DNA from: Akkermansia sp.
GTDB taxonomy: Bacteria; Verrucomicrobiota; Verrucomicrobiia; Verrucomicrobiales; Akkermansiaceae
DNA: 64,000 nucleotides
Direction of reading: 5' to 3'
Assembly (NCBI GenBank): GCA_017517805.1
Contig: JAFWYD010000084.1
Location: 1-64,000 of the forward strand
Shown piece after piece: positions 1 to 64,000 of this stretch (the first letter of the stretch is position 1; each line of letters starts with the position of its first letter). The position numbers and the translations under genes were made by a program. The notes under the pieces were generated by a model. The model had not been told where the DNA came from and ran no database searches. It saw only the letters and a program-made list of their open reading frames with translations.

Positions 1-274
1 CCCAGCCCCCTGATATAACCCAGCGGGGTGCCTGCCGTACCCCCGCCGCCCCACCGCCGCACCCCGGCTGTACCCCTGCCGGGTGGGGTGGTATTCCTCA
101 CTTATTCAACAAATCCTCCGCACTTCCGGCGGCGCGATACAGCATTTCGAATGCGAGGTACAGTTAAAAGTTGATATTTCGCTATTTTTTAAGAGCTTAT
201 TTTACACAGGAAAGCTGTTTGTTAGTTATAATACGAGAACTTGTGTTTATTGCTAACATGTTAATCATCTGTGC
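1..274. other. Gene-poor left edge beyond the decayed intron
   Basis: No convincing gene is seen here. The first 100 bases are GC-rich with runs of CCGCC and GGGGT. Bases 160-270 are AT-rich. On the minus strand a short open stretch (about 103-165) ends in LYRAAGSAEDLLNK and a stop. It has a stop just upstream, so it could be the end of a destroyed gene or chance. A short inverted repeat, TGTTAG / CTAACA, spans about 219-257. No group II domain V hairpin could be recognised in this interval, although it would be expected just after the reverse transcriptase in an intact intron. Confidence 0.4.
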
Positions 275-1359
275 TCACGGAGCATTTTGCAGCACATCAC
301 ATTCACAATGCTGTATACTGAACCCGGCAGTTTGGGACTGAACTCTCGGCTTTCTGCGCCCAAGAGATTGAGAAGCGAGGTAGGGACATTCGGCAGCGCT
401 GACTATTTTGCTTTTCTCGCGCTTGACTTTGAGTTTCAGGTTGTTTTCCAGATAGCGCGTCACACTGTTGAGTACCCGCTTCGCTGCCGCCATGGTCTTC
501 ACCATGATGATGCAGTCGTCCGCGTATCGGCAAAACTTGTGTCCGCGTCTCTCCAGTTCCTTGTCAAAATCGTCCAGCAGCACGTTGGCCAGCAGTGGAG
601 AGAGAGGTCCTCCTTGCGGTGTTCCCTCTTCCCGTTCGTGTCTTATGCCCCGCTCGTCTATCACCCCCGCCTTGAGCATTTGGCGGATGTAGTAGAGCAG
701 TCGCTTGTCCGATATCTTTCTCTTCAGGCGTGCCATGAGCACGTCGTGGTTCACCTTATCGAAGAACTTTCCAAGTCCAGGTCGACCACCATGCGGCGGC
801 CTTCCTGTGCGTATGTGCTTGCGCTGCGCAAGGCATCATGGGCACTTCGATTCGGGCGGAATCCATAGCTCGACTCGCTCATCTGAGGGTCGAGTATGGG
901 GGTAAGCACCTGCACAAAGGCTTGCTGAACAATGCGGTCGATAACCGTCGGTATGCCCAGTTTTCGCTCCCCGCCGTTGGTTTTGGGGATGCTCTTTCCC
1001 CTCACGTCCTGTGGTTGGTAGCTGCCCTGTAACAGGCTATGTCTCAATTCTCCCGGGTGTGCTCTGAGCCATTCGGCTACGTCATCGATGTTCATCCCAT
1101 CGACTCCCGCAGCCCCTCCATTTCTCTTCACCTTCCGGTATGCCCTGCGGAGGTTGCCGGGGTCGGCTATGGCCTCCAGCAGGCGTTCGTCCCAGTTCAG
1201 TTCCTCCTTCCACGCCGTAAACGCTTGCTGCTCCCGCTTTGGGGTAGCTGTGGGAATTGCACCCTCACCACTCCCAAGTGGGCGCGCCCATTCTGCCTGA
1301 GTTGTGAAATCAAACTCGGGCTGATATGTAACGCCTCGTCTCTGCTGCTCCGTGTTCAT
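275..1359 (-). pseudogene. ltrA-like: Group II intron reverse transcriptase/maturase, frameshifted and truncated
   Basis: The two halves read as one group II intron-encoded reverse transcriptase. The N-terminal part (ATG near 1359, MNTEQQRRG) carries GVDGM, the LGIPTVIDRIVQQA block and SSYGFRPNRSAHDA. The C-terminal part carries EGTPQGGPLSPLLAN and the catalytic FCRYADD. The frame breaks near 752-770. There GAAAGTTC stands where GAAAAGTTC would give the expected DLEKFFDKVNHD, so one A is missing from an A run. Around 366-372 the YLGFS-type motif is also scrambled by a small insertion/deletion pair. After about 320 the sequence no longer resembles the family, and the maturase (X) and endonuclease domains are absent. 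The protein should be inactive. Intact relatives in the genome could still act on the RNA if the ribozyme core survived. Confidence 0.85.
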
Positions 1360-1770
1360 GGGTATCCGGCTGAATTGTCGGGTTCGGATTCGGTCCTTCC
1401 CCGCAGGAGGGCGGGTACTATGACCTCTGCTGACTCCCGTTGCACCTTCCTTGCGCATCGCTGCGCTCGTAGCCGTCTTTTGCGGCAGAACAACGGGTCT
1501 CTCAGGATAAGGCACGCAGCTTTCACACAGTGCAAGCCGAATTTACCATGCGCACTCTTGACAGAGTATCGGGCGTAAGCATCCGTTGCTACCTCACCTC
1601 GTGCGCTTTGGCCTTGTATTCGGTTCTTGTTCATCCTGTCTGTGTTTCTCCTCCGACTTCCTTCCCACCCCACATTACTGTGACGCAGTTGCCTTTGGCT
1701 ATTTGATTCCGCCCTGTCAGCGGCTCATTGGGGACTTTCACCCCAGTTGCGTGTCATGCCTGACGTACAA
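1360..1770 (-). mobile_element. 5' ribozyme part of a decayed group II intron
   Basis: Reading the minus strand, this leader of the reverse transcriptase has features usual in group II intron 5' halves: a GGGGTGAAAGTCCCC stem near 1727-1741, a GGAAGTCGGAGGAG block and GGAGTCAGCAGAGGTCATAG just before the reading frame. The 5' boundary is put near 1765-1770, directly behind the efflux-operon terminator. That position resembles the insertion habit of class C introns, but the class was not established. With no recognisable domain V on the other side, the element is probably a 3'-truncated remnant. Confidence 0.6.
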
Positions 1771-1773
1771 CAA

Positions 1774-1806
1774 GAGCCCCGCCAGGCAAATAACCGGGCG
1801 GGGCTG
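1774..1806 (-). terminator. Terminator of the metal-efflux operon
   Basis: A strong GC stem (AGCCCCGCC paired with GGCGGGGCT, 10-12 base loop) lies 20-50 bases after the RND pump stop. It is followed on the minus strand by CTTGTTG and then by the intron remnant. Confidence 0.75.
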
Positions 1807-1826
1807 AAAAGTGCGTGACCTTGGTA

Positions 1827-4800
1827 TTAGGGTTCATCCTTCCTGATAGCCAGCCAGTTCATGAAAAGACGACTGGTGGCCGGAATGACCAGGAGGTTCA
1901 GGATGGTAGCCGACACGAGGCCACCGAACTGCACAATGGCCAGCGGTGCCAGCAACTCGCCACCGGGCTGGTCCTTGGCCCAGATGAGGGGCAGCAGACC
2001 AAGGACGGTGGTGAGGGAGGTCATCATGATGGGGATAACGCGCTCGCGCGAGCCATCGCGAATGGCATCAAGCGTGTTGACGCCCTGCTCCTCCAAGGCT
2101 CGGTAACGGTTCAGCAGGATAAGGCCGGAACGAATGGCAAAGCCTACCACGGTCACAAAGCCCACCAGCGAACTCACGGAAAGGATTGGGGGGATGTACG
2201 TCTCCCCATGCAACACCGAATTCACCGTATCGGGAGAAGCGAGGAACACCGCCACAATGCCGCCCACCAGGCAGAGGGGGATATTGATGAGCGTGACCAG
2301 AGCGCGGCGCACGCTGCCCAGCGAGCTGGAAAGCAGCAAGACGATAAGCACGCAGACAATACCACCCAGGATATACAGGCGGCGGCCTGCCTCCTCGCGG
2401 CTCTTGATCGTGCCGGCGTAGTCCACCGAGCAGCCCATCTCATTCATCACCGGGTCGAGCTTCTCGCGGCATGCATCCGCCAGGTCGCCCAAGTTGGAAT
2501 CAATGGACGGGTTGCAGGAAATCATGGCCTTGCGGCGCGTGTTATCGCGCAGGATGAGGTTGGTCACCTCAGAGCGGTACACATGGGCGGCATCCCCCAG
2601 GCGCAGCATGCGGCCCCCCGGAGCCACCAGCTGGAGGTTGCTCACATCGTCCATGCTCATACGCAGCTCAGGAGCCAGGCGGAGCATGATGTTCCAATGG
2701 TCGAGATTCTTGATGATTTCTCCGGCCTTGTAGCCATTCATGGCTGCCGAGACCTGCTCGGCAGCATCGGCCACGGTCAGACCGTAGGTTGCCAGCACCT
2801 CGCGGTTGTAATCCACGCAGATAGTATCCACCATCACCTCACGATTGGCGCGCGCATCAGCCACCTCTGGCAGCGTACTCAGAATCTCAGCCGCCTTCTT
2901 GGCCGCATTGCGAATCTGCGGCAATTCCGAACCGTAGATATTGATGGCAATTTCAGAATTGGAGCCAGACAAGGCAGAGGAAATGCGGTGGGCAAGCGGA
3001 TAGCCAATCATACCACCCATGCCAGGCATCCCGGATATCACCTTGCGGATATCCTCGCGAATCTTGCGCTGGTCGTAATCCAGATCCACACGCACCACCA
3101 ATTCGGAGGCACTTACCGGCTCAGCATGTTCATCGTTCTCGGCGCGGCCTGTGCGCTGGGTCACGGTCTTCACCCCGTCAATTTTCTCCAGCTCGGCCAT
3201 GACCTGCCGGGAAACACGCTCGGTTTCAGCCAGCGATGTGCCGGGAACAGCATTCACGAACACGGTGTAGCAGTCCTCATTGAACGGCGGCAGGAAGCTG
3301 GTGCCATAGGTGCTGCCCAGCCAGAGGGCACCGCCTGTAATGGCCATCAGGATACCAAACACCCAGCCTGCGCGACGCAGGCAGAACTCCAGCACCGGGG
3401 CATACAGACGCTTGATGAGGCGGGAAGTATACGAATCACCATCATCGCGCACGCTCTTGGGCGCCTTGAACCACATGTAGCACAGCACCGGCACAATCGT
3501 GAGGGCCACCAGCAGGGATGCCGCCAGCGCCAGCATGTACGAAATGCCCAGCGGGCGGTAGAACTGCCCTTCCATGCCACTCAGGAAGAGCACGGGGGCA
3601 AACACCAGCAGAATAATGATGGTGGAGTAGGAAATGGAGGAAACAATCTCTCCCTTGGCCTCCATGAGCACATCGAAACGACTGCGGCGCTGCTCCGGTG
3701 GCAAGGCAGCATTGCGCGTCAGATTGCGCCAGGCAACCTCCACAAACACAATGGCATTATCCACCACATCGCCCACGGCCACGGCCAGGCCGCCGAGGGT
3801 CATGATATTGACCGCCAGCCCGAAGGCAGGGAATAAGGCCATACCCATGACAACGGAAAGCGGCATAGTGATGAGTGTGATGATGGCGGTGCGCAGATTC
3901 AGCAGCGTGAGCACAATCACCAGCATCACCACGATACCGGCAATGATGAGCGTTTCCTTGCCATTTTCGAGGGAGAGGTTGATGAAATCTGCCTGGCGGT
4001 AGGCATCTGCCCGCAGCTTGATGTTCCCGGGCAGGCGGCTCTGGGCAAATTCCTTCACCGCGGCATCCACCTGCTCGGTGAGGGCCATGGTATTGGCTCC
4101 CGGCACCTTCTGCACCGAAAGCACCACGCATTCGCGCCCGGCAAAACCAGCATTACCACGGCGGGGTGCACCATCAATCTTCACTTCAGCCACATCCTCC
4201 ACACGCAGCACACCGCTCGGGTGCGCCGGCACCAGGGCGCGTTTGATTTCCTCCGGCGTGAAGGCACGGGAAGCCTGCTGTACCGGCAGCTCCAGCCCCG
4301 CCACGTCCTCGATGTAGCCAGCGGGAATGGTACTCTGGGCATTCTCAACACTTTCCTTGAGGTCTTTGAGCGTGATTCCGGCCTGGCGCATCTTTTCCGG
4401 GTCGTAGAGCACCTGGTATTCGGGCATACGGCCGCCCAGCACCGTGACCTGCCCCACACCCGGGATGGAAAGCAGGCGGTTACGCAGCTCAAACTGCCCC
4501 ACGCGGCGCACTTCCAGAGGGTCAGCGGTCTCATCGCCCAGCAGGGCGATGAGCATAATCTCACCCGTCACCGAAACGATGGGAGCCATCTCCATTTCCA
4601 CATGGGACGGCAGGTTCTCGCGCACCGTCGACAAGCGTTCCGACACAATCTGGCGGGCCAGGTAAATATCGGTATCCCAGTCAAAATCAACCCAGACGAA
4701 GGAAAGTCCGCTGCCGCTGGAACTGCGCACCTGCTGCACGCCGGGCGTGCCGGAAAGAGCCGATTCCAGGGGGATGGAGACATACTGCTCCACTTCCTCC

Positions 4801-4973
4801 GCGGTGAGGCCGGCTGCCTCTGTCTGAATCGTGACACGCGGCACATACAACTCCGGGAACACATCCACCGGAGTGCGCATGATACCCACAATGCTCAGCG
4901 CCGCCAGCACCAGGGTGATAATAATCACCGTGAGGCGGTTGCGCAGGCAGAACGATATAAGTTTTTCCAGCAT
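1827..4973 (-). CDS. cusA/czcA-like: RND heavy-metal-type efflux pump, inner-membrane subunit
   Basis: A full-length 1048-residue RND permease, the proton-driven inner-membrane part of a three-part efflux pump. The start MLEKLISFCLRNRL, the PVDVFPELYVPRV block and the two-fold arrangement of 12 membrane segments fit the heavy-metal (HME) branch. In transmembrane segment 4 the sequence is AVAVGDVVDNAIVFVE. The middle Asp (D405) and the Glu (E412) of the CzcA proton-relay motif are kept, but the first Asp of the DFG form is Ala (A399), and an extra Asp sits at 402. This resembles the less characterised HME group rather than classical CzcA or CusA, so the metal is uncertain. The ATG overlaps the stop of the membrane-fusion gene as TGATG, behind GGAGG, so the two are translationally coupled. 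The strongly His-rich partner suggests Zn, Ni, Co or Cu as cargo. Confidence 0.93.
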   Translation of the reverse strand: MLEKLISFCLRNRLTVIIITLVLAALSIVGIMRTPVDVFPELYVPRVTIQTEAAGLTAEEVEQYVSIPLESALSGTPGVQQVRSSSGSGLSFVWVDFDWDTDIYLARQIVSERLSTVRENLPSHVEMEMAPIVSVTGEIMLIALLGDETADPLEVRRVGQFELRNRLLSIPGVGQVTVLGGRMPEYQVLYDPEKMRQAGITLKDLKESVENAQSTIPAGYIEDVAGLELPVQQASRAFTPEEIKRALVPAHPSGVLRVEDVAEVKIDGAPRRGNAGFAGRECVVLSVQKVPGANTMALTEQVDAAVKEFAQSRLPGNIKLRADAYRQADFINLSLENGKETLIIAGIVVMLVIVLTLLNLRTAIITLITMPLSVVMGMALFPAFGLAVNIMTLGGLAVAVGDVVDNAIVFVEVAWRNLTRNAALPPEQRRSRFDVLMEAKGEIVSSISYSTIIILLVFAPVLFLSGMEGQFYRPLGISYMLALAASLLVALTIVPVLCYMWFKAPKSVRDDGDSYTSRLIKRLYAPVLEFCLRRAGWVFGILMAITGGALWLGSTYGTSFLPPFNEDCYTVFVNAVPGTSLAETERVSRQVMAELEKIDGVKTVTQRTGRAENDEHAEPVSASELVVRVDLDYDQRKIREDIRKVISGMPGMGGMIGYPLAHRISSALSGSNSEIAINIYGSELPQIRNAAKKAAEILSTLPEVADARANREVMVDTICVDYNREVLATYGLTVADAAEQVSAAMNGYKAGEIIKNLDHWNIMLRLAPELRMSMDDVSNLQLVAPGGRMLRLGDAAHVYRSEVTNLILRDNTRRKAMISCNPSIDSNLGDLADACREKLDPVMNEMGCSVDYAGTIKSREEAGRRLYILGGIVCVLIVLLLSSSLGSVRRALVTLINIPLCLVGGIVAVFLASPDTVNSVLHGETYIPPILSVSSLVGFVTVVGFAIRSGLILLNRYRALEEQGVNTLDAIRDGSRERVIPIMMTSLTTVLGLLPLIWAKDQPGGELLAPLAIVQFGGLVSATILNLLVIPATSRLFMNWLAIRKDEP

Positions 4974-6535
4974 CAGTGATCCTCCCCTTCGTGGAACTTG
5001 CCATCGGCATGGAAATGACCGGCCTTCTTCTGCTGGCTTCCATCAGCCGGCAGGAGGTAACGGAGCTCATAGCCCCCCTTCACCACCAGACGCTGGCCCG
5101 GCACAAGCCCTTTCACCGGAGTCATGCCACGGCGGCTGGTACCGGCCTGCACCTTCACCATGGCAAAGGTACCCTCTGCCACCTCCAGGAATACCACATC
5201 ATCAATACCCACCTTCACCAGCGCAGAATCGGGAATGGTCACGTAGCCCTGCTCGCCTCCATCGTTGTAGAAATCCACACGGCAGAGCTGACCAGGTCGG
5301 GCATCGGTCGGCAAGGCATCCGGGATGAAATAGAAAGCGCGCGTCTGCTTCTCTTCATCCACCTGCTCGGCCATGCGCCAGGTACCCTCAATTTCCGTGT
5401 TATCGCGGCCACTCAGACGGGTAGCCCGGACCGTTGTGAAATCTGGCACGTTGTTGCCATAAAGCGTGCCCTCGATTTCCATGGCTGCCAGATTACTCAT
5501 CGTCACCACGGCAGCCCCCTGCTCACCCCAGCTCCCCTGTGTAATACCAACATTGCGCACAATACCATCGTTATGGGCGCGCACAACCAGGGTGGGCATG
5601 CCGTTTTCCGCTTTGATTTCAGCCCCCATCACCAGGATATTCAGCTTGGCCTGAGTCACTTCCAGTTCGCGCTGAAGCTGGCGCTTCTCGGCATTCTTGA
5701 AATTGAGCTGTTCCTCGATGTCGCTGTTAGTGGTTCCGGCGGCCTTGAGGCGGGAGAGACGCTGGCTGAGGGACTCGATTTCCTCACCGCAGCGGGTAAT
5801 GGCGGCCTCTTGTTTCCGGATATCAGCCACGAGAGAACTTACCTCCGGAGCCACTACGGTATACAGGATATCGCCTTTCTTCACATTCTGAGCAGATTTC
5901 ACATGGAGAGAGATACGACCACCACAGGGAAGAGAGTATGACTCCAGCGCATGACGCGGCACAAATAAATGGCCGTACATGCTGTGAGTCAACGCCAGAC
6001 CGGCAGCAGGCACCACCTCAATCTTCATGGCAGAAATGTGGCGGGCATGGGCATCGGCTTTCACTACCACGGGTCCGGATGAGTGGTCGTGCGTGCAGCC
6101 TTCGCCGTGTTCATGCGCGTGCTCACCGCCCTCGGCTGCGTGGTCATGATTGCAGCCTTCGCCGTGTTCATGCGCGTGCTCACCGCCCTCGGCTGCGTGG
6201 TCGTGATTGCAGCCTTCGCCGTGTTCATGCGCGTGCTCGCCACCCTCGGCTGCGTGGTCCTGATTGCAGCCTTCGCCGTGTTCATGCGCGTGCTCGCCGC
6301 CCTCGGCTGCGTGGTCGTGATTGCAGTCTTCGCCGTGTTCATGCGCGTGCTCGCCGCCCTCGGCTGCGTGGTCGTGATTGCAGCCTTCGCCGTGTTCATG
6401 CGCGTGCTCGCCACCCTCGGCTGCGTGGTCATGATTGCAGCCGGCACCGTGGACATGGCCGGTGTAGTCCTCGATGGCAAAATCAGATGCGTAGGCCACA
6501 GAAGCCAGGACGCCCAAAATAAGATTCAGTTTCAT
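4973..6535 (-). CDS. cusB/czcB-like: Membrane-fusion protein of the efflux pump with His-rich tandem repeats
   Basis: A periplasmic adaptor of 520 residues. After a signal peptide (MKLNLILGVLASVAYA) come residues 30-143, made of six copies of a 19-residue unit close to GEGCNHDHAAEGGEHAHEH, plus a partial seventh. Each unit offers about five His, one Cys and several acidic residues, an obvious metal sink. The remainder is a normal adaptor: a barrel-sandwich part (GRISLHVKSAQNVKKGDILYT), an alpha-helical hairpin at about 225-300, a second half (IVRNVGITQGSWGEQGAAVVTM), a beta-barrel part and a short His-containing end (GHFHADGKFHEGEDH). The ATG follows immediately on the TAA of the outer-membrane gene. 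Family membership is sure; capture of metal by the repeats is inference. Confidence 0.93.
   Translation of the reverse strand: MKLNLILGVLASVAYASDFAIEDYTGHVHGAGCNHDHAAEGGEHAHEHGEGCNHDHAAEGGEHAHEHGEDCNHDHAAEGGEHAHEHGEGCNQDHAAEGGEHAHEHGEGCNHDHAAEGGEHAHEHGEGCNHDHAAEGGEHAHEHGEGCTHDHSSGPVVVKADAHARHISAMKIEVVPAAGLALTHSMYGHLFVPRHALESYSLPCGGRISLHVKSAQNVKKGDILYTVVAPEVSSLVADIRKQEAAITRCGEEIESLSQRLSRLKAAGTTNSDIEEQLNFKNAEKRQLQRELEVTQAKLNILVMGAEIKAENGMPTLVVRAHNDGIVRNVGITQGSWGEQGAAVVTMSNLAAMEIEGTLYGNNVPDFTTVRATRLSGRDNTEIEGTWRMAEQVDEEKQTRAFYFIPDALPTDARPGQLCRVDFYNDGGEQGYVTIPDSALVKVGIDDVVFLEVAEGTFAMVKVQAGTSRRGMTPVKGLVPGQRLVVKGGYELRYLLPADGSQQKKAGHFHADGKFHEGEDH
6107..6448 (-). repeat. Six 57-bp tandem repeats inside the fusion-protein gene
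   Basis: Six in-frame 57-bp units code residues 30-143 of the membrane-fusion protein. Units differ by only a few bases; visible changes include GED for GEG in unit 3 and CNQDH for CNHDH in unit 4. The near-identity implies recent copying or homogenisation, so copy number is likely to vary between strains. Confidence 0.95.
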
Positions 6536-7822
6536 TTACTTAGCAATAAAATCGGGGTTAAGGTACTGGAGTTCCACCTGGTTCACCAGCAATTTGGTCA
6601 TACAATCAATAAAGTTCATACGGCGGAGATACGCCTCCTGGCGGGCATCAGCCACAGCAGGAAGCTTGGTTTCACCGATGGCATAAAGCTCTTCCTGCTT
6701 CTTCTCAGCAGAAGCCAGCAAATCCACGCGCTGTTTCTCAGCGCGGCAATGCTTGAGCAGCAGGCTCTGCATGTCGGTGAGTGCCACGCGCTGCTGCATG
6801 AGGTCGCGCCAGGTCTGAATCGCATCATATTCCTTGATGTTACGCTCTGCCGTAGCCTGGGCGATAGCCTCCTGGTTGCGGTTCCAGAGCGGAAGCTTCA
6901 TCCCGATACCGAGTGTCACCTTGGAATCCTGGTCTTCCTCCTCAAAGCCAGGGCCTATCTCCAGCTCCGGATACTGCTTGCGGATTTCGCGCTGCAATTC
7001 TGCCTCGCTGGTATCATGGTTTGTCATGGCTGCCTTCATGAGCGGGTGCTGCATCAGCTGCTCCGGAGAGGGGGCTGGCACAGCAGCAGGTATCGAGCCA
7101 GGAAGATGCCCGGCAAGCTCCACTTCGCGCTGTTCCGGGTGCAGGCCCAGCAGCTTCACCATCTCCAGGTGCGATTCCAGATGCTCCTGCTCCATCTCCT
7201 GGAGCTCTTTCTGCCCATCATTCAGTCGGCGGCAGATTACCTGGTAATCGGCAAACTCCATCTCACCCAGCTCATGCATGCGCTGCGCGCTCTTCTGCTC
7301 CTCTGCCTGCTGCTTCACGCGGGCTTCCATGAGGTGCAACTTCGCATGGGTGGACATCACCCGGTAGCGCAACGAATCCAGCTTCACCAGATAGGCACGC
7401 TCCCTAGCCTGCATCGCCAGGTAGTCAGCCTCCTTGTAACACTCGGCCACCTTTCTGGAAAGACCGGGCAAGCCGGTCACCGGCAGAGTGAGAGACAAAC
7501 CAATACCGCGGTTAATGATATTGGGCTCGCGGATGCGGGCTATTGAACCAGAAATGGCAGGGTCTTCCCAAAGCCCGGCAAAGTCAGCCACGGCAGTACT
7601 GCGGGCATAGTTCAGTCGGGCCACATTCAATTCCGGATTGAGAAGGAGACCTACTTCGTGCAATTTCGAAAGGCTCAGAGGCGTGACTCCTTTGCATATC
7701 CTGGCAGAAACCTGCTGCCATTCGTCCGTGTCTCGTTGAATATCAATAGGTTTAGGCGAGTAAAGAGTGCAAGCCGCCAAGGCTAGCGGCAGCACACAGC
7801 TCGCATAATGTAATTTCTTCAT
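6536..7822 (-). CDS. cusC-like: TolC-like outer-membrane efflux lipoprotein
   Basis: A 428-residue outer-membrane factor. It starts at MKKLHYASCVLPLALAACTLYSP, with a lipobox LAAC, so it should be lipid-anchored. The longer reading frame begins inside an alternating-base tract and is less likely; GGAAAC lies just before the chosen ATG. The body is rich in long helices with heptad-like runs (for example the stretches around REYAYLVK/DSLRYRVMSTHAKLHLMEARVKQQAEE and the matching second half with QTWRDLMQQRVALTDMQSLLLKH), as in the two repeats of the TolC/OEP family. It stops directly before the fusion-protein ATG. Together with the next two genes it forms a complete RND efflux machine. Confidence 0.88.
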   Translation of the reverse strand: MKKLHYASCVLPLALAACTLYSPKPIDIQRDTDEWQQVSARICKGVTPLSLSKLHEVGLLLNPELNVARLNYARSTAVADFAGLWEDPAISGSIARIREPNIINRGIGLSLTLPVTGLPGLSRKVAECYKEADYLAMQARERAYLVKLDSLRYRVMSTHAKLHLMEARVKQQAEEQKSAQRMHELGEMEFADYQVICRRLNDGQKELQEMEQEHLESHLEMVKLLGLHPEQREVELAGHLPGSIPAAVPAPSPEQLMQHPLMKAAMTNHDTSEAELQREIRKQYPELEIGPGFEEEDQDSKVTLGIGMKLPLWNRNQEAIAQATAERNIKEYDAIQTWRDLMQQRVALTDMQSLLLKHCRAEKQRVDLLASAEKKQEELYAIGETKLPAVADARQEAYLRRMNFIDCMTKLLVNQVELQYLNPDFIAK

Positions 7823-7830
7823 AAAGTTTC

Positions 7831-7855
7831 CGTACGTGTGCGCGCACACGCGCGC
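7831..7855. other. 25-bp perfectly alternating pyrimidine-purine tract
   Basis: Bases 7831-7855 alternate strictly (CGTACGTGTG, then CGCGCACACG, then CGCGC) and include the palindrome GTGTGCGCGCACAC. Such tracts can adopt left-handed Z-DNA under supercoiling. It sits between the small His-rich gene and the outer-membrane factor, within the leader of the latter. Confidence 0.7.
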
Positions 7856-7872
7856 TTGTTGTTTGATTATAG

Positions 7873-7906
7873 TTCTAATCCTGTCAGGGCATCATGTAAA
7901 GCAAAA
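7873..7906 (-). promoter_or_regulatory. Possible internal promoter before the outer-membrane factor
   Basis: On the minus strand TTTACA is followed after 17 bases by TAGAAC, with TATAAT overlapping two bases further on. If used, it gives a roughly 45-base leader containing the alternating tract. Weaker than the main operon promoter at 8347-8375. Confidence 0.3.
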
Positions 7907-7955
7907 AAGCAAGAGTCGCCGGCAAATCCGGAAACTTTGCCATACCCTGGCAATT

Positions 7956-8339
7956 TCAACAACGCAATGGCGACAAATAGCCACAATACGGGGGAGCCCC
8001 CGTGGCACAGGGTTCCATCGCCCCTATTAGCCGCGACAGAACAGTATAAACACAAGGCGGGCTTGTGCGGCACACCGGCGTGGAAACGCATACGTGGGCA
8101 TCGCGCATGCCTGCATCGCGCAGCAAAAGAATGCGTTCATGCGCGTGCCGATGGTGATGATGCTCCAACCCACCCGGATTCTCCTGCTCCATGTGCCGAT
8201 GCGACTCGCTGCACCGGGCCAGCATACAGCAGTTGTGCGAATCACAATCTGCCCCCGGAATCTCCAGAGAGGTTCCGGTCATGATTACCGGCAGCAGCAG
8301 AAACACCACTACCAGCAGGATACGCGACACGAATTTCAC
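7956..8339 (-). CDS. Small exported His/Cys-rich protein, first gene of the efflux operon
   Basis: No family was recognised. The proposed GTG start (MKFVSRILLVVVFLLLPVIM) gives a 127-residue protein with a clean signal peptide or membrane anchor. A promoter (TTGACA, 17 bp, CATAAC) lies within any longer reading frame, and its -10 box ends 8 bp before this GTG, which argues for a leaderless start here. The mature part has nine or more Cys (HNCCMLARC, VCVSTPVCR and others) and a HHHHRHAHE cluster, consistent with periplasmic metal binding. It lies upstream of the outer-membrane factor, fusion protein and pump on the same strand. A metal sensor or chaperone for the pump is inference only; it could also be a poorly conserved orphan. 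Confidence 0.5.
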   Translation of the reverse strand: MKFVSRILLVVVFLLLPVIMTGTSLEIPGADCDSHNCCMLARCSESHRHMEQENPGGLEHHHHRHAHERILLLRDAGMRDAHVCVSTPVCRTSPPCVYTVLSRLIGAMEPCATGAPPYCGYLSPLRC

Positions 8340-8346
8340 CAGACTG

Positions 8347-8375
8347 GTTATGCCAGCAAGGTTAGAAATTGTCAA
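8347..8375 (-). promoter_or_regulatory. Promoter of the metal-efflux operon
   Basis: TTGACA - 17 bp - CATAAC on the minus strand. The -10 box ends 8 bp before the GTG of the small His-rich gene. Confidence 0.5.
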
Positions 8376-8422
8376 GCGCATTATTGAAAAACAAGCACTC
8401 TGGCCCGTTCTGCGTGCTTCGT

Positions 8423-9007
8423 CTATGCCAGGCGGGCAAATTGCAGGTGCATCCAGTCGTAGTTTCGAGCCCGCCCCAGGGAGGTAGCACCGTGGCGCTC
8501 CCAGATTTCCCACCAGGCAACACAATCCGGATGCGAAAGCGTAGCCCTGGGCGACTTCATCTTCAAGCCGTTGCTCCTGGGGGCAAAGTCAAGCGCAACG
8601 CCCCAGGCATGCATCGAAAGCGCATTACCGGTTGTCGTAGGTCGGTAGTTATAACTGCCACCATACTGGTCAAGCCCCAGTCGCCGGATTTCATCTACCC
8701 CGTAATGCTCCAGCACCTCTCGCAAAGCTTGCTGCACATGCGAAGCAATAAGATGATGCACGCGTATGCTGCGCACCGGGCTTCCCTCATAAAACAACTG
8801 GTAAGCGGGCAGGATATTCACCAATTCCTCCTCGCGCCCGGGCGCACCAAAGATGCTGTCACCACGCCGCACCTCTGCCTGAGTGGGCCATGTAGGAATT
8901 TCTCGGATTCCCAACGCCGTAGTAATGGCACGCAGCGTTTGCGGTCCGATGATACCATCCGGATTCACGCCCAGATGCTGCTGGATGAGTCGGATGCTCG
9001 TTTTCAT
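8423..9007 (-). CDS. M15-family peptidoglycan peptidase, endolysin-like
   Basis: A 194-residue protein. Residues 1-35 resemble a peptidoglycan-binding module (IRLIQQHLGVNPDGIIGPQTLRAI). A VanY/endolysin-type M15 domain follows, with zinc ligands H133 and D140 in SMHAWGVALDF and H187 in DWMHLQF; E182-type catalytic acid is not obvious, the residue before W185 being D184. It should cut peptide cross-links or stem peptides of the cell wall. There is no signal peptide, as in many phage endolysins. The ATG overlaps the stop of the upstream membrane protein (ATGA), so the two are co-translated, recalling a holin-endolysin pair. No other phage genes are nearby. Confidence 0.85.
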   Translation of the reverse strand: MKTSIRLIQQHLGVNPDGIIGPQTLRAITTALGIREIPTWPTQAEVRRGDSIFGAPGREEELVNILPAYQLFYEGSPVRSIRVHHLIASHVQQALREVLEHYGVDEIRRLGLDQYGGSYNYRPTTTGNALSMHAWGVALDFAPRSNGLKMKSPRATLSHPDCVAWWEIWERHGATSLGRARNYDWMHLQFARLA

Positions 9008-9222
9008 TTGACGGGTAAGTTAGTATGAAGCTCAATAACTCCCAGACGATTATCCATAGCTCGGAGGATTTCCACAGTCTGGGCGGCAGTTGTCGATTGG
9101 TCATGAGCCAACTGGCGAAAATCGCAATACACAAAGCACATGAGGACAAAACCGCCAAAGGTGATGATTTCCCGCGTATATTCACGGGTGAGTGTCAGGT
9201 AGTCGCGAAATGGTTTGCACAT
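9004..9222 (-). CDS. Small one-span membrane protein coupled to the M15 peptidase
   Basis: The 72-residue product has one hydrophobic stretch (ITFGGFVLMCFVYC, about residues 20-33) followed by a polar tail predicted to be helical. The start MCKPFRDYLTL is chosen because a promoter (TTGCAA, 17 bp, TAATAC) ends 8 bp before it. The longer frame would begin upstream of that promoter. Its stop overlaps the start of the M15 peptidase gene. By position it could be a holin or spanin-like partner, or an anchor for the peptidase; the sequence alone does not settle this. Confidence 0.65.
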   Translation of the reverse strand: MCKPFRDYLTLTREYTREIITFGGFVLMCFVYCDFRQLAHDQSTTAAQTVEILRAMDNRLGVIELHTNLPVK

Positions 9223-9229
9223 GACTATG

Positions 9230-9258
9230 GTATTACCCTGAACAAGAAGCTTTTGCAA
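9230..9258 (-). promoter_or_regulatory. Promoter of the membrane protein-M15 peptidase pair
   Basis: TTGCAA - 17 bp - TAATAC on the minus strand; -10 box 8 bp from the ATG at 9222. Confidence 0.55.
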
Positions 9259-9272
9259 GATGCAACAAAGGG

Positions 9273-9306
9273 GCGGCACCGCTTTTCACCCGAAAAGCGG
9301 TGCCGC
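9273..9306 (-). terminator. Strong hairpin behind the repeat lipoprotein gene
   Basis: A perfect 15-bp stem with a 4-base loop (GCGGCACCGCTTTTC and its complement), followed on the minus strand by CCCTTTGTTG. It lies 30 bases after the stop at 9336. Confidence 0.8.
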
Positions 9307-9335
9307 GAATCACAAATAACTTGACCTTATGACCG

Positions 9336-10661
9336 TCAGATACCTGCCGGAGCAGCGGCGGGTGCAGGTGCAGGTGCGGCTGCAGGGGCTGCGGCCGGGG
9401 CTGCAGGGGCTGGAGTCGGCTGAGGATTGGTCGTGGCAGGAGCCTCCGGCGGGGTGTAGGTGTAGTACACCTGGCCATCAAGGCTGGCATGATACTGCCC
9501 ACCGGGTACGATGCTGATACCCACGGTCTTGCCGGCATAGCTGGCAGGCGGATTCACCTTGTATCGGCGGATTTCCGGGAAGCCTTCCTTATCAGGGTCG
9601 CGCACGATAACAGTTATCGGCCCCTTGATGGGAGCTACCTGTTCAAAGGGGGTCACCTTGCTCTCGCCGCCCTGCATCTCACCGCAGGAGAACTCAACAC
9701 CAGCGGCATCGCGAGCCTCCACGATGATACGGCCCGGTGTCGTGTTCGTAAACTTGACCGAATAGCTCATCACACCACCGGGAGCCGGCATGGGAGCAGC
9801 ATTCTGCATCATGTTCGGCACAGCCACCGCAGAGGGAGCCACGGCCTCGCCGCTGGCGTACACATTGCCATCCACACTGGCGTGATACTTACCACCGGGA
9901 ATGATGCTGATACCCACGGTCTTGCCCACGTAGTACGAGGGCGGGTCTACCTTGAAACGGCGGATTTCCGGAGCACCGTCCTTATCAGGGTCACGCACAA
10001 CAACGGTGATGGGGCCGACAATCGGGTTGGCCTGTTCCAGGGGCGTAGTCGCGCTGCGGCCACCTTCCATGAACCCGCAGGGATAGATGTAACCGGAGGC
10101 ATCCTGGGCTTCTACAAAAATCTTGCCAGGGGTACTATTCGTAATGCGCACGGAATAGTTAATCGGCATCGCCTGCATGGTACCTACACCGGGTACGACC
10201 CCCTGGCCGGGCATCATTGCCTGACCTGCAGGAGTCCCCGTGGGCATCATGCCCACCATGGCCTGCCCGGGAACTGCGGTCTGGTGAATATAGGTCGGCT
10301 GGTCATACGATGTGGTTCCAGCGGGAACCTGAGGCAGCATCGGGCTCGGAGTATGCTGCAGCGGAGCCAGAGCACCGGCCACGGAATTGGCAGCAGCCTG
10401 CCCCATGGCGGCTCCCATGGCCGCACCGGTCTGGGGTTGTTGCACCGGATACTGCGACACATGCGCATTGAACGCGTCATCGGCTTCATTGGGACCAACG
10501 GCCACAGCAGCCTGACCAGGCAATGCAAGATACTGCGCAGGCTTGGCGGGCTGGGGCTTGACAACCACGCTGGCGCGATTCGTCACAACCGTTTCGTCGG
10601 TTGTGCTGCAGGAAGCCACTACCAGAGCGGCACTAGCGGCAAGACATAATTTCAACTTCAT
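9336..10661 (-). CDS. Lipoprotein with two copies of an unknown 100-residue domain
   Basis: The 441-residue product starts at MKLKLCLAASAALVVASCSTTDE, a signal peptide with lipobox VASC. After a Pro/Ala/Gly/Met-rich linker come two copies of one domain at about residues 165-270 and 285-390. Each runs from YSV(R/K)xTNxTPG through EAxDAxG, a CG-M-GG turn, GPITVxVRDPDK and PEIRR(F/Y)KV to GKTVGISIxPGG(K/Q)YHAS(V/L)DG. The tail after about residue 395 is an Ala-Pro-Thr low-complexity stretch. No known family was recognised; the domain looks like a secreted beta-sandwich. Its own promoter lies 11 bp before the ATG and a strong terminator follows, so it is a one-gene unit. Confidence 0.85.
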   Translation of the reverse strand: MKLKLCLAASAALVVASCSTTDETVVTNRASVVVKPQPAKPAQYLALPGQAAVAVGPNEADDAFNAHVSQYPVQQPQTGAAMGAAMGQAAANSVAGALAPLQHTPSPMLPQVPAGTTSYDQPTYIHQTAVPGQAMVGMMPTGTPAGQAMMPGQGVVPGVGTMQAMPINYSVRITNSTPGKIFVEAQDASGYIYPCGFMEGGRSATTPLEQANPIVGPITVVVRDPDKDGAPEIRRFKVDPPSYYVGKTVGISIIPGGKYHASVDGNVYASGEAVAPSAVAVPNMMQNAAPMPAPGGVMSYSVKFTNTTPGRIIVEARDAAGVEFSCGEMQGGESKVTPFEQVAPIKGPITVIVRDPDKEGFPEIRRYKVNPPASYAGKTVGISIVPGGQYHASLDGQVYYTYTPPEAPATTNPQPTPAPAAPAAAPAAAPAPAPAAAPAGI

Positions 10662-10671
10662 GCTGACGCAA

Positions 10672-10700
10672 TTATTAGCACAGATGACAAAGAAAAGCAA
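10672..10700 (-). promoter_or_regulatory. Promoter of the two-domain lipoprotein
   Basis: TTGCTT - 17 bp - TAATAA on the minus strand, with the -10 ending 11 bp before the ATG at 10661. Confidence 0.5.
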
Positions 10701-10752
10701 GCCCAATGTTAGCGTGGGCGTTGAATTACCACTTTAGGAGCAGATAAAGGGC

Positions 10753-13623
10753 TCAGGCATCCACCAGCACCTCGCGGGCACGGGTGGCACCGGAAGGAGC
10801 GGAAATCACGCCATTCTGTTCCATCATATCCATTATCTTGGCAGCGCGGCCATAACCGATACTGAAGCGGCGCTGAAGCAACGAGGTGCTGGCCTTACGC
10901 TCTGTCACTACAAGCTGCACGCAGCGGGTGTAGAGCTCCGCATCTTCATCGTTCATATTCTTGGTCCCGATGCGGCCGCCATTATCCGAACCAGAGGTGC
11001 CGCCCTCTGCATTATCCATCTCAGCCGCCACGCCCTGCTCAAACTTCTGCTTGGCATGAGCCGCGCAATGGGCAATGATTTTAGCGATTTCCGCATCGCT
11101 CACAAAGGCACCCTGCACACGGGTCATCTTGGTGATACCACCGGGAGGCAGGAAGAGACTATCGCCCTTGCCGAGCAGATTTTCTGCGCCAGCGGTATCA
11201 AGGATGATACGAGAATCCAGCGGGCTGGCCACGCGGAAGGCGATACGGCTGGGGATATTTGCCTTGATGGTACCGGTCACCACATTGGCGCGAGGGGTCT
11301 GTGTAGCGGCCACCAGGTGAATACCGGCAGCGCGCGCTTTCTGGGTAAGGCGGGCAATGTAGTTTTCCAGATCCTCCTTGACGACCATCATGAGGTCAGC
11401 CAGCTCATCAATAATGATGACGATGTAGGGCAGTTTGAGAGGAATGGGTTCGGGGTCATCAAAATCAAACTCATCCTGCTGCTCCTCACCCAGGGGAACC
11501 TCCTCCTCAGCCTGGCGCTCAATCTCGCTGGCCCAGGCCTCCACTGCAGCGTAATCAATGGGGGAATCCTCCGGTTCCTCCGGTTCATCCACGGGACCAT
11601 CGTCCTCGCGATTGTTGAAATCCTCGAAATTACGCACACCCACCTGGCTGAACAGACGGTAGCGGCGTTCCATTTCATTGACCGCCCAGCGCAACGCACC
11701 AATCACGCGCCCCGGGTTAGTCACCACCGGGCATATCAGGTGAGGCAGCTTGCGGTAGGGCTGCATTTCCACCACCTTCGGGTCCACGAGGATAAGCTTC
11801 AGCTCCTCCGGCCGGAACTTATAGAGCATGGAAAGAATCATACTGTTGATACACACCGATTTACCAGAACCGGTGGTACCAGCCACAAGCGTATGCGGCA
11901 TGGCTGCCAGGTCACCAATGACGGCATTGCCATACACATCCTTACCCAGTGCCACGGGGATACGCAGCTTCGGGTTATTGAAATTGTCTGACTGCAGCAG
12001 CTCGCGCAGATATACGGGAGATTTCTGAGCATTTTCCAGCTCGATACCGACGGTATTCTTGCCCGGAATCGGGGCCAGGATATTTACCGACTTGGAGCTG
12101 GTAGCCATCATGATATCCTTATCCAGCGCCGCGATGCGATTCACTCGCAACCCTCGCGGCGGGAAGAACTCATAACGCGTGATACTGGGGCCGCGCGTGA
12201 TATCGCCGGGCTGCACCGCAATCTTGAATGTATCCAGCGTATCCATGATGCGCTGCTGCACCTCCATCATTTCGCGCTGGGCAGCAGCCGTCACATCCTG
12301 CGAAACCGGCTCGAACTTCAACAGGTCATATGGCGGCAGGGGATAATCCTCGTACTGCACCCGCGTATCCTTCTTCTCCAGCACAGGAGCCTGTTTTTTC
12401 TGCAGGGTCACCCGGGGAGCCGGTGCAGGCTTCGGAGCGGGCTTCGGAGCAGGTTCCGGACGATTTCCCATGCGGCGGTTCACCTGCTCTGCCAGGCGCG
12501 GACTGACATGCTGGCGGGGGGGCGGGGCCATCGGTGGTATATCCTCCATGCCAGGAGCGTTGCGGAGGGCAATTTCCTCCTCCACCGGAGCCATCAGGTC
12601 CAGCAGATTCGAACGGTTGCTCGAAGGAGCGTACTGGCGGGCACGCCCGGTCGGGGGGCGCTGGGTAGCGACCCGCTGGGCATCGCGGCGGCGGGTCTCA
12701 GCCATCTGCTGTTCGAAGGACTGCACCGGGGGATAATCAGAGTCATCGTACACCGCCTCGACAGGCTGGTGGGATTCCAGGCCCGAACGCTTGCGGGCCG
12801 GTAATTTAGGCTGCACCGGCTCCTCATCGAAGAGGTACTCCCCACCGCCCTGAGAACGGCGGGCCTCAGCCGCAGCAACCTCAGCATCAGCCGCAGCAGC
12901 CTCCTCAGCCGCAGCGAGCTCACGCGCCAGCCGTTCCTCGCGGGCGATTCTGCGTTCTTCCATAAGCTGGAGACGCTGTTCCTTGCGTGCAGCCCGACGC
13001 TCGCGCCAGCTGTTCCAGAGGTATTTCTGGTCATACCACACCTCTTTCCAAAAGCGGATGAAGGTGAAGCGGGCAAAATAAATCCACGCCGTTGCATGCA
13101 GCATCAGGAAAAGCACCAGCGCCCAGCGGGTACCCACCAGCGGCTCTGCGAGACAGCAACCATCCAGATACCCCAGGAGGCCACCCACGGAATACAGGCC
13201 GTGCGCCCGCTGCCACCCGGCAAGGAACCATGGCTGCAATGCCAGTATGGCACAGGCAAAAACCACCAGGCAGAACATGGCCGCCAGCTGCAGGACATAG
13301 GGGCGGCGCGGATACATCACCAGGCCAGCAGAAAAGATAACCAGCAGAGCTAAAGCATAGAGGGAACCGGCTCCGAGCATCCAGTTACAAAGACCGGCCA
13401 GATACAGCCCCACCAGGCCCAGCCAGTTCGTGCAAGGAGCTTCCTCTGCCGCTGTACCGCCTGTAGGATTCAGGAAATCCCACCCCATCTCCGCATGCTC
13501 ATAGCTGAGGATGGAAGCCCCCATAACCAGAGCAAACACAATGAGAGCCCCACCCGTCACGCGCGTGGGCCATGTTCTCTCACCTCTCCGGGGCAGCTGG
13601 GGTTCCGATTCGTACTCCATCAT
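10753..13623 (-). CDS. ftsK: DNA translocase FtsK/SpoIIIE
   Basis: The 956-residue FtsK pumps chromosomal DNA through the closing septum and activates dimer resolution. It has four membrane segments in the first 190 residues, a charged Ala/Glu/Arg and Pro-rich linker to about 430, then the alpha/beta motor. Walker A is GTTGSGKSVC with Lys588; Walker B is in YIVIIIDELADLMM. A strongly acidic insertion of about 60 residues (DEPEEPEDSP to FDFDDPEP) sits just before Walker B and is unusual. The C-terminal gamma winged helix (ELYTRCVQLV to GRAAKIMDMMEQNGVI), which reads KOPS-like DNA sites, is complete. Start MMEYESEP lies 12 bp from a matching -10 box. Confidence 0.95.
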   Translation of the reverse strand: MMEYESEPQLPRRGERTWPTRVTGGALIVFALVMGASILSYEHAEMGWDFLNPTGGTAAEEAPCTNWLGLVGLYLAGLCNWMLGAGSLYALALLVIFSAGLVMYPRRPYVLQLAAMFCLVVFACAILALQPWFLAGWQRAHGLYSVGGLLGYLDGCCLAEPLVGTRWALVLFLMLHATAWIYFARFTFIRFWKEVWYDQKYLWNSWRERRAARKEQRLQLMEERRIAREERLARELAAAEEAAAADAEVAAAEARRSQGGGEYLFDEEPVQPKLPARKRSGLESHQPVEAVYDDSDYPPVQSFEQQMAETRRRDAQRVATQRPPTGRARQYAPSSNRSNLLDLMAPVEEEIALRNAPGMEDIPPMAPPPRQHVSPRLAEQVNRRMGNRPEPAPKPAPKPAPAPRVTLQKKQAPVLEKKDTRVQYEDYPLPPYDLLKFEPVSQDVTAAAQREMMEVQQRIMDTLDTFKIAVQPGDITRGPSITRYEFFPPRGLRVNRIAALDKDIMMATSSKSVNILAPIPGKNTVGIELENAQKSPVYLRELLQSDNFNNPKLRIPVALGKDVYGNAVIGDLAAMPHTLVAGTTGSGKSVCINSMILSMLYKFRPEELKLILVDPKVVEMQPYRKLPHLICPVVTNPGRVIGALRWAVNEMERRYRLFSQVGVRNFEDFNNREDDGPVDEPEEPEDSPIDYAAVEAWASEIERQAEEEVPLGEEQQDEFDFDDPEPIPLKLPYIVIIIDELADLMMVVKEDLENYIARLTQKARAAGIHLVAATQTPRANVVTGTIKANIPSRIAFRVASPLDSRIILDTAGAENLLGKGDSLFLPPGGITKMTRVQGAFVSDAEIAKIIAHCAAHAKQKFEQGVAAEMDNAEGGTSGSDNGGRIGTKNMNDEDAELYTRCVQLVVTERKASTSLLQRRFSIGYGRAAKIMDMMEQNGVISAPSGATRAREVLVDA

Positions 13624-13634
13624 CAGGCGCAGGT

Positions 13635-13663
13635 ATCATACCCTTTTCCCAAACAGACAGCAA
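13635..13663 (-). promoter_or_regulatory. Promoter of ftsK
   Basis: TTGCTG - 17 bp - TATGAT on the minus strand; -10 ends 12 bp from the start at 13623. Confidence 0.5.
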
Positions 13664-13695
13664 GCGTAAAGTTCGTTCTATTTCTGAACAAAGCT

Positions 13696-14442
13696 TCACG
13701 CCAGCAAAGCCGCCATATCTGCCGGCAACGGGCTCTCCACCGTAATTTCCTCCCCCGCCCAGGGGAACGTGAGACGGCAGGCATGCAGCGCATGGCGAGG
13801 CAGAATCAGCCGCCGCTCCAGCGCCGGGGTCCAGCCACCTGCAATGAAATCCAGATAGCAGGTTTCATCGCCACCGTAAATCTTATCGCCCACCAGAGGG
13901 CAGCCCAGATGAGCCGCGTGCACGCGAATCTGATGCATGCGGCCGGTGTGGGGGCTGCAACGCAGCAGCGATACAGTCGGTCTGCGCTCCAGCACCTCAA
14001 ACTCAGTGCAGCACTCCTTTCCCTGAGGGTGGCAGCACTGCCGCACATGCACGCGGGTTTCAGCCACCTGCTCCATGCGCAGAATCGGCTCGGCACAGCA
14101 TGCCGCATTCCACAGCGGAGCCCCCTGCACCACCGCATAATACTCTTTCCGGAGCATGCGGGCCTGCATCGCCTTGCCCAGTTCGCGGGCAGCCTCTGCA
14201 TTCTTGGCCACAAGCGTGATGCCGCTAGTCTCACGGTCAAGGCGGTTGATAAGTGACACCTGCCCCCCGGTAGCCAGCTCATAGGAAAGCAACTCATGCA
14301 GGCCATGCCAGAGTGTGGGCTCATTCTTCTCCCCGGTGGGGTGGGTAAGCAGAGGGGCCGCCTTATCCACCACCAGCACCCCGGCATCCTCATACAGGAC
14401 GCGGAATTCCGGCACCACGGCAATAGGCATGTCGTAACTCAT
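13696..14442 (-). CDS. RluA-family RNA pseudouridine synthase
   Basis: This 248-residue enzyme converts uridine to pseudouridine in rRNA or tRNA. The catalytic Asp is in INRLDRETSG (about residue 69), and the C-terminal HTGRMHQIRVHAAHLGCPLVGDKIYG block is typical of RluA-type enzymes. No S4 RNA-binding domain is present, so it is a minimal member of the RluC/RluD/TruC kind; the target base cannot be told from sequence. The ATG overlaps the stop of the upstream RsuA-type gene (ATGA), so two different pseudouridine synthases are made from one mRNA. Confidence 0.9.
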   Translation of the reverse strand: MSYDMPIAVVPEFRVLYEDAGVLVVDKAAPLLTHPTGEKNEPTLWHGLHELLSYELATGGQVSLINRLDRETSGITLVAKNAEAARELGKAMQARMLRKEYYAVVQGAPLWNAACCAEPILRMEQVAETRVHVRQCCHPQGKECCTEFEVLERRPTVSLLRCSPHTGRMHQIRVHAAHLGCPLVGDKIYGGDETCYLDFIAGGWTPALERRLILPRHALHACRLTFPWAGEEITVESPLPADMAALLA

Positions 14443-15131
14443 GCGAATATGGCAGGGTCAATCTCCACCCATTCTCCCGGTGCCAGGTCCAGCTCTGCCA
14501 GCGACAACGGGCCGATGGCCACCCGCTCGAGTGTCTCGACCGGAGCCCCCACCGCTGCAAGCATGCGGCGCACCTGGTGATAGCGTCCCTCGTGCAGCGT
14601 CAGTTGGCCGGAGCAATCAGAATGCAGGACCAGCTCCGCTGGCAGACACGGTGTACGCTCGCCCTCCAGCATGAATTCTCCACTGGCAAATTGAGCCACG
14701 GCTGCCGGAGGCACCGGAGCATATGTGGTAAAGGCATACACCTTCGGCACGTGCCGTTTCGGGCTGGTCTGGGCGTGTTCAAACGCACCATCATCCGTCA
14801 GTAGCAGAAGCCCGCTGGTTTCCTTATCCAGCCGCCCGACCGTATTGACCGCAGGATTCCGCCGCAACCATTGCGCCGGCAACAAGTCATAAACCAGATC
14901 TCCGGCTTCCTTATGGCTGCAGGTGCACCCAAGCGGTTTATTCAGTGCTACATACAAACCATGCGGAAACTCTACAGGCTCACCATCCACCAGCACCTCA
15001 TGAGGCTCCACCTTCTCATTTGGTGACTTGACCGGCACCCCCTGCCGGGTCACCCGCCCTCGCTTCAACCATTGCGCCACCTCACGCCTGCTGCAATACC
15101 CAAAGCGGCTTAAAAGTGCGTCTGTTCTCAT
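14439..15131 (-). CDS. rsuA-like: RsuA-family 16S rRNA-type pseudouridine synthase
   Basis: A 230-residue enzyme starting at MRTDALLSRFGYCSRREV, an S4 domain, followed by the RsuA catalytic block (ALNKPLGCTCS, VGRLDKETSGLLLLTDDG with catalytic Asp). EGRYHQVRRMLAAVG completes the family signature. RsuA itself modifies U516 of 16S rRNA; RluB, RluE and RluF modify 23S rRNA. The length without a long tail fits RsuA or RluE better than RluB, but the target is inferred. A longer frame (to 15206) begins upstream of the likely promoter and is not favoured. Confidence 0.88.
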   Translation of the reverse strand: MRTDALLSRFGYCSRREVAQWLKRGRVTRQGVPVKSPNEKVEPHEVLVDGEPVEFPHGLYVALNKPLGCTCSHKEAGDLVYDLLPAQWLRRNPAVNTVGRLDKETSGLLLLTDDGAFEHAQTSPKRHVPKVYAFTTYAPVPPAAVAQFASGEFMLEGERTPCLPAELVLHSDCSGQLTLHEGRYHQVRRMLAAVGAPVETLERVAIGPLSLAELDLAPGEWVEIDPAIFA

Positions 15132-15140
15132 ACCACGGGC

Positions 15141-15168
15141 ATTTTGCCAGAAAAAATTAAAAAAACAA
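15141..15168 (-). promoter_or_regulatory. Promoter of the rsuA-rluA pair
   Basis: TTGTTT - 16 bp - CAAAAT on the minus strand, 10 bp from the ATG at 15131. It is back to back with the plus-strand promoter at 15171-15199. Confidence 0.35.
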
Positions 15169-15170
15169 GG

Positions 15171-15199
15171 TTGAAATCGCAGGGGCATTATGGTAAAAG
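15171..15199 (+). promoter_or_regulatory. Promoter of the TPR protein gene
   Basis: TTGAAA - 17 bp - TAAAAG, leaving a leader of about 60 bases before the ATG at 15269. Confidence 0.4.
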
Positions 15200-15268
15200 T
15201 ATCCAAGAAGCATTGGCCGCCAATGTCACGGCAGGTTGCGGCCTGAATTTACTACTGCATTTTCTCTT

Positions 15269-16639
15269 ATGATTACACTCATTACCGAACGTCAACTGGC
15301 TGCGGACCAGCAGGGCCTGTGGAAAAAGGCTTTGCAGGCTGTGCAGACCAAGAACTATAAGTACGCCGTCACGATTCTCAAGACCCTTGTCAAGCGCGTT
15401 CCCGGCTTCCTGGAAGGTCGTAAGCTACTGCGCGCCTGCGAGGTGAAATCCACCCCGGATGCCGGCCGCAAATCCTCGCTTTTCGCCGGGATGCGCATCA
15501 CCACCACCCGCAAGGACCCGGAAAGCGTTCTGGTAAACATTGAAGACGAATTGGAGCGCGACCCCTACTCCGTCTCTGCAAACGAAACTCTTTTTGCAGC
15601 AGCCAATGACCTGAACCTGCCGGACATTGCAGCATTTGCACTCGAAACAATCTGCCAGGGTACGCCCAATGCCAAGAAGCATCTGCACCTGCTGGCCAAG
15701 CATTACATCAAGCACGAGCAGTTTGCCGAAGCCGCAGACGTGTTCCGCCGCGTTCTCAAGGTTGACCCGACCGATCCCGAGGCCATGCGAGGGGAAAAGG
15801 ACTGCTCTGCACGCGCAACCATGAAGCAGGGCAACTGGGAGGGCAAGGGCGACTTCCGCACCAAGATGAAGAACGCTAACGCCACGGCAGACCTCGAAAG
15901 TGCTGATAAGATGGGGCTCACCCGCGCCGAGCTGGAAAACCGCCTGGCCCAGCTTTCCCAGCAGTATGCTGTCGATAACGCCAACCTCATCGTCGTGAAG
16001 GACATCGCCTCTGTCTACGAGCAGATGGAGGATTATGCCAATGCCTACTCCTTCTATGCCTATGCCTACCAGCTCAGCGGCTCGGCAGATGTCGCCCTGA
16101 ATGACAAGGCTATGGCCATGCACGAGAAGGCCATGCAGGCCGAGCTCGAATACTACGAGCAGGTGCTGGCTGCCGACCCGGACAACGAAGAAGCCAAGGC
16201 AACACTCGCCCAGCGCCGCCAGGAAATGGCCGCTGCTGTTGTGGCCGATGCCCGCGCCCGCGTCGAGGCCAACCCGACCGATGCCCAGCTGCAATTCAAG
16301 CTTGGCCAGGCCCTCTTCGATGCAGGAGAATACACAGAGGCCATTCCAGCCCTGCAGCGTGCCCGCACCAACCCGAACATCCGCATCAAGGCCATGCTCA
16401 TGCTCGGCAAGTGCTACCACGCCAAGAAGATGGTCGATATGGCCATCCGCCAGCTGGAAGATGCCGACAAGGAGCTGCTCACCATGGACGACACCAAGAA
16501 GGAGGTGCTCTACATGATTGGCGTGCTCTACGAAGAGGCAGGCAACAAGGCCAAGAGCATCGAAACCCTCAAGGCTATCTACGAGGTCGACTACGGTTAC
16601 AAGGATGTCGCCACCCGTGTCGAATCTGCCTACAGCTGA
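15269..16639 (+). CDS. TPR-repeat protein
   Basis: The 456-residue protein has no signal peptide and is probably cytoplasmic. ATG at 15269 (MITLITERQLAADQQ) is preferred over the upstream TTG. Helical pairs with TPR character occur at about 30-60 (KNYKYAVTILKTLVKR), 135-175 (EQFAEAADVFRRVLKVDPTDPEAM), 235-300 and 330-450 (DAGEYTEAIPALQRA, KAKSIETLKAIYEVDYGY). A basic or polar middle part (about 60-80, GRKSSLFAGMRITTTRKDP) links the first two blocks. Such proteins are scaffolds; the partner is unknown. Akkermansia-type genomes carry close homologues annotated only as TPR protein. It is transcribed alone and ended by a clear terminator. Confidence 0.85.
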   Translation: MITLITERQLAADQQGLWKKALQAVQTKNYKYAVTILKTLVKRVPGFLEGRKLLRACEVKSTPDAGRKSSLFAGMRITTTRKDPESVLVNIEDELERDPYSVSANETLFAAANDLNLPDIAAFALETICQGTPNAKKHLHLLAKHYIKHEQFAEAADVFRRVLKVDPTDPEAMRGEKDCSARATMKQGNWEGKGDFRTKMKNANATADLESADKMGLTRAELENRLAQLSQQYAVDNANLIVVKDIASVYEQMEDYANAYSFYAYAYQLSGSADVALNDKAMAMHEKAMQAELEYYEQVLAADPDNEEAKATLAQRRQEMAAAVVADARARVEANPTDAQLQFKLGQALFDAGEYTEAIPALQRARTNPNIRIKAMLMLGKCYHAKKMVDMAIRQLEDADKELLTMDDTKKEVLYMIGVLYEEAGNKAKSIETLKAIYEVDYGYKDVATRVESAYS

Positions 16640-16665
16640 AGCCAGGCTTCACACAGTTTACACTC

Positions 16666-16697
16666 AACGGTCCGGCACCAGATGCCGGGCCGTTTCT
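16666..16697 (+). terminator. Terminator after the TPR gene
   Basis: Stem AACGGTCCGGC / GCCGGGCCGTT with a 7-base loop and a following TTCTT, about 27 bases after the stop. Confidence 0.7.
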
Positions 16698-16743
16698 TCA
16701 TCTGCCCAGGGCGAGATTTTCCGCGACGTGACGCGGTTTAAGC

Positions 16744-16776
16744 TTGACAAAAAGCCCGATTTTCTGCCACTAATAG
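16744..16776 (+). promoter_or_regulatory. Weak promoter candidate of topB
   Basis: A consensus TTGACA at 16744 is followed by CCACTAATAG. The best -10 (TAATAG) would be 21 bp away, longer than in the other promoters here, so the assignment is uncertain. Confidence 0.25.
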
Positions 16777-16816
16777 AAACAGCGAAGCGCCCGCGGCGCG
16801 AGAAAATTTTCCTGCC

Positions 16817-19678
16817 ATGTCCAAGACTCTTATCATCGCCGAGAAACCCAGCGTAGCCGCCGACCTGGCGCGTGTGCTGGGGAAGCAACTGGGTAAATTC
16901 AAGAAAGACGACTCTGGCCAGAGTTTCTCGAACGACACCCTGATTATCACCTCGGCAGTGGGTCACCTGGTGGAGCAGAAAAAGCCCCAGACGGAAGATG
17001 GCAAGAGTCTGCCCTGGAAGATGGAGTACCTGCCGGTGATGCCCGGCAACATGGAGCTGGAACCCATCGATAAATCTGCCGACCGCCTGAAGAAAGTGCT
17101 CAAGCTGGCGCGGAGCAAGGAAGTGACCACCATCGTGAATGCATGCGATGCCGGGCGCGAAGGTGAGCTGATTTTCCGCAACATCATCCGCTACGGCAAA
17201 ATCCGGAAACCCATCCGCCGTCTCTGGATGCAGAGCATGACGGACGACTCGATTCTGGAAGCCTGGAATGAGCTCAAGAGCGATGAGGAGATGCTGAATC
17301 TGGCAGATGCCGCCGTCTGCCGCAGCGAATCAGACTGGCTGGTGGGGCTCAACAGCACACGAGCCCTTACCGCCCTGCAAAGCGGCGTAGGCGGGTTCAA
17401 CGTGACCCCGACCGGACGCGTGCAGACCCCCACACTCGCCCTGCTGGCCGCCCGCCAGAAAGATATCCTGGCCTTCACGCCTGAAACCTACCACGAGGTA
17501 CACGCCACCTTTACCGCCCAGGGAGGGAGCTACGAGGGTCGCTGGTTCGACCCCACCTGGAAGAAGAACGACAAAGCCCCCCAGAGAACCAAGGAGCGAC
17601 TCTGGGATGCTGCTACAGCCGCCGCGATTGCCGCACGCTGCCAGGGGCGACCCGGCAGCGTGAAAGAGACGCGCAAGCCGGTATCCATGCCGGCCCCGCT
17701 GCTCTTTGACCTCACCTCGCTGCAGAAGGAAGCCAGCAACCGCTTCGGTTTCTCAGCCCGCCGCACGCTGCAGATTGCGCAGGAATGCTACGAAAAGCAC
17801 AAAGTGCTCACCTACCCGCGAACCGACTCCAAATTCCTGCCGAACGACTACCTGAAAGTCGCCACGCGCACGGTGGGAGCCATTGCCGAGCACCTGCCGG
17901 AGTTTGCCCCCTTCGCCAACAGCATCCTGGAGCAGCGCAGCATACACCCCAACAAACGCGTGTTCGACAGCTCCAAGGTCAGCGACCACTTTGCCATCAT
18001 CCCCACCGGCAAATTCGCCAACCTGACTGGCGATGCTGCCCGCATCTTCACCCTCGTGGTGCAGCGTTTCCTGGGTGTCTTCATGCCCAATGCCGAATAC
18101 GAGGACACCGAGCGCACCACCACTGTCACCAGCCCCGGGGCCGCAGACCATTTCTACACCCATGGGCGCGTGATGCTCACCCCGGGCTGGCGCGCACTCT
18201 ATGGCCCGGATAAACGCAAGAAGGACGAACTGAGCCCGGTGAAGGCAGGTGAAGAAGTCACCGCCACGCAGGTGGAAGCAAAAGCCGAGCAGACCAAGGC
18301 ACCGGCAGCCTATACTGAAGCCACCCTGCTCACCGCCATGGAAACAGCCGGCAAGCTGGTGGAAGACGAAGACCTGGCAGATGCCATGAAGGAACGTGGG
18401 CTCGGTACCCCCGCCACGCGAGCCGCCATCATCGAAGGTCTCATCACCCAGGAATACATTGCCCGCGAAGGCAAAGAACTCATCGCCACGCGCCGCGGCA
18501 TGGACCTCATCGACCTGCTGGGCAAAATCGGTCTGAGCACCCTCTCCAGCCCGGAGCTCACCGGCGAGTGGGAATACCGGCTCAAGCAGATGGAAAGCGG
18601 GCATCTGGACCGCAGCACCTTCATGAAGGATATCCGCACCTACACTACGGATATTGTGGAAGCGGTGCGCGATTACATGCAGAATGGTAAAAATCCGGAT
18701 CTGGAGCTCACCTGCCCCGCCTGCGGAGCAAAGAAGCTCAGCAGCCGGGTAGATGCCATCTCCTGCGATGGCTGCAAATTCCGTCTCCGCCGCGTGCATG
18801 CCGGGCTCACCCTCAGCGATGAGCAGCTCAGCGAATTAATCAGCAAGGGCGAGCTCCCGGTCATGGATGGCTTCCGCTCCAAGTTCGGCAAACCCTTCAA
18901 GGCAGGCTTGCGCCTGGTGGCCCCCCAGACAGCCCGCAGCACCTGGAAAGCCGAGTTCTACTTCGACTCTGAGCGCAGCGAAACCAAGCAGGAAGAATCA
19001 CCGGCCAAGACACTTGGCACCATTCTGGTCAAGGATCAGGGTGAGCTCGAGTTGCAGGCCAATGATAAGCAATGGAGCATCCCGGAATTCACCCAGACGG
19101 GAGGCCGCAAGGGCTTCACCATGTCCCGCAGCATCCTGGGCCGCGCCATCACAGAAGAAGAACTGCGCCAGGTTCTTGCCCAGGGCAAGAGCGAGCTGCT
19201 CACCGGCTTCATTTCCCAGCGCACCAACCGCAGCTTCGATGCCTTCCTGGTGCTTGATGAAAAGAAGGGAAACGTGGGCTTTGAATTCCCGCCCCGCGAA
19301 GCCCGCCAGAAAGGCAGCAAAGACAAAGCCGATAAGAAGTTTACCGCCGCAGCGGCCTCTGCCGAAGATCTGAGCAAAGGCACCAGCCACGGCAGCATCA
19401 AGGTCAAGTCCAAGGGTGAATACGAACTTGTGGAAACCGAAAGTGCCTGGCATGTCAGCGGTCTGACCTACGGCAAAAACCGCAAGCCTATGATGATTCC
19501 GCGCGTCATGTGCGATATTGCGCTGGATGCCGCCACCGTCATCCAGCTGCTCACCAAGGGGAAGACCGAACTCATCAAAGACTTCACCAGTCACAAGAGC
19601 GGCAAGAAGTTCGATGCCTATCTCGTATTCAACGCCTCCACCGGCCGCGTGTCCTACGAATTCCCTCCCCGCAAATAA
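16817..19678 (+). CDS. topB: DNA topoisomerase III with extended C-terminal repeats
   Basis: A 953-residue type IA topoisomerase that passes single strands and resolves replication or recombination intermediates. The Toprim domain starts the protein (TLIIAEKPSVAADLA, acidic cluster ACDAGREGELI), and the catalytic Tyr is Y333 in VLTYPRTDSKFLP. After the cleavage core (to about residue 610) come a C4 zinc element (CPAC...CDGC, about 635-655) and three topoisomerase-C-terminal repeats, each built on an LxxGK(S/T)EL...SGKxFDAxLV pattern. It is longer than E. coli TopB (about 650) because of these repeats, which occur in many Bacteroidota and Verrucomicrobia enzymes. No conjugative genes are near, so it is probably the housekeeping copy. 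Confidence 0.95.
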   Translation: MSKTLIIAEKPSVAADLARVLGKQLGKFKKDDSGQSFSNDTLIITSAVGHLVEQKKPQTEDGKSLPWKMEYLPVMPGNMELEPIDKSADRLKKVLKLARSKEVTTIVNACDAGREGELIFRNIIRYGKIRKPIRRLWMQSMTDDSILEAWNELKSDEEMLNLADAAVCRSESDWLVGLNSTRALTALQSGVGGFNVTPTGRVQTPTLALLAARQKDILAFTPETYHEVHATFTAQGGSYEGRWFDPTWKKNDKAPQRTKERLWDAATAAAIAARCQGRPGSVKETRKPVSMPAPLLFDLTSLQKEASNRFGFSARRTLQIAQECYEKHKVLTYPRTDSKFLPNDYLKVATRTVGAIAEHLPEFAPFANSILEQRSIHPNKRVFDSSKVSDHFAIIPTGKFANLTGDAARIFTLVVQRFLGVFMPNAEYEDTERTTTVTSPGAADHFYTHGRVMLTPGWRALYGPDKRKKDELSPVKAGEEVTATQVEAKAEQTKAPAAYTEATLLTAMETAGKLVEDEDLADAMKERGLGTPATRAAIIEGLITQEYIAREGKELIATRRGMDLIDLLGKIGLSTLSSPELTGEWEYRLKQMESGHLDRSTFMKDIRTYTTDIVEAVRDYMQNGKNPDLELTCPACGAKKLSSRVDAISCDGCKFRLRRVHAGLTLSDEQLSELISKGELPVMDGFRSKFGKPFKAGLRLVAPQTARSTWKAEFYFDSERSETKQEESPAKTLGTILVKDQGELELQANDKQWSIPEFTQTGGRKGFTMSRSILGRAITEEELRQVLAQGKSELLTGFISQRTNRSFDAFLVLDEKKGNVGFEFPPREARQKGSKDKADKKFTAAAASAEDLSKGTSHGSIKVKSKGEYELVETESAWHVSGLTYGKNRKPMMIPRVMCDIALDAATVIQLLTKGKTELIKDFTSHKSGKKFDAYLVFNASTGRVSYEFPPRK

Positions 19679-19699
19679 ACCACCAGCAGTCCTCCCCGC

Positions 19700-20692
19700 A
19701 TGGGTATCATCCGGAAAATACTCAGCCATTTTGATGTATTCACCACGGGGATACTCACCAGCCTGCTGTTAGGCATCGTCATCCCCTGCCAGGGGAGTGG
19801 AGCAGTCTTTTTCGACTGGCTCACAAACGCTGCCATTGTGCTTCTCTTCTTCCTGTACGGGGTGAAACTCTCCCGCAAATCAGTCGTGGAAGGTCTGCTC
19901 AACTGGCGGCTGCAAAGCATGGTCTTTGCCTTTACCTTCGTCTTTTTCCCAATCGTCATCCCCCTGCTCCGCCCGGTGCTGGAGCCCATGGTCGGGGCCT
20001 CCCTCTTCATGGGGCTGGTCTACGTAGCCTGCCTTCCTTCCACCGTGCAAAGCAGCATCGCCTTCACCTCCGTCGCGGGGGGAAATGTCCCGGCTGCGGT
20101 CTGCTCAGCCTCTGTCTCCAGCCTGCTGGGGGTATTTCTCACGCCCTTCCTGGTGAGCCTGCTCTTCTCTACCAGCGGAACCGGTGCACAGGTCGGGCTG
20201 GATACCGTGCTGAAAATCTGCTACCAGATTCTGCTCCCCTTCATAGCAGGCCAGCTCAGCCAGCCCTTGTTGCGGAAATGGGTGCTGGGCCACAAAACCC
20301 TTATCGGCTGGAACGATAAAACAACCATCTGGCTGGTCGTCTACACCGCGTTTTCCAATGCTACCAGCGGCGGCTACTGGTCGCAGCTCGAAGCTACCCG
20401 GCTTGGTGGCCTGGTCGTTGCCTGTCTGTTGATACTCTGCCTCACCTTCGCCGCCACGTGGTACAGCAGCAAACTGCTGGGATTCAAGCGGGAAGACTGC
20501 ATCACCATCGTCTTTTGCGGCTCCAAGAAGAGTCTGGCTGTGGGTGCTCCCATGATGCTGGCCATCTTCGGCACGCTGGACAACAACCTCCTGCTGCCGC
20601 TCATGGTGTTCCACCAGGTGCAGCTCATGCTTTGCGCGCACCTTGCCCGGCTCTGGCAGCGAGGCTCCGCCGCCGATACGGGAGGATACTGA
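19700..20692 (+). CDS. Bile acid:sodium symporter-family transporter (YfeH-like)
   Basis: The 330-residue, about ten-span membrane protein belongs to the SBF-like branch of the BASS superfamily. Typical parts are AAIVLLFFLYGVKLSRKSVVEGL near residue 50, ACLPSTVQSSIAFTSVAGGNVPAAVC near 115-140 and FCGSKKSLAVGAPMM near 275, the two crossover motifs that form the sodium and substrate site. The substrate is unknown; YfeH-type members are not established bile-acid transporters. It starts 21 bases after topB and is probably transcribed with it, with no terminator between them. Confidence 0.88.
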   Translation: MGIIRKILSHFDVFTTGILTSLLLGIVIPCQGSGAVFFDWLTNAAIVLLFFLYGVKLSRKSVVEGLLNWRLQSMVFAFTFVFFPIVIPLLRPVLEPMVGASLFMGLVYVACLPSTVQSSIAFTSVAGGNVPAAVCSASVSSLLGVFLTPFLVSLLFSTSGTGAQVGLDTVLKICYQILLPFIAGQLSQPLLRKWVLGHKTLIGWNDKTTIWLVVYTAFSNATSGGYWSQLEATRLGGLVVACLLILCLTFAATWYSSKLLGFKREDCITIVFCGSKKSLAVGAPMMLAIFGTLDNNLLLPLMVFHQVQLMLCAHLARLWQRGSAADTGGY

Positions 20693-20721
20693 TTGACTTT
20701 TAGCCATCTCCTCGCTATACT
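20693..20721 (+). promoter_or_regulatory. Promoter of the YwaF-like gene
   Basis: TTGACT - 17 bp - TATACT, with the -10 ending 13 bp before ATG 20734. It overlaps the last codon of the transporter gene. Confidence 0.55.
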
Positions 20722-20733
20722 CTGCACCTGATT

Positions 20734-21459
20734 ATGGAGACAACGGAAGCAATCGTGCGCTGGTCAGCGAGCCATTGGGGGGCCGTGACTGCCACCGCAA
20801 TAGTCACGCTCGGAATCATCGGGGGATGCATCCGGCAACCGCTTGAACAGAGGCAGAAAGTATGCCGCATGCTGGCAGTTGCGGTTTTCCTTATCTACCT
20901 GGCCGACACCGGCTTCATCCTGGTCACGCAGCACCACGGCAGCTGGGAGCAGAACCTGCCCTTCCATTTCTGCAGCATGATGCTGCTGGTTGCAAGCTTT
21001 GCGCTATGGACCCGCAAGCGTGCAGCCTGCTGGCTGCTGTACTTCGGGGCGCTGACCGCCTGCCTGCAGGGCCTCATCACCCCGGCGCTGGAGGCAGATT
21101 TTCCGACGCTGCGCTACTTCCTCTTTTTCAGCGTGCATGGAATCCTCGTGCCGGCAGCCCTGGCGGTACCCCTGCTGCTGGGGATGCGGGCCACGGTGCG
21201 CGATGTATGGGTGAGTCAACTGCTCATGAATGGTTACCTGCTGTGCATTCACCCGGTGAACCTGCTGCTGGGCACCACCAACTACGGATTCACCATGGAA
21301 AGCCCGGTACCGGGCTGTATTCTGGACTACCTGGGGCCAGCCCCTTGGTACTACCTGTTCCTGCAAATACCAGCCTTCCTGCTCTTCAGCCTGTTGCGAC
21401 TGCCTGTGCGGCAAAAGAAACAGGACTGTCTCCCACACCCAGAGACAGTCCTGCTGTAA
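20734..21459 (+). CDS. YwaF/TIGR02206-family integral membrane protein
   Basis: This 241-residue protein has about seven membrane spans. The conserved pieces NLPFHFCSMMLLVASFAL, INPVNLLLGTTNYGF (here LCIHPVNLLLGTTNY) and DYLGPAPWYYLFLQ are those of the TIGR02206/YwaF family of unknown function. It has its own promoter. The last 30 bases of coding sequence fold into the hairpin that ends the convergent ankyrin-protein operon, so the C-terminal residues (KKQDCLPHPETVLL) are constrained at DNA level too. Confidence 0.82.
   Translation: METTEAIVRWSASHWGAVTATAIVTLGIIGGCIRQPLEQRQKVCRMLAVAVFLIYLADTGFILVTQHHGSWEQNLPFHFCSMMLLVASFALWTRKRAACWLLYFGALTACLQGLITPALEADFPTLRYFLFFSVHGILVPAALAVPLLLGMRATVRDVWVSQLLMNGYLLCIHPVNLLLGTTNYGFTMESPVPGCILDYLGPAPWYYLFLQIPAFLLFSLLRLPVRQKKQDCLPHPETVLL
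21421..21451 (-). terminator. Terminator of the ffh-argD operon, lying inside the convergent gene
   Basis: CAGGACTGTCTC pairs with GAGACAGTCCTG around an 8-base loop. On the minus strand it is followed by TTTCTTTTG. It lies within the coding end of the YwaF-like gene and can also act for that gene on the plus strand. Confidence 0.75.
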
Positions 21460-21474
21460 ATACTTACTGAGGAA

Positions 21475-22071
21475 TCAGGATGCCAGCAACCTGAGGATTG
21501 TCTCCTGGGTTGCATCATCCTGCACCTCGCGGGCATGACTGGCAGCATCCCGGCCCTCTGCATCGCGCAACGATGCATCAGCACCGGCCGCAAGCAACTG
21601 CTGCACCAGCTTTTCAAACCCGGACCAGGAGGCAATCATGAGCGGCGAAACTCCGGATTTGCTGCAAGCATTGATTGCGGCACCCTGCTCCAGCAGGTAC
21701 GACACAACCGCCGGTTGATTGTGACGCACGGCAAAATGCAGCGCCGTCTCCCCCTCCTGATTCACAGCCGCCACCTGGGCATTGTGCATGAGCAGCGTCT
21801 TCACCACCTCGAGATGACCTTCCCCGGCAGCCGTCATCAACGCCGTTGTACCATCGGCCGCAGCGGCTTCCACGCAGGCACCCTGCTCGACCATGCGCTG
21901 CACCGCCAGCGCATCGCCAGCTTCTGACCATGCCGCCAGCTGTGCCGTTTCCTCCGGAGCCAGTTCTGCCTGGGTCGGGATGTATGGGGCCACCGCCACG
22001 GCAGCAATCACCCCGGCAGCCCCCAGCAGGCCACCCAGAATCGGGATATAGCGCATCTTATTCATCGTCAT
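21475..22071 (-). CDS. Membrane-anchored ankyrin-repeat protein
   Basis: The 198-residue protein has an N-terminal membrane anchor (YIPILGGLLGAAGVIAAVAVAPYI) and then about four ankyrin repeats: DGTTALMTAAGEGHLEVVKTLLMHNAQV, EGETALHFAVRHNQPAVVSYLLEQGAAI and SGVSPLMIASWSGFEKLVQQLLAAGADA are the clearest. The repeats should face the periplasm and bind a protein partner. Its ATG overlaps the argD stop as TGATG, so it is co-translated with an arginine-biosynthesis gene; no functional link is evident. Confidence 0.85.
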   Translation of the reverse strand: MTMNKMRYIPILGGLLGAAGVIAAVAVAPYIPTQAELAPEETAQLAAWSEAGDALAVQRMVEQGACVEAAAADGTTALMTAAGEGHLEVVKTLLMHNAQVAAVNQEGETALHFAVRHNQPAVVSYLLEQGAAINACSKSGVSPLMIASWSGFEKLVQQLLAAGADASLRDAEGRDAASHAREVQDDATQETILRLLAS

Positions 22072-23306
22072 CAAAGAGAGCTAAGGACTTCACGCAGGAT
22101 TTCCAGACCTTCGGCCAGCACATCATCCGGCACATTCAGGGCAGGAATCAGGCGCAGCGTATCCGGCCCAGCGGGGCATGCCAGCAAACCAGCCTCGCGG
22201 CAAAGCGAGTTCACATAACCGGCAGGAGTCTGCCCGGCAGGCACCTCGAAACACCCAGGGCGAAGCCCCACACCACGCAACAGCCCAAGACCACGCACCG
22301 TTTCCACACAAGGCAGATTCCAGCCTTCAACAGTATTTTTTACCAACTCACCCAGGCGAGCCGCGCGCTCCACAAGGCCTTGCTCCAGCACCTCAGTCAC
22401 CACAGCCAGGGAGGTGGCACAGGCAAGCGGGGTGCCGCCAAAGGTGGAGCCGTGCGACCCAGGGCTCATGATGGAAGACAACGGGGTACCTTCCGCATCA
22501 ATCGCGCGGTTGCTCACCCAGAAGCATCCCATGGGGAAGCCACCGCCAATACCCTTGGCGCAGGATACGAGGTCGGGTTCAATCTCGGGGCAGATGGCCT
22601 TCCAGCCCATGGTTGCACCGCAGCGGCCCACGCCGCACTGCACCTCATCAATCATGAGCATGAGGTCATGCTTCCGGCAAAGCTCTGCCACACCTCGCAG
22701 GAACTGGGGCGTAGCAGGATTCACCCCGCCTTCGCCCTGAACCGCTTCGAGCATGATACCGCAGGTCACCGGGGAAATGGCCGCACTCAAAGCCTCCAGG
22801 TCATTGAAATCCACATATTTGAAGCCAGTGAGCAGCGGGTCGAACTCCACCTGAACCTTGCTCTGCCCGGTAGCAGCCAGCGTACCCAGCGTGCGGCCAT
22901 GGAAACTCTTATTGAAGGTAATCACCTCATAGCGGGGCGACCCATCTGCCGCAGGGCGACGGTGGCCGAAACGGCGGGCGGTCTTAATCATGCCTTCATT
23001 ACCCTCGGCACCGGAATTGCAGAAAAACACACGGCCGGGGATACCAATCAACTTCTCCACCACCACCTCGGCCAGAGCCGCCTGGCCGGGAATACCATAA
23101 AGATTGGAACAATGCATCAGCGTCTGGGCCTGCTCGGTGAGCGCCTTCACCACCACCGGGTTGCAATGCCCCAGCGAACAGGTGGCAATGCCGGCGCAGA
23201 AATCGATATAACGGCGCCCCTCTGTATCGTACAAATATGAGCCCTCACCCCGCGCGGCATCAAATGGTGCGCGTCCATACGTCGGCAATACATACTGTTC
23301 GTTCAT
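22071..23306 (-). CDS. argD: Acetylornithine aminotransferase
   Basis: The 411-residue class III PLP transaminase of arginine biosynthesis turns N-acetylglutamate semialdehyde into N-acetylornithine, and often also serves lysine synthesis as succinyl-DAP transaminase. Typical motifs are FCAGIATCSLGHCNP, FCNSGAEGNEGMIKTAR (PLP phosphate), SFHGRTLGTLAATGQ, LMIDEVQCGVGRCG and the PLP Lys in SCAKGIGGGFPMG. MNEQYVLPTYGR is taken as start; an ATG three codons upstream (23315) is possible. It is the fourth gene of an ffh-led operon and the only arginine gene in the window. Confidence 0.92.
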   Translation of the reverse strand: MNEQYVLPTYGRAPFDAARGEGSYLYDTEGRRYIDFCAGIATCSLGHCNPVVVKALTEQAQTLMHCSNLYGIPGQAALAEVVVEKLIGIPGRVFFCNSGAEGNEGMIKTARRFGHRRPAADGSPRYEVITFNKSFHGRTLGTLAATGQSKVQVEFDPLLTGFKYVDFNDLEALSAAISPVTCGIMLEAVQGEGGVNPATPQFLRGVAELCRKHDLMLMIDEVQCGVGRCGATMGWKAICPEIEPDLVSCAKGIGGGFPMGCFWVSNRAIDAEGTPLSSIMSPGSHGSTFGGTPLACATSLAVVTEVLEQGLVERAARLGELVKNTVEGWNLPCVETVRGLGLLRGVGLRPGCFEVPAGQTPAGYVNSLCREAGLLACPAGPDTLRLIPALNVPDDVLAEGLEILREVLSSL

Positions 23307-23334
23307 AACGAACATCAATCTACACCCGCTTCAG

Positions 23335-23784
23335 CTATTTGTCAATCATTTCCCATTGCAATAAGCGCAGCTTGAGCTCTGCCCCGGCAGCATACATCCC
23401 CGCACCACCTGCGACTGGCAGTACCCGGTGGCAGGGAATCAGCAGCAGAAGCGGATTCCGGGCAAGAGCTGAGCCAACAGCCCGGCCAGCCCGTGGAGCC
23501 CCCACCGCAGCCGCCAGCGCGCCATAGGTACAGGTACAGCCGCGCGGGATGCAGCAGCAGCCTCGCCAGACCCTCTGCTGGAAATCAGTTCCACCTGGAG
23601 ACAGGGGCGGCAGAGCCGCATCTTTCCCGGAGAAATAGGCATCAAGCCAACGGAATGCCGGGATAAACAAAGATTCCGGTCCTCGTCTTTCCGCTATCCC
23701 AAATGAAAGAGAGACCAGGGCCAGCCCGTTGCTTTCCAGCGAAATCGGACCAAATGGAGACTCATACGGCGCAGAATAAATCAC
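23335..23784 (-). CDS. ogt: Methylated-DNA-protein cysteine methyltransferase
   Basis: A 149-residue suicide repair protein that moves methyl groups from O6-methylguanine to its own cysteine. The active-site PCHRV lies in LLLLIPCHRVLPVAGG. The preceding TYGALAAAVGAPRAGRAVGSALARNP contains the DNA-binding helix and arginine finger. It starts with GTG, overlapping the TIGR03790 gene stop (GTGA). A CCC cluster (RGCCCIPRGC) before the recognition helix is odd. Confidence 0.9.
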   Translation of the reverse strand: MIYSAPYESPFGPISLESNGLALVSLSFGIAERRGPESLFIPAFRWLDAYFSGKDAALPPLSPGGTDFQQRVWRGCCCIPRGCTCTYGALAAAVGAPRAGRAVGSALARNPLLLLIPCHRVLPVAGGAGMYAAGAELKLRLLQWEMIDK

Positions 23785-25301
23785 TTCTTCGCAGGTTCCG
23801 GCTTGGGTTTGGGCGCAGGGCGGAGCTCCGGCATGAATGCCTCAGCCGTTTTCTGCACCGCCGGGCGGAAGGGAGACTGAGGAGTCTGCTCCAGCAAGTG
23901 CTGCATCAACTGCCGCCCGTAGCGCTCATCCTTGCTGACAAAAGCGAGAGTGGCCTGCATCAGCGCAGCCCGCACCCGGTTACGCTCACTCTGGGCGCGC
24001 CGGGCCACCTGCCCGAAACACTCAATCGCGGCATTGAAATCCTTCAACTCAGCCAGATGCCACCCCAGAATTTCCATGAGTTGTCCCCCCTCTGGTCTGG
24101 CGAGCCGCTGCTGCACCGCCTGCATAATACCCTTGCGATTGCCACCAGCCGCAGCTACCAGCTTGCGCCACTCCGCATGCGCATTTCCCGCCGGGCCAGC
24201 CTGGTGCTTCACCGCCGCGAACGGCCGATAAAGAGGATCCCCCAGCACCACACCCTGCCAGGAAATCCAGGGAGTGGCCATCAGCGCAGCTTCAGCCACG
24301 GTGTAGCCTTTCAGCAGACGGTCGTAGAAGATATCCGGGCGTATCGTCCCACCCAGGGTTGGTTCATAGACATTTCCTGCCGTCACCGATGCACCGCGCT
24401 GCAGCAAAGCGCCCACCCAGGTGTTGGGCGATTTTACGGAAGTGCCGCTGAACGAATGCAAGTGATAGGCAATAGCCCCCGGTGCAAATTGAAAATCTGC
24501 ATGTGATTTCGGATGAAACGGCCCGTATGCCGGATTGGTGTACCAGCCGAGATAGACACTCGTATCCAGCATCAGCGGGTATGCAGGAGCAAGCAATTTC
24601 CTGGACTCCTCATGAAACAGCGCCTGACCGTGCTCACGAGCCAGCCTGGCAGCATCGGTAAACCACTTGTCCCCCTGGGCATACGGCCCACCCTGGTCGA
24701 CCACGGCCCAGCCCCACAACCCGCGCTTCTCCACCGCCACCGGATGATTGATCATGCGGCGGATGGACGCATCATCCGGAGCATCGATGCGGCAGACGGC
24801 CAGCACAGGCGGTTTTGCGTGCTCCACCTTGCCGGACTTGTTGAAATACGGGTTATTCAACGGGCCGCGGAGTTCGTACTTTGCCCCCAGCAGCATAAGC
24901 TCGGAATCAACCGAGGCACAATTCTGCGTTACATGGGTCGGCTTCTTGCCAGGCTCCGCATCTTCCTTGACACGCAGCGGAAGATCCGGCATGAGCAGCA
25001 GCGCCCGCACTGGTCTGATTCCCGAGGCTGGCTGAGCAGGCAGGCTCCATCCTTTCTGCTGCAACTGTTGCAGCAAAGCATAGCGCAGTTTAGTATCAAA
25101 ATCCTGCCGGGAGATAGTCTCGCCCTTCAATCCACTCAGGCCGACGCAGTTAGCATAAGGCACCGAGCGTTTGTTGCAATATGCCCGCGCACACTGCTCA
25201 CTACGGGTGGAGGCGGCATTGTACACCACGACCACCTGCTCCGGCAGCAACGCCATGGCTACCGAGCAGCCCAGAATTGCAGTCAGAAGGCAGCGGAACA
25301 T
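23781..25301 (-). CDS. TIGR03790-family secreted protein with C-terminal TPR
   Basis: A 506-residue protein with a signal peptide (MFRCLLTAILGCSVAMA). The body follows the TIGR03790 pattern: VVVVYNAASTRSEQCARAYCNKRSVPYANCVGLS at the start, then ALLLMPDLPLRVK, VCRIDAPDDASIRRMI, and GASVTAGNVYEPTLG / GYTVAEAALMATPWISWQGVVLGDPLYRPF at 340-390. The last 100 residues look like TPR helices and end in a Pro/Lys tail. The family is common in Verrucomicrobia and Planctomycetes and has no proven function; the fold is caspase or gingipain-like in some predictions, but no catalytic dyad is claimed. It follows ffh by 11 bases. Confidence 0.8.
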   Translation of the reverse strand: MFRCLLTAILGCSVAMALLPEQVVVVYNAASTRSEQCARAYCNKRSVPYANCVGLSGLKGETISRQDFDTKLRYALLQQLQQKGWSLPAQPASGIRPVRALLLMPDLPLRVKEDAEPGKKPTHVTQNCASVDSELMLLGAKYELRGPLNNPYFNKSGKVEHAKPPVLAVCRIDAPDDASIRRMINHPVAVEKRGLWGWAVVDQGGPYAQGDKWFTDAARLAREHGQALFHEESRKLLAPAYPLMLDTSVYLGWYTNPAYGPFHPKSHADFQFAPGAIAYHLHSFSGTSVKSPNTWVGALLQRGASVTAGNVYEPTLGGTIRPDIFYDRLLKGYTVAEAALMATPWISWQGVVLGDPLYRPFAAVKHQAGPAGNAHAEWRKLVAAAGGNRKGIMQAVQQRLARPEGGQLMEILGWHLAELKDFNAAIECFGQVARRAQSERNRVRAALMQATLAFVSKDERYGRQLMQHLLEQTPQSPFRPAVQKTAEAFMPELRPAPKPKPEPAKK

Positions 25302-25312
25302 AGTTTTTCAGA

Positions 25313-26845
25313 TCAACGTCTGCGGAACAAACCATTGAAGGCGCTGATACCCTTGGGCATCTTCGGCCTTGCGCCGCCCCCACCCATCAACGAAGAAAGG
25401 TCAGGCATCTGGCTCATATCAGGCATACCGCCCTGCCCCATGAGCGCACTCATATCAGGCATACCACCACCGCCCTGGGCATTCATCATGGCATTCATAT
25501 CAGGCATGCCTCCCTTGGCTCCCTTCATGAGATTCTTCATCATGCCTCCCATCTTGCCCTTGCCTCCCATCATCTCCTTCATCTCCTTGAAATTCTTGAT
25601 GAAGCGGTTCACCTCAATCTCAGACACACCGGAGCCTTTCGCAATGCGACGACGGCGGCTGGGAATCAAGAGCTTGTAATTCACGCGCTCCTCCGGAGTC
25701 ATGGAAAGCACAATCGCCTCCATGCGCTTCATGCGTCTAGGATCCATCGACCCTTCAGGCAGCTGCTTTCGAATCTTGCTGAAGCCGGGCAGAAGCCCCA
25801 GCAGCCCCTCCAGCGGCCCAAGGCTCTGCATCATCTTCATCTGGCTCAGGAAATCATTGAAATTGAACTCACCGCTCATCATGCGGGTCATCGAGTTCAT
25901 GGCAGACTCCTGGTCAATCTTCTCGGCCGCTTTCTCCACCAGCCCCACAATATCGCCCATGCCCAGGATGCGGTCGGCCATGCGCTGCGGTACGAAGGGG
26001 CCGAACATATCGAGCTTCTCACCCTCGCCCATGTATTTGATGGGCTTGCCGGTGATGGCTCGCATGGAAAGAGCAGCACCACCGCGGGCATCGCCATCCA
26101 GCTTGGTCAGGATGATACCCGTGAGCCCCACGGCCTTATCGAAAGTCTGCGCCACGCGCACCGCCTGCTGGCCGGTTGCAGCATCTGCCACGAGCAGAGC
26201 CTCCTGGGGCTCCAGAAACTTTGCCAGCTTCTTCAGCTCTGCAACCAGTTCCTCATCGACCTCCTGGCGACCGGCTGTATCAAAGATAATCACATCGTGC
26301 TCCTGGCCGGCTGCCCATCTGAGGGCATCCTTCGCCACACGAATCACATCCTTCTCCGCAGCAGAGGGGGTGTAGACAGGCACCTCAATCTGCCCCGCAA
26401 GCGTAGCCAGCTGGTCAATAGCCGCCGGACGGATCAGGTCGCAGGCCACCAGAAGCGGCTTCCGGCCTTCCATCTTCAGACGCCGGGCAAGCTTGGCGCT
26501 GGTTGTGGTCTTACCCGCGCCGTTGAGGCCCACTACCAGGATACGAGCCGGGGCTGGTTCCAGCTGCAAGGGAGCGGCATCTCCTCCCAGCAGCTCAGCA
26601 AGCTGGTCGCGGAAAATCTTGATCATCTGCTCACCCGGCTTGACCGATTTGAGCACTTTCTCGCCCATGGCTTCCTCCTTCACATGCGCGATGAACTCGC
26701 GCGCGACGCTGTACTCTACATCGGCATCAAGCAGGGCCATGCGCACATCGCGCAACGCATCCTTGATATTGGACTCTGTAATCTTGCTCAATCCGCGCAT
26801 TTTGCGGAAAGCGTCATCAAGCTTATCAGAAAGGAGGGAAAACAT
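25313..26845 (-). CDS. ffh: Signal recognition particle GTPase Ffh
   Basis: The 510-residue SRP54 protein binds signal sequences of nascent membrane proteins with 4.5S RNA. The N domain (LSDKLDDAFRKMRGLSKITE) is followed by the G domain with GLNGAGKTTTSAKLA, the RPAAIDQL box, DTAGRQEVDEEL and TKLDGDARGG, and by a Met-rich M domain with SRRRRIAKGSGVSEIEVNRF, the RNA-binding helix. A tail of about 65 residues with five MPDM units and Gly runs makes it longer than the usual 450. The -10 box TAATTT ends exactly 7 bp before this ATG, which implies a leaderless mRNA. It heads the operon with TIGR03790, ogt, argD and the ankyrin gene. No SRP RNA gene was seen. Confidence 0.96.
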   Translation of the reverse strand: MFSLLSDKLDDAFRKMRGLSKITESNIKDALRDVRMALLDADVEYSVAREFIAHVKEEAMGEKVLKSVKPGEQMIKIFRDQLAELLGGDAAPLQLEPAPARILVVGLNGAGKTTTSAKLARRLKMEGRKPLLVACDLIRPAAIDQLATLAGQIEVPVYTPSAAEKDVIRVAKDALRWAAGQEHDVIIFDTAGRQEVDEELVAELKKLAKFLEPQEALLVADAATGQQAVRVAQTFDKAVGLTGIILTKLDGDARGGAALSMRAITGKPIKYMGEGEKLDMFGPFVPQRMADRILGMGDIVGLVEKAAEKIDQESAMNSMTRMMSGEFNFNDFLSQMKMMQSLGPLEGLLGLLPGFSKIRKQLPEGSMDPRRMKRMEAIVLSMTPEERVNYKLLIPSRRRRIAKGSGVSEIEVNRFIKNFKEMKEMMGGKGKMGGMMKNLMKGAKGGMPDMNAMMNAQGGGGMPDMSALMGQGGMPDMSQMPDLSSLMGGGGARPKMPKGISAFNGLFRRR

Positions 26846-26851
26846 GCGTGA

Positions 26852-26880
26852 AAATTATCAGAAAATAATCGTAGTGTCAA
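26852..26880 (-). promoter_or_regulatory. Promoter of the ffh operon, probably leaderless
   Basis: TTGACA - 17 bp - TAATTT on the minus strand; the expected start point falls on the A of the ffh ATG. Confidence 0.6.
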
Positions 26881-26906
26881 GCAGACGAGCCGTCAGCAGG
26901 CGCATT

Positions 26907-27320
26907 CTATCTCAACAAAGCAGCCACATGCGGCAGCAAATCCACATCTGCCGGCAGCCAGGCAACACTTTCCAACTCACCGGCCCCCAGCCAGCGAGCC
27001 TCCGCATGCTCCCGCAGCTGCAATTCACCGCTGCATACCCGGCAGGCATAGCACCGCATGCTGAGGTGAAATGCGGGGTAATCCCACTCCACCGTATGCA
27101 CCAGCCCCCCTACCTTCAGAAACAGGCCGAGTTCCTCATCGATTTCACGCACTACGGCAGCCTCTGGGGTTTCACCGGGTTCAATCTTGCCACCAGGAAA
27201 CTCCCAGCCGCCACCGTGCTTATGCTCCGGGCACTTGACCGCCAGCACCCTGCCCTCATCATCCAGGATGAGGGCGGCCACCACCTCTACCGTTTTTCGC
27301 GCTACCTGTTCCATGTGCAT
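26907..27320 (-). CDS. mutT-like: MutT-like Nudix hydrolase
   Basis: The 137-residue Nudix enzyme has the full Nudix box GGKIEPGETPEAAVVREIDEELGL (Gx5Ex7REUxEExGU) at about residue 40. The short single-domain form, VAALILDDEGRVLAVKCPE start and WEFPGGK are as in 8-oxo-dGTP hydrolases of the MutT/NudG group, which clean the nucleotide pool or hydrolyse CTP-like nucleotides. ATG at 27320 (MHMEQVARK) or 27314 is taken as start. The longer frame runs into the promoter. Confidence 0.85.
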   Translation of the reverse strand: MHMEQVARKTVEVVAALILDDEGRVLAVKCPEHKHGGGWEFPGGKIEPGETPEAAVVREIDEELGLFLKVGGLVHTVEWDYPAFHLSMRCYACRVCSGELQLREHAEARWLGAGELESVAWLPADVDLLPHVAALLR

Positions 27321-27331
27321 CTCTGCGCGCG

Positions 27332-27360
27332 ATGATAGCACAGCCGGGTAGTGCATGCAA
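27332..27360 (-). promoter_or_regulatory. Promoter of the Nudix gene
   Basis: TTGCAT - 17 bp - TATCAT on the minus strand, 12 bp from ATG 27320; divergent from the promoter at 27394-27421. Confidence 0.5.
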
Positions 27361-27393
27361 ACGCATACTGACACAGCGAAGCAGTTTTCGGGC

Positions 27394-27421
27394 TTGCAAC
27401 GGTGGGGGAAAAGGGTAGAAT
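27394..27421 (+). promoter_or_regulatory. Promoter of the SurA/PpiD-like gene
   Basis: TTGCAA - 16 bp - TAGAAT; the leader to ATG 27445 would be about 17 bases. Confidence 0.6.
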
Positions 27422-27444
27422 AGCCGCATTAGCACGATTTTATC

Positions 27445-29208
27445 ATGAGCGCACTCGAATTCATCCGCAAAAATTCGCTTCTCGTACTCATCGTCGTAGC
27501 CGGCGTAGGCCTGGGTCTGCTGATGATGGACTACGGTGACCGGGGTAACATGTTTGTGAAGGACTACTACATCCAGGTCAACGGCACTGGCTATACCTAC
27601 CCGGAAACAGCCAGCCTCGGTGAAACCGGGCAGAGCTACATCCAGTCCCTGCACAACTCCACCACCAGCAAGCTGCGCAATATGTTCGACAAGGATGGCA
27701 ACGAAGAGCTGGATGATACCGAAATGGCAGCCCTGCAGGCCTGGACGACTGAGCACCCGGAAGTTGACCAGTTCGGGCAGTTCCTGAGTGCTCTTTTCCA
27801 GAACTGGTGCTACGGCTTTGCCGATGATGCCGCAGTCAACATCGCCGTGAACCGCGCAGTCATCCAGGCCCAGGGCAAGGAACTCGGCATTGCTCCCTCC
27901 AAGGAGCAGATTGATACCTACCTGCAGGCCATGCCCGTGTTCAAGAAGGGAGATGGCAGCTTCGACCAGGAGCTCTACCAGCGTCTGACCGGCTTCCGCA
28001 ATGGAGCGGCTAACCACCAGCAGGAAAAATCCTTCCGCAGCGTCATTGCTGATATGATGGTCTGGGAGGCCATTGCCAACCTCATGACAGACGGACTCCA
28101 GCTCCAGAACAAGAGCACCAGCGAACTGGTGGACGTGATGAACCAGCAGATGCGCGGCAAGACAGCATGGCTGGCCAAGGACCGACTCCCTGCCCCGGCA
28201 GCCGCCACGGATGAGGAAATCAAGGCATACTGGGAGCAGAACAAGGACAAGTACAAGAGCACAGAGCGCCGCATCGTCTCCATCTACACCCTGACCCCGG
28301 CCGCTGATTCCAGCCTGGAAGCCCTCATGTCCACAGCCGATATCCTCATGCAGGACCTCTCACAGGCCAACGGCAAGGGCTTCGACCAGAAACTGGCTGC
28401 GGCTGCTGAAAACCCCGAAAACGAAGCCTTCACCTACCAGAACGCTGAAGGCAAGAGCCACACCACTTTCGAGCTCTGCACTCTGGCCGATGCCCCGCAG
28501 GCCATGCGCATCCAGGTAGAGCACAACGGCTCCACCACCACCCTGGCAGACATCGCATTCAACGAAGTTGACACAGCCCCCACGGTTGCTGAGTTCGAAG
28601 CAGCCAGAACCGCCGGTAAGGATGATGAGCTGCCCAGCATCCGCCAGGTGCGTGGTTATTTCCCCACGGCAGATGGCAAGCTCGCATTCATCCGCGTGGA
28701 GGCCATTGAGCAGCCCAGCGTGCTTGACTTCGAGGCCGCCAAGGCTGCCGCCGCTGCCGACCTGCAGGCAGAGCGGGCCACCAATGCCCTGAGCGATGCA
28801 GCCACCAAGCTTTACAACGACATGACCACAGCCTGCAACGAAGGCGGTCTCGATGCCGCGTTTGCCAAAGCTGCCGAGGCCGGAGCCATCGTGGAGGACT
28901 TCGGCCCGGTCGGGCTTGGTATCTCCCACAAGGGACTCCCCATGGGGCTGGAGGTCCAGGCCCTCATCAGCGTGCCGAGCGGCAAGCTGGCCCCCATGGT
29001 TACCCTCAATGGCGGAGCCCGCATCTCCGGCGTGACCGGGCGCACGGTTGAAACCAGCGCCCAGTATGCCGCGATGAAGTCCTTCATGCACATCCCCGCA
29101 CAGAACATGCGCCTGCGCGAACGAGTCATGATGGACTGGCTCCACGATACCTACACGCGTTATAACGTGCGCCTTTCCGAGCACATCAAGCTCAATACTC
29201 AGAAATAA
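27445..29208 (+). CDS. PpiD/SurA-like periplasmic folding factor with an EF-hand-like loop
   Basis: The 587-residue protein has an N-terminal anchor (SLLVLIVVAGVGLGLLMM, residues 10-27) and a large periplasmic part, the layout of PpiD. About residues 125-260 form a SurA_N-type helical domain (INRAVIQAQGKELGIAPSKEQIDTYL). EIKAYWEQNKDKYKSTERRIVSIYTL marks the start of the region where parvulin domains lie in PpiD, but no clear parvulin active-site pattern is seen, so it may be a chaperone without isomerase activity. Residues 75-92 (FDKDGNEELDDTEMAAL) match a calcium-binding EF-hand loop except for Glu at position 6. It is followed 24 bases on by the POT transporter. Confidence 0.8.
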   Translation: MSALEFIRKNSLLVLIVVAGVGLGLLMMDYGDRGNMFVKDYYIQVNGTGYTYPETASLGETGQSYIQSLHNSTTSKLRNMFDKDGNEELDDTEMAALQAWTTEHPEVDQFGQFLSALFQNWCYGFADDAAVNIAVNRAVIQAQGKELGIAPSKEQIDTYLQAMPVFKKGDGSFDQELYQRLTGFRNGAANHQQEKSFRSVIADMMVWEAIANLMTDGLQLQNKSTSELVDVMNQQMRGKTAWLAKDRLPAPAAATDEEIKAYWEQNKDKYKSTERRIVSIYTLTPAADSSLEALMSTADILMQDLSQANGKGFDQKLAAAAENPENEAFTYQNAEGKSHTTFELCTLADAPQAMRIQVEHNGSTTTLADIAFNEVDTAPTVAEFEAARTAGKDDELPSIRQVRGYFPTADGKLAFIRVEAIEQPSVLDFEAAKAAAAADLQAERATNALSDAATKLYNDMTTACNEGGLDAAFAKAAEAGAIVEDFGPVGLGISHKGLPMGLEVQALISVPSGKLAPMVTLNGGARISGVTGRTVETSAQYAAMKSFMHIPAQNMRLRERVMMDWLHDTYTRYNVRLSEHIKLNTQK

Positions 29209-29231
29209 ACCTGAAAAAGCTACGATTTGCC

Positions 29232-30875
29232 ATGGCCCTGCCTGCACAGACCAAATACATCGTAGGCAATGAGGCCTGCGAACGATTCAGCTTCTACGGT
29301 ATGCGGAGCATCCTCGTCGCCTATATGACGGGGATGCTTCTCATGTCTAAGAACGAAGCCACGGAAGTGGTGCACCTGTTCATCGCCTGCACCTACCTGC
29401 TACCGCTCCTCGGTGCATGGCTGGCAGACCGCTTCCTCGGTCGCTACCGCACCATCATCTCCATCTCCCTGCTCTACTGCCTGGGCAACGCGGTGCTTGC
29501 CATGGCCGATTTTGCGGGCGATATCGAGACCCGCAAATGGGTACTCTTCACCGGTCTGGCCATCATCGCCATCGGCGCAGGCGGCATCAAGCCCTGTGTC
29601 TCGGCCTTCGTGGGCGACCAGGTTCCCGAATCTGAAAAGAACGGGCCGACCATGACCCGGCTGTATGCCGCCTTCTACTGGTCCATCAACCTGGGTTCCT
29701 TCTTCTCCTTCCTGGTCATCCCCTGGGTTCGCCAGAACTGGGGGTATAGCTGGGCTTTCGGTATCCCCGGCATCTTCATGGCTCTGGCCACCCTCATTTT
29801 CTGGCTCGGCCGCAAGAAGTATAACCACGTGCCGCCGACTCAGCCGGAGTTCCTGAAAGCGCTCCTCTGCCGTGTCTTCTGCGGTGCCGCGCGCGCCTGC
29901 GAGCGCTTCGGCGGAGCCGCAGTCTCACGCGCCACAAACACGGCCATCGGCATTGCGGCCTTCGTGGTCATAGCCCCCATCATCATCCTGCTCGGCAAAT
30001 GGGCGCACGGTGGAGCCACGCAGCTGGCCCTCCTGGGAGGCTTGGGCGAAACACCTGCTGCCCTCTGCGGACTTGCGGCCATGCTGCTCTACATCATTGC
30101 GCTGGCGCTCGCGGGGCTCAAACTCGCGGCCAGCACCGGCATGGGGGGATTCCTCGGGCTTGCAGGCAGCATGATTTTCAACGACAAAGCCACGACGGAT
30201 ACCCGATTCTCCGATAATGAACAGCGAGGGGTCCGCAACCTGGTGCGCGTACTGGTGGTATTCCTGATGATTATCCCCTTCTGGAGCCTGTATGACCAGA
30301 CAGCCTCCACCTGGGTGCTGCAAGGCAAGCAGATGCAAAGCATCGACCTGAGCTGGGGCTCTGTCAAGTTCTGCTTCGGTGCCGAAGAGATGCAGAGCTT
30401 CAATCCCCTGCTCATCATGATTTTCGTGCCCCTCGTCACCCTGTTCGTGTACCCCTGCATCGGCCGCTGGGGAGCCCCGCTCAAACGCATGGGACTGGGA
30501 ATTCTCCTGGCAGGTATCGCCTATGGAGCCGTGGCGGCTCTCCAGCAGAGAATCGATGCCGGAACCCAGCTGAGCATCCTGTGGCAGTGTATCCCCTATT
30601 TCCTGCTCACCCTCTCGGAGATTCTGGTCAGCACCACCGGCCTGGAATACGCCTACACCGCCGCCGGTAAAAACCTCAAGAGCATTGTCTCGAGCTTCTG
30701 GCTGCTCACCAGCACCCTGGGCAACCTGCTGGTGGTCTTCCTCACTTCCCTTGTGGATGACCCCGCTGGTGTCAGCGCCTTCATCCTTTACGGTTGCATG
30801 TCGCTCTGCGTGGGCTTCATCTTCCTCTTTGTCACCTCGCGCCCACAGTTCAAGGCCGAGGAAGAAACGGAATAA
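29232..30875 (+). CDS. dtpT-like: POT-family proton-coupled di/tripeptide transporter
   Basis: A 547-residue MFS protein of the PTR2 family that imports small peptides with protons. The ExxERF motif is NEACERFSFYG, and the second family signature is seen in GAGGIKPCVSAFVGDQV near residue 115-130. Predicted topology is about 14 spans, with a long insertion around residues 200-320. Its start is 24 bases behind the PpiD-like gene, so co-transcription is likely. Peptide uptake fits a gut or mucus-living organism, which is inference. Confidence 0.9.
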   Translation: MALPAQTKYIVGNEACERFSFYGMRSILVAYMTGMLLMSKNEATEVVHLFIACTYLLPLLGAWLADRFLGRYRTIISISLLYCLGNAVLAMADFAGDIETRKWVLFTGLAIIAIGAGGIKPCVSAFVGDQVPESEKNGPTMTRLYAAFYWSINLGSFFSFLVIPWVRQNWGYSWAFGIPGIFMALATLIFWLGRKKYNHVPPTQPEFLKALLCRVFCGAARACERFGGAAVSRATNTAIGIAAFVVIAPIIILLGKWAHGGATQLALLGGLGETPAALCGLAAMLLYIIALALAGLKLAASTGMGGFLGLAGSMIFNDKATTDTRFSDNEQRGVRNLVRVLVVFLMIIPFWSLYDQTASTWVLQGKQMQSIDLSWGSVKFCFGAEEMQSFNPLLIMIFVPLVTLFVYPCIGRWGAPLKRMGLGILLAGIAYGAVAALQQRIDAGTQLSILWQCIPYFLLTLSEILVSTTGLEYAYTAAGKNLKSIVSSFWLLTSTLGNLLVVFLTSLVDDPAGVSAFILYGCMSLCVGFIFLFVTSRPQFKAEEETE

Positions 30876-30896
30876 AATCCCCGAAGCACCTCCCTG

Positions 30897-31088
30897 CTAT
30901 TCCCCCGAGGCTTCAGCTCCGGCTGCCTGCGGGGGATTCTCTTTCCCCTCACAGGCCTCCACCTGCACCGGTACACGCTCCGTTGCGACCAGCACCATCG
31001 GGCGGGGAAGCAATCCGCTCCCCATTCCCACCGGAAAACTCACAGCTACATAAAGCCACCTGCATACGCTGACAATCCGTTCCTTCAT
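30897..31088 (-). CDS. Possible small exported protein, 63 residues
   Basis: The reading frame MKERIVSVCRWLYVAVSFPVG... has a positively charged start and a hydrophobic stretch like a signal peptide, then a polar Glu/Ala-rich end. A possible promoter (TTGATT, 19 bp, TAGGAT) ends 12 bp before the ATG, the spacing seen for other genes here. The -10 box lies between the arms of the palindrome GTCTGG-11-CCAGAC, a possible operator. Its end overlaps the POT terminator hairpin, which lowers confidence. No family recognised. Confidence 0.3.
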   Translation of the reverse strand: MKERIVSVCRWLYVAVSFPVGMGSGLLPRPMVLVATERVPVQVEACEGKENPPQAAGAEASGE

Positions 31089-31142
31089 GTCTGGCAGCCA
31101 TCCTACCAGACACGGAAGCTCAAAAATCAACAGACTCCATCA

Positions 31143-31165
31143 AAATGAACACAACCTGTTCATTT
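31143..31165. repeat. Perfect 9-bp inverted repeat
   Basis: AAATGAACA and TGTTCATTT separated by CAACC. AT-rich stem and short loop; could be a weak terminator for rmuC (TTTTGATGG follows on the minus strand) or a repressor site. Confidence 0.5.
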
Positions 31166-31273
31166 CACGTGATATACAATACAATAACCCGACACGACGA
31201 GAATTGAAGAAAAGAGCACTAATTTGAAACTATTTTCTTTGAATATAAATACATTATCACAGTCAGGCAATTT

Positions 31274-32479
31274 TTAATCTTCGGGTGCATCCGACACATC
31301 ATCCAAGGAGAGGCGGCGGGAAGGATTAATACCGAAGCTGCGCAGCTCATCAATCTGGCGGACGAGATTACCATTGCCTGTCTTGAATTGCCCGCGCGCC
31401 TGCTCGTAAGCCTTGGAGAGCGTATCAATGGCGCGCTTGATTTTATCCATACTATCATCCAGCGATGCGCATTTCTTGTACAACAGCTCCGCGCGGGAGA
31501 TGATATTGTGAACATTCCGGGACTGGCGCTCCTTCTGCCAGAGGTTGGCGGCCAGCTGCAAGGCCATGAGGAGATTGGTAGGGCTGATTAAGAGCACACC
31601 ACGGTCGTATGCCTCGCGCACCAGCTGGGGCTGGTTCTGCACTGCGCCGATGTAGGCCGCCTCATTGGGCATGAACATGAGCACGTGGCCAATAGAGCCG
31701 GGTACGATAGAGGCATAATCCTTGCCTGCGAGCTCCATAATATGCTTCCGCACAGAATCGACATGAGCCTTGAGCGCAACGGCGCGTTCCTCCGGGGCAG
31801 AATCTGCACCCAGCTCAACCAGGCGGGAATAGGCCGTGAGCGACACCTTGGAATCGATGATGATGCGGCGGTCCTCCGGCAGATTTACAATCACATCCGG
31901 TCGGAAGGTGTTTCCCTCCCGGTCCTTGTAGCTGGACTGGGTGACGAATTCCTCACCTGGGCGCAGGCCGCTGCTTTCCAGCAGGCGGGAGAGAATCATC
32001 TCACCCCAGTCGCCCTGCATTTTAGAATCGCCCTTCAGCGCACGCGTAAGATTTGCGGCATCCTGGCCGATACCGTCGGCCCGCTCCATGAGCTGTTTGA
32101 CCAGCGTTTCAATGCTGGTGCGAGCCGTTGCATTGCCGGTGTTGGTTTCCGCCACCGCCTTGCGAAGCACATCGAGCTGCTCTCGAAGAGGCTGGAGCAC
32201 ATGGCCGAGCTGCTCCTTGCTGCTGGCTTTGAGCTGGTCGGTATTGTGATCGAGTATACGGCGGGAAAGCTGCTCAAAGCGCTCCTCCAGTTGTTTCTGG
32301 CGTTCCAGCCAACGCTGCTCTTCCATCTGCATCTGCTGCTGGAGGAAGGCATTCTGCTGCTCCAGCGCAAGCACTTTCATATCAGATTCCTTGCGGCGGA
32401 GAGAAGCCAGGAGATACCCCACCAGCACACCTGCTGCCGCAGCAGCCAGGGCCGTCATCAGGAAATATACGATATACAT
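31274..32479 (-). CDS. rmuC: DNA recombination protein RmuC
   Basis: The 401-residue RmuC limits inversions at short inverted repeats in E. coli and carries a PD-(D/E)XK-like nuclease core. An N-terminal membrane segment (FLMTALAAAAAGVLVGYLLA) is followed by a coiled coil (about 30-120), then the conserved core GDWGEMILSRLLESSGLRPGEEF, RPDVIVNLPEDRRIIIDSKVSL and NRVLMFMPNEAAYIGA-like segment, LLISPTNLLMALQLAANLWQKERQSRN. Length and motifs are complete. It is the last gene of the ylbF-eptA-rmuC unit. Confidence 0.93.
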   Translation of the reverse strand: MYIVYFLMTALAAAAAGVLVGYLLASLRRKESDMKVLALEQQNAFLQQQMQMEEQRWLERQKQLEERFEQLSRRILDHNTDQLKASSKEQLGHVLQPLREQLDVLRKAVAETNTGNATARTSIETLVKQLMERADGIGQDAANLTRALKGDSKMQGDWGEMILSRLLESSGLRPGEEFVTQSSYKDREGNTFRPDVIVNLPEDRRIIIDSKVSLTAYSRLVELGADSAPEERAVALKAHVDSVRKHIMELAGKDYASIVPGSIGHVLMFMPNEAAYIGAVQNQPQLVREAYDRGVLLISPTNLLMALQLAANLWQKERQSRNVHNIISRAELLYKKCASLDDSMDKIKRAIDTLSKAYEQARGQFKTGNGNLVRQIDELRSFGINPSRRLSLDDVSDAPED

Positions 32480-32500
32480 AGGGAAATGAAGGGGAAAAAA

Positions 32501-34279
32501 TCAGGGCTTTGGCCCGGTATAAGGTTGGGCTGCGGGGGCAGTCAGATCCAGCGAGGCATTATAAAACGGAGACTGCACACGGAACATCCCCAGGAGCGTG
32601 TGGAACAAATGCTCATGCGCCACACAAAGGCTCGCATTGGTGCGCAACTGCTGCAACGCCGGAGCAAAATGCGGATGAAGCTTCTCGAAAGCCTCATTGT
32701 ACAACACAAACATGCCCACCCGGCACCCCGTGGTGGAGTGGTAGGAAATATGCTGCTCACCCAGAGCAGCGCGCCCCCACATACCATCGTGCCCAAGGTA
32801 TTCGCCATGGTCGCTCACATAGAAATAGATAAAGGGGCGGTCCTGAATCGCCATCACAACCCGCCGCACAAACTCATCGGTATAATGCACCGTGCTGTCG
32901 TAGGCATTGTTCACCTCCAGAGCCTGAGAAGCGGGATCCTGGAAATGAGAAGCGGCGGGAGCAAAAGGTGGATTCTTCCGGTCGTAATGCTCAAACGGTG
33001 TGTGGCTGCCCTCATTGTTCACAAAGAACAGCAGGTTCTGACCACGCGGCACGCTCTGCAGAACCTGCTGCATCTGCGGTACTGCCGTCCACGGGCTGCC
33101 GGGTGCATTGAACTTCTGCCGGGAACGGTGGGTCAGCATGAGCACCACGCGGTCATACTTGAGCTTCTGCGCACAGCGGCGGCCAAAGAAGCTGTACATC
33201 TCGAAGCCATGCTCGACAAACAAATCCAGCACAGAACCTGTTTTCGGCAACATCTCCGGGCGTTTCTCGTGAATATCGCGCCGGGCATCAGTGAGCAAGG
33301 CAATCTGAGCCTGGCAAGTATCGCATGCTGCAGAAATACAATCGGGGAAATTGATGACACTCTGCTGCTGCCGGAGCCACGGAGTAGTATCACGCTCATA
33401 CCCATTGAGGCTCATGCGGTCTGCGCGGATACTCTCACCCACATGCACCACAAGAACCACCCCTTCTCCCCCGCGCAGCGTATTCAGCGAGCTGGGCTGG
33501 GCAGTGGGGGAAGTCAGGCTTTCCACCTGGTTGATAGTAGCCTCGTTGATGGTGAGCGCCTCACTCGCAGCATGGTAAAGCAGTGGCACTTCCGGCACCG
33601 GCCAGTATAACTCCTGTTTCTGCTTATTCGGCGGCACCAGGAGCCCGAAGGCCAGGCTTGCCCCGCCGAACAGACAGGCTGCATTGAAAAGAGAAAGACT
33701 ATGCTGCCGGCACAGAAGCTTGCGCATCCCCCAGCAGAAAAGCACGGAAAGCACGAAGGAAAGCCCCAGAGTCCCCAGGTTCAACGGGGTCATATACGCC
33801 AGGGCATCGTCCCACGATGCCTCAATCGTCTCTGCCACCACCAGCGAATTGATGCGGGAGCCATATTGCAGGAAGCTGCATATCTGCATGATTTCCAACA
33901 CCAGGAACATAACCCAGAAGGCTATGGCTCCGGCCCTGAATACAGCCCAGAGCAGCAGCATGCAGCCCATGGTCATGAGCACCGAAACATGAAACTGCCA
34001 GGGTACGGAATAAGCAAAGAAATTGCAGATGCAATCAACAGGAACCGAAAGCAGCAACACCCCCCACAAAGCGTAACTCGCAGGAAGCAGCGGCTTGGAA
34101 CAAAGGCGGGCAAGCAGCATCCCGCCCCCGGCAAGCAAGGGGAGTATCAACACGCCCCAGCTCCACCAGGTGAACTCAAAATCGCAACGCCAGGTGTACG
34201 CGCCCATCCACGCCATCCATGCTGAAACAAGCAGCAGAACGGCGAAGAAGAAAACGCGCGATTTCACCCAACGCAGCAT
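32501..34279 (-). CDS. eptA-like: Phosphoethanolamine transferase, sulfatase fold
   Basis: A 592-residue inner-membrane enzyme with five N-terminal spans (to about residue 185) and a periplasmic alkaline-phosphatase-fold domain. It should move phosphoethanolamine from phosphatidylethanolamine to lipid A or another envelope glycan. Metal and nucleophile motifs are VVHVGESIRADRMSLNGYERDTTPWL, the nucleophile Thr in CDTCQAQIALLT, FFVNNEGSHTPFEHYDR and YVSDHGEYLGHDG. Cys pairs in the catalytic domain fit the disulfides of the family. Modification lowers the envelope charge and can give resistance to cationic peptides. The gene is 12 bases behind the YlbF gene and 21 before rmuC. Confidence 0.88.
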   Translation of the reverse strand: MLRWVKSRVFFFAVLLLVSAWMAWMGAYTWRCDFEFTWWSWGVLILPLLAGGGMLLARLCSKPLLPASYALWGVLLLSVPVDCICNFFAYSVPWQFHVSVLMTMGCMLLLWAVFRAGAIAFWVMFLVLEIMQICSFLQYGSRINSLVVAETIEASWDDALAYMTPLNLGTLGLSFVLSVLFCWGMRKLLCRQHSLSLFNAACLFGGASLAFGLLVPPNKQKQELYWPVPEVPLLYHAASEALTINEATINQVESLTSPTAQPSSLNTLRGGEGVVLVVHVGESIRADRMSLNGYERDTTPWLRQQQSVINFPDCISAACDTCQAQIALLTDARRDIHEKRPEMLPKTGSVLDLFVEHGFEMYSFFGRRCAQKLKYDRVVLMLTHRSRQKFNAPGSPWTAVPQMQQVLQSVPRGQNLLFFVNNEGSHTPFEHYDRKNPPFAPAASHFQDPASQALEVNNAYDSTVHYTDEFVRRVVMAIQDRPFIYFYVSDHGEYLGHDGMWGRAALGEQHISYHSTTGCRVGMFVLYNEAFEKLHPHFAPALQQLRTNASLCVAHEHLFHTLLGMFRVQSPFYNASLDLTAPAAQPYTGPKP

Positions 34280-34291
34280 AAACTAGCACGA

Positions 34292-34846
34292 TTAGTGCTT
34301 ACCACACTTGCATTCGTGGCCTTCACCGTGGCCACCGCAGCACTCATGGTCGGCATCCCCATGCCCGCACTTGCACTCATGCTTGCCACATGATTCATTA
34401 TCGCAATCGCCACAATCGCCATGGCAACCACCACCGCAGGAGCATGCACTCATCTGCTGGTTCATGGCATCGGCCACCTCCTCATCGCTGGGAGCAGCGC
34501 CCTTCTCGATGGCGAGGCAGAGGTACTGATTCACCACAGAAAGCATATCGTCAAGCAGCTGGCGGGATTCCAGGAATCCCTTGCAGAGCTCATTTTCCAC
34601 CACAGCTGAGCGCAGCTGGTCAAACTTGGTCAGTTCCTCTTCGGAAGGAGGCATGCCCTCCATGTGCTTGTTGCGCAGGGTTTCGCCATATTCACTTACC
34701 TTGCGGAAAAGATCGGTTGCCTCAGGATTCTGGTAAAACAGACCAATGCGGGCCTTGGCTGCCACTACTTTCTGACTATTCGCAAATGCCGCTGCCAGTT
34801 CGCCAGCCAGTTTTGCCAGTTCGGGGGTAAGGGAAGTATTTGCCAT
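34292..34846 (-). CDS. ylbF-like: YlbF-family protein with a Cys/His-rich metal-binding-like tail
   Basis: The 184-residue product starts at MANTSLTPELAKLAGELAAAFANSQKV. A promoter with its -10 ending 10 bp before this ATG excludes the much longer frame. Residues 1-125 are the all-helical YlbF/YmcA-type domain (FRKVSEYGETLRNKH, CKGFLESRQLLDDMLSVVNQYL). Those proteins form the Bacillus Y-complex that affects RNase Y and RNA turnover. Residues 130-184 are unlike the family: about 14 Cys and 9 His, with CSCGGGCHGDCGDC, HECKCGHG and HECKCGKH units, resembling a metallothionein or a SEC-C-like metal-binding tail. Similar tails are known on Verrucomicrobia YlbF proteins only from memory. The role of the metal is unknown. 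Confidence 0.82.
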   Translation of the reverse strand: MANTSLTPELAKLAGELAAAFANSQKVVAAKARIGLFYQNPEATDLFRKVSEYGETLRNKHMEGMPPSEEELTKFDQLRSAVVENELCKGFLESRQLLDDMLSVVNQYLCLAIEKGAAPSDEEVADAMNQQMSACSCGGGCHGDCGDCDNESCGKHECKCGHGDADHECCGGHGEGHECKCGKH

Positions 34847-34855
34847 AACAAACGG

Positions 34856-34884
34856 AGAGTACCACATAACCTGCCGTCTTGCAA
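34856..34884 (-). promoter_or_regulatory. Promoter of the ylbF-eptA-rmuC unit
   Basis: TTGCAA - 17 bp - TACTCT on the minus strand, with the -10 ending 10 bp from ATG 34846. Confidence 0.55.
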
Positions 34885-34968
34885 TCCTGTAATGTGTCAA
34901 ACGAATCAAAAGAGGAATGCACCCCCGCTCATTCTTCAGGCATGTTGCGGCATGCGTCTCTTTGGGGC

Positions 34969-34997
34969 TTGATTTTGCGCGCAGATACGGGTAGAAT
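34969..34997 (+). promoter_or_regulatory. Promoter of the small membrane protein-pdxA unit
   Basis: TTGATT - 17 bp - TAGAAT, with the -10 ending 10 bp from ATG 35007. Confidence 0.6.
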
Positions 34998-35006
34998 AAG
35001 CGGTGT

Positions 35007-35279
35007 ATGAAGACATGTCTGGGCAGTCTGCTGTTAGTTCCCGTCATCCTGGCGCTTGTGGTATCAGTCGTGTACCATGCCTCGGTCAATTCGGAACTGC
35101 AGTTTGAGCAACGGGATACCAATGCTCAGTATATCAACACATCCCGCTCCTTCCGCCCCCAGGTGAAGGAACCGGAAAAGCCAGCCCCTGCCCCGGCTTC
35201 TGAAGCCGGGAAGCCGGAATCCACACCCGCAGGTGCCGTTCCCGGGCTGGTAGATGATGATGTGGCTGAGGAGGTCTGA
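35007..35279 (+). CDS. Small single-span membrane protein upstream of pdxA
   Basis: The 90-residue protein has an N-terminal membrane segment (LGSLLLVPVILALVVSVVYHA) and a periplasmic Pro/Ala/Glu-rich tail (EPEKPAPAPASEAGKPESTP). No family recognised. A good promoter directly before the ATG and only two bases between its stop and the pdxA ATG support a real gene. The GAGGAGG that serves pdxA lies within its last codons, so translation of pdxA probably depends on it. Confidence 0.7.
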   Translation: MKTCLGSLLLVPVILALVVSVVYHASVNSELQFEQRDTNAQYINTSRSFRPQVKEPEKPAPAPASEAGKPESTPAGAVPGLVDDDVAEEV

Positions 35280-35281
35280 CC

Positions 35282-36163
35282 ATGAGCAGCCCCATGCAAC
35301 GCCCCGTGATCGGGTACACCCTGGGTGACCAGGCAGGAATCGGCCCGGAAATCATGCGTGCAGCGCTCGCTACCCTCAGCGCTCAGGATGCTGTCTTTCT
35401 ACCCATGGGCAAGGAAATTACGGCAACCGCAGGCTGCCCCACCCGGGATACAGCCCTTACTGCCCTGGAGCACCTGGAAACAGCAGCCGCTGCTCTCAGG
35501 GAGGGTCGCATCGATGCCGTAGTGACGGCTCCGGTCTGCAAGGAAGGACTGCACGCCGTCGGGTTCGATTTCCCGGGGCAGACGGAGTTCTTTGCCGACC
35601 GGCTGAACTGCCCCGACTACGCAATGTGCCTCACAGGCAGGCACCTCACCGTGGCACTCGGCACGATTCATACGGCTCTGGCCGATGTACCCGCCCGGCT
35701 CACCAGCGCTGAGCTGGTCCGCATCGGCTCCCTGCTGGCAGCTTTCCTGCGCAGCAGCGGGTTACCCCACCCACGCATCGCTGTAGCAGGCCTCAACCCG
35801 CACAACGGTGAAAACGGAGCCTTCGGTGATGAAGAGCAACGCATCATCCAACCTGCCGTGCTGCAATTGCAGGCTGCCCTGCCCTGGGCTCATGTCGCCG
35901 GTCCCTGCGTTCCCGATTGTGTCTACCGCGATGCCTCGCTCGGGCATTTCGATGCTGTGCTTGCCCCCTACCACGATCAGGCCCTTATCCCGCTCAAACT
36001 ACTCGATTTTGATAACGCGGTCAATGTCACCCTGGGGCTCCCCCGCTACCGCACCAGCCCGGACCATGGCACCGCCTTCTCCATCGCTGGTAAAGGCATC
36101 GCCTCCCCTGCCAGTACCATCCGCGCGTTCCAACTCGCCATTTCCTGCGCCCTGCATCATTGA
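35282..36163 (+). CDS. pdxA: 4-hydroxythreonine-4-phosphate dehydrogenase
   Basis: PdxA (293 residues) oxidises 4-phosphohydroxy-threonine in the DXP-dependent vitamin B6 pathway. Seen are GDQAGIGPEI at the start, three His positions expected to bind the divalent metal (TIHTALADVPARL, GLNPHNGENGAFG, RTSPDHGTAF) and APYHDQALIPLK. The FPGQTEFFA segment has Gln where many PdxA proteins have His (GHTE), so substrate contact may differ; the PdxA2 group, which acts on other phosphorylated acids, is an alternative. A Shine-Dalgarno GAGGAGG stands 8 bases before the ATG, one of few in the window. Confidence 0.88.
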   Translation: MSSPMQRPVIGYTLGDQAGIGPEIMRAALATLSAQDAVFLPMGKEITATAGCPTRDTALTALEHLETAAAALREGRIDAVVTAPVCKEGLHAVGFDFPGQTEFFADRLNCPDYAMCLTGRHLTVALGTIHTALADVPARLTSAELVRIGSLLAAFLRSSGLPHPRIAVAGLNPHNGENGAFGDEEQRIIQPAVLQLQAALPWAHVAGPCVPDCVYRDASLGHFDAVLAPYHDQALIPLKLLDFDNAVNVTLGLPRYRTSPDHGTAFSIAGKGIASPASTIRAFQLAISCALHH

Positions 36164-36535
36164 TGCAAACCCAAAAAATCAAGAAAATCTAAGTATTTTT
36201 CCCGCGTTCCAATGTGTGTCATCCCATCTGCCTGTGACCATTTGTGTCATGTCGGCTCAAAATTACACTTTTCTTAATCAAAATCGCGTCAATCCGCACC
36301 AAAACAGGCATTTTCTAAACAAGGAACCATCGCGTGCACGCGCGCGATACCCATTTTTTGTCATTTTTTATCATTTTTTGCTAAAAAACGCAAGAGAAGC
36401 TTGACACCCTCAACACGAGAAAACAAATAAAACGCTTGCCAAGCACCCGGGTGATGTGATAGTATGCCCCCACGCCGCGCCTACCAGTTCGGCCGAGTCC
36501 CGAAAGTCACCGAACCTTTTTCAAATCCAGTTTAC
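36164..36535. other. AT-rich leader region with phased T-tracts
   Basis: No gene is seen. A 16-bp alternating CG/CA tract (36331-36346) is followed by T6 runs starting at 36354, 36364 and 36374 and an A6 run at 36383. Runs repeat at one helical turn, which predicts intrinsically bent DNA. The promoter of the 3D-domain gene lies 50 bp downstream. The leader from the promoter to ATG 36536 is about 65 bases. Confidence 0.6.
36436..36465 (+). promoter_or_regulatory. Promoter of the 3D-domain protein gene
   Basis: TTGCCA - 18 bp - TAGTAT, downstream of a bent-DNA tract. Confidence 0.5.
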
Positions 36536-37168
36536 ATGATGAACATTTTCAAAAAGGCACTCTCACTGGCAACCCTGACTTTGGCTGCCATCACCGGAAT
36601 GCCAGAGGCAGAAGCCGCTTACAACCCGGGCATCACCAGCCGTGGGTTCATTCCGCCGGCTGCGCCGAGGCGTTCGGCCATGCCGGATCGTCGCTTACCC
36701 AATCTGGGAAGAGACAAGCACGGATTCCCATTCTACCACCCGCGCCAGCTCAACCGCGTGGTTCGCACCACCGCCTACACGCATTCTGAAAGCGACCACA
36801 TCGGCTACGGCCCGAAAAACGCCATAGGAACCTACCTGAAGTACGGCGAAAAAGTACGCAGCGCAGCGGCAGACTGGTCGGTCTACCCCCTGGGGACAAA
36901 GTTCAAGATTAAGGGAGAGCCGTACATTTACGTGGTCGATGACTACGGCAGCGCGCTGGTCGGCACGGCAACCATTGATATCTACCAGCCCAACAAGTCG
37001 CTGATGCGCCAATGGGGACGCCGGGTAGTAGAGATTGAGGTGATTCAGTGGGGATCCTCCCGCCTGAGCATGGAGAAGCTTTCCGGCCGCAAGGCATATT
37101 CGCACTGCCGCCAGATGTATGCAGCCCTGCTGGAGCAAAGCCGCCACCGCAACACAGCCAAGCGCTGA
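36536..37168 (+). CDS. Secreted 3D-domain (RlpA/MltA-fold) protein
   Basis: A 210-residue exported protein with signal peptide MMNIFKKALSLATLTLAAITGMPEAEA. About residues 75-160 form a 3D domain, the double-psi barrel named for three Asp residues and shared with MltA-type lytic transglycosylases and the Gram-positive stationary-phase Sps/Rpf proteins. Motifs are RTTAYTHSESDH, NAIGTYL, WSVYPLGTKFKI and VVDDYGSALVGTATIDIY with the Asp set. It probably cuts or binds peptidoglycan in the periplasm. ATG 36536 gives the proper signal peptide; the frame open from 36464 starts inside the promoter. A terminator follows at 37196. Confidence 0.85.
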   Translation: MMNIFKKALSLATLTLAAITGMPEAEAAYNPGITSRGFIPPAAPRRSAMPDRRLPNLGRDKHGFPFYHPRQLNRVVRTTAYTHSESDHIGYGPKNAIGTYLKYGEKVRSAAADWSVYPLGTKFKIKGEPYIYVVDDYGSALVGTATIDIYQPNKSLMRQWGRRVVEIEVIQWGSSRLSMEKLSGRKAYSHCRQMYAALLEQSRHRNTAKR

Positions 37169-37195
37169 ATCTAATTGTTTCTATCTTTTTAAATT

Positions 37196-37227
37196 AAGCC
37201 CCTGGGCGAACACCAGCCCGGGGGCTT
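37196..37227 (+). terminator. Terminator of the 3D-domain gene
   Basis: AAGCCCCTGGGC pairs with GCCCGGGGGCTT over an 8-base loop, followed by TCT; about 28 bases behind the stop. Confidence 0.75.
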
Positions 37228-37245
37228 TCTGCACACATAAAGAAA

Positions 37246-37274
37246 CGCCCTGCCAGCCCGAAAGCCAGCAGGAC
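37246..37274 (-). terminator. Terminator of the glycine-zipper lipoprotein gene
   Basis: GTCCTGC / GCAGGGC arms on the minus strand, followed by GTTTCTTTATG. It stands back to back with the plus-strand terminator at 37196-37227. Confidence 0.55.
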
Positions 37275-37310
37275 GGAAAGTAAGATTCAGGTATTCAGGC
37301 TACCTGCCGG

Positions 37311-37796
37311 TCACATGCCATCAGGTTCGAAACGGGAATTGTTGGTACCGTGGTAGTAGATACCATGAGCCCCCACCGGGATGTAGCCCACTTGCGAGGA
37401 GACAGGCTGAATCACCGAGTACAGCTGATTGGTACCATCGATCTTCACCGTCAGGGACTGTCCCTTCGTATTGCCGACGGCATCGACAAGGTAGCGCCCG
37501 GCAAGGGCACCCAGCACGCCAAAACCAGCAGCAGACACCACGCGGCCGGAACCGCCACCCAGCATCTGGCCTGCGCCGGCACCCAGAACAGCGCCCACAC
37601 CAGTACCAACGTTCTTAGCCGTGCTGGTCGTCTCGATATTCACGCTGCGGGCAGCAACGACCGTTGCCGCAAAAGCCTGAGCCCCATAGCCCACCTTATC
37701 AGGGGAGACACTGTTGCCATCCACCATCGTGGAGCAGGACGAGGTCAGCATGGCACAGCCAGCCACAGCCGCCATCAGAATGTACTTCTTCTTCAT
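37311..37796 (-). CDS. Glycine-zipper lipoprotein
   Basis: The 161-residue lipoprotein starts at MKKKYILMAAVAGCAMLTSSCSTMVDG (lipobox TSSC). Residues 75-115 are a glycine-zipper 2TM-like stretch (GTGVGAVLGAGAGQMLGGGSGRVVSAAGFGVLGALAGRYLVD), as in SlyB/Pcp/OmpATb-type proteins that insert helix hairpins in the outer membrane. The final part (LTVKIDGTNQLYSVIQP to VPVGAHGIYYHGTN) resembles the SH3-like end of the same families. SlyB stabilises the outer membrane under stress in E. coli; a like role here is inference. It has its own promoter and terminator. Confidence 0.83.
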   Translation of the reverse strand: MKKKYILMAAVAGCAMLTSSCSTMVDGNSVSPDKVGYGAQAFAATVVAARSVNIETTSTAKNVGTGVGAVLGAGAGQMLGGGSGRVVSAAGFGVLGALAGRYLVDAVGNTKGQSLTVKIDGTNQLYSVIQPVSSQVGYIPVGAHGIYYHGTNNSRFEPDGM

Positions 37797-37842
37797 ATCA
37801 TTATCATTGTGTTTGGGGTTACACCTCACGGAGTTCTATTGT

Positions 37843-37871
37843 AGAATACTCCTCGGGTCGGGGAGAGTCAA
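37843..37871 (-). promoter_or_regulatory. Promoter of the glycine-zipper lipoprotein gene
   Basis: TTGACT - 17 bp - TATTCT on the minus strand, leaving a leader of about 40 bases. Confidence 0.55.
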
Positions 37872-37979
37872 GCGCAAACATGCGGCGTGACGTACTGTCC
37901 TCACCAACTAGAGCGCACCTTGAAGAAGATTTTGTTTCAGAATTCCTGAAGAAAAGTGAAAAAAAGTCAGAAATTTGGC

Positions 37980-38008
37980 TTGCATAAAATGAGTTTCTGC
38001 TGTATAAG
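37980..38008 (+). promoter_or_regulatory. Promoter of the small basic protein gene
   Basis: TTGCAT - 17 bp - TATAAG. An upstream A-rich stretch (GAAAAGTGAAAAAAAG) could serve as an UP element, fitting strong expression. The leader of about 48 bases contains a small CCGCA/TGCGG hairpin. Confidence 0.6.
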
Positions 38009-38062
38009 AAGCGACCACATTTCCGCAGTGATGCGGAGTTAACCTTTACCAAACACACATAT

Positions 38063-38218
38063 ATGTCTAAGCACTCCACACTCAAGGCTACTGGTACCGT
38101 TGGCGGCAAGCGTTCTGTTCTCAAGCGTTTCGAGCGCGTGAAGCTCATGAAGGAACGCGGTCAGTGGAAGGAAGGTCAGAGCCCCATCGGCCTGCCCAAG
38201 ACCAAGTTCGAAGCCTGA
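38063..38218 (+). CDS. Verrucomicrobia/Chlamydiae small basic protein
   Basis: A 51-residue, strongly basic protein (MSKHSTLKATGTVGGKRSVL, then KRFERVKLMKERG, ending SPIGLPKTKFEA). It matches the TIGR04137 pattern of small basic proteins found in Verrucomicrobia and Chlamydiae, recognised by VLKRFER and GLPKxK. Function is unproven; the small size, charge, and strong promoter and terminator suggest an abundant ribosome- or nucleic-acid-associated protein. It is the best single marker in the window for the PVC group. Confidence 0.88.
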   Translation: MSKHSTLKATGTVGGKRSVLKRFERVKLMKERGQWKEGQSPIGLPKTKFEA

Positions 38219-38255
38219 TTCGGCCCCTCTCGAGAGGGTATTCACATTTTCTGGG

Positions 38256-38285
38256 GCCCCCCGGTTGTGGCGACCGCGGGGCTTC
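38256..38285 (+). terminator. Terminator of the small basic protein gene
   Basis: GCCCCCCGG and CCGCGGGGC around a 9-base loop, then TTCTT. A palindrome CCCTCTCGAGAGGG lies before it at about 38225-38238. Confidence 0.65.
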
Positions 38286-38318
38286 TTCCATCCCGCCATA
38301 TTTCCTTTAATTTGAACT

Positions 38319-39716
38319 ATGTCTGAAGATAATGGCTATCCCGCCGCCCCAGAGGGCAGCGTTCGCCTGAATAAATTCCTGGCCATGTGTGGTTATGAAA
38401 GCCGCCGCGCTGCGGACCGGCTGATAGCAGAAGGCCGCGTCGAGGTGAACGGCAAGGCTGTGGACACACCGGGTCTGAGGGTCATGCCTACGGATTTCGT
38501 GAGAGTCGATGGCCGCCGCGCCGTGCCCCAGGAAGAAGTCGTCATCCTGCTCAACAAGCCGCGCGGCTATGTATGCAGCCGCGAAGCTCAGGGAGCCATC
38601 GGCACCGTCTATGATCTGCTGCCGCCCAAATACCGCCACGCCAACTACGTGGGGCGGCTGGATGCAGATAGCGAAGGCCTGCTCATCTTTACCAACAACG
38701 GAAGCATGAGCCAGAACCTGGCCCACCCCAGCGGTGGTGTGGAGAAAGAATACTGGGTCACCCTGGACCAGGCATTCGACAGTAGCGTACTCATCCAGCT
38801 GCTCAAGGGGGTCCGTATCCCCGAAGGCCAGGCCAAGGCCAAGTACGTTTCCCGCCTCTCAGCTCGCCGCGCCTGCGTAGTCCTGGAGCAAGGGCTGAAG
38901 CGCCAGGTGCGCCAGATGTTTGCCTGTCTCGGTCTCCGGGTAAAGAAGCTTGTCCGCGTGCGTATCGGTTCCCTGTGGGGTGGTGACCTGGAACCCGGGC
39001 ACTGCCAGCTCATGAGCGCAGAGCAGATTGAACAGGCTGGCACTAACCCGCGCCGCCGCAAAGGCCTGGTGGGAGCCAAGCAGGTGTTCAAGCCGCGCCA
39101 GAACCCGGTTCAGACCAAAGCGGCAGATGATGACGATGATGATAACTACGTCTTCAACCCCGCTGATTTCGAAACCGAGGAGGAAGCTCTGGGGGTAGCC
39201 ACCAAGTTTACCGAGGGTGAGGCCTACGAACCTGAGCGAGAAGACAGCCGCCGTCCCTTCGGGCGCGCCCCCCGCAACCGCCGCGATGATTCCCGCAGCT
39301 TTGGCGGTGAACGCCGTTCCTCCGGTGAGCGCAGGAACTTCGGCGAACGCCGCAGCTTCGATGGCGAGCGCCGCTCCTTCGGCGAGCGCAGGAACTTCGG
39401 CGAACGCCGCAGCTTCGATGGCGAGCGCCGCTCCTTCGGTGAGCGCAGAAACTTCGGCGAACGCCGCAGTTTCGATGGCGAGCGCCGCTCCTTCGGTGAG
39501 CGCAGAAACTTCGGCGAGCGCCGCAGTTTCGATGGCGAGCGCCGCTCCTTCGGTGAGCGCAGAAACTTCGGCGAGCGCCGCAGCTTCGATGGTGAGCGCC
39601 GCTCCTTCGGCGAGCGCAGGAACTCCGGCGAGCGCAAGCCCTCCTTTGGTGGCCGCAAACCCTTCAACCGCGACAACGGGAACCGCCGCTCCGGAGGTTT
39701 TCGACGCGGCGAATAA
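38319..39716 (+). CDS. rluB-like: RsuA/RluB-family pseudouridine synthase with an Arg-rich repeat tail
   Basis: Of 465 residues, about 1-245 are a standard S4 plus RsuA-type pseudouridine synthase (VRLNKFLAMCGYESRRAADRLI; LLNKPRGYVCS; YVGRLDADSEGLLIFTNNG with catalytic Asp; KRQVRQMFACLGLRVKKL). RluB, which modifies 23S rRNA U2605, often has a basic tail. Here an acidic piece (DDDDDDNYVF) is followed by residues 310-465, rich in Arg, Gly, Ser and Phe, including five copies of the 19-residue unit GERRNFGERRSFDGERRSF. This RGG-like tail probably binds RNA and may make the protein prone to condensation. This is the third pseudouridine synthase of the window. A terminator follows at 39750. Confidence 0.9.
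   Translation: MSEDNGYPAAPEGSVRLNKFLAMCGYESRRAADRLIAEGRVEVNGKAVDTPGLRVMPTDFVRVDGRRAVPQEEVVILLNKPRGYVCSREAQGAIGTVYDLLPPKYRHANYVGRLDADSEGLLIFTNNGSMSQNLAHPSGGVEKEYWVTLDQAFDSSVLIQLLKGVRIPEGQAKAKYVSRLSARRACVVLEQGLKRQVRQMFACLGLRVKKLVRVRIGSLWGGDLEPGHCQLMSAEQIEQAGTNPRRRKGLVGAKQVFKPRQNPVQTKAADDDDDDNYVFNPADFETEEEALGVATKFTEGEAYEPEREDSRRPFGRAPRNRRDDSRSFGGERRSSGERRNFGERRSFDGERRSFGERRNFGERRSFDGERRSFGERRNFGERRSFDGERRSFGERRNFGERRSFDGERRSFGERRNFGERRSFDGERRSFGERRNSGERKPSFGGRKPFNRDNGNRRSGGFRRGE
39324..39608 (+). repeat. Five 57-bp tandem repeats in the pseudouridine synthase tail
   Basis: Five in-frame units starting at 39324, 39381, 39438, 39495 and 39552, with a degenerate sixth at 39609. They differ mainly by silent C/T and A/G changes, so the protein repeat is conserved. 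Unit length equals that of the unrelated His-rich repeat at 6107-6448. Confidence 0.95.
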
Positions 39717-39749
39717 CCTGCGCACCGCGTAAGCGCATTTCCGTTTTCC

Positions 39750-39783
39750 CCGGTGCTGGTACTCATCATCAGCACCGGTTTTT
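39750..39783 (+). terminator. Terminator of the rluB-like gene
   Basis: CCGGTGCTG pairs with CAGCACCGG around an 11-base loop; TTTTTCTTT follows. Confidence 0.85.
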
Positions 39784-39832
39784 CTTTCAACAGATGAAAT
39801 ACTTTCACCGTCTGAGCTTAAATTTCCCCCAC

Positions 39833-41173
39833 ATGAAACACTCCTGGCTCCTTGCAATACTGACAGCCCTGCCCCTGCTGGCAGAAGCCCCCCCCACCAG
39901 TGCAGATGCCCGCATGGAAGAAAGCGTGGCCCACCTCAAAGCAGAAGCTGAAAAGGGCGATGCCTACTCCCTGCGCCAATTGTACCTGCGATACGCGCTG
40001 AAAGGATACAGCAAACAAGCGACCGCCTGGGCAGATAAATACATCGAAACCCTGACCCGGAAAGCCCAGGCTGGAGACCAGAAAGCCATGTGGGCGCTTG
40101 CTCGCACCTTCCTGAGCGGCGATGGTGTCATCCCGGCAGATACAGCACGCAGCATCGAATGGTTCAACCGACTCTCTGCCACCGGAGAACCTGCCGCAGC
40201 CTTCATCCTGGGTGATCTGTACTCGAAGCAGAACAGTACGGAAGCCGCAGCCTCGGCCTATACCAAAGCATACACCACGTACTCAGACCGGGCAGCAGGC
40301 GGCGATTCCGAAGCCCTCTACTGGAAAGGCTATATGGAACTCAATGGTCTGGGCACCGCCCGAAATACTGCCAACGGTATCGCCCAGCTGGAAAAAGCAG
40401 CGGCAGAAGGCTCCATCCCCGCCGCTTACCAGCTCTTCAAGGTATACACCAAAGGCCTCGGCACCCAGGCAGATGAAGTAAAGGCCCTGACCTACGCCAC
40501 CATACTCGCAGATGCCGGAAAGGATAACCAGATGGCCTACGTAGTGGCAGATGCCTACCTGAAGGGAAAAGGAGTACCGAAAGATGAGGCAAAAGGCAGA
40601 GATTACCTCGCCAGAGCCGTAGCAGCCCAAGTCCCAGCAGCGCTTTACCACCACGGATGGATGCTCCAGGAAGAAGGCAAAGCCGAAGAAGCCCTGCAAG
40701 CCTACCGTCAGGCCGCTGCACAAGGCCATGCAGATGCCGCCGTGAAGGCAGGCTCCATGGTTATCTTCGGCGAGGGCGTGGAGGCCGATTCGGCAGAAGG
40801 GCTCAAACTGCTTCAATATGCCGACTCAGCTCTGCAAAGCCCCTTCGCCCCATACGAACTCGGTCGCTACTACGACAGCGTGGGAGAAACAGCCCTGGCA
40901 GATGAATACTATATCACCGCCAGCAACCGTGGCTATCCCGCAGCCATGGCCCGCCGGGGGCTGCTTCACCTCAACCCGGCCTCCACCCTCACCTGGAACC
41001 CGACCGCCACCTATCACAGGTGGAAACTCGGAGCCGATGCCGGCGACCCCACCTGCACCCTCTACCTCCGGCTCTATCTCTTCGTCTTCACCCCCCTGCT
41101 CCTCATCCTCATCTTCGGGCTCCCCCTCTACTTCGTCCACCAGCTCGTCAAACGCCGCAACAAGCAGGAGTAA
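39833..41173 (+). CDS. Sel1-repeat protein with a C-terminal membrane anchor
   Basis: The 446-residue protein has a signal peptide (MKHSWLLAILTALPLLAEA) and about eight Sel1-like repeats of 36 residues: KAMWALARTFLSGDGVIPADTARSIEWFNR, EALYWKGYMELNGLGTARNTANGIAQLEKAA, MAYVVADAYLKGKGVPKDEAKGRDYLARA, and others to about 385. A membrane segment near the end (LYLFVFTPLLLILIFGLPLYFVH) and a basic KRRNKQE tail place the repeats in the periplasm. Sel1 proteins act as adaptors; no enzyme motif is present. ATG 39833 is preferred over 39794 for the signal peptide. Confidence 0.82.
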   Translation: MKHSWLLAILTALPLLAEAPPTSADARMEESVAHLKAEAEKGDAYSLRQLYLRYALKGYSKQATAWADKYIETLTRKAQAGDQKAMWALARTFLSGDGVIPADTARSIEWFNRLSATGEPAAAFILGDLYSKQNSTEAAASAYTKAYTTYSDRAAGGDSEALYWKGYMELNGLGTARNTANGIAQLEKAAAEGSIPAAYQLFKVYTKGLGTQADEVKALTYATILADAGKDNQMAYVVADAYLKGKGVPKDEAKGRDYLARAVAAQVPAALYHHGWMLQEEGKAEEALQAYRQAAAQGHADAAVKAGSMVIFGEGVEADSAEGLKLLQYADSALQSPFAPYELGRYYDSVGETALADEYYITASNRGYPAAMARRGLLHLNPASTLTWNPTATYHRWKLGADAGDPTCTLYLRLYLFVFTPLLLILIFGLPLYFVHQLVKRRNKQE

Positions 41174-41238
41174 TTTCCTCTCGCCGCTCCATTTCAGTAA
41201 ATGCAGAACGCGTTTTTTAAGAAAAACGTAATTTTTGC

Positions 41239-41267
41239 TTGACTTCCACACAAAGTCCATATATACT
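41239..41267 (+). promoter_or_regulatory. Promoter of tRNA-Cys
   Basis: TTGACT - 17 bp - TATACT, with the -10 ending 24 bp before the mature tRNA. Confidence 0.65.
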
Positions 41268-41290
41268 CTGCCCCGCAACCACGCAACATC

Positions 41291-41364
41291 GGCGGGATAG
41301 CCAAGTGGCCTAAGGCAACGGTTTGCAAAACCGTCATTCGTGGGTTCAAATCCCACTCCCGCCT
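41291..41364 (+). tRNA. trnC: tRNA-Cys, anticodon GCA
   Basis: A complete cloverleaf: acceptor GGCGGGA / TCCCGCC, D arm with AGCCAAGTGG, anticodon stem ACGGT / ACCGT with loop containing GCA, variable loop, and T arm GTGGG-TTCAAAT-CCCAC. U73, the discriminator required by cysteinyl-tRNA synthetase, is present. The 3' CCA is not encoded. A strong terminator follows within 10 bases. Confidence 0.95.
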
Positions 41365-41372
41365 CTGAAAAA

Positions 41373-41402
41373 AGCAGTAACAAGTTTGTTACTGCTTTTT
41401 TT
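41373..41402 (+). terminator. Terminator of tRNA-Cys
   Basis: AGCAGTAACAA pairs with TTGTTACTGCT, followed by a run of seven T; the A-rich left side lets it act on the minus strand too. Confidence 0.85.
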
Positions 41403-41431
41403 CGTGCTCCGAGTCATGCGGATTTTCCAGC

Positions 41432-41460
41432 TTGCCAAGCCGGGGCAGAAGTGGTAGAGT
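41432..41460 (+). promoter_or_regulatory. Promoter of the OppF-like ATPase gene
   Basis: TTGCCA - 17 bp - TAGAGT, 18 bp before ATG 41478. Confidence 0.55.
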
Positions 41461-41477
41461 AAGCTCATACCGCCGCC

Positions 41478-42491
41478 ATGGAACATATTCTTGAAATATC
41501 AAAACTAAGCATGCACTTCCCGGTGCGCGGGGGGGTATTCCGGCGGCGGCTGGGTGTTCTCAAAGCGCTGGATGGCGTGTCACTGAGTCTGGCTCCTGGG
41601 GAAACCCTCGGTCTGGTGGGAGAAAGCGGCTGCGGCAAAAGCACGCTGGGGCGCTGCATCATGCGTCTGCTGGAACCGACCAGCGGCACCATTCACCTGC
41701 TGGGACACAATATCACCCACCGCTCACAATGGCGGCTCCGCAAATTGCGCCGCCAGGCGCAGATGGTTTTCCAGGATCCTGCGGGGTCGCTGAATCCGCG
41801 CATGACGGTGAGGCACCTGATTTCAGAGCCGCTGGTGATTCATGGCATGGGTACGCGAGGAAGCCGGAAACGCCGGGTTGAGGAATTGCTGGACCTGGTG
41901 GGGCTTCCCTCCACCGCGCTTGAGAAATTCCCGCACGAATTTTCCGGTGGTCAGCGGCAACGAATCGGTATTGCCCGAGCGCTGGCCATGGGTCCCAGAC
42001 TGCTGGTACTGGATGAACCCGTCAGCGCGCTGGATGTCTCAGTCCAGAGCCAGGTGCTGAACCTGCTGCTCACGCTGCAGCAGGAATTGAATCTCTCCTA
42101 CTTGTTCATTTCGCACGATTTGTCAGTCGTGCGCCATATTTCCGACCGAGTGGCGGTGATGTACATGGGGCAGATTGTGGAAATGGCAGATGCTGACCGT
42201 CTGTACGAACGCCCGGCGCACGCCTATACCCGGGCACTACTCTCGGCCATTCCGGTGCCGGATCCCACGAAGCGCCAGCACACACCCATCCTGCCAGGGG
42301 ATGTCCCCTCCCCGATTTCGCCGCCTCCCGGGAGTGCCTTCGGCAGGCGCATCAACCACCCCTATCTGGAGGCCACTATCGGCATGGATCTGACTCCGCG
42401 CGAGCTGGAACCCGGACATTGGGTTGCACCCGATCCCTGCGCAGTTTCACTCGTGGACTTGCAGCGTCTCGGGGTGGATATCTACCAGTAA
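41478..42491 (+). CDS. oppF-like: Oligopeptide/dipeptide-type ABC transporter ATP-binding protein
   Basis: The 337-residue ATPase is of the OppF/DppF kind. It has Walker [11 protein letters not shown]-loop [15 protein letters not shown], signature [15 protein letters not shown], Walker [13 protein letters not shown] and H-loop ISHDLSVV. The C-terminal oligopeptide domain is present ([16 protein letters not shown]...), but its usual Cys-rich CPHxxxxC segment is replaced by [15 protein letters not shown], so the cluster-binding cysteines are missing. No permease or binding protein is adjacent. Either the remaining subunits are encoded elsewhere or the protein serves another system. Confidence 0.88.
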
Positions 42492-42517
42492 AGCCCGCCG
42501 CATGTCGGGGTTGGGGA

Positions 42518-42546
42518 TTGCAATTTCCCCTGCCATGGGCTAGAAT
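42518..42546 (+). promoter_or_regulatory. Promoter of hemC, probably leaderless
   Basis: TTGCAA - 17 bp - TAGAAT. The -10 ends exactly 7 bp before the A of ATG 42553. Confidence 0.65.
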
Positions 42547-42552
42547 GCGCTC

Positions 42553-43473
42553 ATGACCCATCTCCGCATCGGCACTCGCGGCAGCGAACTGGCACTCGCT
42601 CAGACCCGGCAGGCAATCGAGGCTCTGAAAGCAGTCCAGCCTGGGCTGGAGTGCGAAATCTGCATCATCTCCACCGCCGGCGACCAGCGCACGGATATTC
42701 CTCTGCACCAGGTCAATGCCGCAACTGGCACCGGTGACAAGGGGGTCTTCATCGCGACGATTGAGGAAGAGCTTGCCGCTGGTAAGATTGATTGCGCGGT
42801 TCACAGCCTGAAGGATATGCCCGGGGTGCTCGATCCCCGCTTTGAACTGGCAGCAGTCCTCCCCCGCGAGGAGATTCAGGATGTCCTGGTCTGCAAGGCA
42901 GATGCCGATATGGACCACCCGGTGATTGCAACCGGCAGCGTGCGACGCTCACGCCTGGTGCATACCTATTGGGAAGGCAAGGCCAGTACGCTGCCTGTGC
43001 GCGGCAATGTGGCAACCCGCCTGCGTAAAATGGTGGAAAACCCGGAAGTGAGCGCTACTCTGCTGGCGCGCGCCGGGCTCAACCGCCTGGGATACGGCAG
43101 GGATAGTTTCGAAGTCAATGGGGTGCAGTTGCGAGTGCTCGGCCTGCCTGTTGACCAGTTCCCCCCTGCGCTGGGTCAGGGGGCCATCGCCCTGGAATGC
43201 CGTAAGAAGGATACGGCCACTGCCCAGTTGCTCTCACGAGTGAACCATATCCCCACGTTCCGATGCATCACCTGCGAGCGCGCTTTCCTGCACCTCCTGC
43301 AGGCAGATTGCTCCGTCCCCGTCGGCGGGTACGCTTCAATCAATGCCGATGATTCGCTGACGCTGCACGTAGTTCTCTATTCGCAGGATGGCTCCCAGCG
43401 TGCGGAAGTGACCGAAACGGGCTCATGCCCGGATGCCCTGGCCCGGCTGGTTCTCCAGCGCCTTCTGAGTTGA
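42553..43473 (+). CDS. hemC: Porphobilinogen deaminase
   Basis: HemC (306 residues) joins four porphobilinogen units to hydroxymethylbilane in haem and corrin synthesis. Motifs are RIGTRGSELALAQTRQ, TGDKGVFIATIEEEL, DCAVHSLKDMPG, TGSVRRSRLV (pyrrole binding) and ALGQGAIALECR. Cys253 in QADCSVPVGGYA holds the dipyrromethane cofactor. A haem pathway fits the three-haem peroxidase found further on. The gene stands alone with a promoter abutting its ATG and shares a bidirectional terminator with the convergent lyase gene. Confidence 0.95.
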   Translation: MTHLRIGTRGSELALAQTRQAIEALKAVQPGLECEICIISTAGDQRTDIPLHQVNAATGTGDKGVFIATIEEELAAGKIDCAVHSLKDMPGVLDPRFELAAVLPREEIQDVLVCKADADMDHPVIATGSVRRSRLVHTYWEGKASTLPVRGNVATRLRKMVENPEVSATLLARAGLNRLGYGRDSFEVNGVQLRVLGLPVDQFPPALGQGAIALECRKKDTATAQLLSRVNHIPTFRCITCERAFLHLLQADCSVPVGGYASINADDSLTLHVVLYSQDGSQRAEVTETGSCPDALARLVLQRLLS

Positions 43474-43495
43474 TGGTCTTTTCTGCCTTTATTCA

Positions 43496-43528
43496 AAAAG
43501 CCCGCCGGTGATTATCCGGCGGGCTTTT
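43496..43528. terminator. Bidirectional terminator between hemC and the lyase gene
   Basis: AAAAGCCCGCCGG and CCGGCGGGCTTTT form a 13-bp stem with a 7-base loop; A and T runs on both flanks let it serve both strands. Confidence 0.9.
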
Positions 43529-43560
43529 CCATTCAACTTTTCAGTAGAAAAAGGCGGGCT

Positions 43561-45012
43561 TTACAGGCTTTCACCAAAATCCTCGCGGAACTTGGCGGCC
43601 AGCTTCTCCTGCCAGTCGCTCAGCGGCTGCAGACGACCGAAGAAGAAGCGGAGCACCTCGGGTTCCTCCACCCACTTCAGGCCACCGATGAGTTCGCGGT
43701 TATCGTACAACCACTTCACACGGTCGGCGCAGTACTTCACCTGGGAGAGCGTGAACACGCGGCGCGGGCAGGCCAGACGCACCAGCTCCAGCTCGGCGTA
43801 GTTCTCAGAGCCATCAGGGTTGCGCTGCTCGGAAAGAGAACCACGCTCCATACCGCGGATACCGCCGGCGATGTACAGGGCCGTGGCCAGGGCTCCGGCG
43901 GGGTACTGCTCGTGCGGGATATTGGGCAGGAATTCGGAAGCATTGATGTGGGCACCCAGGCCACCTGCGGGCTTCACCATAGGCACACCGTAGTCAGAAA
44001 GTTCCTTCACGAGGTATTCGATGAAGATGGGACCCTGGTTGATGATTTCCTCATCGAGCGTCTCCATGAGGCCCACAGCCATAGCTTCCATGGCGCGCAC
44101 TTCCATACCACCGTAGGTCAGGAAGCCCTCGTACAGCGGGATGAAGGCCTTCATCTTGAGGATGAGGCTCTCGTTGTTGGAGATGATGGCACCACCGCGG
44201 GCGAAACCGAGCTTGCGGCTGGAGAAGTAGATGAGGTCCATCTCATCCGCAATCTTGCGGATGATTTCAGCCACCGTCATATTCTTGGCGGCTTCCTCGC
44301 GGGTCTTGATGAAGTACAGGTTATCCTGCAGCAGAGAGGCATCCAGCACGGACATGATGCCGTATTCCTTACACACAGCGGCCACATCCAGCATATTCTG
44401 CATGGAAAGCGGCTGACCACCAATCAGGTTCGTGCCGGCTTCGATACGCACAAAGGGGACATGCTCAGCACCCACCTCTTCGATAAGGGCGCGCAGGCGG
44501 GCAATATCGAAGTTGCCCTTGAAGGGGTACTCCAGGTTCGGGTCGAGGCCTTCGGCAATGATGAGCTCCTCCACCCGGCCTCCCTTGCGGGTGATATGGG
44601 CCTTGGTGGTCGTGAAGTGGAAGTTCATGGGAACCACATCGCCTTCCTTCACGAAGGTTTCGGCCAGGATGTTCTCGCAGGCACGACCCTGGTGGGCAGG
44701 CAGGAAATACTTCGTACCGAACACATGCTCAATGACGCGGGAAAGGCGGTTGAATGTCTCGGAACCTGCGTAGGAGTCATCTGCCTGCATGGAAGCGGCA
44801 ATCTGGTTATCGCTCATGGCGTTCACACCAGAGTCGGTGAGCATATCCATGAACACATCCTTATTCTGCAGCAGGAACGTATTGTTACCAGCCTCGCGCA
44901 GCTTCTGCACACGCTCTTCCACCGTGGGCAGGAACAATTTCTGAACAACGCGCACCTTGTGCATTTCCAACGGCACCTGGTGCTCTTCCTTGTAAAATTT
45001 GACAATAGACAT
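43561..45012 (-). CDS. Tryptophanase/tyrosine phenol-lyase family enzyme, phenol-lyase-like active site
   Basis: The 483-residue PLP beta-eliminating lyase would break tyrosine or tryptophan into phenol or indole plus pyruvate and ammonia. It shares long blocks with the family: AGNNTFLLQNKDVFMDMLTDSG, YAGSETFNRL, LPAHQGRACEN, NLIGGQPLSM and ERGSLSEQRN. The PLP Lys should be K267 in SSRKLG. Two residues that separate the subfamilies look like tyrosine phenol-lyase: T134 in FHFTTTKAH (Asp in tryptophanase) and F456 in LRFF (His463 in E. coli TnaA). Yet the DATR motif of both reads DASL (L227) and the segment after the PLP Lys is unlike either. Substrate is therefore open. Automatic annotation would say tryptophanase. 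The promoter leaves a 60-base leader; no TnaC-like peptide is seen. Confidence 0.82.
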   Translation of the reverse strand: MSIVKFYKEEHQVPLEMHKVRVVQKLFLPTVEERVQKLREAGNNTFLLQNKDVFMDMLTDSGVNAMSDNQIAASMQADDSYAGSETFNRLSRVIEHVFGTKYFLPAHQGRACENILAETFVKEGDVVPMNFHFTTTKAHITRKGGRVEELIIAEGLDPNLEYPFKGNFDIARLRALIEEVGAEHVPFVRIEAGTNLIGGQPLSMQNMLDVAAVCKEYGIMSVLDASLLQDNLYFIKTREEAAKNMTVAEIIRKIADEMDLIYFSSRKLGFARGGAIISNNESLILKMKAFIPLYEGFLTYGGMEVRAMEAMAVGLMETLDEEIINQGPIFIEYLVKELSDYGVPMVKPAGGLGAHINASEFLPNIPHEQYPAGALATALYIAGGIRGMERGSLSEQRNPDGSENYAELELVRLACPRRVFTLSQVKYCADRVKWLYDNRELIGGLKWVEEPEVLRFFFGRLQPLSDWQEKLAAKFREDFGESL

Positions 45013-45076
45013 GATAAATGGTTTCGGTATGTGGTAATGGCTGTTTCCTGCCCGGAGGCAATAAAACGCGCCGCGG

Positions 45077-45106
45077 ATTCTATCATGTCCTCTTGATGAT
45101 TGTCAA
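45077..45106 (-). promoter_or_regulatory. Promoter of the tyrosine phenol-lyase-like gene
   Basis: TTGACA - 18 bp - TAGAAT on the minus strand, a strong match with a leader of about 58 bases. Confidence 0.65.
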
Positions 45107-45158
45107 TGCTTATGTTGGCTTTTCCATGCCATAAAGCATCTGACTTGAATGAGACAGT

Positions 45159-45173
45159 TATGCATATATCATA
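45159..45173. promoter_or_regulatory. AT-rich imperfect palindrome between divergent lyase and znuA promoters
   Basis: TATGCATATATCATA is a partly symmetrical AT-rich site of the general kind bound by Fur-family regulators such as Zur or Mur. It lies between the two promoters rather than over the znuA -10, so a regulatory role is speculative. Confidence 0.2.
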
Positions 45174-45206
45174 CAAAAATAACAGGAATAATGTCAGGAT
45201 GCCAGG

Positions 45207-45236
45207 TTGACAGAGACAGAGGCCATAAGATAAAAT
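45207..45236 (+). promoter_or_regulatory. Promoter of the metal-uptake operon
   Basis: TTGACA - 18 bp - TAAAAT; the -10 ends 8 bp before ATG 45244. The ATG at 45235 lies inside the -10 and cannot be the start. Confidence 0.6.
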
Positions 45237-45243
45237 GTGGGTC

Positions 45244-46104
45244 ATGAGAAAGGTTCTGTATGGATTCATAGTGATGCTGCTGTGTGCGCTGGGAGCGCAG
45301 GGGGGCATCAAAATCGCCAGTCTGCATCCACTATTGAGCGATATGGCGAGGCAGATAGGAGGCGATGCCGTAGAAGTAGTCGATTTATTTCCAGAAAATG
45401 GCGAGCTGCATGCCTTTGAACCGACAGTCGCCGATGTGGCCGCAGCGGCTGGGGCTCAGTTGGTTCTGGCCTGCGGCAAAGGAATAGAGCCTTACCTGGA
45501 AGATTTGCGCGACTCCCTGCCCGCTCGCACCCAAATTATTGAACTAGGTAGAACCGTGCCTGATGTTTACCTGCCCGGTCTCTACATAACAGACCCCCAC
45601 TGGTGGAACAGCCCCATCGCCATGAAGCGCGCCTCACGCGCTCTGCGCACCAGCCTGGAACAACTCGCTCCAGAACAGAAAGCAACCTTTGTCAAGGGGC
45701 AGCGGGCCTATTCGAACCTGATGGATACCCTGACGCGCGAAGCCCGTCTCGCCTTCAGCAACATACCTCAGAAAAACCGGGTGCTGGTATGCTCCCACGC
45801 CGCCATGATGCATTTCTGCGAAGCCTTCGATTTCTCGGCCATACCAGTCCACGGTGTCGCCCAGGAAAGCGAAGGCGACACCGCCACGCTGGCTCTGCTT
45901 CTGGCCCGCTTGCGAAGCAGAGCCACTCCCTGCCTGTTCTATGGAGTCAATGAATCCCCCAAGGTATTGCAGACTATAGCCCGGCAAGTAGGGGCCAGCA
46001 CACGGCCACTTGTGCTGGATGGTATTTATCCCGAGGCTCCTACATATGCAGCCATGTTCCGCTTCAATATCAGGAACATCACCGAAGGCCTCTCTGCCCG
46101 GTAA
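45244..46104 (+). CDS. znuA-like: Zinc/manganese ABC transporter substrate-binding protein
   Basis: The 286-residue TroA/ZnuA-type binding protein has a signal peptide (MRKVLYGFIVMLLCALGAQG). Likely metal ligands are His in ELHAFEPT, His in ITDPHWWNSP, His in VCSHAAMMHF and Asp in LVLDGIYPE. This three-His plus acidic set occurs in both Zn and Mn binders. There is no His-rich loop of the E. coli ZnuA kind; a His run is instead found at the N-terminus of the ATPase. The start is fixed by the promoter. It heads a five-gene unit with the next gene only 3 bases away. Confidence 0.88.
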   Translation: MRKVLYGFIVMLLCALGAQGGIKIASLHPLLSDMARQIGGDAVEVVDLFPENGELHAFEPTVADVAAAAGAQLVLACGKGIEPYLEDLRDSLPARTQIIELGRTVPDVYLPGLYITDPHWWNSPIAMKRASRALRTSLEQLAPEQKATFVKGQRAYSNLMDTLTREARLAFSNIPQKNRVLVCSHAAMMHFCEAFDFSAIPVHGVAQESEGDTATLALLLARLRSRATPCLFYGVNESPKVLQTIARQVGASTRPLVLDGIYPEAPTYAAMFRFNIRNITEGLSAR

Positions 46105-46107
46105 ACC

Positions 46108-48162
46108 ATGCGCAGCATCCTCCTTTCTCTGGCATTGTGGGGCGGGCTGATGGCGCATGCGGCACCAGTCTATGTCTGCGGACGCACCAGCGAAGCCCCG
46201 TGCATCGACGGCAAGGGGGATGACCCCGTATGGCAGCAGGCCCGGGAGCTGAGCCCGCTCCGAGATATCTGCGGGGGTAGCATTCCGCATCAATGCCGCA
46301 TCCGGATGCTCTGGGATGACAGCTACCTATATATTCTCGCCGATATGGACGAGGAACACCTGCGCGCCAGCAAGACAGAACACGATTCCATCATCTACCA
46401 CGACCCGGATTTTGAAGTATTCATCGACCCCGATGGTGACGGGCTCAACTACATAGAACTTGAAATCAATGCGCTGAATACCACCTGGGATTTATTCATA
46501 GCGCGCCCCTATCGTTTCAACGACCCCCATATCCTGCATGACTGGGATATCCCTGGTCTGCGACATGCCGTCCACCTGCGAGGCACGCTGAATGATGCCA
46601 GCGACACAGACGATGGCTGGAGTGTTGAACTGGCCATCCCCTGGAGCAGCATCACCAGCCATGACCGGCTGCCACGCTGCAATCAGGCACCGGTGCCAGG
46701 CAGCAGCATGCGGATGAATTTTTCGCGAGTCAACTGGCAAGTCGAACCCACGGCTGAAGGCTACAAAGTCTTACCCGTTCCCGAAAGCAACCATGTATGG
46801 GCACCCACCGGCAAGGTGAATATCCACCTGCCTGAGCATTGGGGGAGTGTGGTATTCAGTCCGCATCCGGCCCACGAGTGGGTGGCAGCGCCCCCGCCGG
46901 CAGGAGAAACGGCGCGGCTGAAACTCTACGGTGTACTCAATGCCCAGCTCGAATACCGCAACAGGCAAGGCAGCTTCCATCCGCAGCCAGCATTGCCGGA
47001 AGGGGTGGCGGTGGCATTCCCTACAGATGATTTCTTTGTGCTGAGCACCACCTGTCCCCAGAGCGGCATCCGCATGCGGCTGGATAGCGAAGGTCGCTTT
47101 GCCGCCACCGCTCCCGCCCAGCCTCTGCCGGAGTTCTATCTCTGGGTACACGGCAAACAGGAACGCTCTGAAACTGAATGGAAAGAACGATTCAAGAACT
47201 ACGCTGAAGCGGGCATCGGCACCCTCATTATTGATGGCTCAACCGATTGCATCGCCCGGCTTACCCCGATTGCCAAAGCAGCAGGGCTCCGCGTATTTGC
47301 CTGGTTCTGGGTACTGAATCGGCCGGGCGATACCGTTGCCATGCAGAATCCGGAGTGGTACGCGGTCAATGCGCTGGGGAAATCATGCCATCTGCCGCAG
47401 AATCGTCCCTATGTCGAATACTACCAATTCCTGTGTCCCAACAACCGGGACGTTCAGCGATACCTGCTGGAGCAGATACGGCAGCTGGCCACCCTGCCAG
47501 GACTGGATGGCATTCAACTCGACTACATGAGGCTGCCGGACAGGGAACTTCCACGCGGACTGTGGGGAAAATACCGACTCGACATGAGCCAGGCAAACCC
47601 GGCGTTTGATTATTGCTATTGCCCACGCTGCCGGGAGAGTTTTGCCCACGAAACACAGCACCGGGACTGGCAGGAATTCCGCGCCCACAGCATCGCCGGC
47701 CTCTTCAATGCGCTGGCCGCAGAAATCCGGAGCCACGGCCTGCTGGCCGCCTGTGCCGTATTCCCCAGTCCCCGGCTTGCTACTCGTCTGGTGCACCAGG
47801 ACTGGAGCCTGTTCCATGCTGACCTGGCTCTCCCCATGGCATACCATGTCTTTTATGACGAACCTTCAAGTTGGGCAGCCTCTATAACACGCAGAGCCAT
47901 GCAGGAAACACAAGGCCGCCTACCCCTGGCACCCGGAGTGCATCTGCCAGACATTCCACCATCGGAACTGATTCCGCATCTGGAATCACTCCACCGCACG
48001 GGGATACATGGAATTGCCCTTTTCAGCGATGAAGAGCTGATGCCGGAACACATTGAGCAACTGAAGGCCTACCGCGCCCAATGCCAGCAACCAGCACCGG
48101 CTACCAGCAGTCCTGGTTTCGGTGATATGTCTCATTGCTTCATTGACAAAGCATCAGACTAG
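46108..48162 (+). CDS. CBM9-like plus GHL10-like exported glycosidase-type protein
   Basis: A 684-residue exported protein (signal MRSILLSLALWGGLMAHA). Residues 20-250 resemble the CBM9-like carbohydrate/haem-domain fold (CIDGKGDDPVWQQA, RMLWDDSYLYILADMDEEHL, HDPDFEVFIDPDGDGLNYIELEINALNT, DDGWSVELAIPWSSI). Residues 345-670 form a TIM-barrel of the GHL10/DUF187 type: AGIGTLIIDGS, LRVFAWFWVLNRPG, LPGLDGIQLDYMRLP with a candidate catalytic Asp, CYCPRCRESF, LALPMAYHVFYDE, and a late GIHGIALFSDEEL. Substrate is unknown; peptidoglycan or host glycans are guesses. Its place in a metal-uptake operon is unusual, and the CYCPRC pair might bind metal. Confidence 0.78.
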   Translation: MRSILLSLALWGGLMAHAAPVYVCGRTSEAPCIDGKGDDPVWQQARELSPLRDICGGSIPHQCRIRMLWDDSYLYILADMDEEHLRASKTEHDSIIYHDPDFEVFIDPDGDGLNYIELEINALNTTWDLFIARPYRFNDPHILHDWDIPGLRHAVHLRGTLNDASDTDDGWSVELAIPWSSITSHDRLPRCNQAPVPGSSMRMNFSRVNWQVEPTAEGYKVLPVPESNHVWAPTGKVNIHLPEHWGSVVFSPHPAHEWVAAPPPAGETARLKLYGVLNAQLEYRNRQGSFHPQPALPEGVAVAFPTDDFFVLSTTCPQSGIRMRLDSEGRFAATAPAQPLPEFYLWVHGKQERSETEWKERFKNYAEAGIGTLIIDGSTDCIARLTPIAKAAGLRVFAWFWVLNRPGDTVAMQNPEWYAVNALGKSCHLPQNRPYVEYYQFLCPNNRDVQRYLLEQIRQLATLPGLDGIQLDYMRLPDRELPRGLWGKYRLDMSQANPAFDYCYCPRCRESFAHETQHRDWQEFRAHSIAGLFNALAAEIRSHGLLAACAVFPSPRLATRLVHQDWSLFHADLALPMAYHVFYDEPSSWAASITRRAMQETQGRLPLAPGVHLPDIPPSELIPHLESLHRTGIHGIALFSDEELMPEHIEQLKAYRAQCQQPAPATSSPGFGDMSHCFIDKASD

Positions 48163-48186
48163 CCATAGACTTTCCCTGCATTCCCT

Positions 48187-48609
48187 ATGTCACCACGTAC
48201 CACATTTCTGCTCACGCTCGCTGGTGTCATCCTGGTAGGGCTTCCCCTGCCTGGACTGATGCAGAAACGCACCTATGCTCCAGCAGCTTCACCCGCTCCG
48301 GCAGAAGAAACTGCGCGCCGCACGGTGTACGCCGAACTCAGGTTCAGCGGGCAGCCACAGCAACTGCAAGTACGCCAGGGTAAGGAGGAGTGGCTTGATA
48401 TAGATTGCAGTAATCCTCATAGTGAATGGGTGTGGCAACTACCGCTGAGCGGGATGATGGAGCTGGAAATCCAAGGCCGCTGGAGCGATACAGCACCTCA
48501 CGCGGTCACCCTGAGCCTGGAACCAGACGGGTATGCCACGCGCAGCGCCACAGAATGGAAGGAAGAAGGCAGCCAAGAGCTGCACAGCATACTCAGATTC
48601 TCATGGTAA
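48187..48609 (+). CDS. Unknown exported protein within the metal-uptake operon
   Basis: The 140-residue protein has an N-terminal membrane segment or signal peptide (TTFLLTLAGVILVGLPLPGLM), an Ala/Pro linker and a 90-residue beta-rich domain (YAELRFSGQPQQLQVRQG to VTLSLEPDGYATRSAT). No family recognised. Its last seven bases overlap the start of the ATPase gene, and it lies 24 bases behind the GHL10 gene, so it belongs to the operon. The domain resembles small metallochaperone-like beta-sandwiches only in general size. Confidence 0.72.
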   Translation: MSPRTTFLLTLAGVILVGLPLPGLMQKRTYAPAASPAPAEETARRTVYAELRFSGQPQQLQVRQGKEEWLDIDCSNPHSEWVWQLPLSGMMELEIQGRWSDTAPHAVTLSLEPDGYATRSATEWKEEGSQELHSILRFSW

Positions 48610-49373
48610 GCCACACACAAGAAGAGCATATCTGCTGGGGCGGCGGCCATCACCACCACACCCACCACAGGCTGGAGTTGCGCGGCGTCAGCGCCGGTTA
48701 CAACACAGCGGAACCGGTGTTGCAGGACATCAGCTTTGCCGCAGAATGTGGCAGCACTCTGGCCCTCATCGGCCCCAACGGTGCCGGAAAATCCACCCTG
48801 CTCAATGCCCTGGCCGGACTTCTCCCCATCTGGAAGGGAGAAATCCTCTGGAACAATGCGCCCCTGACCGCGCAGCGGCACGAAATCGCCTATCTGCCCC
48901 AGCGCAGCGAAGTGAACTGGCAATTCCCCATTACTGTGCGCCAACTCGTGGAAATGGGGCGCTATCCCGCACTTGGTGTCTGGCGAGCCCCATGCCGCCA
49001 CGATGAGGAAATTGTAGATAAAGCGCTCCACACCCTTGGCCTGCACGATTTGCAAAAACGCCAGATTGGTGCCCTGAGCGGCGGGCAGCAACAGCGCTGC
49101 TTCCTGGCGAGAGCACTTGCGCAAGAGGCTCATATCCTGCTGCTTGATGAACCCTTTACCGGGCTGGATGTCCCGGGAAGTGAGGCCCTGGCTACCCTGC
49201 TCCGCTCCCTCGCTGAAGAAGGGCGTTTAGTCATTGCTTCGCATCATGATTTAGTCACCGCAACGAAGATATTTGACAAAGCGCTCCTCCTTCGTCGTCA
49301 ACTGATAGCATACGGCAGTGCCGCAGATGTAATGACACCCGACAACCTGAACCAGACATTCCCCGGGGTATGA
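48603..49373 (+). CDS. znuC-like: Zinc/manganese ABC transporter ATP-binding protein
   Basis: The 256-residue ATPase powers the metal importer. It starts with an unusual metal-binding-like extension, MVSHTQEEHICWGGGHHHHT. Walker A is GPNGAGKST, the signature LSGGQQQRCFLARAL, Walker B ILLLDEPFTGLD, and the switch His lies in IASHHDLV. YLPQRSEVNWQFPITVRQLVEMGRYP is typical of the Mn/Zn group (MntB, TroB, ZnuC). Start ATG 48603 overlaps the upstream stop by seven bases; the frame open from 48426 is coding in another frame. Confidence 0.92.
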   Translation: MVSHTQEEHICWGGGHHHHTHHRLELRGVSAGYNTAEPVLQDISFAAECGSTLALIGPNGAGKSTLLNALAGLLPIWKGEILWNNAPLTAQRHEIAYLPQRSEVNWQFPITVRQLVEMGRYPALGVWRAPCRHDEEIVDKALHTLGLHDLQKRQIGALSGGQQQRCFLARALAQEAHILLLDEPFTGLDVPGSEALATLLRSLAEEGRLVIASHHDLVTATKIFDKALLLRRQLIAYGSAADVMTPDNLNQTFPGV

Positions 49374-50212
49374 ACGATTTTGTACAATTTCTGTATGAAC
49401 CGCTGGCGCAGCGCAGTCTGTGGGCCTGCGGAGTCATCGGTTTTTCCAACGGCTTTGTCAGCGCGCTGGTAGTATTGAGGCGCTCTTCTCTGCAGATCGG
49501 CACACTTTCCTGCGCACTGCTACCGGGCATCGCGCTGGCGATTCTGCTCTTCGGGCTGTTCCAACTGAGCATCCTGGCAGGAGCCATCATAGCCGGACTC
49601 CTGGTGGGGCTGGGTTCCCTGTTTGTATCACGCACCTCACGACTGGACCAGGATACAGCACTCTCTGTGCTGCACACCACCGCCTTTGCCCTGGGGTATA
49701 TCATCCTGATTGGCCTGGGGCTCCAGCAAAAGGTGGATGACTGGCTTTTCGGCAACATCATGAGCATGGCCGATACCGACCTCTGGATAGCCTACATCAT
49801 CGGGGCCATCGCCGTGCTGAGCATCACCGCGCTGCAAAGGCCGCTGATTATTGCCCTGTTCGACCCCCGGGCCGCTGCGACCATGGGAATTCCCACGCGG
49901 CTGCTCAACTACGGTATCTTTGCGCTCATCATCCTGGTGCTTGTATCATCGCTCCAGGCGGTGGGTGCCTTCCTGACCCTGGGGTTACTGGTAGCCCCGG
50001 CAGCCACCATGTACCTGCTCACAGACAGAGCCTCCTGGCTCTTCTGGGGCGGTGGTCTCATCGGCGGGCTGGGTGCCATTGCCGCCTTCTTCCTTTCCTA
50101 CCCCCTGGGCTGGCACCTGGGAGCCACCATCATCGTTGTGCTGGGCACCCTCTTCCTGCTTGCCTACATTTTTTCGCCAAAATACGGTCTGCTGAGGGGG
50201 AATCAGAATTGA
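49370..50212 (+). CDS. znuB-like: Zinc/manganese ABC transporter permease
   Basis: The 280-residue ABC-3 family permease has about eight spans. It has the family pieces SLWACGVIGFSNGFVSALVVLRRSSLQIGTLSCALLPGIALA near the start and LVSSLQAVGAFLTLGLLVAPAATMYLL near 200, the conserved coupling and pore segment. The ATG overlaps the ATPase stop (ATGA). Last gene of the operon; a short GCGTT/AACGC hairpin about 6 bases downstream is a weak terminator candidate. Confidence 0.92.
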   Translation: MNDFVQFLYEPLAQRSLWACGVIGFSNGFVSALVVLRRSSLQIGTLSCALLPGIALAILLFGLFQLSILAGAIIAGLLVGLGSLFVSRTSRLDQDTALSVLHTTAFALGYIILIGLGLQQKVDDWLFGNIMSMADTDLWIAYIIGAIAVLSITALQRPLIIALFDPRAAATMGIPTRLLNYGIFALIILVLVSSLQAVGAFLTLGLLVAPAATMYLLTDRASWLFWGGGLIGGLGAIAAFFLSYPLGWHLGATIIVVLGTLFLLAYIFSPKYGLLRGNQN

Positions 50213-50249
50213 TTTTCGCGTTCACGATAACGCAGGACACCTTTTCTGC

Positions 50250-50278
50250 TTGCGCCCACAAAGCGTATATGGTAGCAT
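50250..50278 (+). promoter_or_regulatory. Promoter of the pseudopilin-DAHP synthase unit
   Basis: TTGCGC - 17 bp - TAGCAT; -10 ends 10 bp before ATG 50288. Confidence 0.55.
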
Positions 50279-50287
50279 GATGCACGT

Positions 50288-51001
50288 ATGAAAATCTCAC
50301 TTTCTCCCCGTTCTTCCAAGGGTTTTACCCTGATAGAACTGATTATCGTCATTGGCATTCTGGCCACACTCGCCAGCATCGCCTATCCTACCTATATGAG
50401 CATCCAGACCAATGCTGCCCGCACCGCGGCCAAGAAGGTCTGCACCGATATCGTCTCTGCTGTAGAGAGCTTCAAGCAGGACAATAACGGCATGCTGCCC
50501 TACAACACCGAAATGGTGGAGCCGGATGATAAGGACCAGATGCACCTCACCACGCTGGGTGGCGAAGATGCCGATATGATCAAAGTGCTCACCAACCGCG
50601 AAAGCGATGATGCGGAGCGCCGTCTGAACTCCACACGCGATATCTACCTCCGTTCCGACGAGCAGGAGCAGCCCCGCGAAGGTCTCTATGTCGATGCTTC
50701 CGGTGAACTGAGCTTCTACGACCCCTGGGGCAAGCCCTACTACATCGTCCTCTGCGAGGAAGATGAGGGTGCCATTGATCCCTTCACCTCCCGCCGCTAC
50801 CGCGGCAAGAACTGCCTCGTGTACTCCACGGGTCCCGACCAGGAAGGCAAGCCGGCAGCACCGACTCCCACCAAACACACTGGTAAGCAGCCCAAGGGCA
50901 AGAAAGCCAGGCAGGCCGCCGCTGAAGCTGCAGCAGAAGCAGCCGAACTGGCAGAAGAGGCCCTGGAGGACAACGTGTACTCTTGGAAGAACCAGAAATA
51001 A
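50288..51001 (+). CDS. gspG-like: Type II secretion GspG-like pseudopilin
   Basis: This 237-residue protein has a prepilin leader ending in KGFTLIELIIVIGILATLASIAYPTY, with the cleavage Gly and Glu+5 intact. The body keeps the GspG plan (CTDIVSAVESFKQDNNGMLP, DPWGKPYYIVL, YRGKNCLVYSTGPDQEG). It ends in a Lys/Ala/Glu-rich helical tail absent from classical GspG. It could be a T2SS major pseudopilin, or one of the many Verrucomicrobia type IV pilin-like proteins whose role is unknown. No secretion genes are adjacent; DAHP synthase starts three bases after its stop. Confidence 0.85.
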   Translation: MKISLSPRSSKGFTLIELIIVIGILATLASIAYPTYMSIQTNAARTAAKKVCTDIVSAVESFKQDNNGMLPYNTEMVEPDDKDQMHLTTLGGEDADMIKVLTNRESDDAERRLNSTRDIYLRSDEQEQPREGLYVDASGELSFYDPWGKPYYIVLCEEDEGAIDPFTSRRYRGKNCLVYSTGPDQEGKPAAPTPTKHTGKQPKGKKARQAAAEAAAEAAELAEEALEDNVYSWKNQK

Positions 51002-51004
51002 TTA

Positions 51005-52069
51005 ATGAACCAATACATCACAGACGACGTACGTCTCACGGGCATTCGCCCGCTGATATCCCCCGCCATTCTCATGGAGGATTACCCGGCCTCGCCGGAA
51101 GCCTCCCGCATGGTGTTTGAAACCCGCCACGCCTTCCAGGATATCCTCTCTGGCAAGGATGACCGCCTGGCAGTCATCGTGGGTCCCTGCTCCATACACG
51201 ACACCAAGGCCGCTATCGAATACGCCGGACTCCTGGCCGAAGCAGCCCGGAAGTATGAGAAGGACCTGCTGCTCATCATGCGCGTATACTTTGAGAAGCC
51301 CCGCACCACCGTTGGCTGGAAAGGGCTCATCAATGACCCGTTCATGGATGAGACGTACAACATCAACAGCGGCTTGCGCATGGCGCGAGGGCTCCTGGTC
51401 CGCCTCTCAGAAATGGGCGTTCCGGCCGCTACGGAGTTCCTCGATGTCATCACGCCGCAGTATATCAGCGACCTCATCGTCTGGGGTGCCATTGGTGCCC
51501 GCACCACCGAAAGCCAGGTACACCGCGAACTGGCAAGCGGTCTTTCCATGCCCATCGGCTTTAAGAACGGCACAACCGGCTGCGTACAGATTGCGGTCGA
51601 TGCCATCGTCTCTGCCGAGCATCCGCACTGCTTCCTCTCTGTGACCAAGCAGGGAGTCTCTGCCATTGTCTCCACCAAGGGCAACAACGGCTGTCACCTC
51701 ATCCTGCGCGGCTCGACCGATGGACCGAACTACGGCCCTGAGCATGTGGAGAAGGCCTGGAACACCCAGCAGAAAGCCGGTATCTCCAACCGCATCATGA
51801 TTGACTGCTCTCACGGCAACAGTCACAAAGACTGGAAGCAGCAGCCGGTCGTTGCAGCCTCTGTGGCCGAGCAGCTGGCAACTGGAGCTGACCACATCGG
51901 TGCCGTCATGATTGAAAGCAATCTCTGCTCCGGCAACCAGAAATGCAGCCCGGAAATGAAGTACGGAGTCAGCATCACCGATGCCTGCATCGACTGGAAC
52001 GGAACCCTGGGCATGTTCGATGTACTTGCCGCAGGCGTGCGCGCCCGCCGAGCCAGACTTGCCAGGTAA
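51005..52069 (+). CDS. aroG-like: 3-deoxy-7-phosphoheptulonate synthase (DAHP synthase)
   Basis: The 354-residue class I-alpha DAHP synthase makes the first compound of the shikimate pathway from PEP and erythrose 4-phosphate. Motifs: VIVGPCSIHD, MRVYFEKPRTTVGWKGLINDP, GARTTESQVHRELASGLSMPIGFKNGT, VDCSHGNS-type MIDCSHGNSHKD and GVMIESNL-type GAVMIESNLCSGNQ, with the metal-binding Cys, His and Glu. The feedback type (Tyr, Phe or Trp) cannot be read with confidence. Probably transcribed with the pseudopilin gene. A bidirectional terminator follows. Confidence 0.95.
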   Translation: MNQYITDDVRLTGIRPLISPAILMEDYPASPEASRMVFETRHAFQDILSGKDDRLAVIVGPCSIHDTKAAIEYAGLLAEAARKYEKDLLLIMRVYFEKPRTTVGWKGLINDPFMDETYNINSGLRMARGLLVRLSEMGVPAATEFLDVITPQYISDLIVWGAIGARTTESQVHRELASGLSMPIGFKNGTTGCVQIAVDAIVSAEHPHCFLSVTKQGVSAIVSTKGNNGCHLILRGSTDGPNYGPEHVEKAWNTQQKAGISNRIMIDCSHGNSHKDWKQQPVVAASVAEQLATGADHIGAVMIESNLCSGNQKCSPEMKYGVSITDACIDWNGTLGMFDVLAAGVRARRARLAR

Positions 52070-52090
52070 AGCGCTGCCATCACATTCCAG

Positions 52091-52126
52091 AAGGCCCCGG
52101 TTGCAAGCATGGCACCCGGGGCCTTT
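52091..52126. terminator. Bidirectional terminator after DAHP synthase
   Basis: AAGGCCCCGG and CCGGGGCCTT around a 15-base loop, between two convergent genes. Confidence 0.75.
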
Positions 52127-52133
52127 CCGCACC

Positions 52134-52415
52134 TTATTTCATGCGGTGAATCCAGATATGCAGGCGGCGGCACATGCGCATCCAGAACACGCAGAAACCG
52201 CGCAGAAACAGCACCACCAGCAACGCGACACCCCCCATGGCAAGCCCCATGCCCCAGCCATACACCTGCCACCCGGCTACTGCGCACCCCGCCGCAACCG
52301 GCAAGCCCAGCAGCACCGCCAGCAGGTAGAGCCACATAGCCCCCACCCGCCGCCCCATGCAGGCAGAGGTGAAGCTGCAGATGCAGAATGCAAAGATGGA
52401 AATGACGGCAGGCAT
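52134..52415 (-). CDS. Small membrane protein of 93 residues
   Basis: Two or three membrane segments are evident (VISIFAFCICSFTSACMG, WLYLLAVLLGLPVAAGCAVAG, LAMGGVALLVVLFLRGFCVF) with a basic C-terminus (RMCRRLHIWIHRMK). No family recognised. A promoter (TTGCTT, 17 bp, TAGAGT) 24 bp upstream and a terminator just behind the stop support a real, independently transcribed gene. Confidence 0.65.
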   Translation of the reverse strand: MPAVISIFAFCICSFTSACMGRRVGAMWLYLLAVLLGLPVAAGCAVAGWQVYGWGMGLAMGGVALLVVLFLRGFCVFWMRMCRRLHIWIHRMK

Positions 52416-52438
52416 GGCAGACTCTGTTACCAGGCTAT

Positions 52439-52467
52439 ACTCTATGCCACCCGCGCAGAAAAAGCAA
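52439..52467 (-). promoter_or_regulatory. Promoter of the small membrane protein gene
   Basis: TTGCTT - 17 bp - TAGAGT on the minus strand; divergent from the PatB promoter at 52513-52541. Confidence 0.5.
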
Positions 52468-52512
52468 GCGAAAAGAACTGTGCACGCTACGTCGTTTTTT
52501 TCATCTTGCCAC

Positions 52513-52541
52513 TTGCCCGGTCAAAGGAGGAGTGGTAGAAT
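52513..52541 (+). promoter_or_regulatory. Promoter of the PatB/MalY-like gene
   Basis: TTGCCC - 17 bp - TAGAAT; -10 ends 17 bp before ATG 52558. An ATG formed at the -10 box itself is ruled out as start. Confidence 0.6.
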
Positions 52542-52557
52542 GCAGGAAATCTCAGCC

Positions 52558-53724
52558 ATGATTCGCTTTGCTACCACAGACACTCGCCGTGATACCGGCA
52601 ATATCAAATGGGATCTGCAAGGGCCGCTTCCCTTCGGTATTGCAGACATGGACATCGAATCCCCACCCTGCATCGTGGAAGCCTTGCAACAACGCCTCAA
52701 CCACCATTTTTACGGCTACGCGTTCATGCCCCATGAGCTTCGGGAAACAATCTGCACCTATCTGCACAACATGCACGGCGTGTCTGCCCCCCGGTCGGAA
52801 TGGCTGCATCCTCTGCCGGGCTGCGTACCAGCATTCACGCTGGTGGCCCGCGCTGTATGCCACCAACCGGAGTATGAACTCATGGTCTGCACGCCAGTCT
52901 ACCCGCCCATGCTGCATTGCCACGAAGACGCCCATTGCCGGCTTCTGACTGTGCCATATAAGAATGAGCATGAACGCTGGAAGTTCGATTGGGATGCCAT
53001 GGAAGCCGCCGTCTCACCCAATACTCGTATGTTCCTGCTCTGCAATCCTCACAACCCTCTGGGCCGGGTATGGGACCGCGATGAGCTCCTCCGACTGGCC
53101 GATTTCTGCGAGCGACACAATCTGATCCTCTGCTCAGATGAAATTCATTGCGACCTGGTGCTTGATGAAGGGCTGCACCACTGCTCCGTGCTGACGCTGC
53201 CGGAGCGTTACCAGAAACGCATCGTCATGCTGAGCGCCCCAAGCAAGACGTTCAATATCGCCGGAATCTGCTTCACCTACATGGCAGTACCCGATGCTGA
53301 GCTTCGAGCCACCATCCGGCAGGTTCAGGGCCACACCCTCCCCACAATCAACGTCTTTGCCTACGCTGCATCTCTCGCTGCCTATCAAGATGGCTGGGAC
53401 TGGCACGCCAGGCTGATTCAGGCACTCCGCGCCAACCGCCGGATAGTCTATGACTTCATTGAGCAGGAACTACCGATGCTCAACATCTGCCACATGGAGG
53501 CAACCTATCTGGCTTGGATCGATTGCAGCGCCCTCGGAGTGGAATCACCGCATGAATTCTTCCTCGAAAAAGCAAATGTGTATCTGGACAACGGAGCCAA
53601 CTTCGGCTCGCCCCAATGCCTCCGGCTCAATTTTGCCACCTCGCCTGCGATACTCAGACAAGGGCTGGAAGCCATGCGAAATGCCGTGCAAAACCACCTG
53701 CAGTCTGCCATGCAGGGCACGTAA
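52558..53724 (+). CDS. patB/malY-like: PatB/MalY-type cystathionine beta-lyase (PLP)
   Basis: The 388-residue class I/II aminotransferase-fold enzyme of the MalY/PatB group breaks C-S bonds of cystathionine or cysteine conjugates. Motifs: KWDLQGPLPFGIADMDIESPP, NHHFYGYAFMP, CNPHNPLGRVW, LCSDEIHCDLVL and the PLP Lys in SAPSKTFNIAG. MalY from E. coli also represses maltose genes; no such link is visible here. The start follows from the promoter and from the family N-terminus. It may supply homocysteine or sulfide. Confidence 0.92.
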   Translation: MIRFATTDTRRDTGNIKWDLQGPLPFGIADMDIESPPCIVEALQQRLNHHFYGYAFMPHELRETICTYLHNMHGVSAPRSEWLHPLPGCVPAFTLVARAVCHQPEYELMVCTPVYPPMLHCHEDAHCRLLTVPYKNEHERWKFDWDAMEAAVSPNTRMFLLCNPHNPLGRVWDRDELLRLADFCERHNLILCSDEIHCDLVLDEGLHHCSVLTLPERYQKRIVMLSAPSKTFNIAGICFTYMAVPDAELRATIRQVQGHTLPTINVFAYAASLAAYQDGWDWHARLIQALRANRRIVYDFIEQELPMLNICHMEATYLAWIDCSALGVESPHEFFLEKANVYLDNGANFGSPQCLRLNFATSPAILRQGLEAMRNAVQNHLQSAMQGT

Positions 53725-53736
53725 GCTTTTTTCTGC

Positions 53737-53764
53737 TTGCCAGACACGCCACCTGTGTTAGAAT
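53737..53764 (+). promoter_or_regulatory. Promoter of the peroxidase operon
   Basis: TTGCCA - 16 bp - TAGAAT; a leader of about 40 bases with CACACACACACGACG precedes ATG 53811. Confidence 0.6.
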
Positions 53765-53810
53765 AGCTACGCTGATACTATCAAACCTTCTCAAACACAC
53801 ACACACGACG

Positions 53811-55256
53811 ATGAGCAAATCGCATTCTCCCTGGAAATATGTACTGATTCTGGCCGGCACCGGAGCCGTTGCAGCGGTAGGTGGTCTGATTTCACAAGGC
53901 ATCATCGATGCCATGCATGAATCCACCCAGATCCCCCCCATGGATCCCGCGCAGGCAGATAAAGTCGCCAGCCAGGTGCTGGAAATGAAGTGCGCCGCCT
54001 GCCACGCCCAGGATGCCAGCTACAGTCGGATTCTCAACTTCTTCTCCTGCGGGCTGATGCGCGACCACGTGGAAGGTGCCAAGCGAGCCTTCACCCTCAC
54101 CCCGGACAACAGCATCCGCTCAGGCAATGTCGATTACCTGAAAATGGATTACGTGCTGCGCACACGCCGTATGCCCCCGGCCTCATACAGCGTGGTGCAC
54201 CTGGGCTCGCGCCTCACCCCCACCGATGTAGCCATCCTGCGCAACCGCTACAAGGAAAGCGGAGCCGCAGCCCGCACCTTTGCACCCATTACACCCGTAG
54301 CCCCCCCGTCCACGCACCTGGAGGCAGCCCGCATCTACCTGGGCTACCTGCTCTATCATGATGGCCGGCTCTCCACCAATAACCAGGTGTCCTGTGCCTC
54401 CTGCCATGAACTGACCAGGGGTGGCACCGATAATCTGAGCAAGTCTGAAGGTGTGCCCGGGGCAGATGGATACCCGCAGCTGGGTGGCGTGAATGCCCCG
54501 AGCACCTTCAATACTGCCGGCAATATCCGCCAGTTCTGGGACGGCCGCGCTGCCGACCTCAAGGAACAGGCCGGCGGCCCTCCCCTGAATCCGGTGGAAA
54601 TGGGCTTCTCCTGCGTCGAGGATTGGGACATCATCGCCCACAAGCTCTACAATGACCCCGAAATCGTAGCTCTCTTTGCCTATGTGTTCGGTGACCGCGG
54701 CATCACGGCAGATACCATCACGACCGCCATTGCAGCCTACGAGCAGACTCTCGTCACCCCGGATTCGGCATTCGACCGCTATCTGAAGGGCGATGCCAAA
54801 GCCATGACCGACACGCAGAAAGATGGCATGAAAGCCTTTGTGCAGCTGGGGTGCGCCACCTGCCACAGCGGCCCCACGCTGGGTGGTCTCAGCTTTGAAT
54901 ACATCAACACCCACGCCGACCTGCGCACCCTGGCCACCCCCGAAGGTTACAGCGAGGGAGCCTTCGGCCTGCGCGACTTCACCAAGAAGGAAGAGCACAA
55001 GGACATGTTCCGCGTGCCGAACCTGCGCAATGTAGCCCTCACAGCGCCATACTTCCACACGGGTACCATCAACAGTCTGCAGGAAGCCGTGCGTATCATG
55101 ATTACGGCTCAGAACGGTGCTGATGCCGCATCGGAGGCCAATGTCAAGAACATTACCCGCTTCCTGGAAGCACAGACCGGCAAGCTCTACGGCAAACCAG
55201 CCAATGCACTCATGCCGGAAGACGTGCAACTCACTCCCGTTGTACCCCAGCCATGA
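53811..55256 (+). CDS. ccp/yhjA-like: Three-haem cytochrome c peroxidase, membrane-anchored
   Basis: A 481-residue protein with an N-terminal membrane anchor (YVLILAGTGAVAAVGGLI) and three c-type haem sites: CAACH at 61-65, CASCH at 195-199 and CATCH at 348-352. The last two with RQFWDGRAADLKEQ, PLxNPVEMG and FRVPNLRNVALTAPYFHTG form the di-haem bacterial CcP core. The first lies in an extra haem-binding domain. This matches the plan of E. coli YhjA (Ccp), a quinol-driven periplasmic peroxidase that lets anaerobes use H2O2 as an electron acceptor. Substrate and donor are inferred. The WalJ-like gene overlaps its stop. Confidence 0.9.
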   Translation: MSKSHSPWKYVLILAGTGAVAAVGGLISQGIIDAMHESTQIPPMDPAQADKVASQVLEMKCAACHAQDASYSRILNFFSCGLMRDHVEGAKRAFTLTPDNSIRSGNVDYLKMDYVLRTRRMPPASYSVVHLGSRLTPTDVAILRNRYKESGAAARTFAPITPVAPPSTHLEAARIYLGYLLYHDGRLSTNNQVSCASCHELTRGGTDNLSKSEGVPGADGYPQLGGVNAPSTFNTAGNIRQFWDGRAADLKEQAGGPPLNPVEMGFSCVEDWDIIAHKLYNDPEIVALFAYVFGDRGITADTITTAIAAYEQTLVTPDSAFDRYLKGDAKAMTDTQKDGMKAFVQLGCATCHSGPTLGGLSFEYINTHADLRTLATPEGYSEGAFGLRDFTKKEEHKDMFRVPNLRNVALTAPYFHTGTINSLQEAVRIMITAQNGADAASEANVKNITRFLEAQTGKLYGKPANALMPEDVQLTPVVPQP

Positions 55257-56026
55257 TTCGTATCTCTGTGCTGGCCAGCAGCAGCCGGGGAAATGCCACC
55301 GTCATTTCAGGCGGTGGCACCCACGTGCTGGTCGATACGGGTATCTCAGCCCTGCGTATCCGAAAAGGGCTGGCGGAGTGCGGGCTGAGCGTGCCGGCGC
55401 TTTCCGGCATCTTCTTCACGCATGAACACCAGGACCACGTATGCGGCCTGGGCGTACTTTCCAAAAAAGATACGCTGAATCTCTACTGCAGTCGCTACAT
55501 GGCACAGGATGTCCGCGGCATGGCCCCGGGTGCACTCTTCACCTACCTGGAACCCGGGCAGACGCTGGAGGTGGGCTCGCTGAAGATAACCCCGTTCTGC
55601 GTGAGTCACGATGCTCTTGACCCCCTCGGCTATCTATTCGAATGCGAAGGCACCCGCCTGGGTTATGTGACCGATACCGGTATCATCGTCAAGCCCATGC
55701 CAGAGTTGCTGGCAGGTGTGCAGGGGCTGTATCTGGAATCCAACTACGACCCGGACATGCTCGCCAACAGCGGGCGCACTCCAGCTCTCATCAGCCGTAT
55801 CTCCGGGCGCTGGGGTCACCTTTCCAACGAGCAGGCCTGCGAGTTCGTGCGGCAGATTGCCCACCCCGGCCTGCAGCACCTCATCCTCGCGCATATCAGC
55901 CCCGAGTGCAACACCCCGGCCAAGGCCAGCCGCGCCATGCAAGCCACCCTCAGCGAACTGGGTCTTTCCACCCAGCTCCATTGTGCCGCCATGGCCAACC
56001 GTCTGCCGTGGATTGAAATTCAATAA
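55253..56026 (+). CDS. walJ-like: WalJ/YycJ-like metallo-beta-lactamase-fold hydrolase
   Basis: The 257-residue MBL-fold protein has the metal motif THEHQDHVCGL and later ligands in CVSHDALDP, YVTDTG, and LAHISPECNTP. The opening ISVLASSSRGNATVI is typical for the YycJ/WalJ group, thought to act as a 5'-3' exonuclease coordinating cell division with replication in Firmicutes. Here the role is inference from family. It overlaps the peroxidase stop by four bases (ATGA) and precedes the VanX-like gene by two bases. Confidence 0.9.
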   Translation: MIRISVLASSSRGNATVISGGGTHVLVDTGISALRIRKGLAECGLSVPALSGIFFTHEHQDHVCGLGVLSKKDTLNLYCSRYMAQDVRGMAPGALFTYLEPGQTLEVGSLKITPFCVSHDALDPLGYLFECEGTRLGYVTDTGIIVKPMPELLAGVQGLYLESNYDPDMLANSGRTPALISRISGRWGHLSNEQACEFVRQIAHPGLQHLILAHISPECNTPAKASRAMQATLSELGLSTQLHCAAMANRLPWIEIQ

Positions 56027-56028
56027 CT

Positions 56029-56748
56029 ATGAAAAAACTCATCAGCATTCTGGCCAGTCTGTTCCTGCTCTGCCAATGCAGCCAGACCGCCCCGGGCATA
56101 CCGCAGGAGCCGGGTGTGATGCCCGCCCCGCTCTGCTACCTGGATACCGTCGCACCCGGCATCAGGGTTGATTTGAAATACTGCGGGACAGATAACTTCG
56201 TGGGCCGTCCTATCGATGGTTACACCACCGGCAGGCGGGCCATCCTGCGCAAGGATGCCGCCCGGGCTCTGGCAAAAGCCCAGACCGAGCTTGCGGCAAA
56301 AGGCCTGGGGCTCCTCGTGTGGGATGCCTACCGGCCCCACCGCGCCCTGGCAGATTTCTATGCCTGGTCCATGACGGACGATGACAGCACGCGCGCAGAG
56401 TTCTACCCGAATATCTCCAAGCGTGGCATTTACGAAAACCGCTATATCGGCCTGAGTTCCGAGCACAGCTGGGGCATTGCCGTCGATATCACCATCATCG
56501 ACCAGCGCAGCGGCAAGGAGCTCGACATGGGCGGCCGCCACGACCTGCTGGATGCCAGCTCTGCCACCGTTTATCCCGGGCTCACTCCGCAGCAACAGGC
56601 CAACCGGCTGCTGCTGCGCGATACCATGGCTCGCGCTGGCATGCGCAATTACAGCAAGGAATGGTGGCACTACTTCCTGAAGAATCCCGGCACCTGCCAC
56701 CGGTATGACTTCCCGCTCAACGACTCGCTCCGCGAAATCGGCAGGTAG
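56029..56748 (+). CDS. ddpX-like: VanX-like D-Ala-D-Ala dipeptidase, lipoprotein
   Basis: The 239-residue M15D peptidase has a lipoprotein signal (MKKLISILASLFLLCQCSQ). Zinc ligands are H146 and D153 in SEHSWGIAVDIT and H214 in EWWHYF, with E211 as general base; the Arg of AYRPHR (R102) binds substrate. VanX and DdpX split D-Ala-D-Ala. Export to the periplasm fits the recycling of peptidoglycan dipeptide or cutting of host- or diet-derived D-Ala, rather than vancomycin resistance, since no vanA-like or vanH-like gene is adjacent. Confidence 0.9.
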   Translation: MKKLISILASLFLLCQCSQTAPGIPQEPGVMPAPLCYLDTVAPGIRVDLKYCGTDNFVGRPIDGYTTGRRAILRKDAARALAKAQTELAAKGLGLLVWDAYRPHRALADFYAWSMTDDDSTRAEFYPNISKRGIYENRYIGLSSEHSWGIAVDITIIDQRSGKELDMGGRHDLLDASSATVYPGLTPQQQANRLLLRDTMARAGMRNYSKEWWHYFLKNPGTCHRYDFPLNDSLREIGR

Positions 56749-56762
56749 GGTATGATTTGCGC

Positions 56763-56791
56763 TTGCAACCTGGCCTATTCAGGATTACAAT
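56763..56791 (+). promoter_or_regulatory. Promoter of the 178-residue lipoprotein, probably leaderless
   Basis: TTGCAA - 17 bp - TACAAT; the -10 ends exactly 7 bp before the A of ATG 56798. Confidence 0.6.
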
Positions 56792-56797
56792 CACCCC

Positions 56798-57334
56798 ATG
56801 AAAATGCGTCTCTGCACCTTGCTCGCCACCCTGGCAACGCTGCTGGTCTCCTGCTCAAACCCGGAGATGGAAGCTATTGCAGCGCGCGTGCAGAAAACGC
56901 GTATCGATAATGCCCTGCACGCAGCGAAGGCCCGCATCCGGGTCTGGCGCGATACCAGCACTCACGATAAGCACGGCTGGCACATCCACAGCGAGCAGGA
57001 GTTCAAATTTACGCTGCCGGAAAACGAGTTCAAAACCGCTCGCTACCTTATTGTCACTCATGGTTTTACCGCCTGGCATGAGCAGGATAAGGCCCCGACG
57101 AGCCTCGATGCAGGAGCCCCGGAATACATCGTGGAGCTCGAGTGGCTCGACCGCCACGGAGTCCCGACCAGCAGTGTGGATATACCCGCCATCTGCCGCG
57201 AATCCCAGCTGCACCAACTTTCCACAAGCGCCTTCCCCTTTGTGCTGCCGGATGATGCCTACAACCGGTTCTTTGCCCTGCCATCCGTAGGCAAGGCGTT
57301 GGATATAATCAGGGACGAACAGTCTGAGCATTGA
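56798..57334 (+). CDS. Unknown lipoprotein, 178 residues
   Basis: MKMRLCTLLATLATLLVSCSNPE is a clear lipoprotein signal (lipobox LVSC). The mature part has a helical start (EAIAARVQKTRIDNALHAAKARIRV) and then a beta-rich domain with WHIHSEQEFKFTLPE, YIVELEWLDRHG and FVLPDDAYNRFF. No family recognised. It has its own promoter and ends five bases before the convergent membrane gene, with no obvious terminator between. Confidence 0.8.
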   Translation: MKMRLCTLLATLATLLVSCSNPEMEAIAARVQKTRIDNALHAAKARIRVWRDTSTHDKHGWHIHSEQEFKFTLPENEFKTARYLIVTHGFTAWHEQDKAPTSLDAGAPEYIVELEWLDRHGVPTSSVDIPAICRESQLHQLSTSAFPFVLPDDAYNRFFALPSVGKALDIIRDEQSEH

Positions 57335-57338
57335 ACGC

Positions 57339-58433
57339 TCAGACCCGCAGCCATGCCTTGTGTCTGTGCAGGAAGTACAGCATGAGCCAGAGCAATCCGA
57401 AGCTCAACCCCTCATATACCAGGGGAGACTCTGCCCAGCGGAACAAGGGATGGGCCACCCCGCCCCACAGGCTGCGCCCCGCCAGCCCGGGTGTATTCGT
57501 CAGCAGATAGGCCAGCAGGGCATTGCAGCCCACTACCTGCAAAGGAAAAGCCAGCCAGCCCGTGCCGCGCAGACAATCGAACACCAGGTGAAACAATGCC
57601 AGCAGCAGCAGACACCAACCTCCGCTCCACAGCACCATCGTGGTGGTAAACAAATGCTTATTAAGCGGTGTATCATACTCCAGCAGCAACGCAGCCACCA
57701 GACACAACACCCCGCTCAAAGACAGCCAGCAGAGTGCCCGCTTCCCATGCATGCGGAACACCAGACCACCGCCCAGCACCCCCACAAGCGTGAGTGCACC
57801 AAAGTTGAGCGAAGTCAGAATCCAGGTATAGGGGGTGCCATCCTGCCAATGCCCTTGCAAGGTACAATCAATATAATAAGCCAGATTATTGGTAGGTTCG
57901 AACAAGCCGCCTGGCTGCTGGTTGTATGGGACAAAGCGCATCAGGAACCAGTACAGGGCCAGCAGCACCACGCAACTGACCAGCTGCCCCCGCCAGCCCC
58001 ACAGCATCAACACAACGGCACTCACCAGATATCCCGCCGCGATTGCTTGCAGGGTGTTGCAGAACAAGCTCATCTGCTGAGGGTCTCCGCTGCACAAATT
58101 CCCCTGCACCACCATGCCCAGCAGAAACAGCAAGGCCAACCTCCGCCCCACGCGCCACATGGTACGCCACCACCCCTGCTCCCGGTAGCGGGCAAAGGCT
58201 ACCGGCATCGAACACCCGGTGATAAATAGAAACAAAGGCATCACCAGATCCCAACAGGTGAATCCGCAGCCAAACTCCGCGTGCCGGAACTGCTGCGCCA
58301 GCCAATCGGGCACCCCTGCGCCCCAGCACACACGGCAGAGTTCCCAAAGCACCACGGCTCCCCCAGATAACAGTACCATGTCCAGCCCCCTCAACGCATC
58401 AATACTTACCAATCGTTTTTTCGCCCCGGTCAT
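57339..58433 (-). CDS. nagX-like: DUF5009/NagX-type multi-span membrane protein
   Basis: The 364-residue protein has about ten spans. It opens with RLVSIDALRGLDMVLLSGG and CWDLVMPLFLFITGCSMPVAF, the signature of the heparan-alpha-glucosaminide acetyltransferase-like (HGSNAT, DUF5009, NagX) group related to acyltransferase-3. Such genes occur in N-acetylglucosamine and sialic-acid clusters, and members may acetylate amino sugars across the membrane. The start MTGAKKRL (58433) is set by a -10 box ending 8 bp away; two upstream ATGs lie in or before that box. The catalytic His of HGSNAT could not be assigned with confidence. Confidence 0.82.
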   Translation of the reverse strand: MTGAKKRLVSIDALRGLDMVLLSGGAVVLWELCRVCWGAGVPDWLAQQFRHAEFGCGFTCWDLVMPLFLFITGCSMPVAFARYREQGWWRTMWRVGRRLALLFLLGMVVQGNLCSGDPQQMSLFCNTLQAIAAGYLVSAVVLMLWGWRGQLVSCVVLLALYWFLMRFVPYNQQPGGLFEPTNNLAYYIDCTLQGHWQDGTPYTWILTSLNFGALTLVGVLGGGLVFRMHGKRALCWLSLSGVLCLVAALLLEYDTPLNKHLFTTTMVLWSGGWCLLLLALFHLVFDCLRGTGWLAFPLQVVGCNALLAYLLTNTPGLAGRSLWGGVAHPLFRWAESPLVYEGLSFGLLWLMLYFLHRHKAWLRV

Positions 58434-58440
58434 GAATGCC

Positions 58441-58469
58441 ATTCTACCCGACACGAGACACGAATTGAA
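58441..58469 (-). promoter_or_regulatory. Promoter of the DUF5009 gene, probably leaderless
   Basis: TTCAAT - 17 bp - TAGAAT on the minus strand; -10 ends 8 bp before ATG 58433. It is divergent from the epimerase promoter, with 20 bp between the -35 boxes. Confidence 0.5.
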
Positions 58470-58489
58470 GAAAAAATCTCAAATACTAC

Positions 58490-58517
58490 TTGATTTTTAC
58501 TTTCTGGCGGGTAGAAT
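58490..58517 (+). promoter_or_regulatory. Promoter of the epimerase gene
   Basis: TTGATT - 16 bp - TAGAAT, 27 bp before ATG 58544. Preceded by an A/T-rich stretch. Confidence 0.6.
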
Positions 58518-58543
58518 AGACGTAATCCAACCCATCATCAATC

Positions 58544-59467
58544 ATGAAAGTACTCATCACCGGCGGTGCCGGTTTCATCGGGTCTCACATCGCTGAGCAT
58601 TACCAGGGTATCGCAGAAGAAATCCGCGTACTGGATAATCTGCGCACAGGTTACAAGAAAAATCTCGACGGTCTCAAGGTAACCTTCATCGAAGGCTCCA
58701 TCACCGATCGCGAACTCGTGGCCAAGGCGGTGGAAGGCGTTGACTACATCTTCCACATGGCAGCCATGGTATCCGTGCCGGAATCCATGCAGAAACCCCG
58801 TGAAACGGTGGACCTGAACGTGAACGGCCTGCTGACCGTGCTGGAGGAAGCCAGCAAGGCAGGTGTGAAGAAGGTCGTGCTCGCCTCCTCTGCCGCCATC
58901 TATGGTGACAACCCCATCGTGCCGAAAGTAGAGACCATGTACCCCGAGCCCAAGAGCCCCTATGGCATCACCAAGCTCGATGGTGAGTACTACATGGAGA
59001 TGTTCCGCACCACCGGCCAGGTCAACACCGGCTGCTGCCGCTTCTTCAACGTGTTCGGCCCGCGCCAGGATCCCAAGGGTGCCTACGCCGCTGCCGTGCC
59101 GATTTTCATGGAAAAAGCCATCAAGGGCGAAGATATCACCGTGTATGGTGACGGCGAGCAGACCCGTGACTTCATCTATGTGAAGGACATCGTGGGCGGT
59201 CTCACCTATGTGGCCGAGCACCCGGAGGTGACCGGTGTCTACAACGTAGGTTACGGTGGTCAGATCACCATCAACGACCTCGCTACCATCATCATCGATG
59301 CCGCAGGTTCCTCCTCCAAGGTAGTGCACCTGCCCGAGCGCCCCGGCGATGTGAAGCACTCCCGCTCCTGCGCCGATAAGCTGCGCAACGCCGGCTGGGC
59401 TCCCAAGTATACGCTGGAGGAAGGCCTCAAGACCACTCTCGAATACTTCAAGAGCGTGACCAAGTAA
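58544..59467 (+). CDS. galE-like: NAD-dependent sugar-nucleotide 4-epimerase (GalE/WbpP type)
   Basis: The 307-residue short-chain dehydrogenase/reductase epimerase has the Rossmann motif ITGGAGFIGSH, ASSAAIYGDNP with the catalytic Ser, and SPYGITK with Tyr and Lys. CRFFNVFGPRQDP and GDGEQTRDFIYVKDIV are as in UDP-glucose or UDP-N-acetylglucosamine 4-epimerases. The shorter length and NVFGPRQDPxGxYAAAVPIF favour the WbpP/GalE2 group, which accept N-acetylated sugars. It could serve envelope glycan synthesis or use of galactose and GalNAc from mucin; specificity is inferred. Confidence 0.92.
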   Translation: MKVLITGGAGFIGSHIAEHYQGIAEEIRVLDNLRTGYKKNLDGLKVTFIEGSITDRELVAKAVEGVDYIFHMAAMVSVPESMQKPRETVDLNVNGLLTVLEEASKAGVKKVVLASSAAIYGDNPIVPKVETMYPEPKSPYGITKLDGEYYMEMFRTTGQVNTGCCRFFNVFGPRQDPKGAYAAAVPIFMEKAIKGEDITVYGDGEQTRDFIYVKDIVGGLTYVAEHPEVTGVYNVGYGGQITINDLATIIIDAAGSSSKVVHLPERPGDVKHSRSCADKLRNAGWAPKYTLEEGLKTTLEYFKSVTK

Positions 59468-59483
59468 AATCACCCATCATCAC

Positions 59484-59519
59484 GCCGGGGTTCCCCACCA
59501 CAGGAACCCCGGCTTTTTT
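59484..59519 (+). terminator. Terminator of the epimerase gene
   Basis: GCCGGGGTTCC and GGAACCCCGGC with an 8-base loop, followed by six T. Confidence 0.92.
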
Positions 59520-59530
59520 CTTAGTCCCCC

Positions 59531-60220
59531 ATGTGCAGCGATGATTTCCAGCCCCGCCTGCGCGCAGCCGACCTGAAGCGCCTCGCAGAGGCTCGGCAAA
59601 CCAGACTCCTGGAGGAAGGGGCTACGCTGCATCCCGTGGTGAACTCAACCCGCAAACTTGCCGGAAACTTCTGGGGAAGCGCCTGGATGAAGCAGCTCGC
59701 TCTCTGCGAAGCAGGCGGCATGTGCCTGGCACCGGGGCGCACCCTGCTGCGCCATGGCTGCGTGCTGGATGTTCAATTGTCCCCCTGCACCATCACAGCC
59801 CTGGTCAGCGCAGAGGAACTCTATGAAGTGGAGCTCCGCCTCTCTCCCATGGAAGGAGAACAGCTCGATGCCCTCGCCGCGGCATGCAGCGGCCACATTG
59901 ACTCCCTGCTCTCCCTGCTCGAAGGCAGGCTGGATACCGCAGTCCTACAGCTCCTGTGCCACCCGGAAAACGGGCTGCTGCCCACTCCCCATGACTGGCG
60001 AATGCGATGCAGCTGCCCCGATTGGGCCGAGCCCTGCCCCCACGCCGCCGCTGCCATCTATGCAGCAGGCTGCCTCATCGATACAGAACCTGCCCGGTTA
60101 TTCACTCTGCGCGGCATCACACCTTCCGCACTGCTGAAACCAACCAGGACTGAAGCCCTGGATTCTGACTCCCTTTCTGCAATGTTTGGTATCGACCTGG
60201 AACTGCCGCCCCAGCCTTGA
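59531..60220 (+). CDS. SWIM zinc-finger protein
   Basis: The 229-residue protein has the SWIM pattern MRCSCPDWAEPCPHAAAAIYAAG (CxCx7CxH) at about residues 157-178. N-terminal KLAGNFWGSAWMKQL and LSPCTITALVSAEELYEVELRL agree with the short bacterial SWIM proteins often encoded beside SNF2-type helicases. No helicase is next to it here. SWIM domains bind DNA or proteins; the role is unknown. The start lies 12 bases behind the epimerase terminator with no clear promoter, so the promoter may lie within the hairpin region. Confidence 0.85.
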   Translation: MCSDDFQPRLRAADLKRLAEARQTRLLEEGATLHPVVNSTRKLAGNFWGSAWMKQLALCEAGGMCLAPGRTLLRHGCVLDVQLSPCTITALVSAEELYEVELRLSPMEGEQLDALAAACSGHIDSLLSLLEGRLDTAVLQLLCHPENGLLPTPHDWRMRCSCPDWAEPCPHAAAAIYAAGCLIDTEPARLFTLRGITPSALLKPTRTEALDSDSLSAMFGIDLELPPQP

Positions 60221-60236
60221 GCAGCGGATTTCCTGC

Positions 60237-60265
60237 TTGCTATGCGGGAGAATATATGGTAGCAT
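60237..60265 (+). promoter_or_regulatory. Promoter of the GH36-like gene
   Basis: TTGCTA - 17 bp - TAGCAT; leader of about 27 bases to ATG 60299. Confidence 0.55.
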
Positions 60266-60298
60266 TCTCCACAGTACCAGGCGTACATTTGTTCAATT

Positions 60299-62872
60299 AT
60301 GCGTAAAAATATCTTTCTCCAGTCAGTTATAGCAGCACTTTGTGCCAGCACACTACTTGTCGGTTGCAGCGATGAGGTTGATAAGAAAAACGGCGCAGCC
60401 AATCCCGCCGGAGCGGTGAAGGCAGGGCATAGTGAAAACTCCTACACCCTGAGCAACAAGCTGCTGACTGCAACCTTTATCTGGAATGATGGTGCTATCG
60501 AGTTCGGCGGGCTCAAGGATGCCAATGGAACAGCCCTGTTGCAGGGTGGTGGTCCCGTTTTCACCTTGACCCTGGCAAACGGTCAGCAATTGAGCTCTAC
60601 CAACATGAAGGTCACGAAGCCTGAACTGATTAACCTGACTGCTGATAAGGGTGCGCAACGCATCTCGTCGCAATTGCCGGGCCAGGCCATTGCCGCCACC
60701 TTCTCCGCGCCGGATGATTCCTTCAGCATTGAGTGGAAGGCCGTGCTGCGCAATGGTTCGCACTACTTGCGCCAGGAATTCACCCTCAAAGCTAGCAAGG
60801 AGCCGGTTCCCTTCAATTCCATCACCGCTCTGCAAGTCGTCCCCACAGATGAAGGCGGCATTCCCTCCATTTCCGGCAACACCACGCATGGTACTGTCGC
60901 CATCACCGACAAACTCTTCATGGGGCTGGAAACTCCCATGTCCGTCATGACCGTCGGGAAGCACGGTTCTGTTCAGGAAGACACCTGGAATCCCGAGGCC
61001 TGGACCCCGCGCATGTTCGGTAGCGCATTCAACGTACCGGAAAGCTTCATACCGGTCTATGGCACCAAGTACAATGCCCAGAATGGCCCCGTGCTCCGCG
61101 ACCTTGCGGTGGCAGAAGGCCCGGTCAACTTCATAGAACCCGGTGAACTCCTGGTTGACTTTGAATACGAACGCGGTAACAACCGCCTCAACATAGTGGG
61201 CGTGCAGCTGGTCACCACAGCGGGTCAGGTCATTGCAGAAGACATCCACCCCGGTTATACTGGTCATAAGTCCCAGGATGCCGAATACCGCATGGTTGTT
61301 CCGGTGGCTGGCAACTACCACCTGCGCTACTGGGTAGAAAAGAAGACCGAACCCGTCAGCAGCAGCGGCCGCATCTCCCTTTCCCTGGCCATGGGTAACC
61401 CGGAAGAAACCTCTGCCCCGGTGCCGGAAGACATGGTGCGCGGCACATGGGTTCGAAAAACCAATCTGACCAAGGAATTCCCCTGGACGGTAAACTCCGT
61501 CATCGGCCTGTTTAAACCCGGCCAGCAGCGCCGTTCCTTCCTGCGCTACATCGAACGGGAAAGAGCAGTTCCCTATCGTCCCTTCGTGCACTACAACGAC
61601 TGGTACGAAGTAGGCATCACCCGCAATTTCGAAAAAGACCCGAAAAAGCGCAGCAGCGAGGAGATTTCCCTGAATATCCTCAACACCTGGAAAAAGGAAC
61701 TCTTCGAAAAGCGCAACACCAAACTTGATGCTTACATACTCGATGACGGCTGGGATGATTTCAACAGCCTGTGGGACTTCCACATCGGTTTCCCGAACGG
61801 TTTCAGCAAGCTCAACGAGGTAGCCACCAGCATGGACTGCGGCATGGGTACCTGGCTCGGCCCGGTGGGTGGTTACGGAGCAGCCAAGAGCATGCGCATC
61901 GGCTTCTGGAACAAAACGCACCCGAACAACCGGATTGCCAACTTCGAGCTTTCCAACCCGGAATACTTCAACGCATTCGTGGGTCGCTGCGCGGACATGG
62001 TGAAGAACTATGACATGCGCTACTTCAAGTTCGACGGCATCTCCACCAAATTCCACGCCAAGGGTCCCGGTGCACTCGAGGATTGCGAAGGCATTCTGAA
62101 CGTGCTGGCAGCCCTGCGCAAAGCGCGCCCCGATATCTACCTCAACACTACTGTAGGCACCTGGGCCAGCCCGTTCTGGTTCTTCCACTCAGATTGCGTC
62201 TGGCGTCAGGAAAACGACTTTGACCAGGTTGGCAACGTGGGCGATGCACGCGACCGCTGGCTCACTTATCGTGACCGCCTCGTGCATGAAGTATTCGTGG
62301 AGGGTGCACCGCTCTTCCCCATTAACTCCGTCATGATTCACGGCACCATCATCACTAAGAATGGACCGCCCCGCTGCATGAGCCAGGAGCCTGCCAACTG
62401 CATCAAAGAGATGCGCACTGCCTTTGCCAACGGTTCCAGCCTTCAGGAAATCTACGCTGATACCGATATTATGAACCAGGAAGGCGGCGTGCTCTGGGAC
62501 GAACTGGCCAAATGCATTGCCTGGGTTCGCCGCAATGCCGATGTGCTGGCGGATACACACTGGGTAGGCGGCAATCCCTGGGACAAGGTTAAGAAAGATG
62601 GCGATATCTACGGCTGGGCTGCATGGAACAGCAGCAAGTGCACGCTTACCCTCCGCAATTCTTCGGGCAAGCCCAAGACACTCAACACCACGCTGCGCAA
62701 GGTGTTTGATATCCCCGCAGAGGTGAAAGGAGCCATCGTACTCCGCAGTTCCTTTGCAGATCAGCGGGCTCTGCCCGGCATATGCGATGTTGCGGTCGAT
62801 GTGGACACCCCCCTCAGCATCTCCATGGAACCCATGGAAATCATCGTAATGGAAGGTACACCCGCCAAATAA
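60299..62872 (+). CDS. Large secreted lipoprotein glycosidase of alpha-galactosidase (GH36/clan D) type
   Basis: The 857-residue protein has a lipoprotein signal (IFLQSVIAALCASTLLVGCSDE). Residues 45-250 form a beta-sandwich like the N-terminal domain of GH36. About 250-400 resemble a jelly-roll carbohydrate-binding insert (LLVDFEYERGNNRLNIVGVQL to YHLRYWVEKK). Residues 415-780 form a TIM barrel with FVHYNDWYEVG, AYILDDGWDDFNSLWDF and RYFKFDGIS. D579 of KFDG stands where clan D enzymes have the nucleophile, and an acid is likely in RQENDFDQVG. A C-terminal beta domain follows. Surface display and fold suit removal of alpha-galactosyl or GalNAc ends from mucin-type glycans; the substrate is inference. 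Homologues are sometimes labelled enterotoxin, which has no support here. Confidence 0.78.
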   Translation: MRKNIFLQSVIAALCASTLLVGCSDEVDKKNGAANPAGAVKAGHSENSYTLSNKLLTATFIWNDGAIEFGGLKDANGTALLQGGGPVFTLTLANGQQLSSTNMKVTKPELINLTADKGAQRISSQLPGQAIAATFSAPDDSFSIEWKAVLRNGSHYLRQEFTLKASKEPVPFNSITALQVVPTDEGGIPSISGNTTHGTVAITDKLFMGLETPMSVMTVGKHGSVQEDTWNPEAWTPRMFGSAFNVPESFIPVYGTKYNAQNGPVLRDLAVAEGPVNFIEPGELLVDFEYERGNNRLNIVGVQLVTTAGQVIAEDIHPGYTGHKSQDAEYRMVVPVAGNYHLRYWVEKKTEPVSSSGRISLSLAMGNPEETSAPVPEDMVRGTWVRKTNLTKEFPWTVNSVIGLFKPGQQRRSFLRYIERERAVPYRPFVHYNDWYEVGITRNFEKDPKKRSSEEISLNILNTWKKELFEKRNTKLDAYILDDGWDDFNSLWDFHIGFPNGFSKLNEVATSMDCGMGTWLGPVGGYGAAKSMRIGFWNKTHPNNRIANFELSNPEYFNAFVGRCADMVKNYDMRYFKFDGISTKFHAKGPGALEDCEGILNVLAALRKARPDIYLNTTVGTWASPFWFFHSDCVWRQENDFDQVGNVGDARDRWLTYRDRLVHEVFVEGAPLFPINSVMIHGTIITKNGPPRCMSQEPANCIKEMRTAFANGSSLQEIYADTDIMNQEGGVLWDELAKCIAWVRRNADVLADTHWVGGNPWDKVKKDGDIYGWAAWNSSKCTLTLRNSSGKPKTLNTTLRKVFDIPAEVKGAIVLRSSFADQRALPGICDVAVDVDTPLSISMEPMEIIVMEGTPAK

Positions 62873-62899
62873 GGAAGCATATCCACACCATACTCCTCA

Positions 62900-62930
62900 A
62901 GCTGGCAAGTCATACACTTGCCAGCTTTTT
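62900..62930 (+). terminator. Terminator of the GH36-like gene
   Basis: AGCTGGCAAGT and ACTTGCCAGCT with a 5-base loop and a following T run. Confidence 0.9.
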
Positions 62931-62933
62931 ATC

Positions 62934-62962
62934 TTGACTTCCGGCATCAACAGAACTACTCT
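62934..62962 (+). promoter_or_regulatory. Promoter of the truncated surface-protein gene
   Basis: TTGACT - 17 bp - TACTCT, 24 bp before ATG 62986, starting just behind the T run of the preceding terminator. Confidence 0.5.
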
Positions 62963-62985
62963 CATACATAATAATCCTCATTATT

Positions 62986-64000
62986 ATGAAACTGCGTCTC
63001 TCTACACTTCTTATCTCCGTTCTTCTGGCCTCCTCGGCCTATGGACTTGGCACCACCACCATCAGCAAAGAGCATGCAAGCTGCGAAGAGTATGATGATG
63101 GATTTTTCGGTACATACAAGGCATACACATTCAATTACCAGGACACTCATCTGAGTCTCTCCGGAAACATCTCACTCGGAAATAATTCCGAAGCATTGAT
63201 ATACTGGGGCTCAGATGACAAGGATGAGCCCAGCCAGATTTCAGGCAAGGGTAATATCTCTGCCAGATGCGTATTCTGGGAGCTCGGCTCCGGCTCGTTC
63301 ATCTTTTCCAATACCGGGAAAATAGCTGGTGGTGAAAACAACATCTTTGATGGCGGGCATGTCATTCTCGACACCGCCTCCCAATTTGACCAGATTATGA
63401 TGACCGATACGCTTGAAATCTGGAATTCGAAAGCCAATATCGAAAATATTTCCGGTATTTCAACCGTGCGCAGCGAGCATACGCTTTCCACTAAGAATAT
63501 CGGAGGACTCATTGGAGGAGCACTCATGATTGAGACAGACGTGCTCATCAACGGCACAGGACCTGACTCTGGCGGGATTTTCCTCACAAATGAGTACTCC
63601 ACCACAACCACAGTTCATGGGCACGTCACATTCCAAAGCAAAACGCAGACGACCTACCATTTAGATCCTCCAGATAATGAGCTCTATTTCAGCCACAAAC
63701 CTGATGATCAGGAAATTGCCCAAAGTCTGAAACCGCTGGAAAGCCTCACCATTCTTTCCTGCTCCAGCTATTCCGGCTCACTTTCCAATCTGGCGCTGGA
63801 ATTAGAATACATGGTATCAAAAGGCAACGGAGAGTACGATTACGATTATAATTACTACACCGTATCCGGAGCAAAATACGGCACCTTCGTTGCCTTGTAC
63901 AATCCGGATTCCTGCATGTTCGACATCGTGTTCAGGTCGTTCGCTTCAGCCTCAGAAATGAATGCTGATGAAGCATACGAAATCGGGGGAACCCTGCGTT
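62986..64000 (+). CDS. Beta-rich secreted protein, autotransporter-like, cut by the window edge
   Basis: The frame is open from ATG 62986 (MKLRLSTLLISVLLASSAYG) through the last base, at least 338 codons. After the signal peptide it is rich in Ser, Thr, Asn, Gly and Ile, with strand-turn patterns such as LSLSGNISLGNNSEALIYWG, FIFSNTGKIAGGENNIFDGG and ANIENISGISTVRSEHTLST, the look of beta-helix passenger domains of autotransporters or PEP-CTERM surface proteins common in Akkermansia. Base composition is visibly more AT-rich than its neighbours. The C-terminal end that would tell autotransporter from sorting signal is outside the window. Confidence 0.75.
   Translation, partial: MKLRLSTLLISVLLASSAYGLGTTTISKEHASCEEYDDGFFGTYKAYTFNYQDTHLSLSGNISLGNNSEALIYWGSDDKDEPSQISGKGNISARCVFWELGSGSFIFSNTGKIAGGENNIFDGGHVILDTASQFDQIMMTDTLEIWNSKANIENISGISTVRSEHTLSTKNIGGLIGGALMIETDVLINGTGPDSGGIFLTNEYSTTTTVHGHVTFQSKTQTTYHLDPPDNELYFSHKPDDQEIAQSLKPLESLTILSCSSYSGSLSNLALELEYMVSKGNGEYDYDYNYYTVSGAKYGTFVALYNPDSCMFDIVFRSFASASEMNADEAYEIGGTLR

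Follow-up and report, generated by a model that had tools for sequence, protein, structure and literature searches.

Does the 'tryptophanase' gene of a gut Akkermansia encode an enzyme that releases indole from tryptophan? Indole, phenol and their host conjugates are watched as host-active gut metabolites, and indole output is often assigned from that label. The gene studied here lies in a 64,000-nucleotide stretch of Akkermansia DNA, hereafter the window, where a 483-residue open reading frame fills exactly 43561–45012 on the minus strand; the initial annotation, which proposed a mis-annotated tryptophanase with phenol-lyase determinants and an altered PLP pocket, had given no strand. The features needed below are as follows, with tyrosine phenol-lyase (TPL, EC 4.1.99.2) numbered as in Pantoea, TnaA or TIL denoting tryptophan indole-lyase (EC 4.1.99.1), and the third clade being the lineage described below.

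43561–45012, minus strand: third-clade TnaA/TPL-like PLP lyase, 483 aa, 54.3 kDa, stand-alone gene, ATG at 45012.
44611–44613, minus strand: T134 codon, aligned to TPL T124; Asp in TnaA.
44332–44334, minus strand: L227 codon, aligned to TPL R217; Arg in 27/27 TPL/TnaA rows, Leu in every third-clade row.
44212–44214, minus strand: K267 codon, the PLP Schiff-base lysine by alignment to TPL K257.
44197–44199, minus strand: R272 codon, an Arg in place of N262–I263 directly ahead of GG; the post-lysine loop here is one residue short of its TPL/TnaA counterpart.
43843–43845, minus strand: R390 codon, aligned to TPL R381, a published phenol-lyase determinant.
43645–43647, minus strand: F456 codon, aligned to TPL F448; His in TnaA.
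43564–43623, minus strand: clade-specific C-terminal extension, residues 464–483, predicted helix at 467–479; motif in 37/39 third-clade rows and 0/27 others, TPL and TnaA being without it.
45077–45106, minus strand: promoter-like TTGACA-N18-TAGAAT, 11/12 by consensus match only, 64 bp upstream of the ATG.

The gene stands between hemC, which converges on it, and a divergent ZnuA-like gene, and an operon logic was rejected, as these neighbours have no pathway in common. Around the lyase gene an Rfam search gave neither a riboswitch nor any other family, and a tRNA search found only a tRNA-Cys. The product is the only one of four Beta_elim_lyase matches above the Pfam cut-off in the source assembly, which is 90% complete.

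The protein belongs to Pfam PF01212 and scores 583.4 bits against NF009709, the PRK13238 tryptophanase subfamily model (curated cut-off 285), which, like the database name, favours the reading as a genuine tryptophan indole-lyase whose pocket happens to be unusual. Both TnaA equivalog models are, however, missed by far (TIGR02617, 330 against 825.8 bits; NF053783, 408.3 against 750). The TPL equivalog TIGR02618 is also far out of reach (435.6 bits, cut-off 720.7), a point that weighs against the tyrosine-directed reading we come to favour. Among sequences in the PDB, TPL matches best (366 bits) and TnaA next, and none of the 22 distinct sequences matched has a score like that of a clade member. 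An AF2 model built from 30 sequences (pLDDT 86.4, pTM 0.88) superposes best on Citrobacter freundii TPL (Z 49.5, 1.9 Å over 443 residues), followed by the TnaA of E. coli (Z 48.0) and B. theta (Z 47.6). The PLP lysine, D214, R404, Y71 and the predicted fold are those of the fold-type I TPL/TnaA family, but the DxxR arginine (R217) beside PLP is not. The thiocysteine lyase (SH) domains of PKS lines (9cen) share the superfamily fold (Z 33.7) at 21–22% identity, but are embedded in the PKS, whereas the window protein stands alone; PMC3870968 reports them to be without R381.

In a tree of 66 rows (39 third-clade, 12 TPL, 8 TnaA and 7 unlabelled), the 39 rows group together with 100/100 support, outside the TPL clade (99/95) and the TnaA clade (100/99), and the window protein is in neither. 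Rows were labelled TPL or TnaA on their NCBIfam score or, for Pantoea and E. coli, on record annotation and species respectively; a Fusobacterium row without annotation was placed with TPL by us. The third clade is set off by a branch of about 2 changes per column, and the tree program flags long end branches for Amycolatopsis, Halorussus and E. coli. Tree position and missed equivalog cut-offs together make the initial suspicion of a misannotation well supported. Its proposal of a third specificity in the family agrees with the phylogeny; the tyrosine substrate and phenol release that it predicted are putative; and the gene it presented as a single oddity is real but belongs to a broad clade that includes the only tryptophanase-family protein of A. 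muciniphila. A phylum scan gave matches at E < 1e-80 in 39 of 288 genomes, with identities of 59–100% for the third clade or 38–41% for others. In the literature searched we found no printed description of this clade, although one may exist. In a one-genome-per-species collection, at least several hundred loci of this clade, which includes the abundant A. muciniphila protein, carry the 'tryptophanase' label without the tryptophanase determinants, and many annotations may need correction.

Five positions discriminate TIL from TPL according to PMC5805759: D137/T124, F304/M288, V394/M379, I396/R381 and H463/F448. At these, 39/39 third-clade rows have T, F, M, R and F, four TPL-type states and one TIL-type. 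T134 and F456, the two residues on which the phenol-lyase assignment was first based, are present and align to T124 and F448 of the Pantoea reference; M388 (M379) and R390 (R381), which had gone unmentioned, are also kept, while F297 (M288) is the Phe of TIL. The remaining TPL residues Y71, F123, N185, D214, K257 and R404 are all kept in the window protein, which reads, in Pantoea numbering and with departures from TPL in brackets, F36, T49, S51, Y71, R100, F123, T124, N185, D214, (L217), (R256), K257, (R262), (F288), Y291, M379, E380, R381, R404, F448 and F449, identically in 39/39 clade rows. An independent set of 139 loci (137 full length without stops, 118 distinct, 96 outside the first 39) retains the nine tested residue states in 96/96, which brings the total to 135. 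In this set TPL and TnaA are strictly told apart by only four columns: at 124 and 448, the two of them that are published determinants, the third clade is TPL-type, and at 76 and 453 it is neither or variable.

A phenol-type pocket is well supported by sequence, although in this unrooted tree T124, R381 and F448 could be ancestral and need not reflect a retained function. Since the pocket appears to be tyrosine-type and not tryptophan-type, indole production should not be deduced from the 'tryptophanase' label. For the indole-lyase reading, the TIL-like Phe at M288 and the RefSeq name 'tryptophanase' of a Rhodobacter member can be added to the subfamily score, but TIL Asp137, Ile396 and His463 are Thr, Arg and Phe in 135/135 sequences, the protein lies outside the TnaA clade, and clade genes coexist with true TnaA in eight genomes; we consider it very unlikely.

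The change in the PLP pocket is confirmed and extends throughout the clade. L227 aligns to R217, with Leu in 135/135 clade sequences and Arg in 27/27 TPL/TnaA rows, and the post-lysine segment SSRKLGFARGG (residues 264–274, aligned to S254–G265) follows the pattern S-x-R-K-x4-R-G-G in 96/96 additional clade sequences, as opposed to S-x-K-K-x6-G-G in 26/27 TPL/TnaA rows. The clade has fixed a different residue at eleven columns that TPL and TnaA conserve: K11R, E14Q, L47M, G67A, E69D, R217L, K256R, N262R, G296V, H343L and H416Q. At the cofactor site, all 135 sequences share Leu for R217, Arg for K256 and Asp for E69, together with a post-lysine loop that is shorter by one residue and ends in Arg, R272, whose alignment partner is N262 or I263 depending on gap placement. 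Gly52, Glu69 and Asn262 are, as we take it, the K+ ligands in TPL. That L227, R266, R272 and D79 are fixed together suggests that they form a single rewired unit, in which the guanidinium of R272 might substitute for R217, the bound cation or both. The residue that we equate with R217 is named among the contacts to the carboxylate of the intermediate in PMC3870968, and monovalent cations influence TnaA stability and PLP binding (PMC7461572), a point on which titles cited in PMC2770544 agree. The clade is a natural test of the roles of R217 and bound K+ in a much-studied enzyme family.

Compared with the Citrobacter/Pantoea enzymes, the window protein has the TPL fold, catalytic residues and four of five specificity residues, but differs in its identity of about 40%, separate clade, R217, K256 and E69 replacements, shortened post-lysine loop with Arg, M288 to Phe and additional C-terminal helix; with TnaA it shares the fold, PLP lysine, general architecture and the Phe at M288, at 34–40% identity, but not the three TIL residues, the clade or the PLP/cation module. 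Our preferred reading, held with middling confidence on the strength of alignment and modelling, is that this third-clade protein is an active β-eliminating PLP lyase of the TPL/TnaA fold that combines a phenol-type pocket with a rewired PLP/cation site and most likely acts on L-tyrosine or a relative. K267 would form the aldimine with the amino acid, R412 (and N195) would grip its carboxylate, and a phenol-like leaving group, in a pocket that M388, F456 and F457 close off, would be recognised and protonated by Y81 with R390 and T134, the aminoacrylate then giving pyruvate and ammonia. The likeliest substrate would be L-tyrosine or a related ring-hydroxylated amino acid, with phenol or phenols released and not indole. 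R217 beside PLP and the loop that we take to be the K+ site would have been replaced as one module (L227, R266, R272, D79).

Against this tyrosine-directed reading, the reaction or the substrate could have changed with the loss of R217 and the alteration of the cation loop. An enzyme for a non-tyrosine phenolic or heteroaromatic amino acid, its chemistry altered by the lost R217 contact, would suit the 11 clade-fixed columns, several of them at the PLP/cation site, the clade-specific C-terminal extension, the long separating branch (about 2) and a DUF554 partner that is absent beside 22 TnaA and 15 TPL loci; but the first-shell ring-binding residues are nearly all those of TPL, and we give this alternative a low probability. 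The altered R217 and post-lysine loop might also point to a catalytically dead or non-enzymatic paralogue, which is extremely improbable given that the Schiff-base Lys, Asp214, Arg404 and Tyr71 are fixed and that dN/dS is about 0.02–0.04 against two close Akkermansia relatives (dN 0.020, dS 0.92; dN 0.037, dS 0.94). This low ratio, a mark of purifying selection, and the fixation in 39/39 and 96/96 sequences argue that the residue pattern is neither chance nor decay.

TPL and TIL also act on serine- and cysteine-type substrates and on S-substituted cysteines. This activity makes it conceivable, though in our judgement unlikely, that the enzyme is a general β-lyase that takes these substrates from mucin peptides to pyruvate, ammonia and sulfide or thiols. 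The clade gene is the sole family member in 13/13 human-type Akkermansia genomes (chosen for having the gene), and the computed mass of the A. muciniphila clade protein, 54,002.3 Da, is close to the 54,003 reported for an abundant mucin-grown protein, a 'tryptophanase' band that is weaker in optimised medium than on mucin (PMC10782997). The same text, in which the A. muciniphila member is higher on mucin than in glucose/tryptone medium, suggests serine or cysteine as substrates, and an Rrf2-type regulator adjoins the Rhodobacter member; R381, T124, M379 and F448 are, however, fixed in 135/135 sequences, and a small-substrate lyase has no need of phenol-ring residues.

Published accounts of indole formation from L-tryptophan by Akkermansia conflict. 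The supernatant of A. muciniphila is reported to contain more indole, indole-3-acetic acid (IAA) and other indoles, with no significant change in tryptophan (PMC8305782), a report that favours an indole-lyase and, like the TIL-type F297 at one of the five determinants, counts against the tyrosine-directed reading. Conversely, 16 isolates were run through 21 API 20A tests including indole, of which 15 were negative throughout, 2 positive throughout and 4 variable, and indole is absent from the six positive or variable tests, so all 16 would be indole-negative by elimination (PMC11480726), in a medium that its authors call ill-suited to Akkermansia; A. massiliensis and A. glycaniphila are also indole-negative (PMC9758162). 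Our literature search, which covered some sources in part, found no report of phenol production by A. muciniphila. A stronger version, which we put forward tentatively and hold to be possible but doubtful, is that the clade represents a third kind of enzyme within the family, with a substrate of its own, that the post-lysine Arg replaces both R217 and K+ and makes it independent of monovalent cations, and that it is the A. muciniphila 'tryptophanase'; if so, literature claims of tryptophanase-made indole in Akkermansia would be wrong.

Neighbour clustering, which left out 9 of 79 loci whose main open reading frame was missed by the caller, found only DUF554 (PF04474) to be strongly recurrent. 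A DUF554 gene adjoins 33 of 177 clade loci (for example L050, L064 and L091–L105), at least 4 of the 33 being repeat fetches (L139/L050, L141/L057, L144/L100 and L196/L064). It occurs in two fixed arrangements (17 upstream divergent, 15 downstream on the same strand, 1 other), in 32 of 33 cases within 0.25 kb of the lyase gene, and beside 0/22 TnaA and 0/15 TPL loci, where the flanks were shorter (~1.5 kb). The DUF554 membrane protein possibly transports the substrate or product.

The window copy does not group with the human-type Akkermansia copies (61–63% identity), which form a separate branch, but with Phocaeicola (86%) and Muribaculaceae (84%) copies; a single clade of Akkermansia copies was rejected (lnL 227.7 lower, AU p 1.45e-44). 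The window copy was thus acquired by transfer, and its nesting in the tree suggests the direction, from Bacteroidales to Akkermansia. The GC content of 57% is already host-like, as opposed to 40% in Phocaeicola, and the transfer is therefore not recent. Among the matches listed, the named loci closest to the gene come from MAGs of Akkermansia or Akkermansiaceae, mainly from ruminant hindgut (94–99% identity), and the genome holding the window is Akkermansia-like. The gene is patchy, with a match in 21 of 59 genomes compared (source genome included), all within the genus. Comparing the empty site in relatives without the gene was of little use, as the ZnuA-like gene and the lyase gene are not neighbours in most relatives.

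Members of the clade occur widely in Bacteroidales and Verrucomicrobiota. A one-genome-per-species scan with patterns derived from the third clade gave at least 541 relatives, though some of these may be TPL or TnaA; the 80 kept come from Akkermansia, Bacteroidales, Kiritimatiellae, one Gallicola and one Proteobacteria MAG. Among 201 Bacteroidaceae genomes, 55 match and 26 exceed the TnaA cut-off, and 8 have a true TnaA plus a lower-scoring match (343–405 bits) assigned to the third clade by score range, not by tree. The Rhodobacter member (64% identity) is carried on a plasmid of Rhodobacter sp. CZR27, with its divergent Rrf2-family regulator gene at 14293–14730 of the fetched locus (L131).

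Further relatives and window features were seen in passing. On plasmid NZ_CP024895.1 of Amycolatopsis sp. AA4 (L148), a 33%-identical 'tryptophanase' adjoins tsrT, a tryptophan 2-C-methyltransferase gene, and its substrate is perhaps 2-methyltryptophan. Two Bacteroidia genomes encode two TnaA/TPL-like modules in one 887-aa open frame (G797:C1:3896348-3898981 and G812:C154:9157-11787), and 845–850-aa frames in G600, G636 and G668 may be similar double modules. In the window itself, elements of group II intron domains D1–D4 (Rfam) lie close to the start (1393–1684, minus strand), and a 465-aa open reading frame at 38319–39716 has a start that by eye resembles a pseudouridine synthase and a tail of tandem RRSFGERRNFGERRSFDGE-type repeats.
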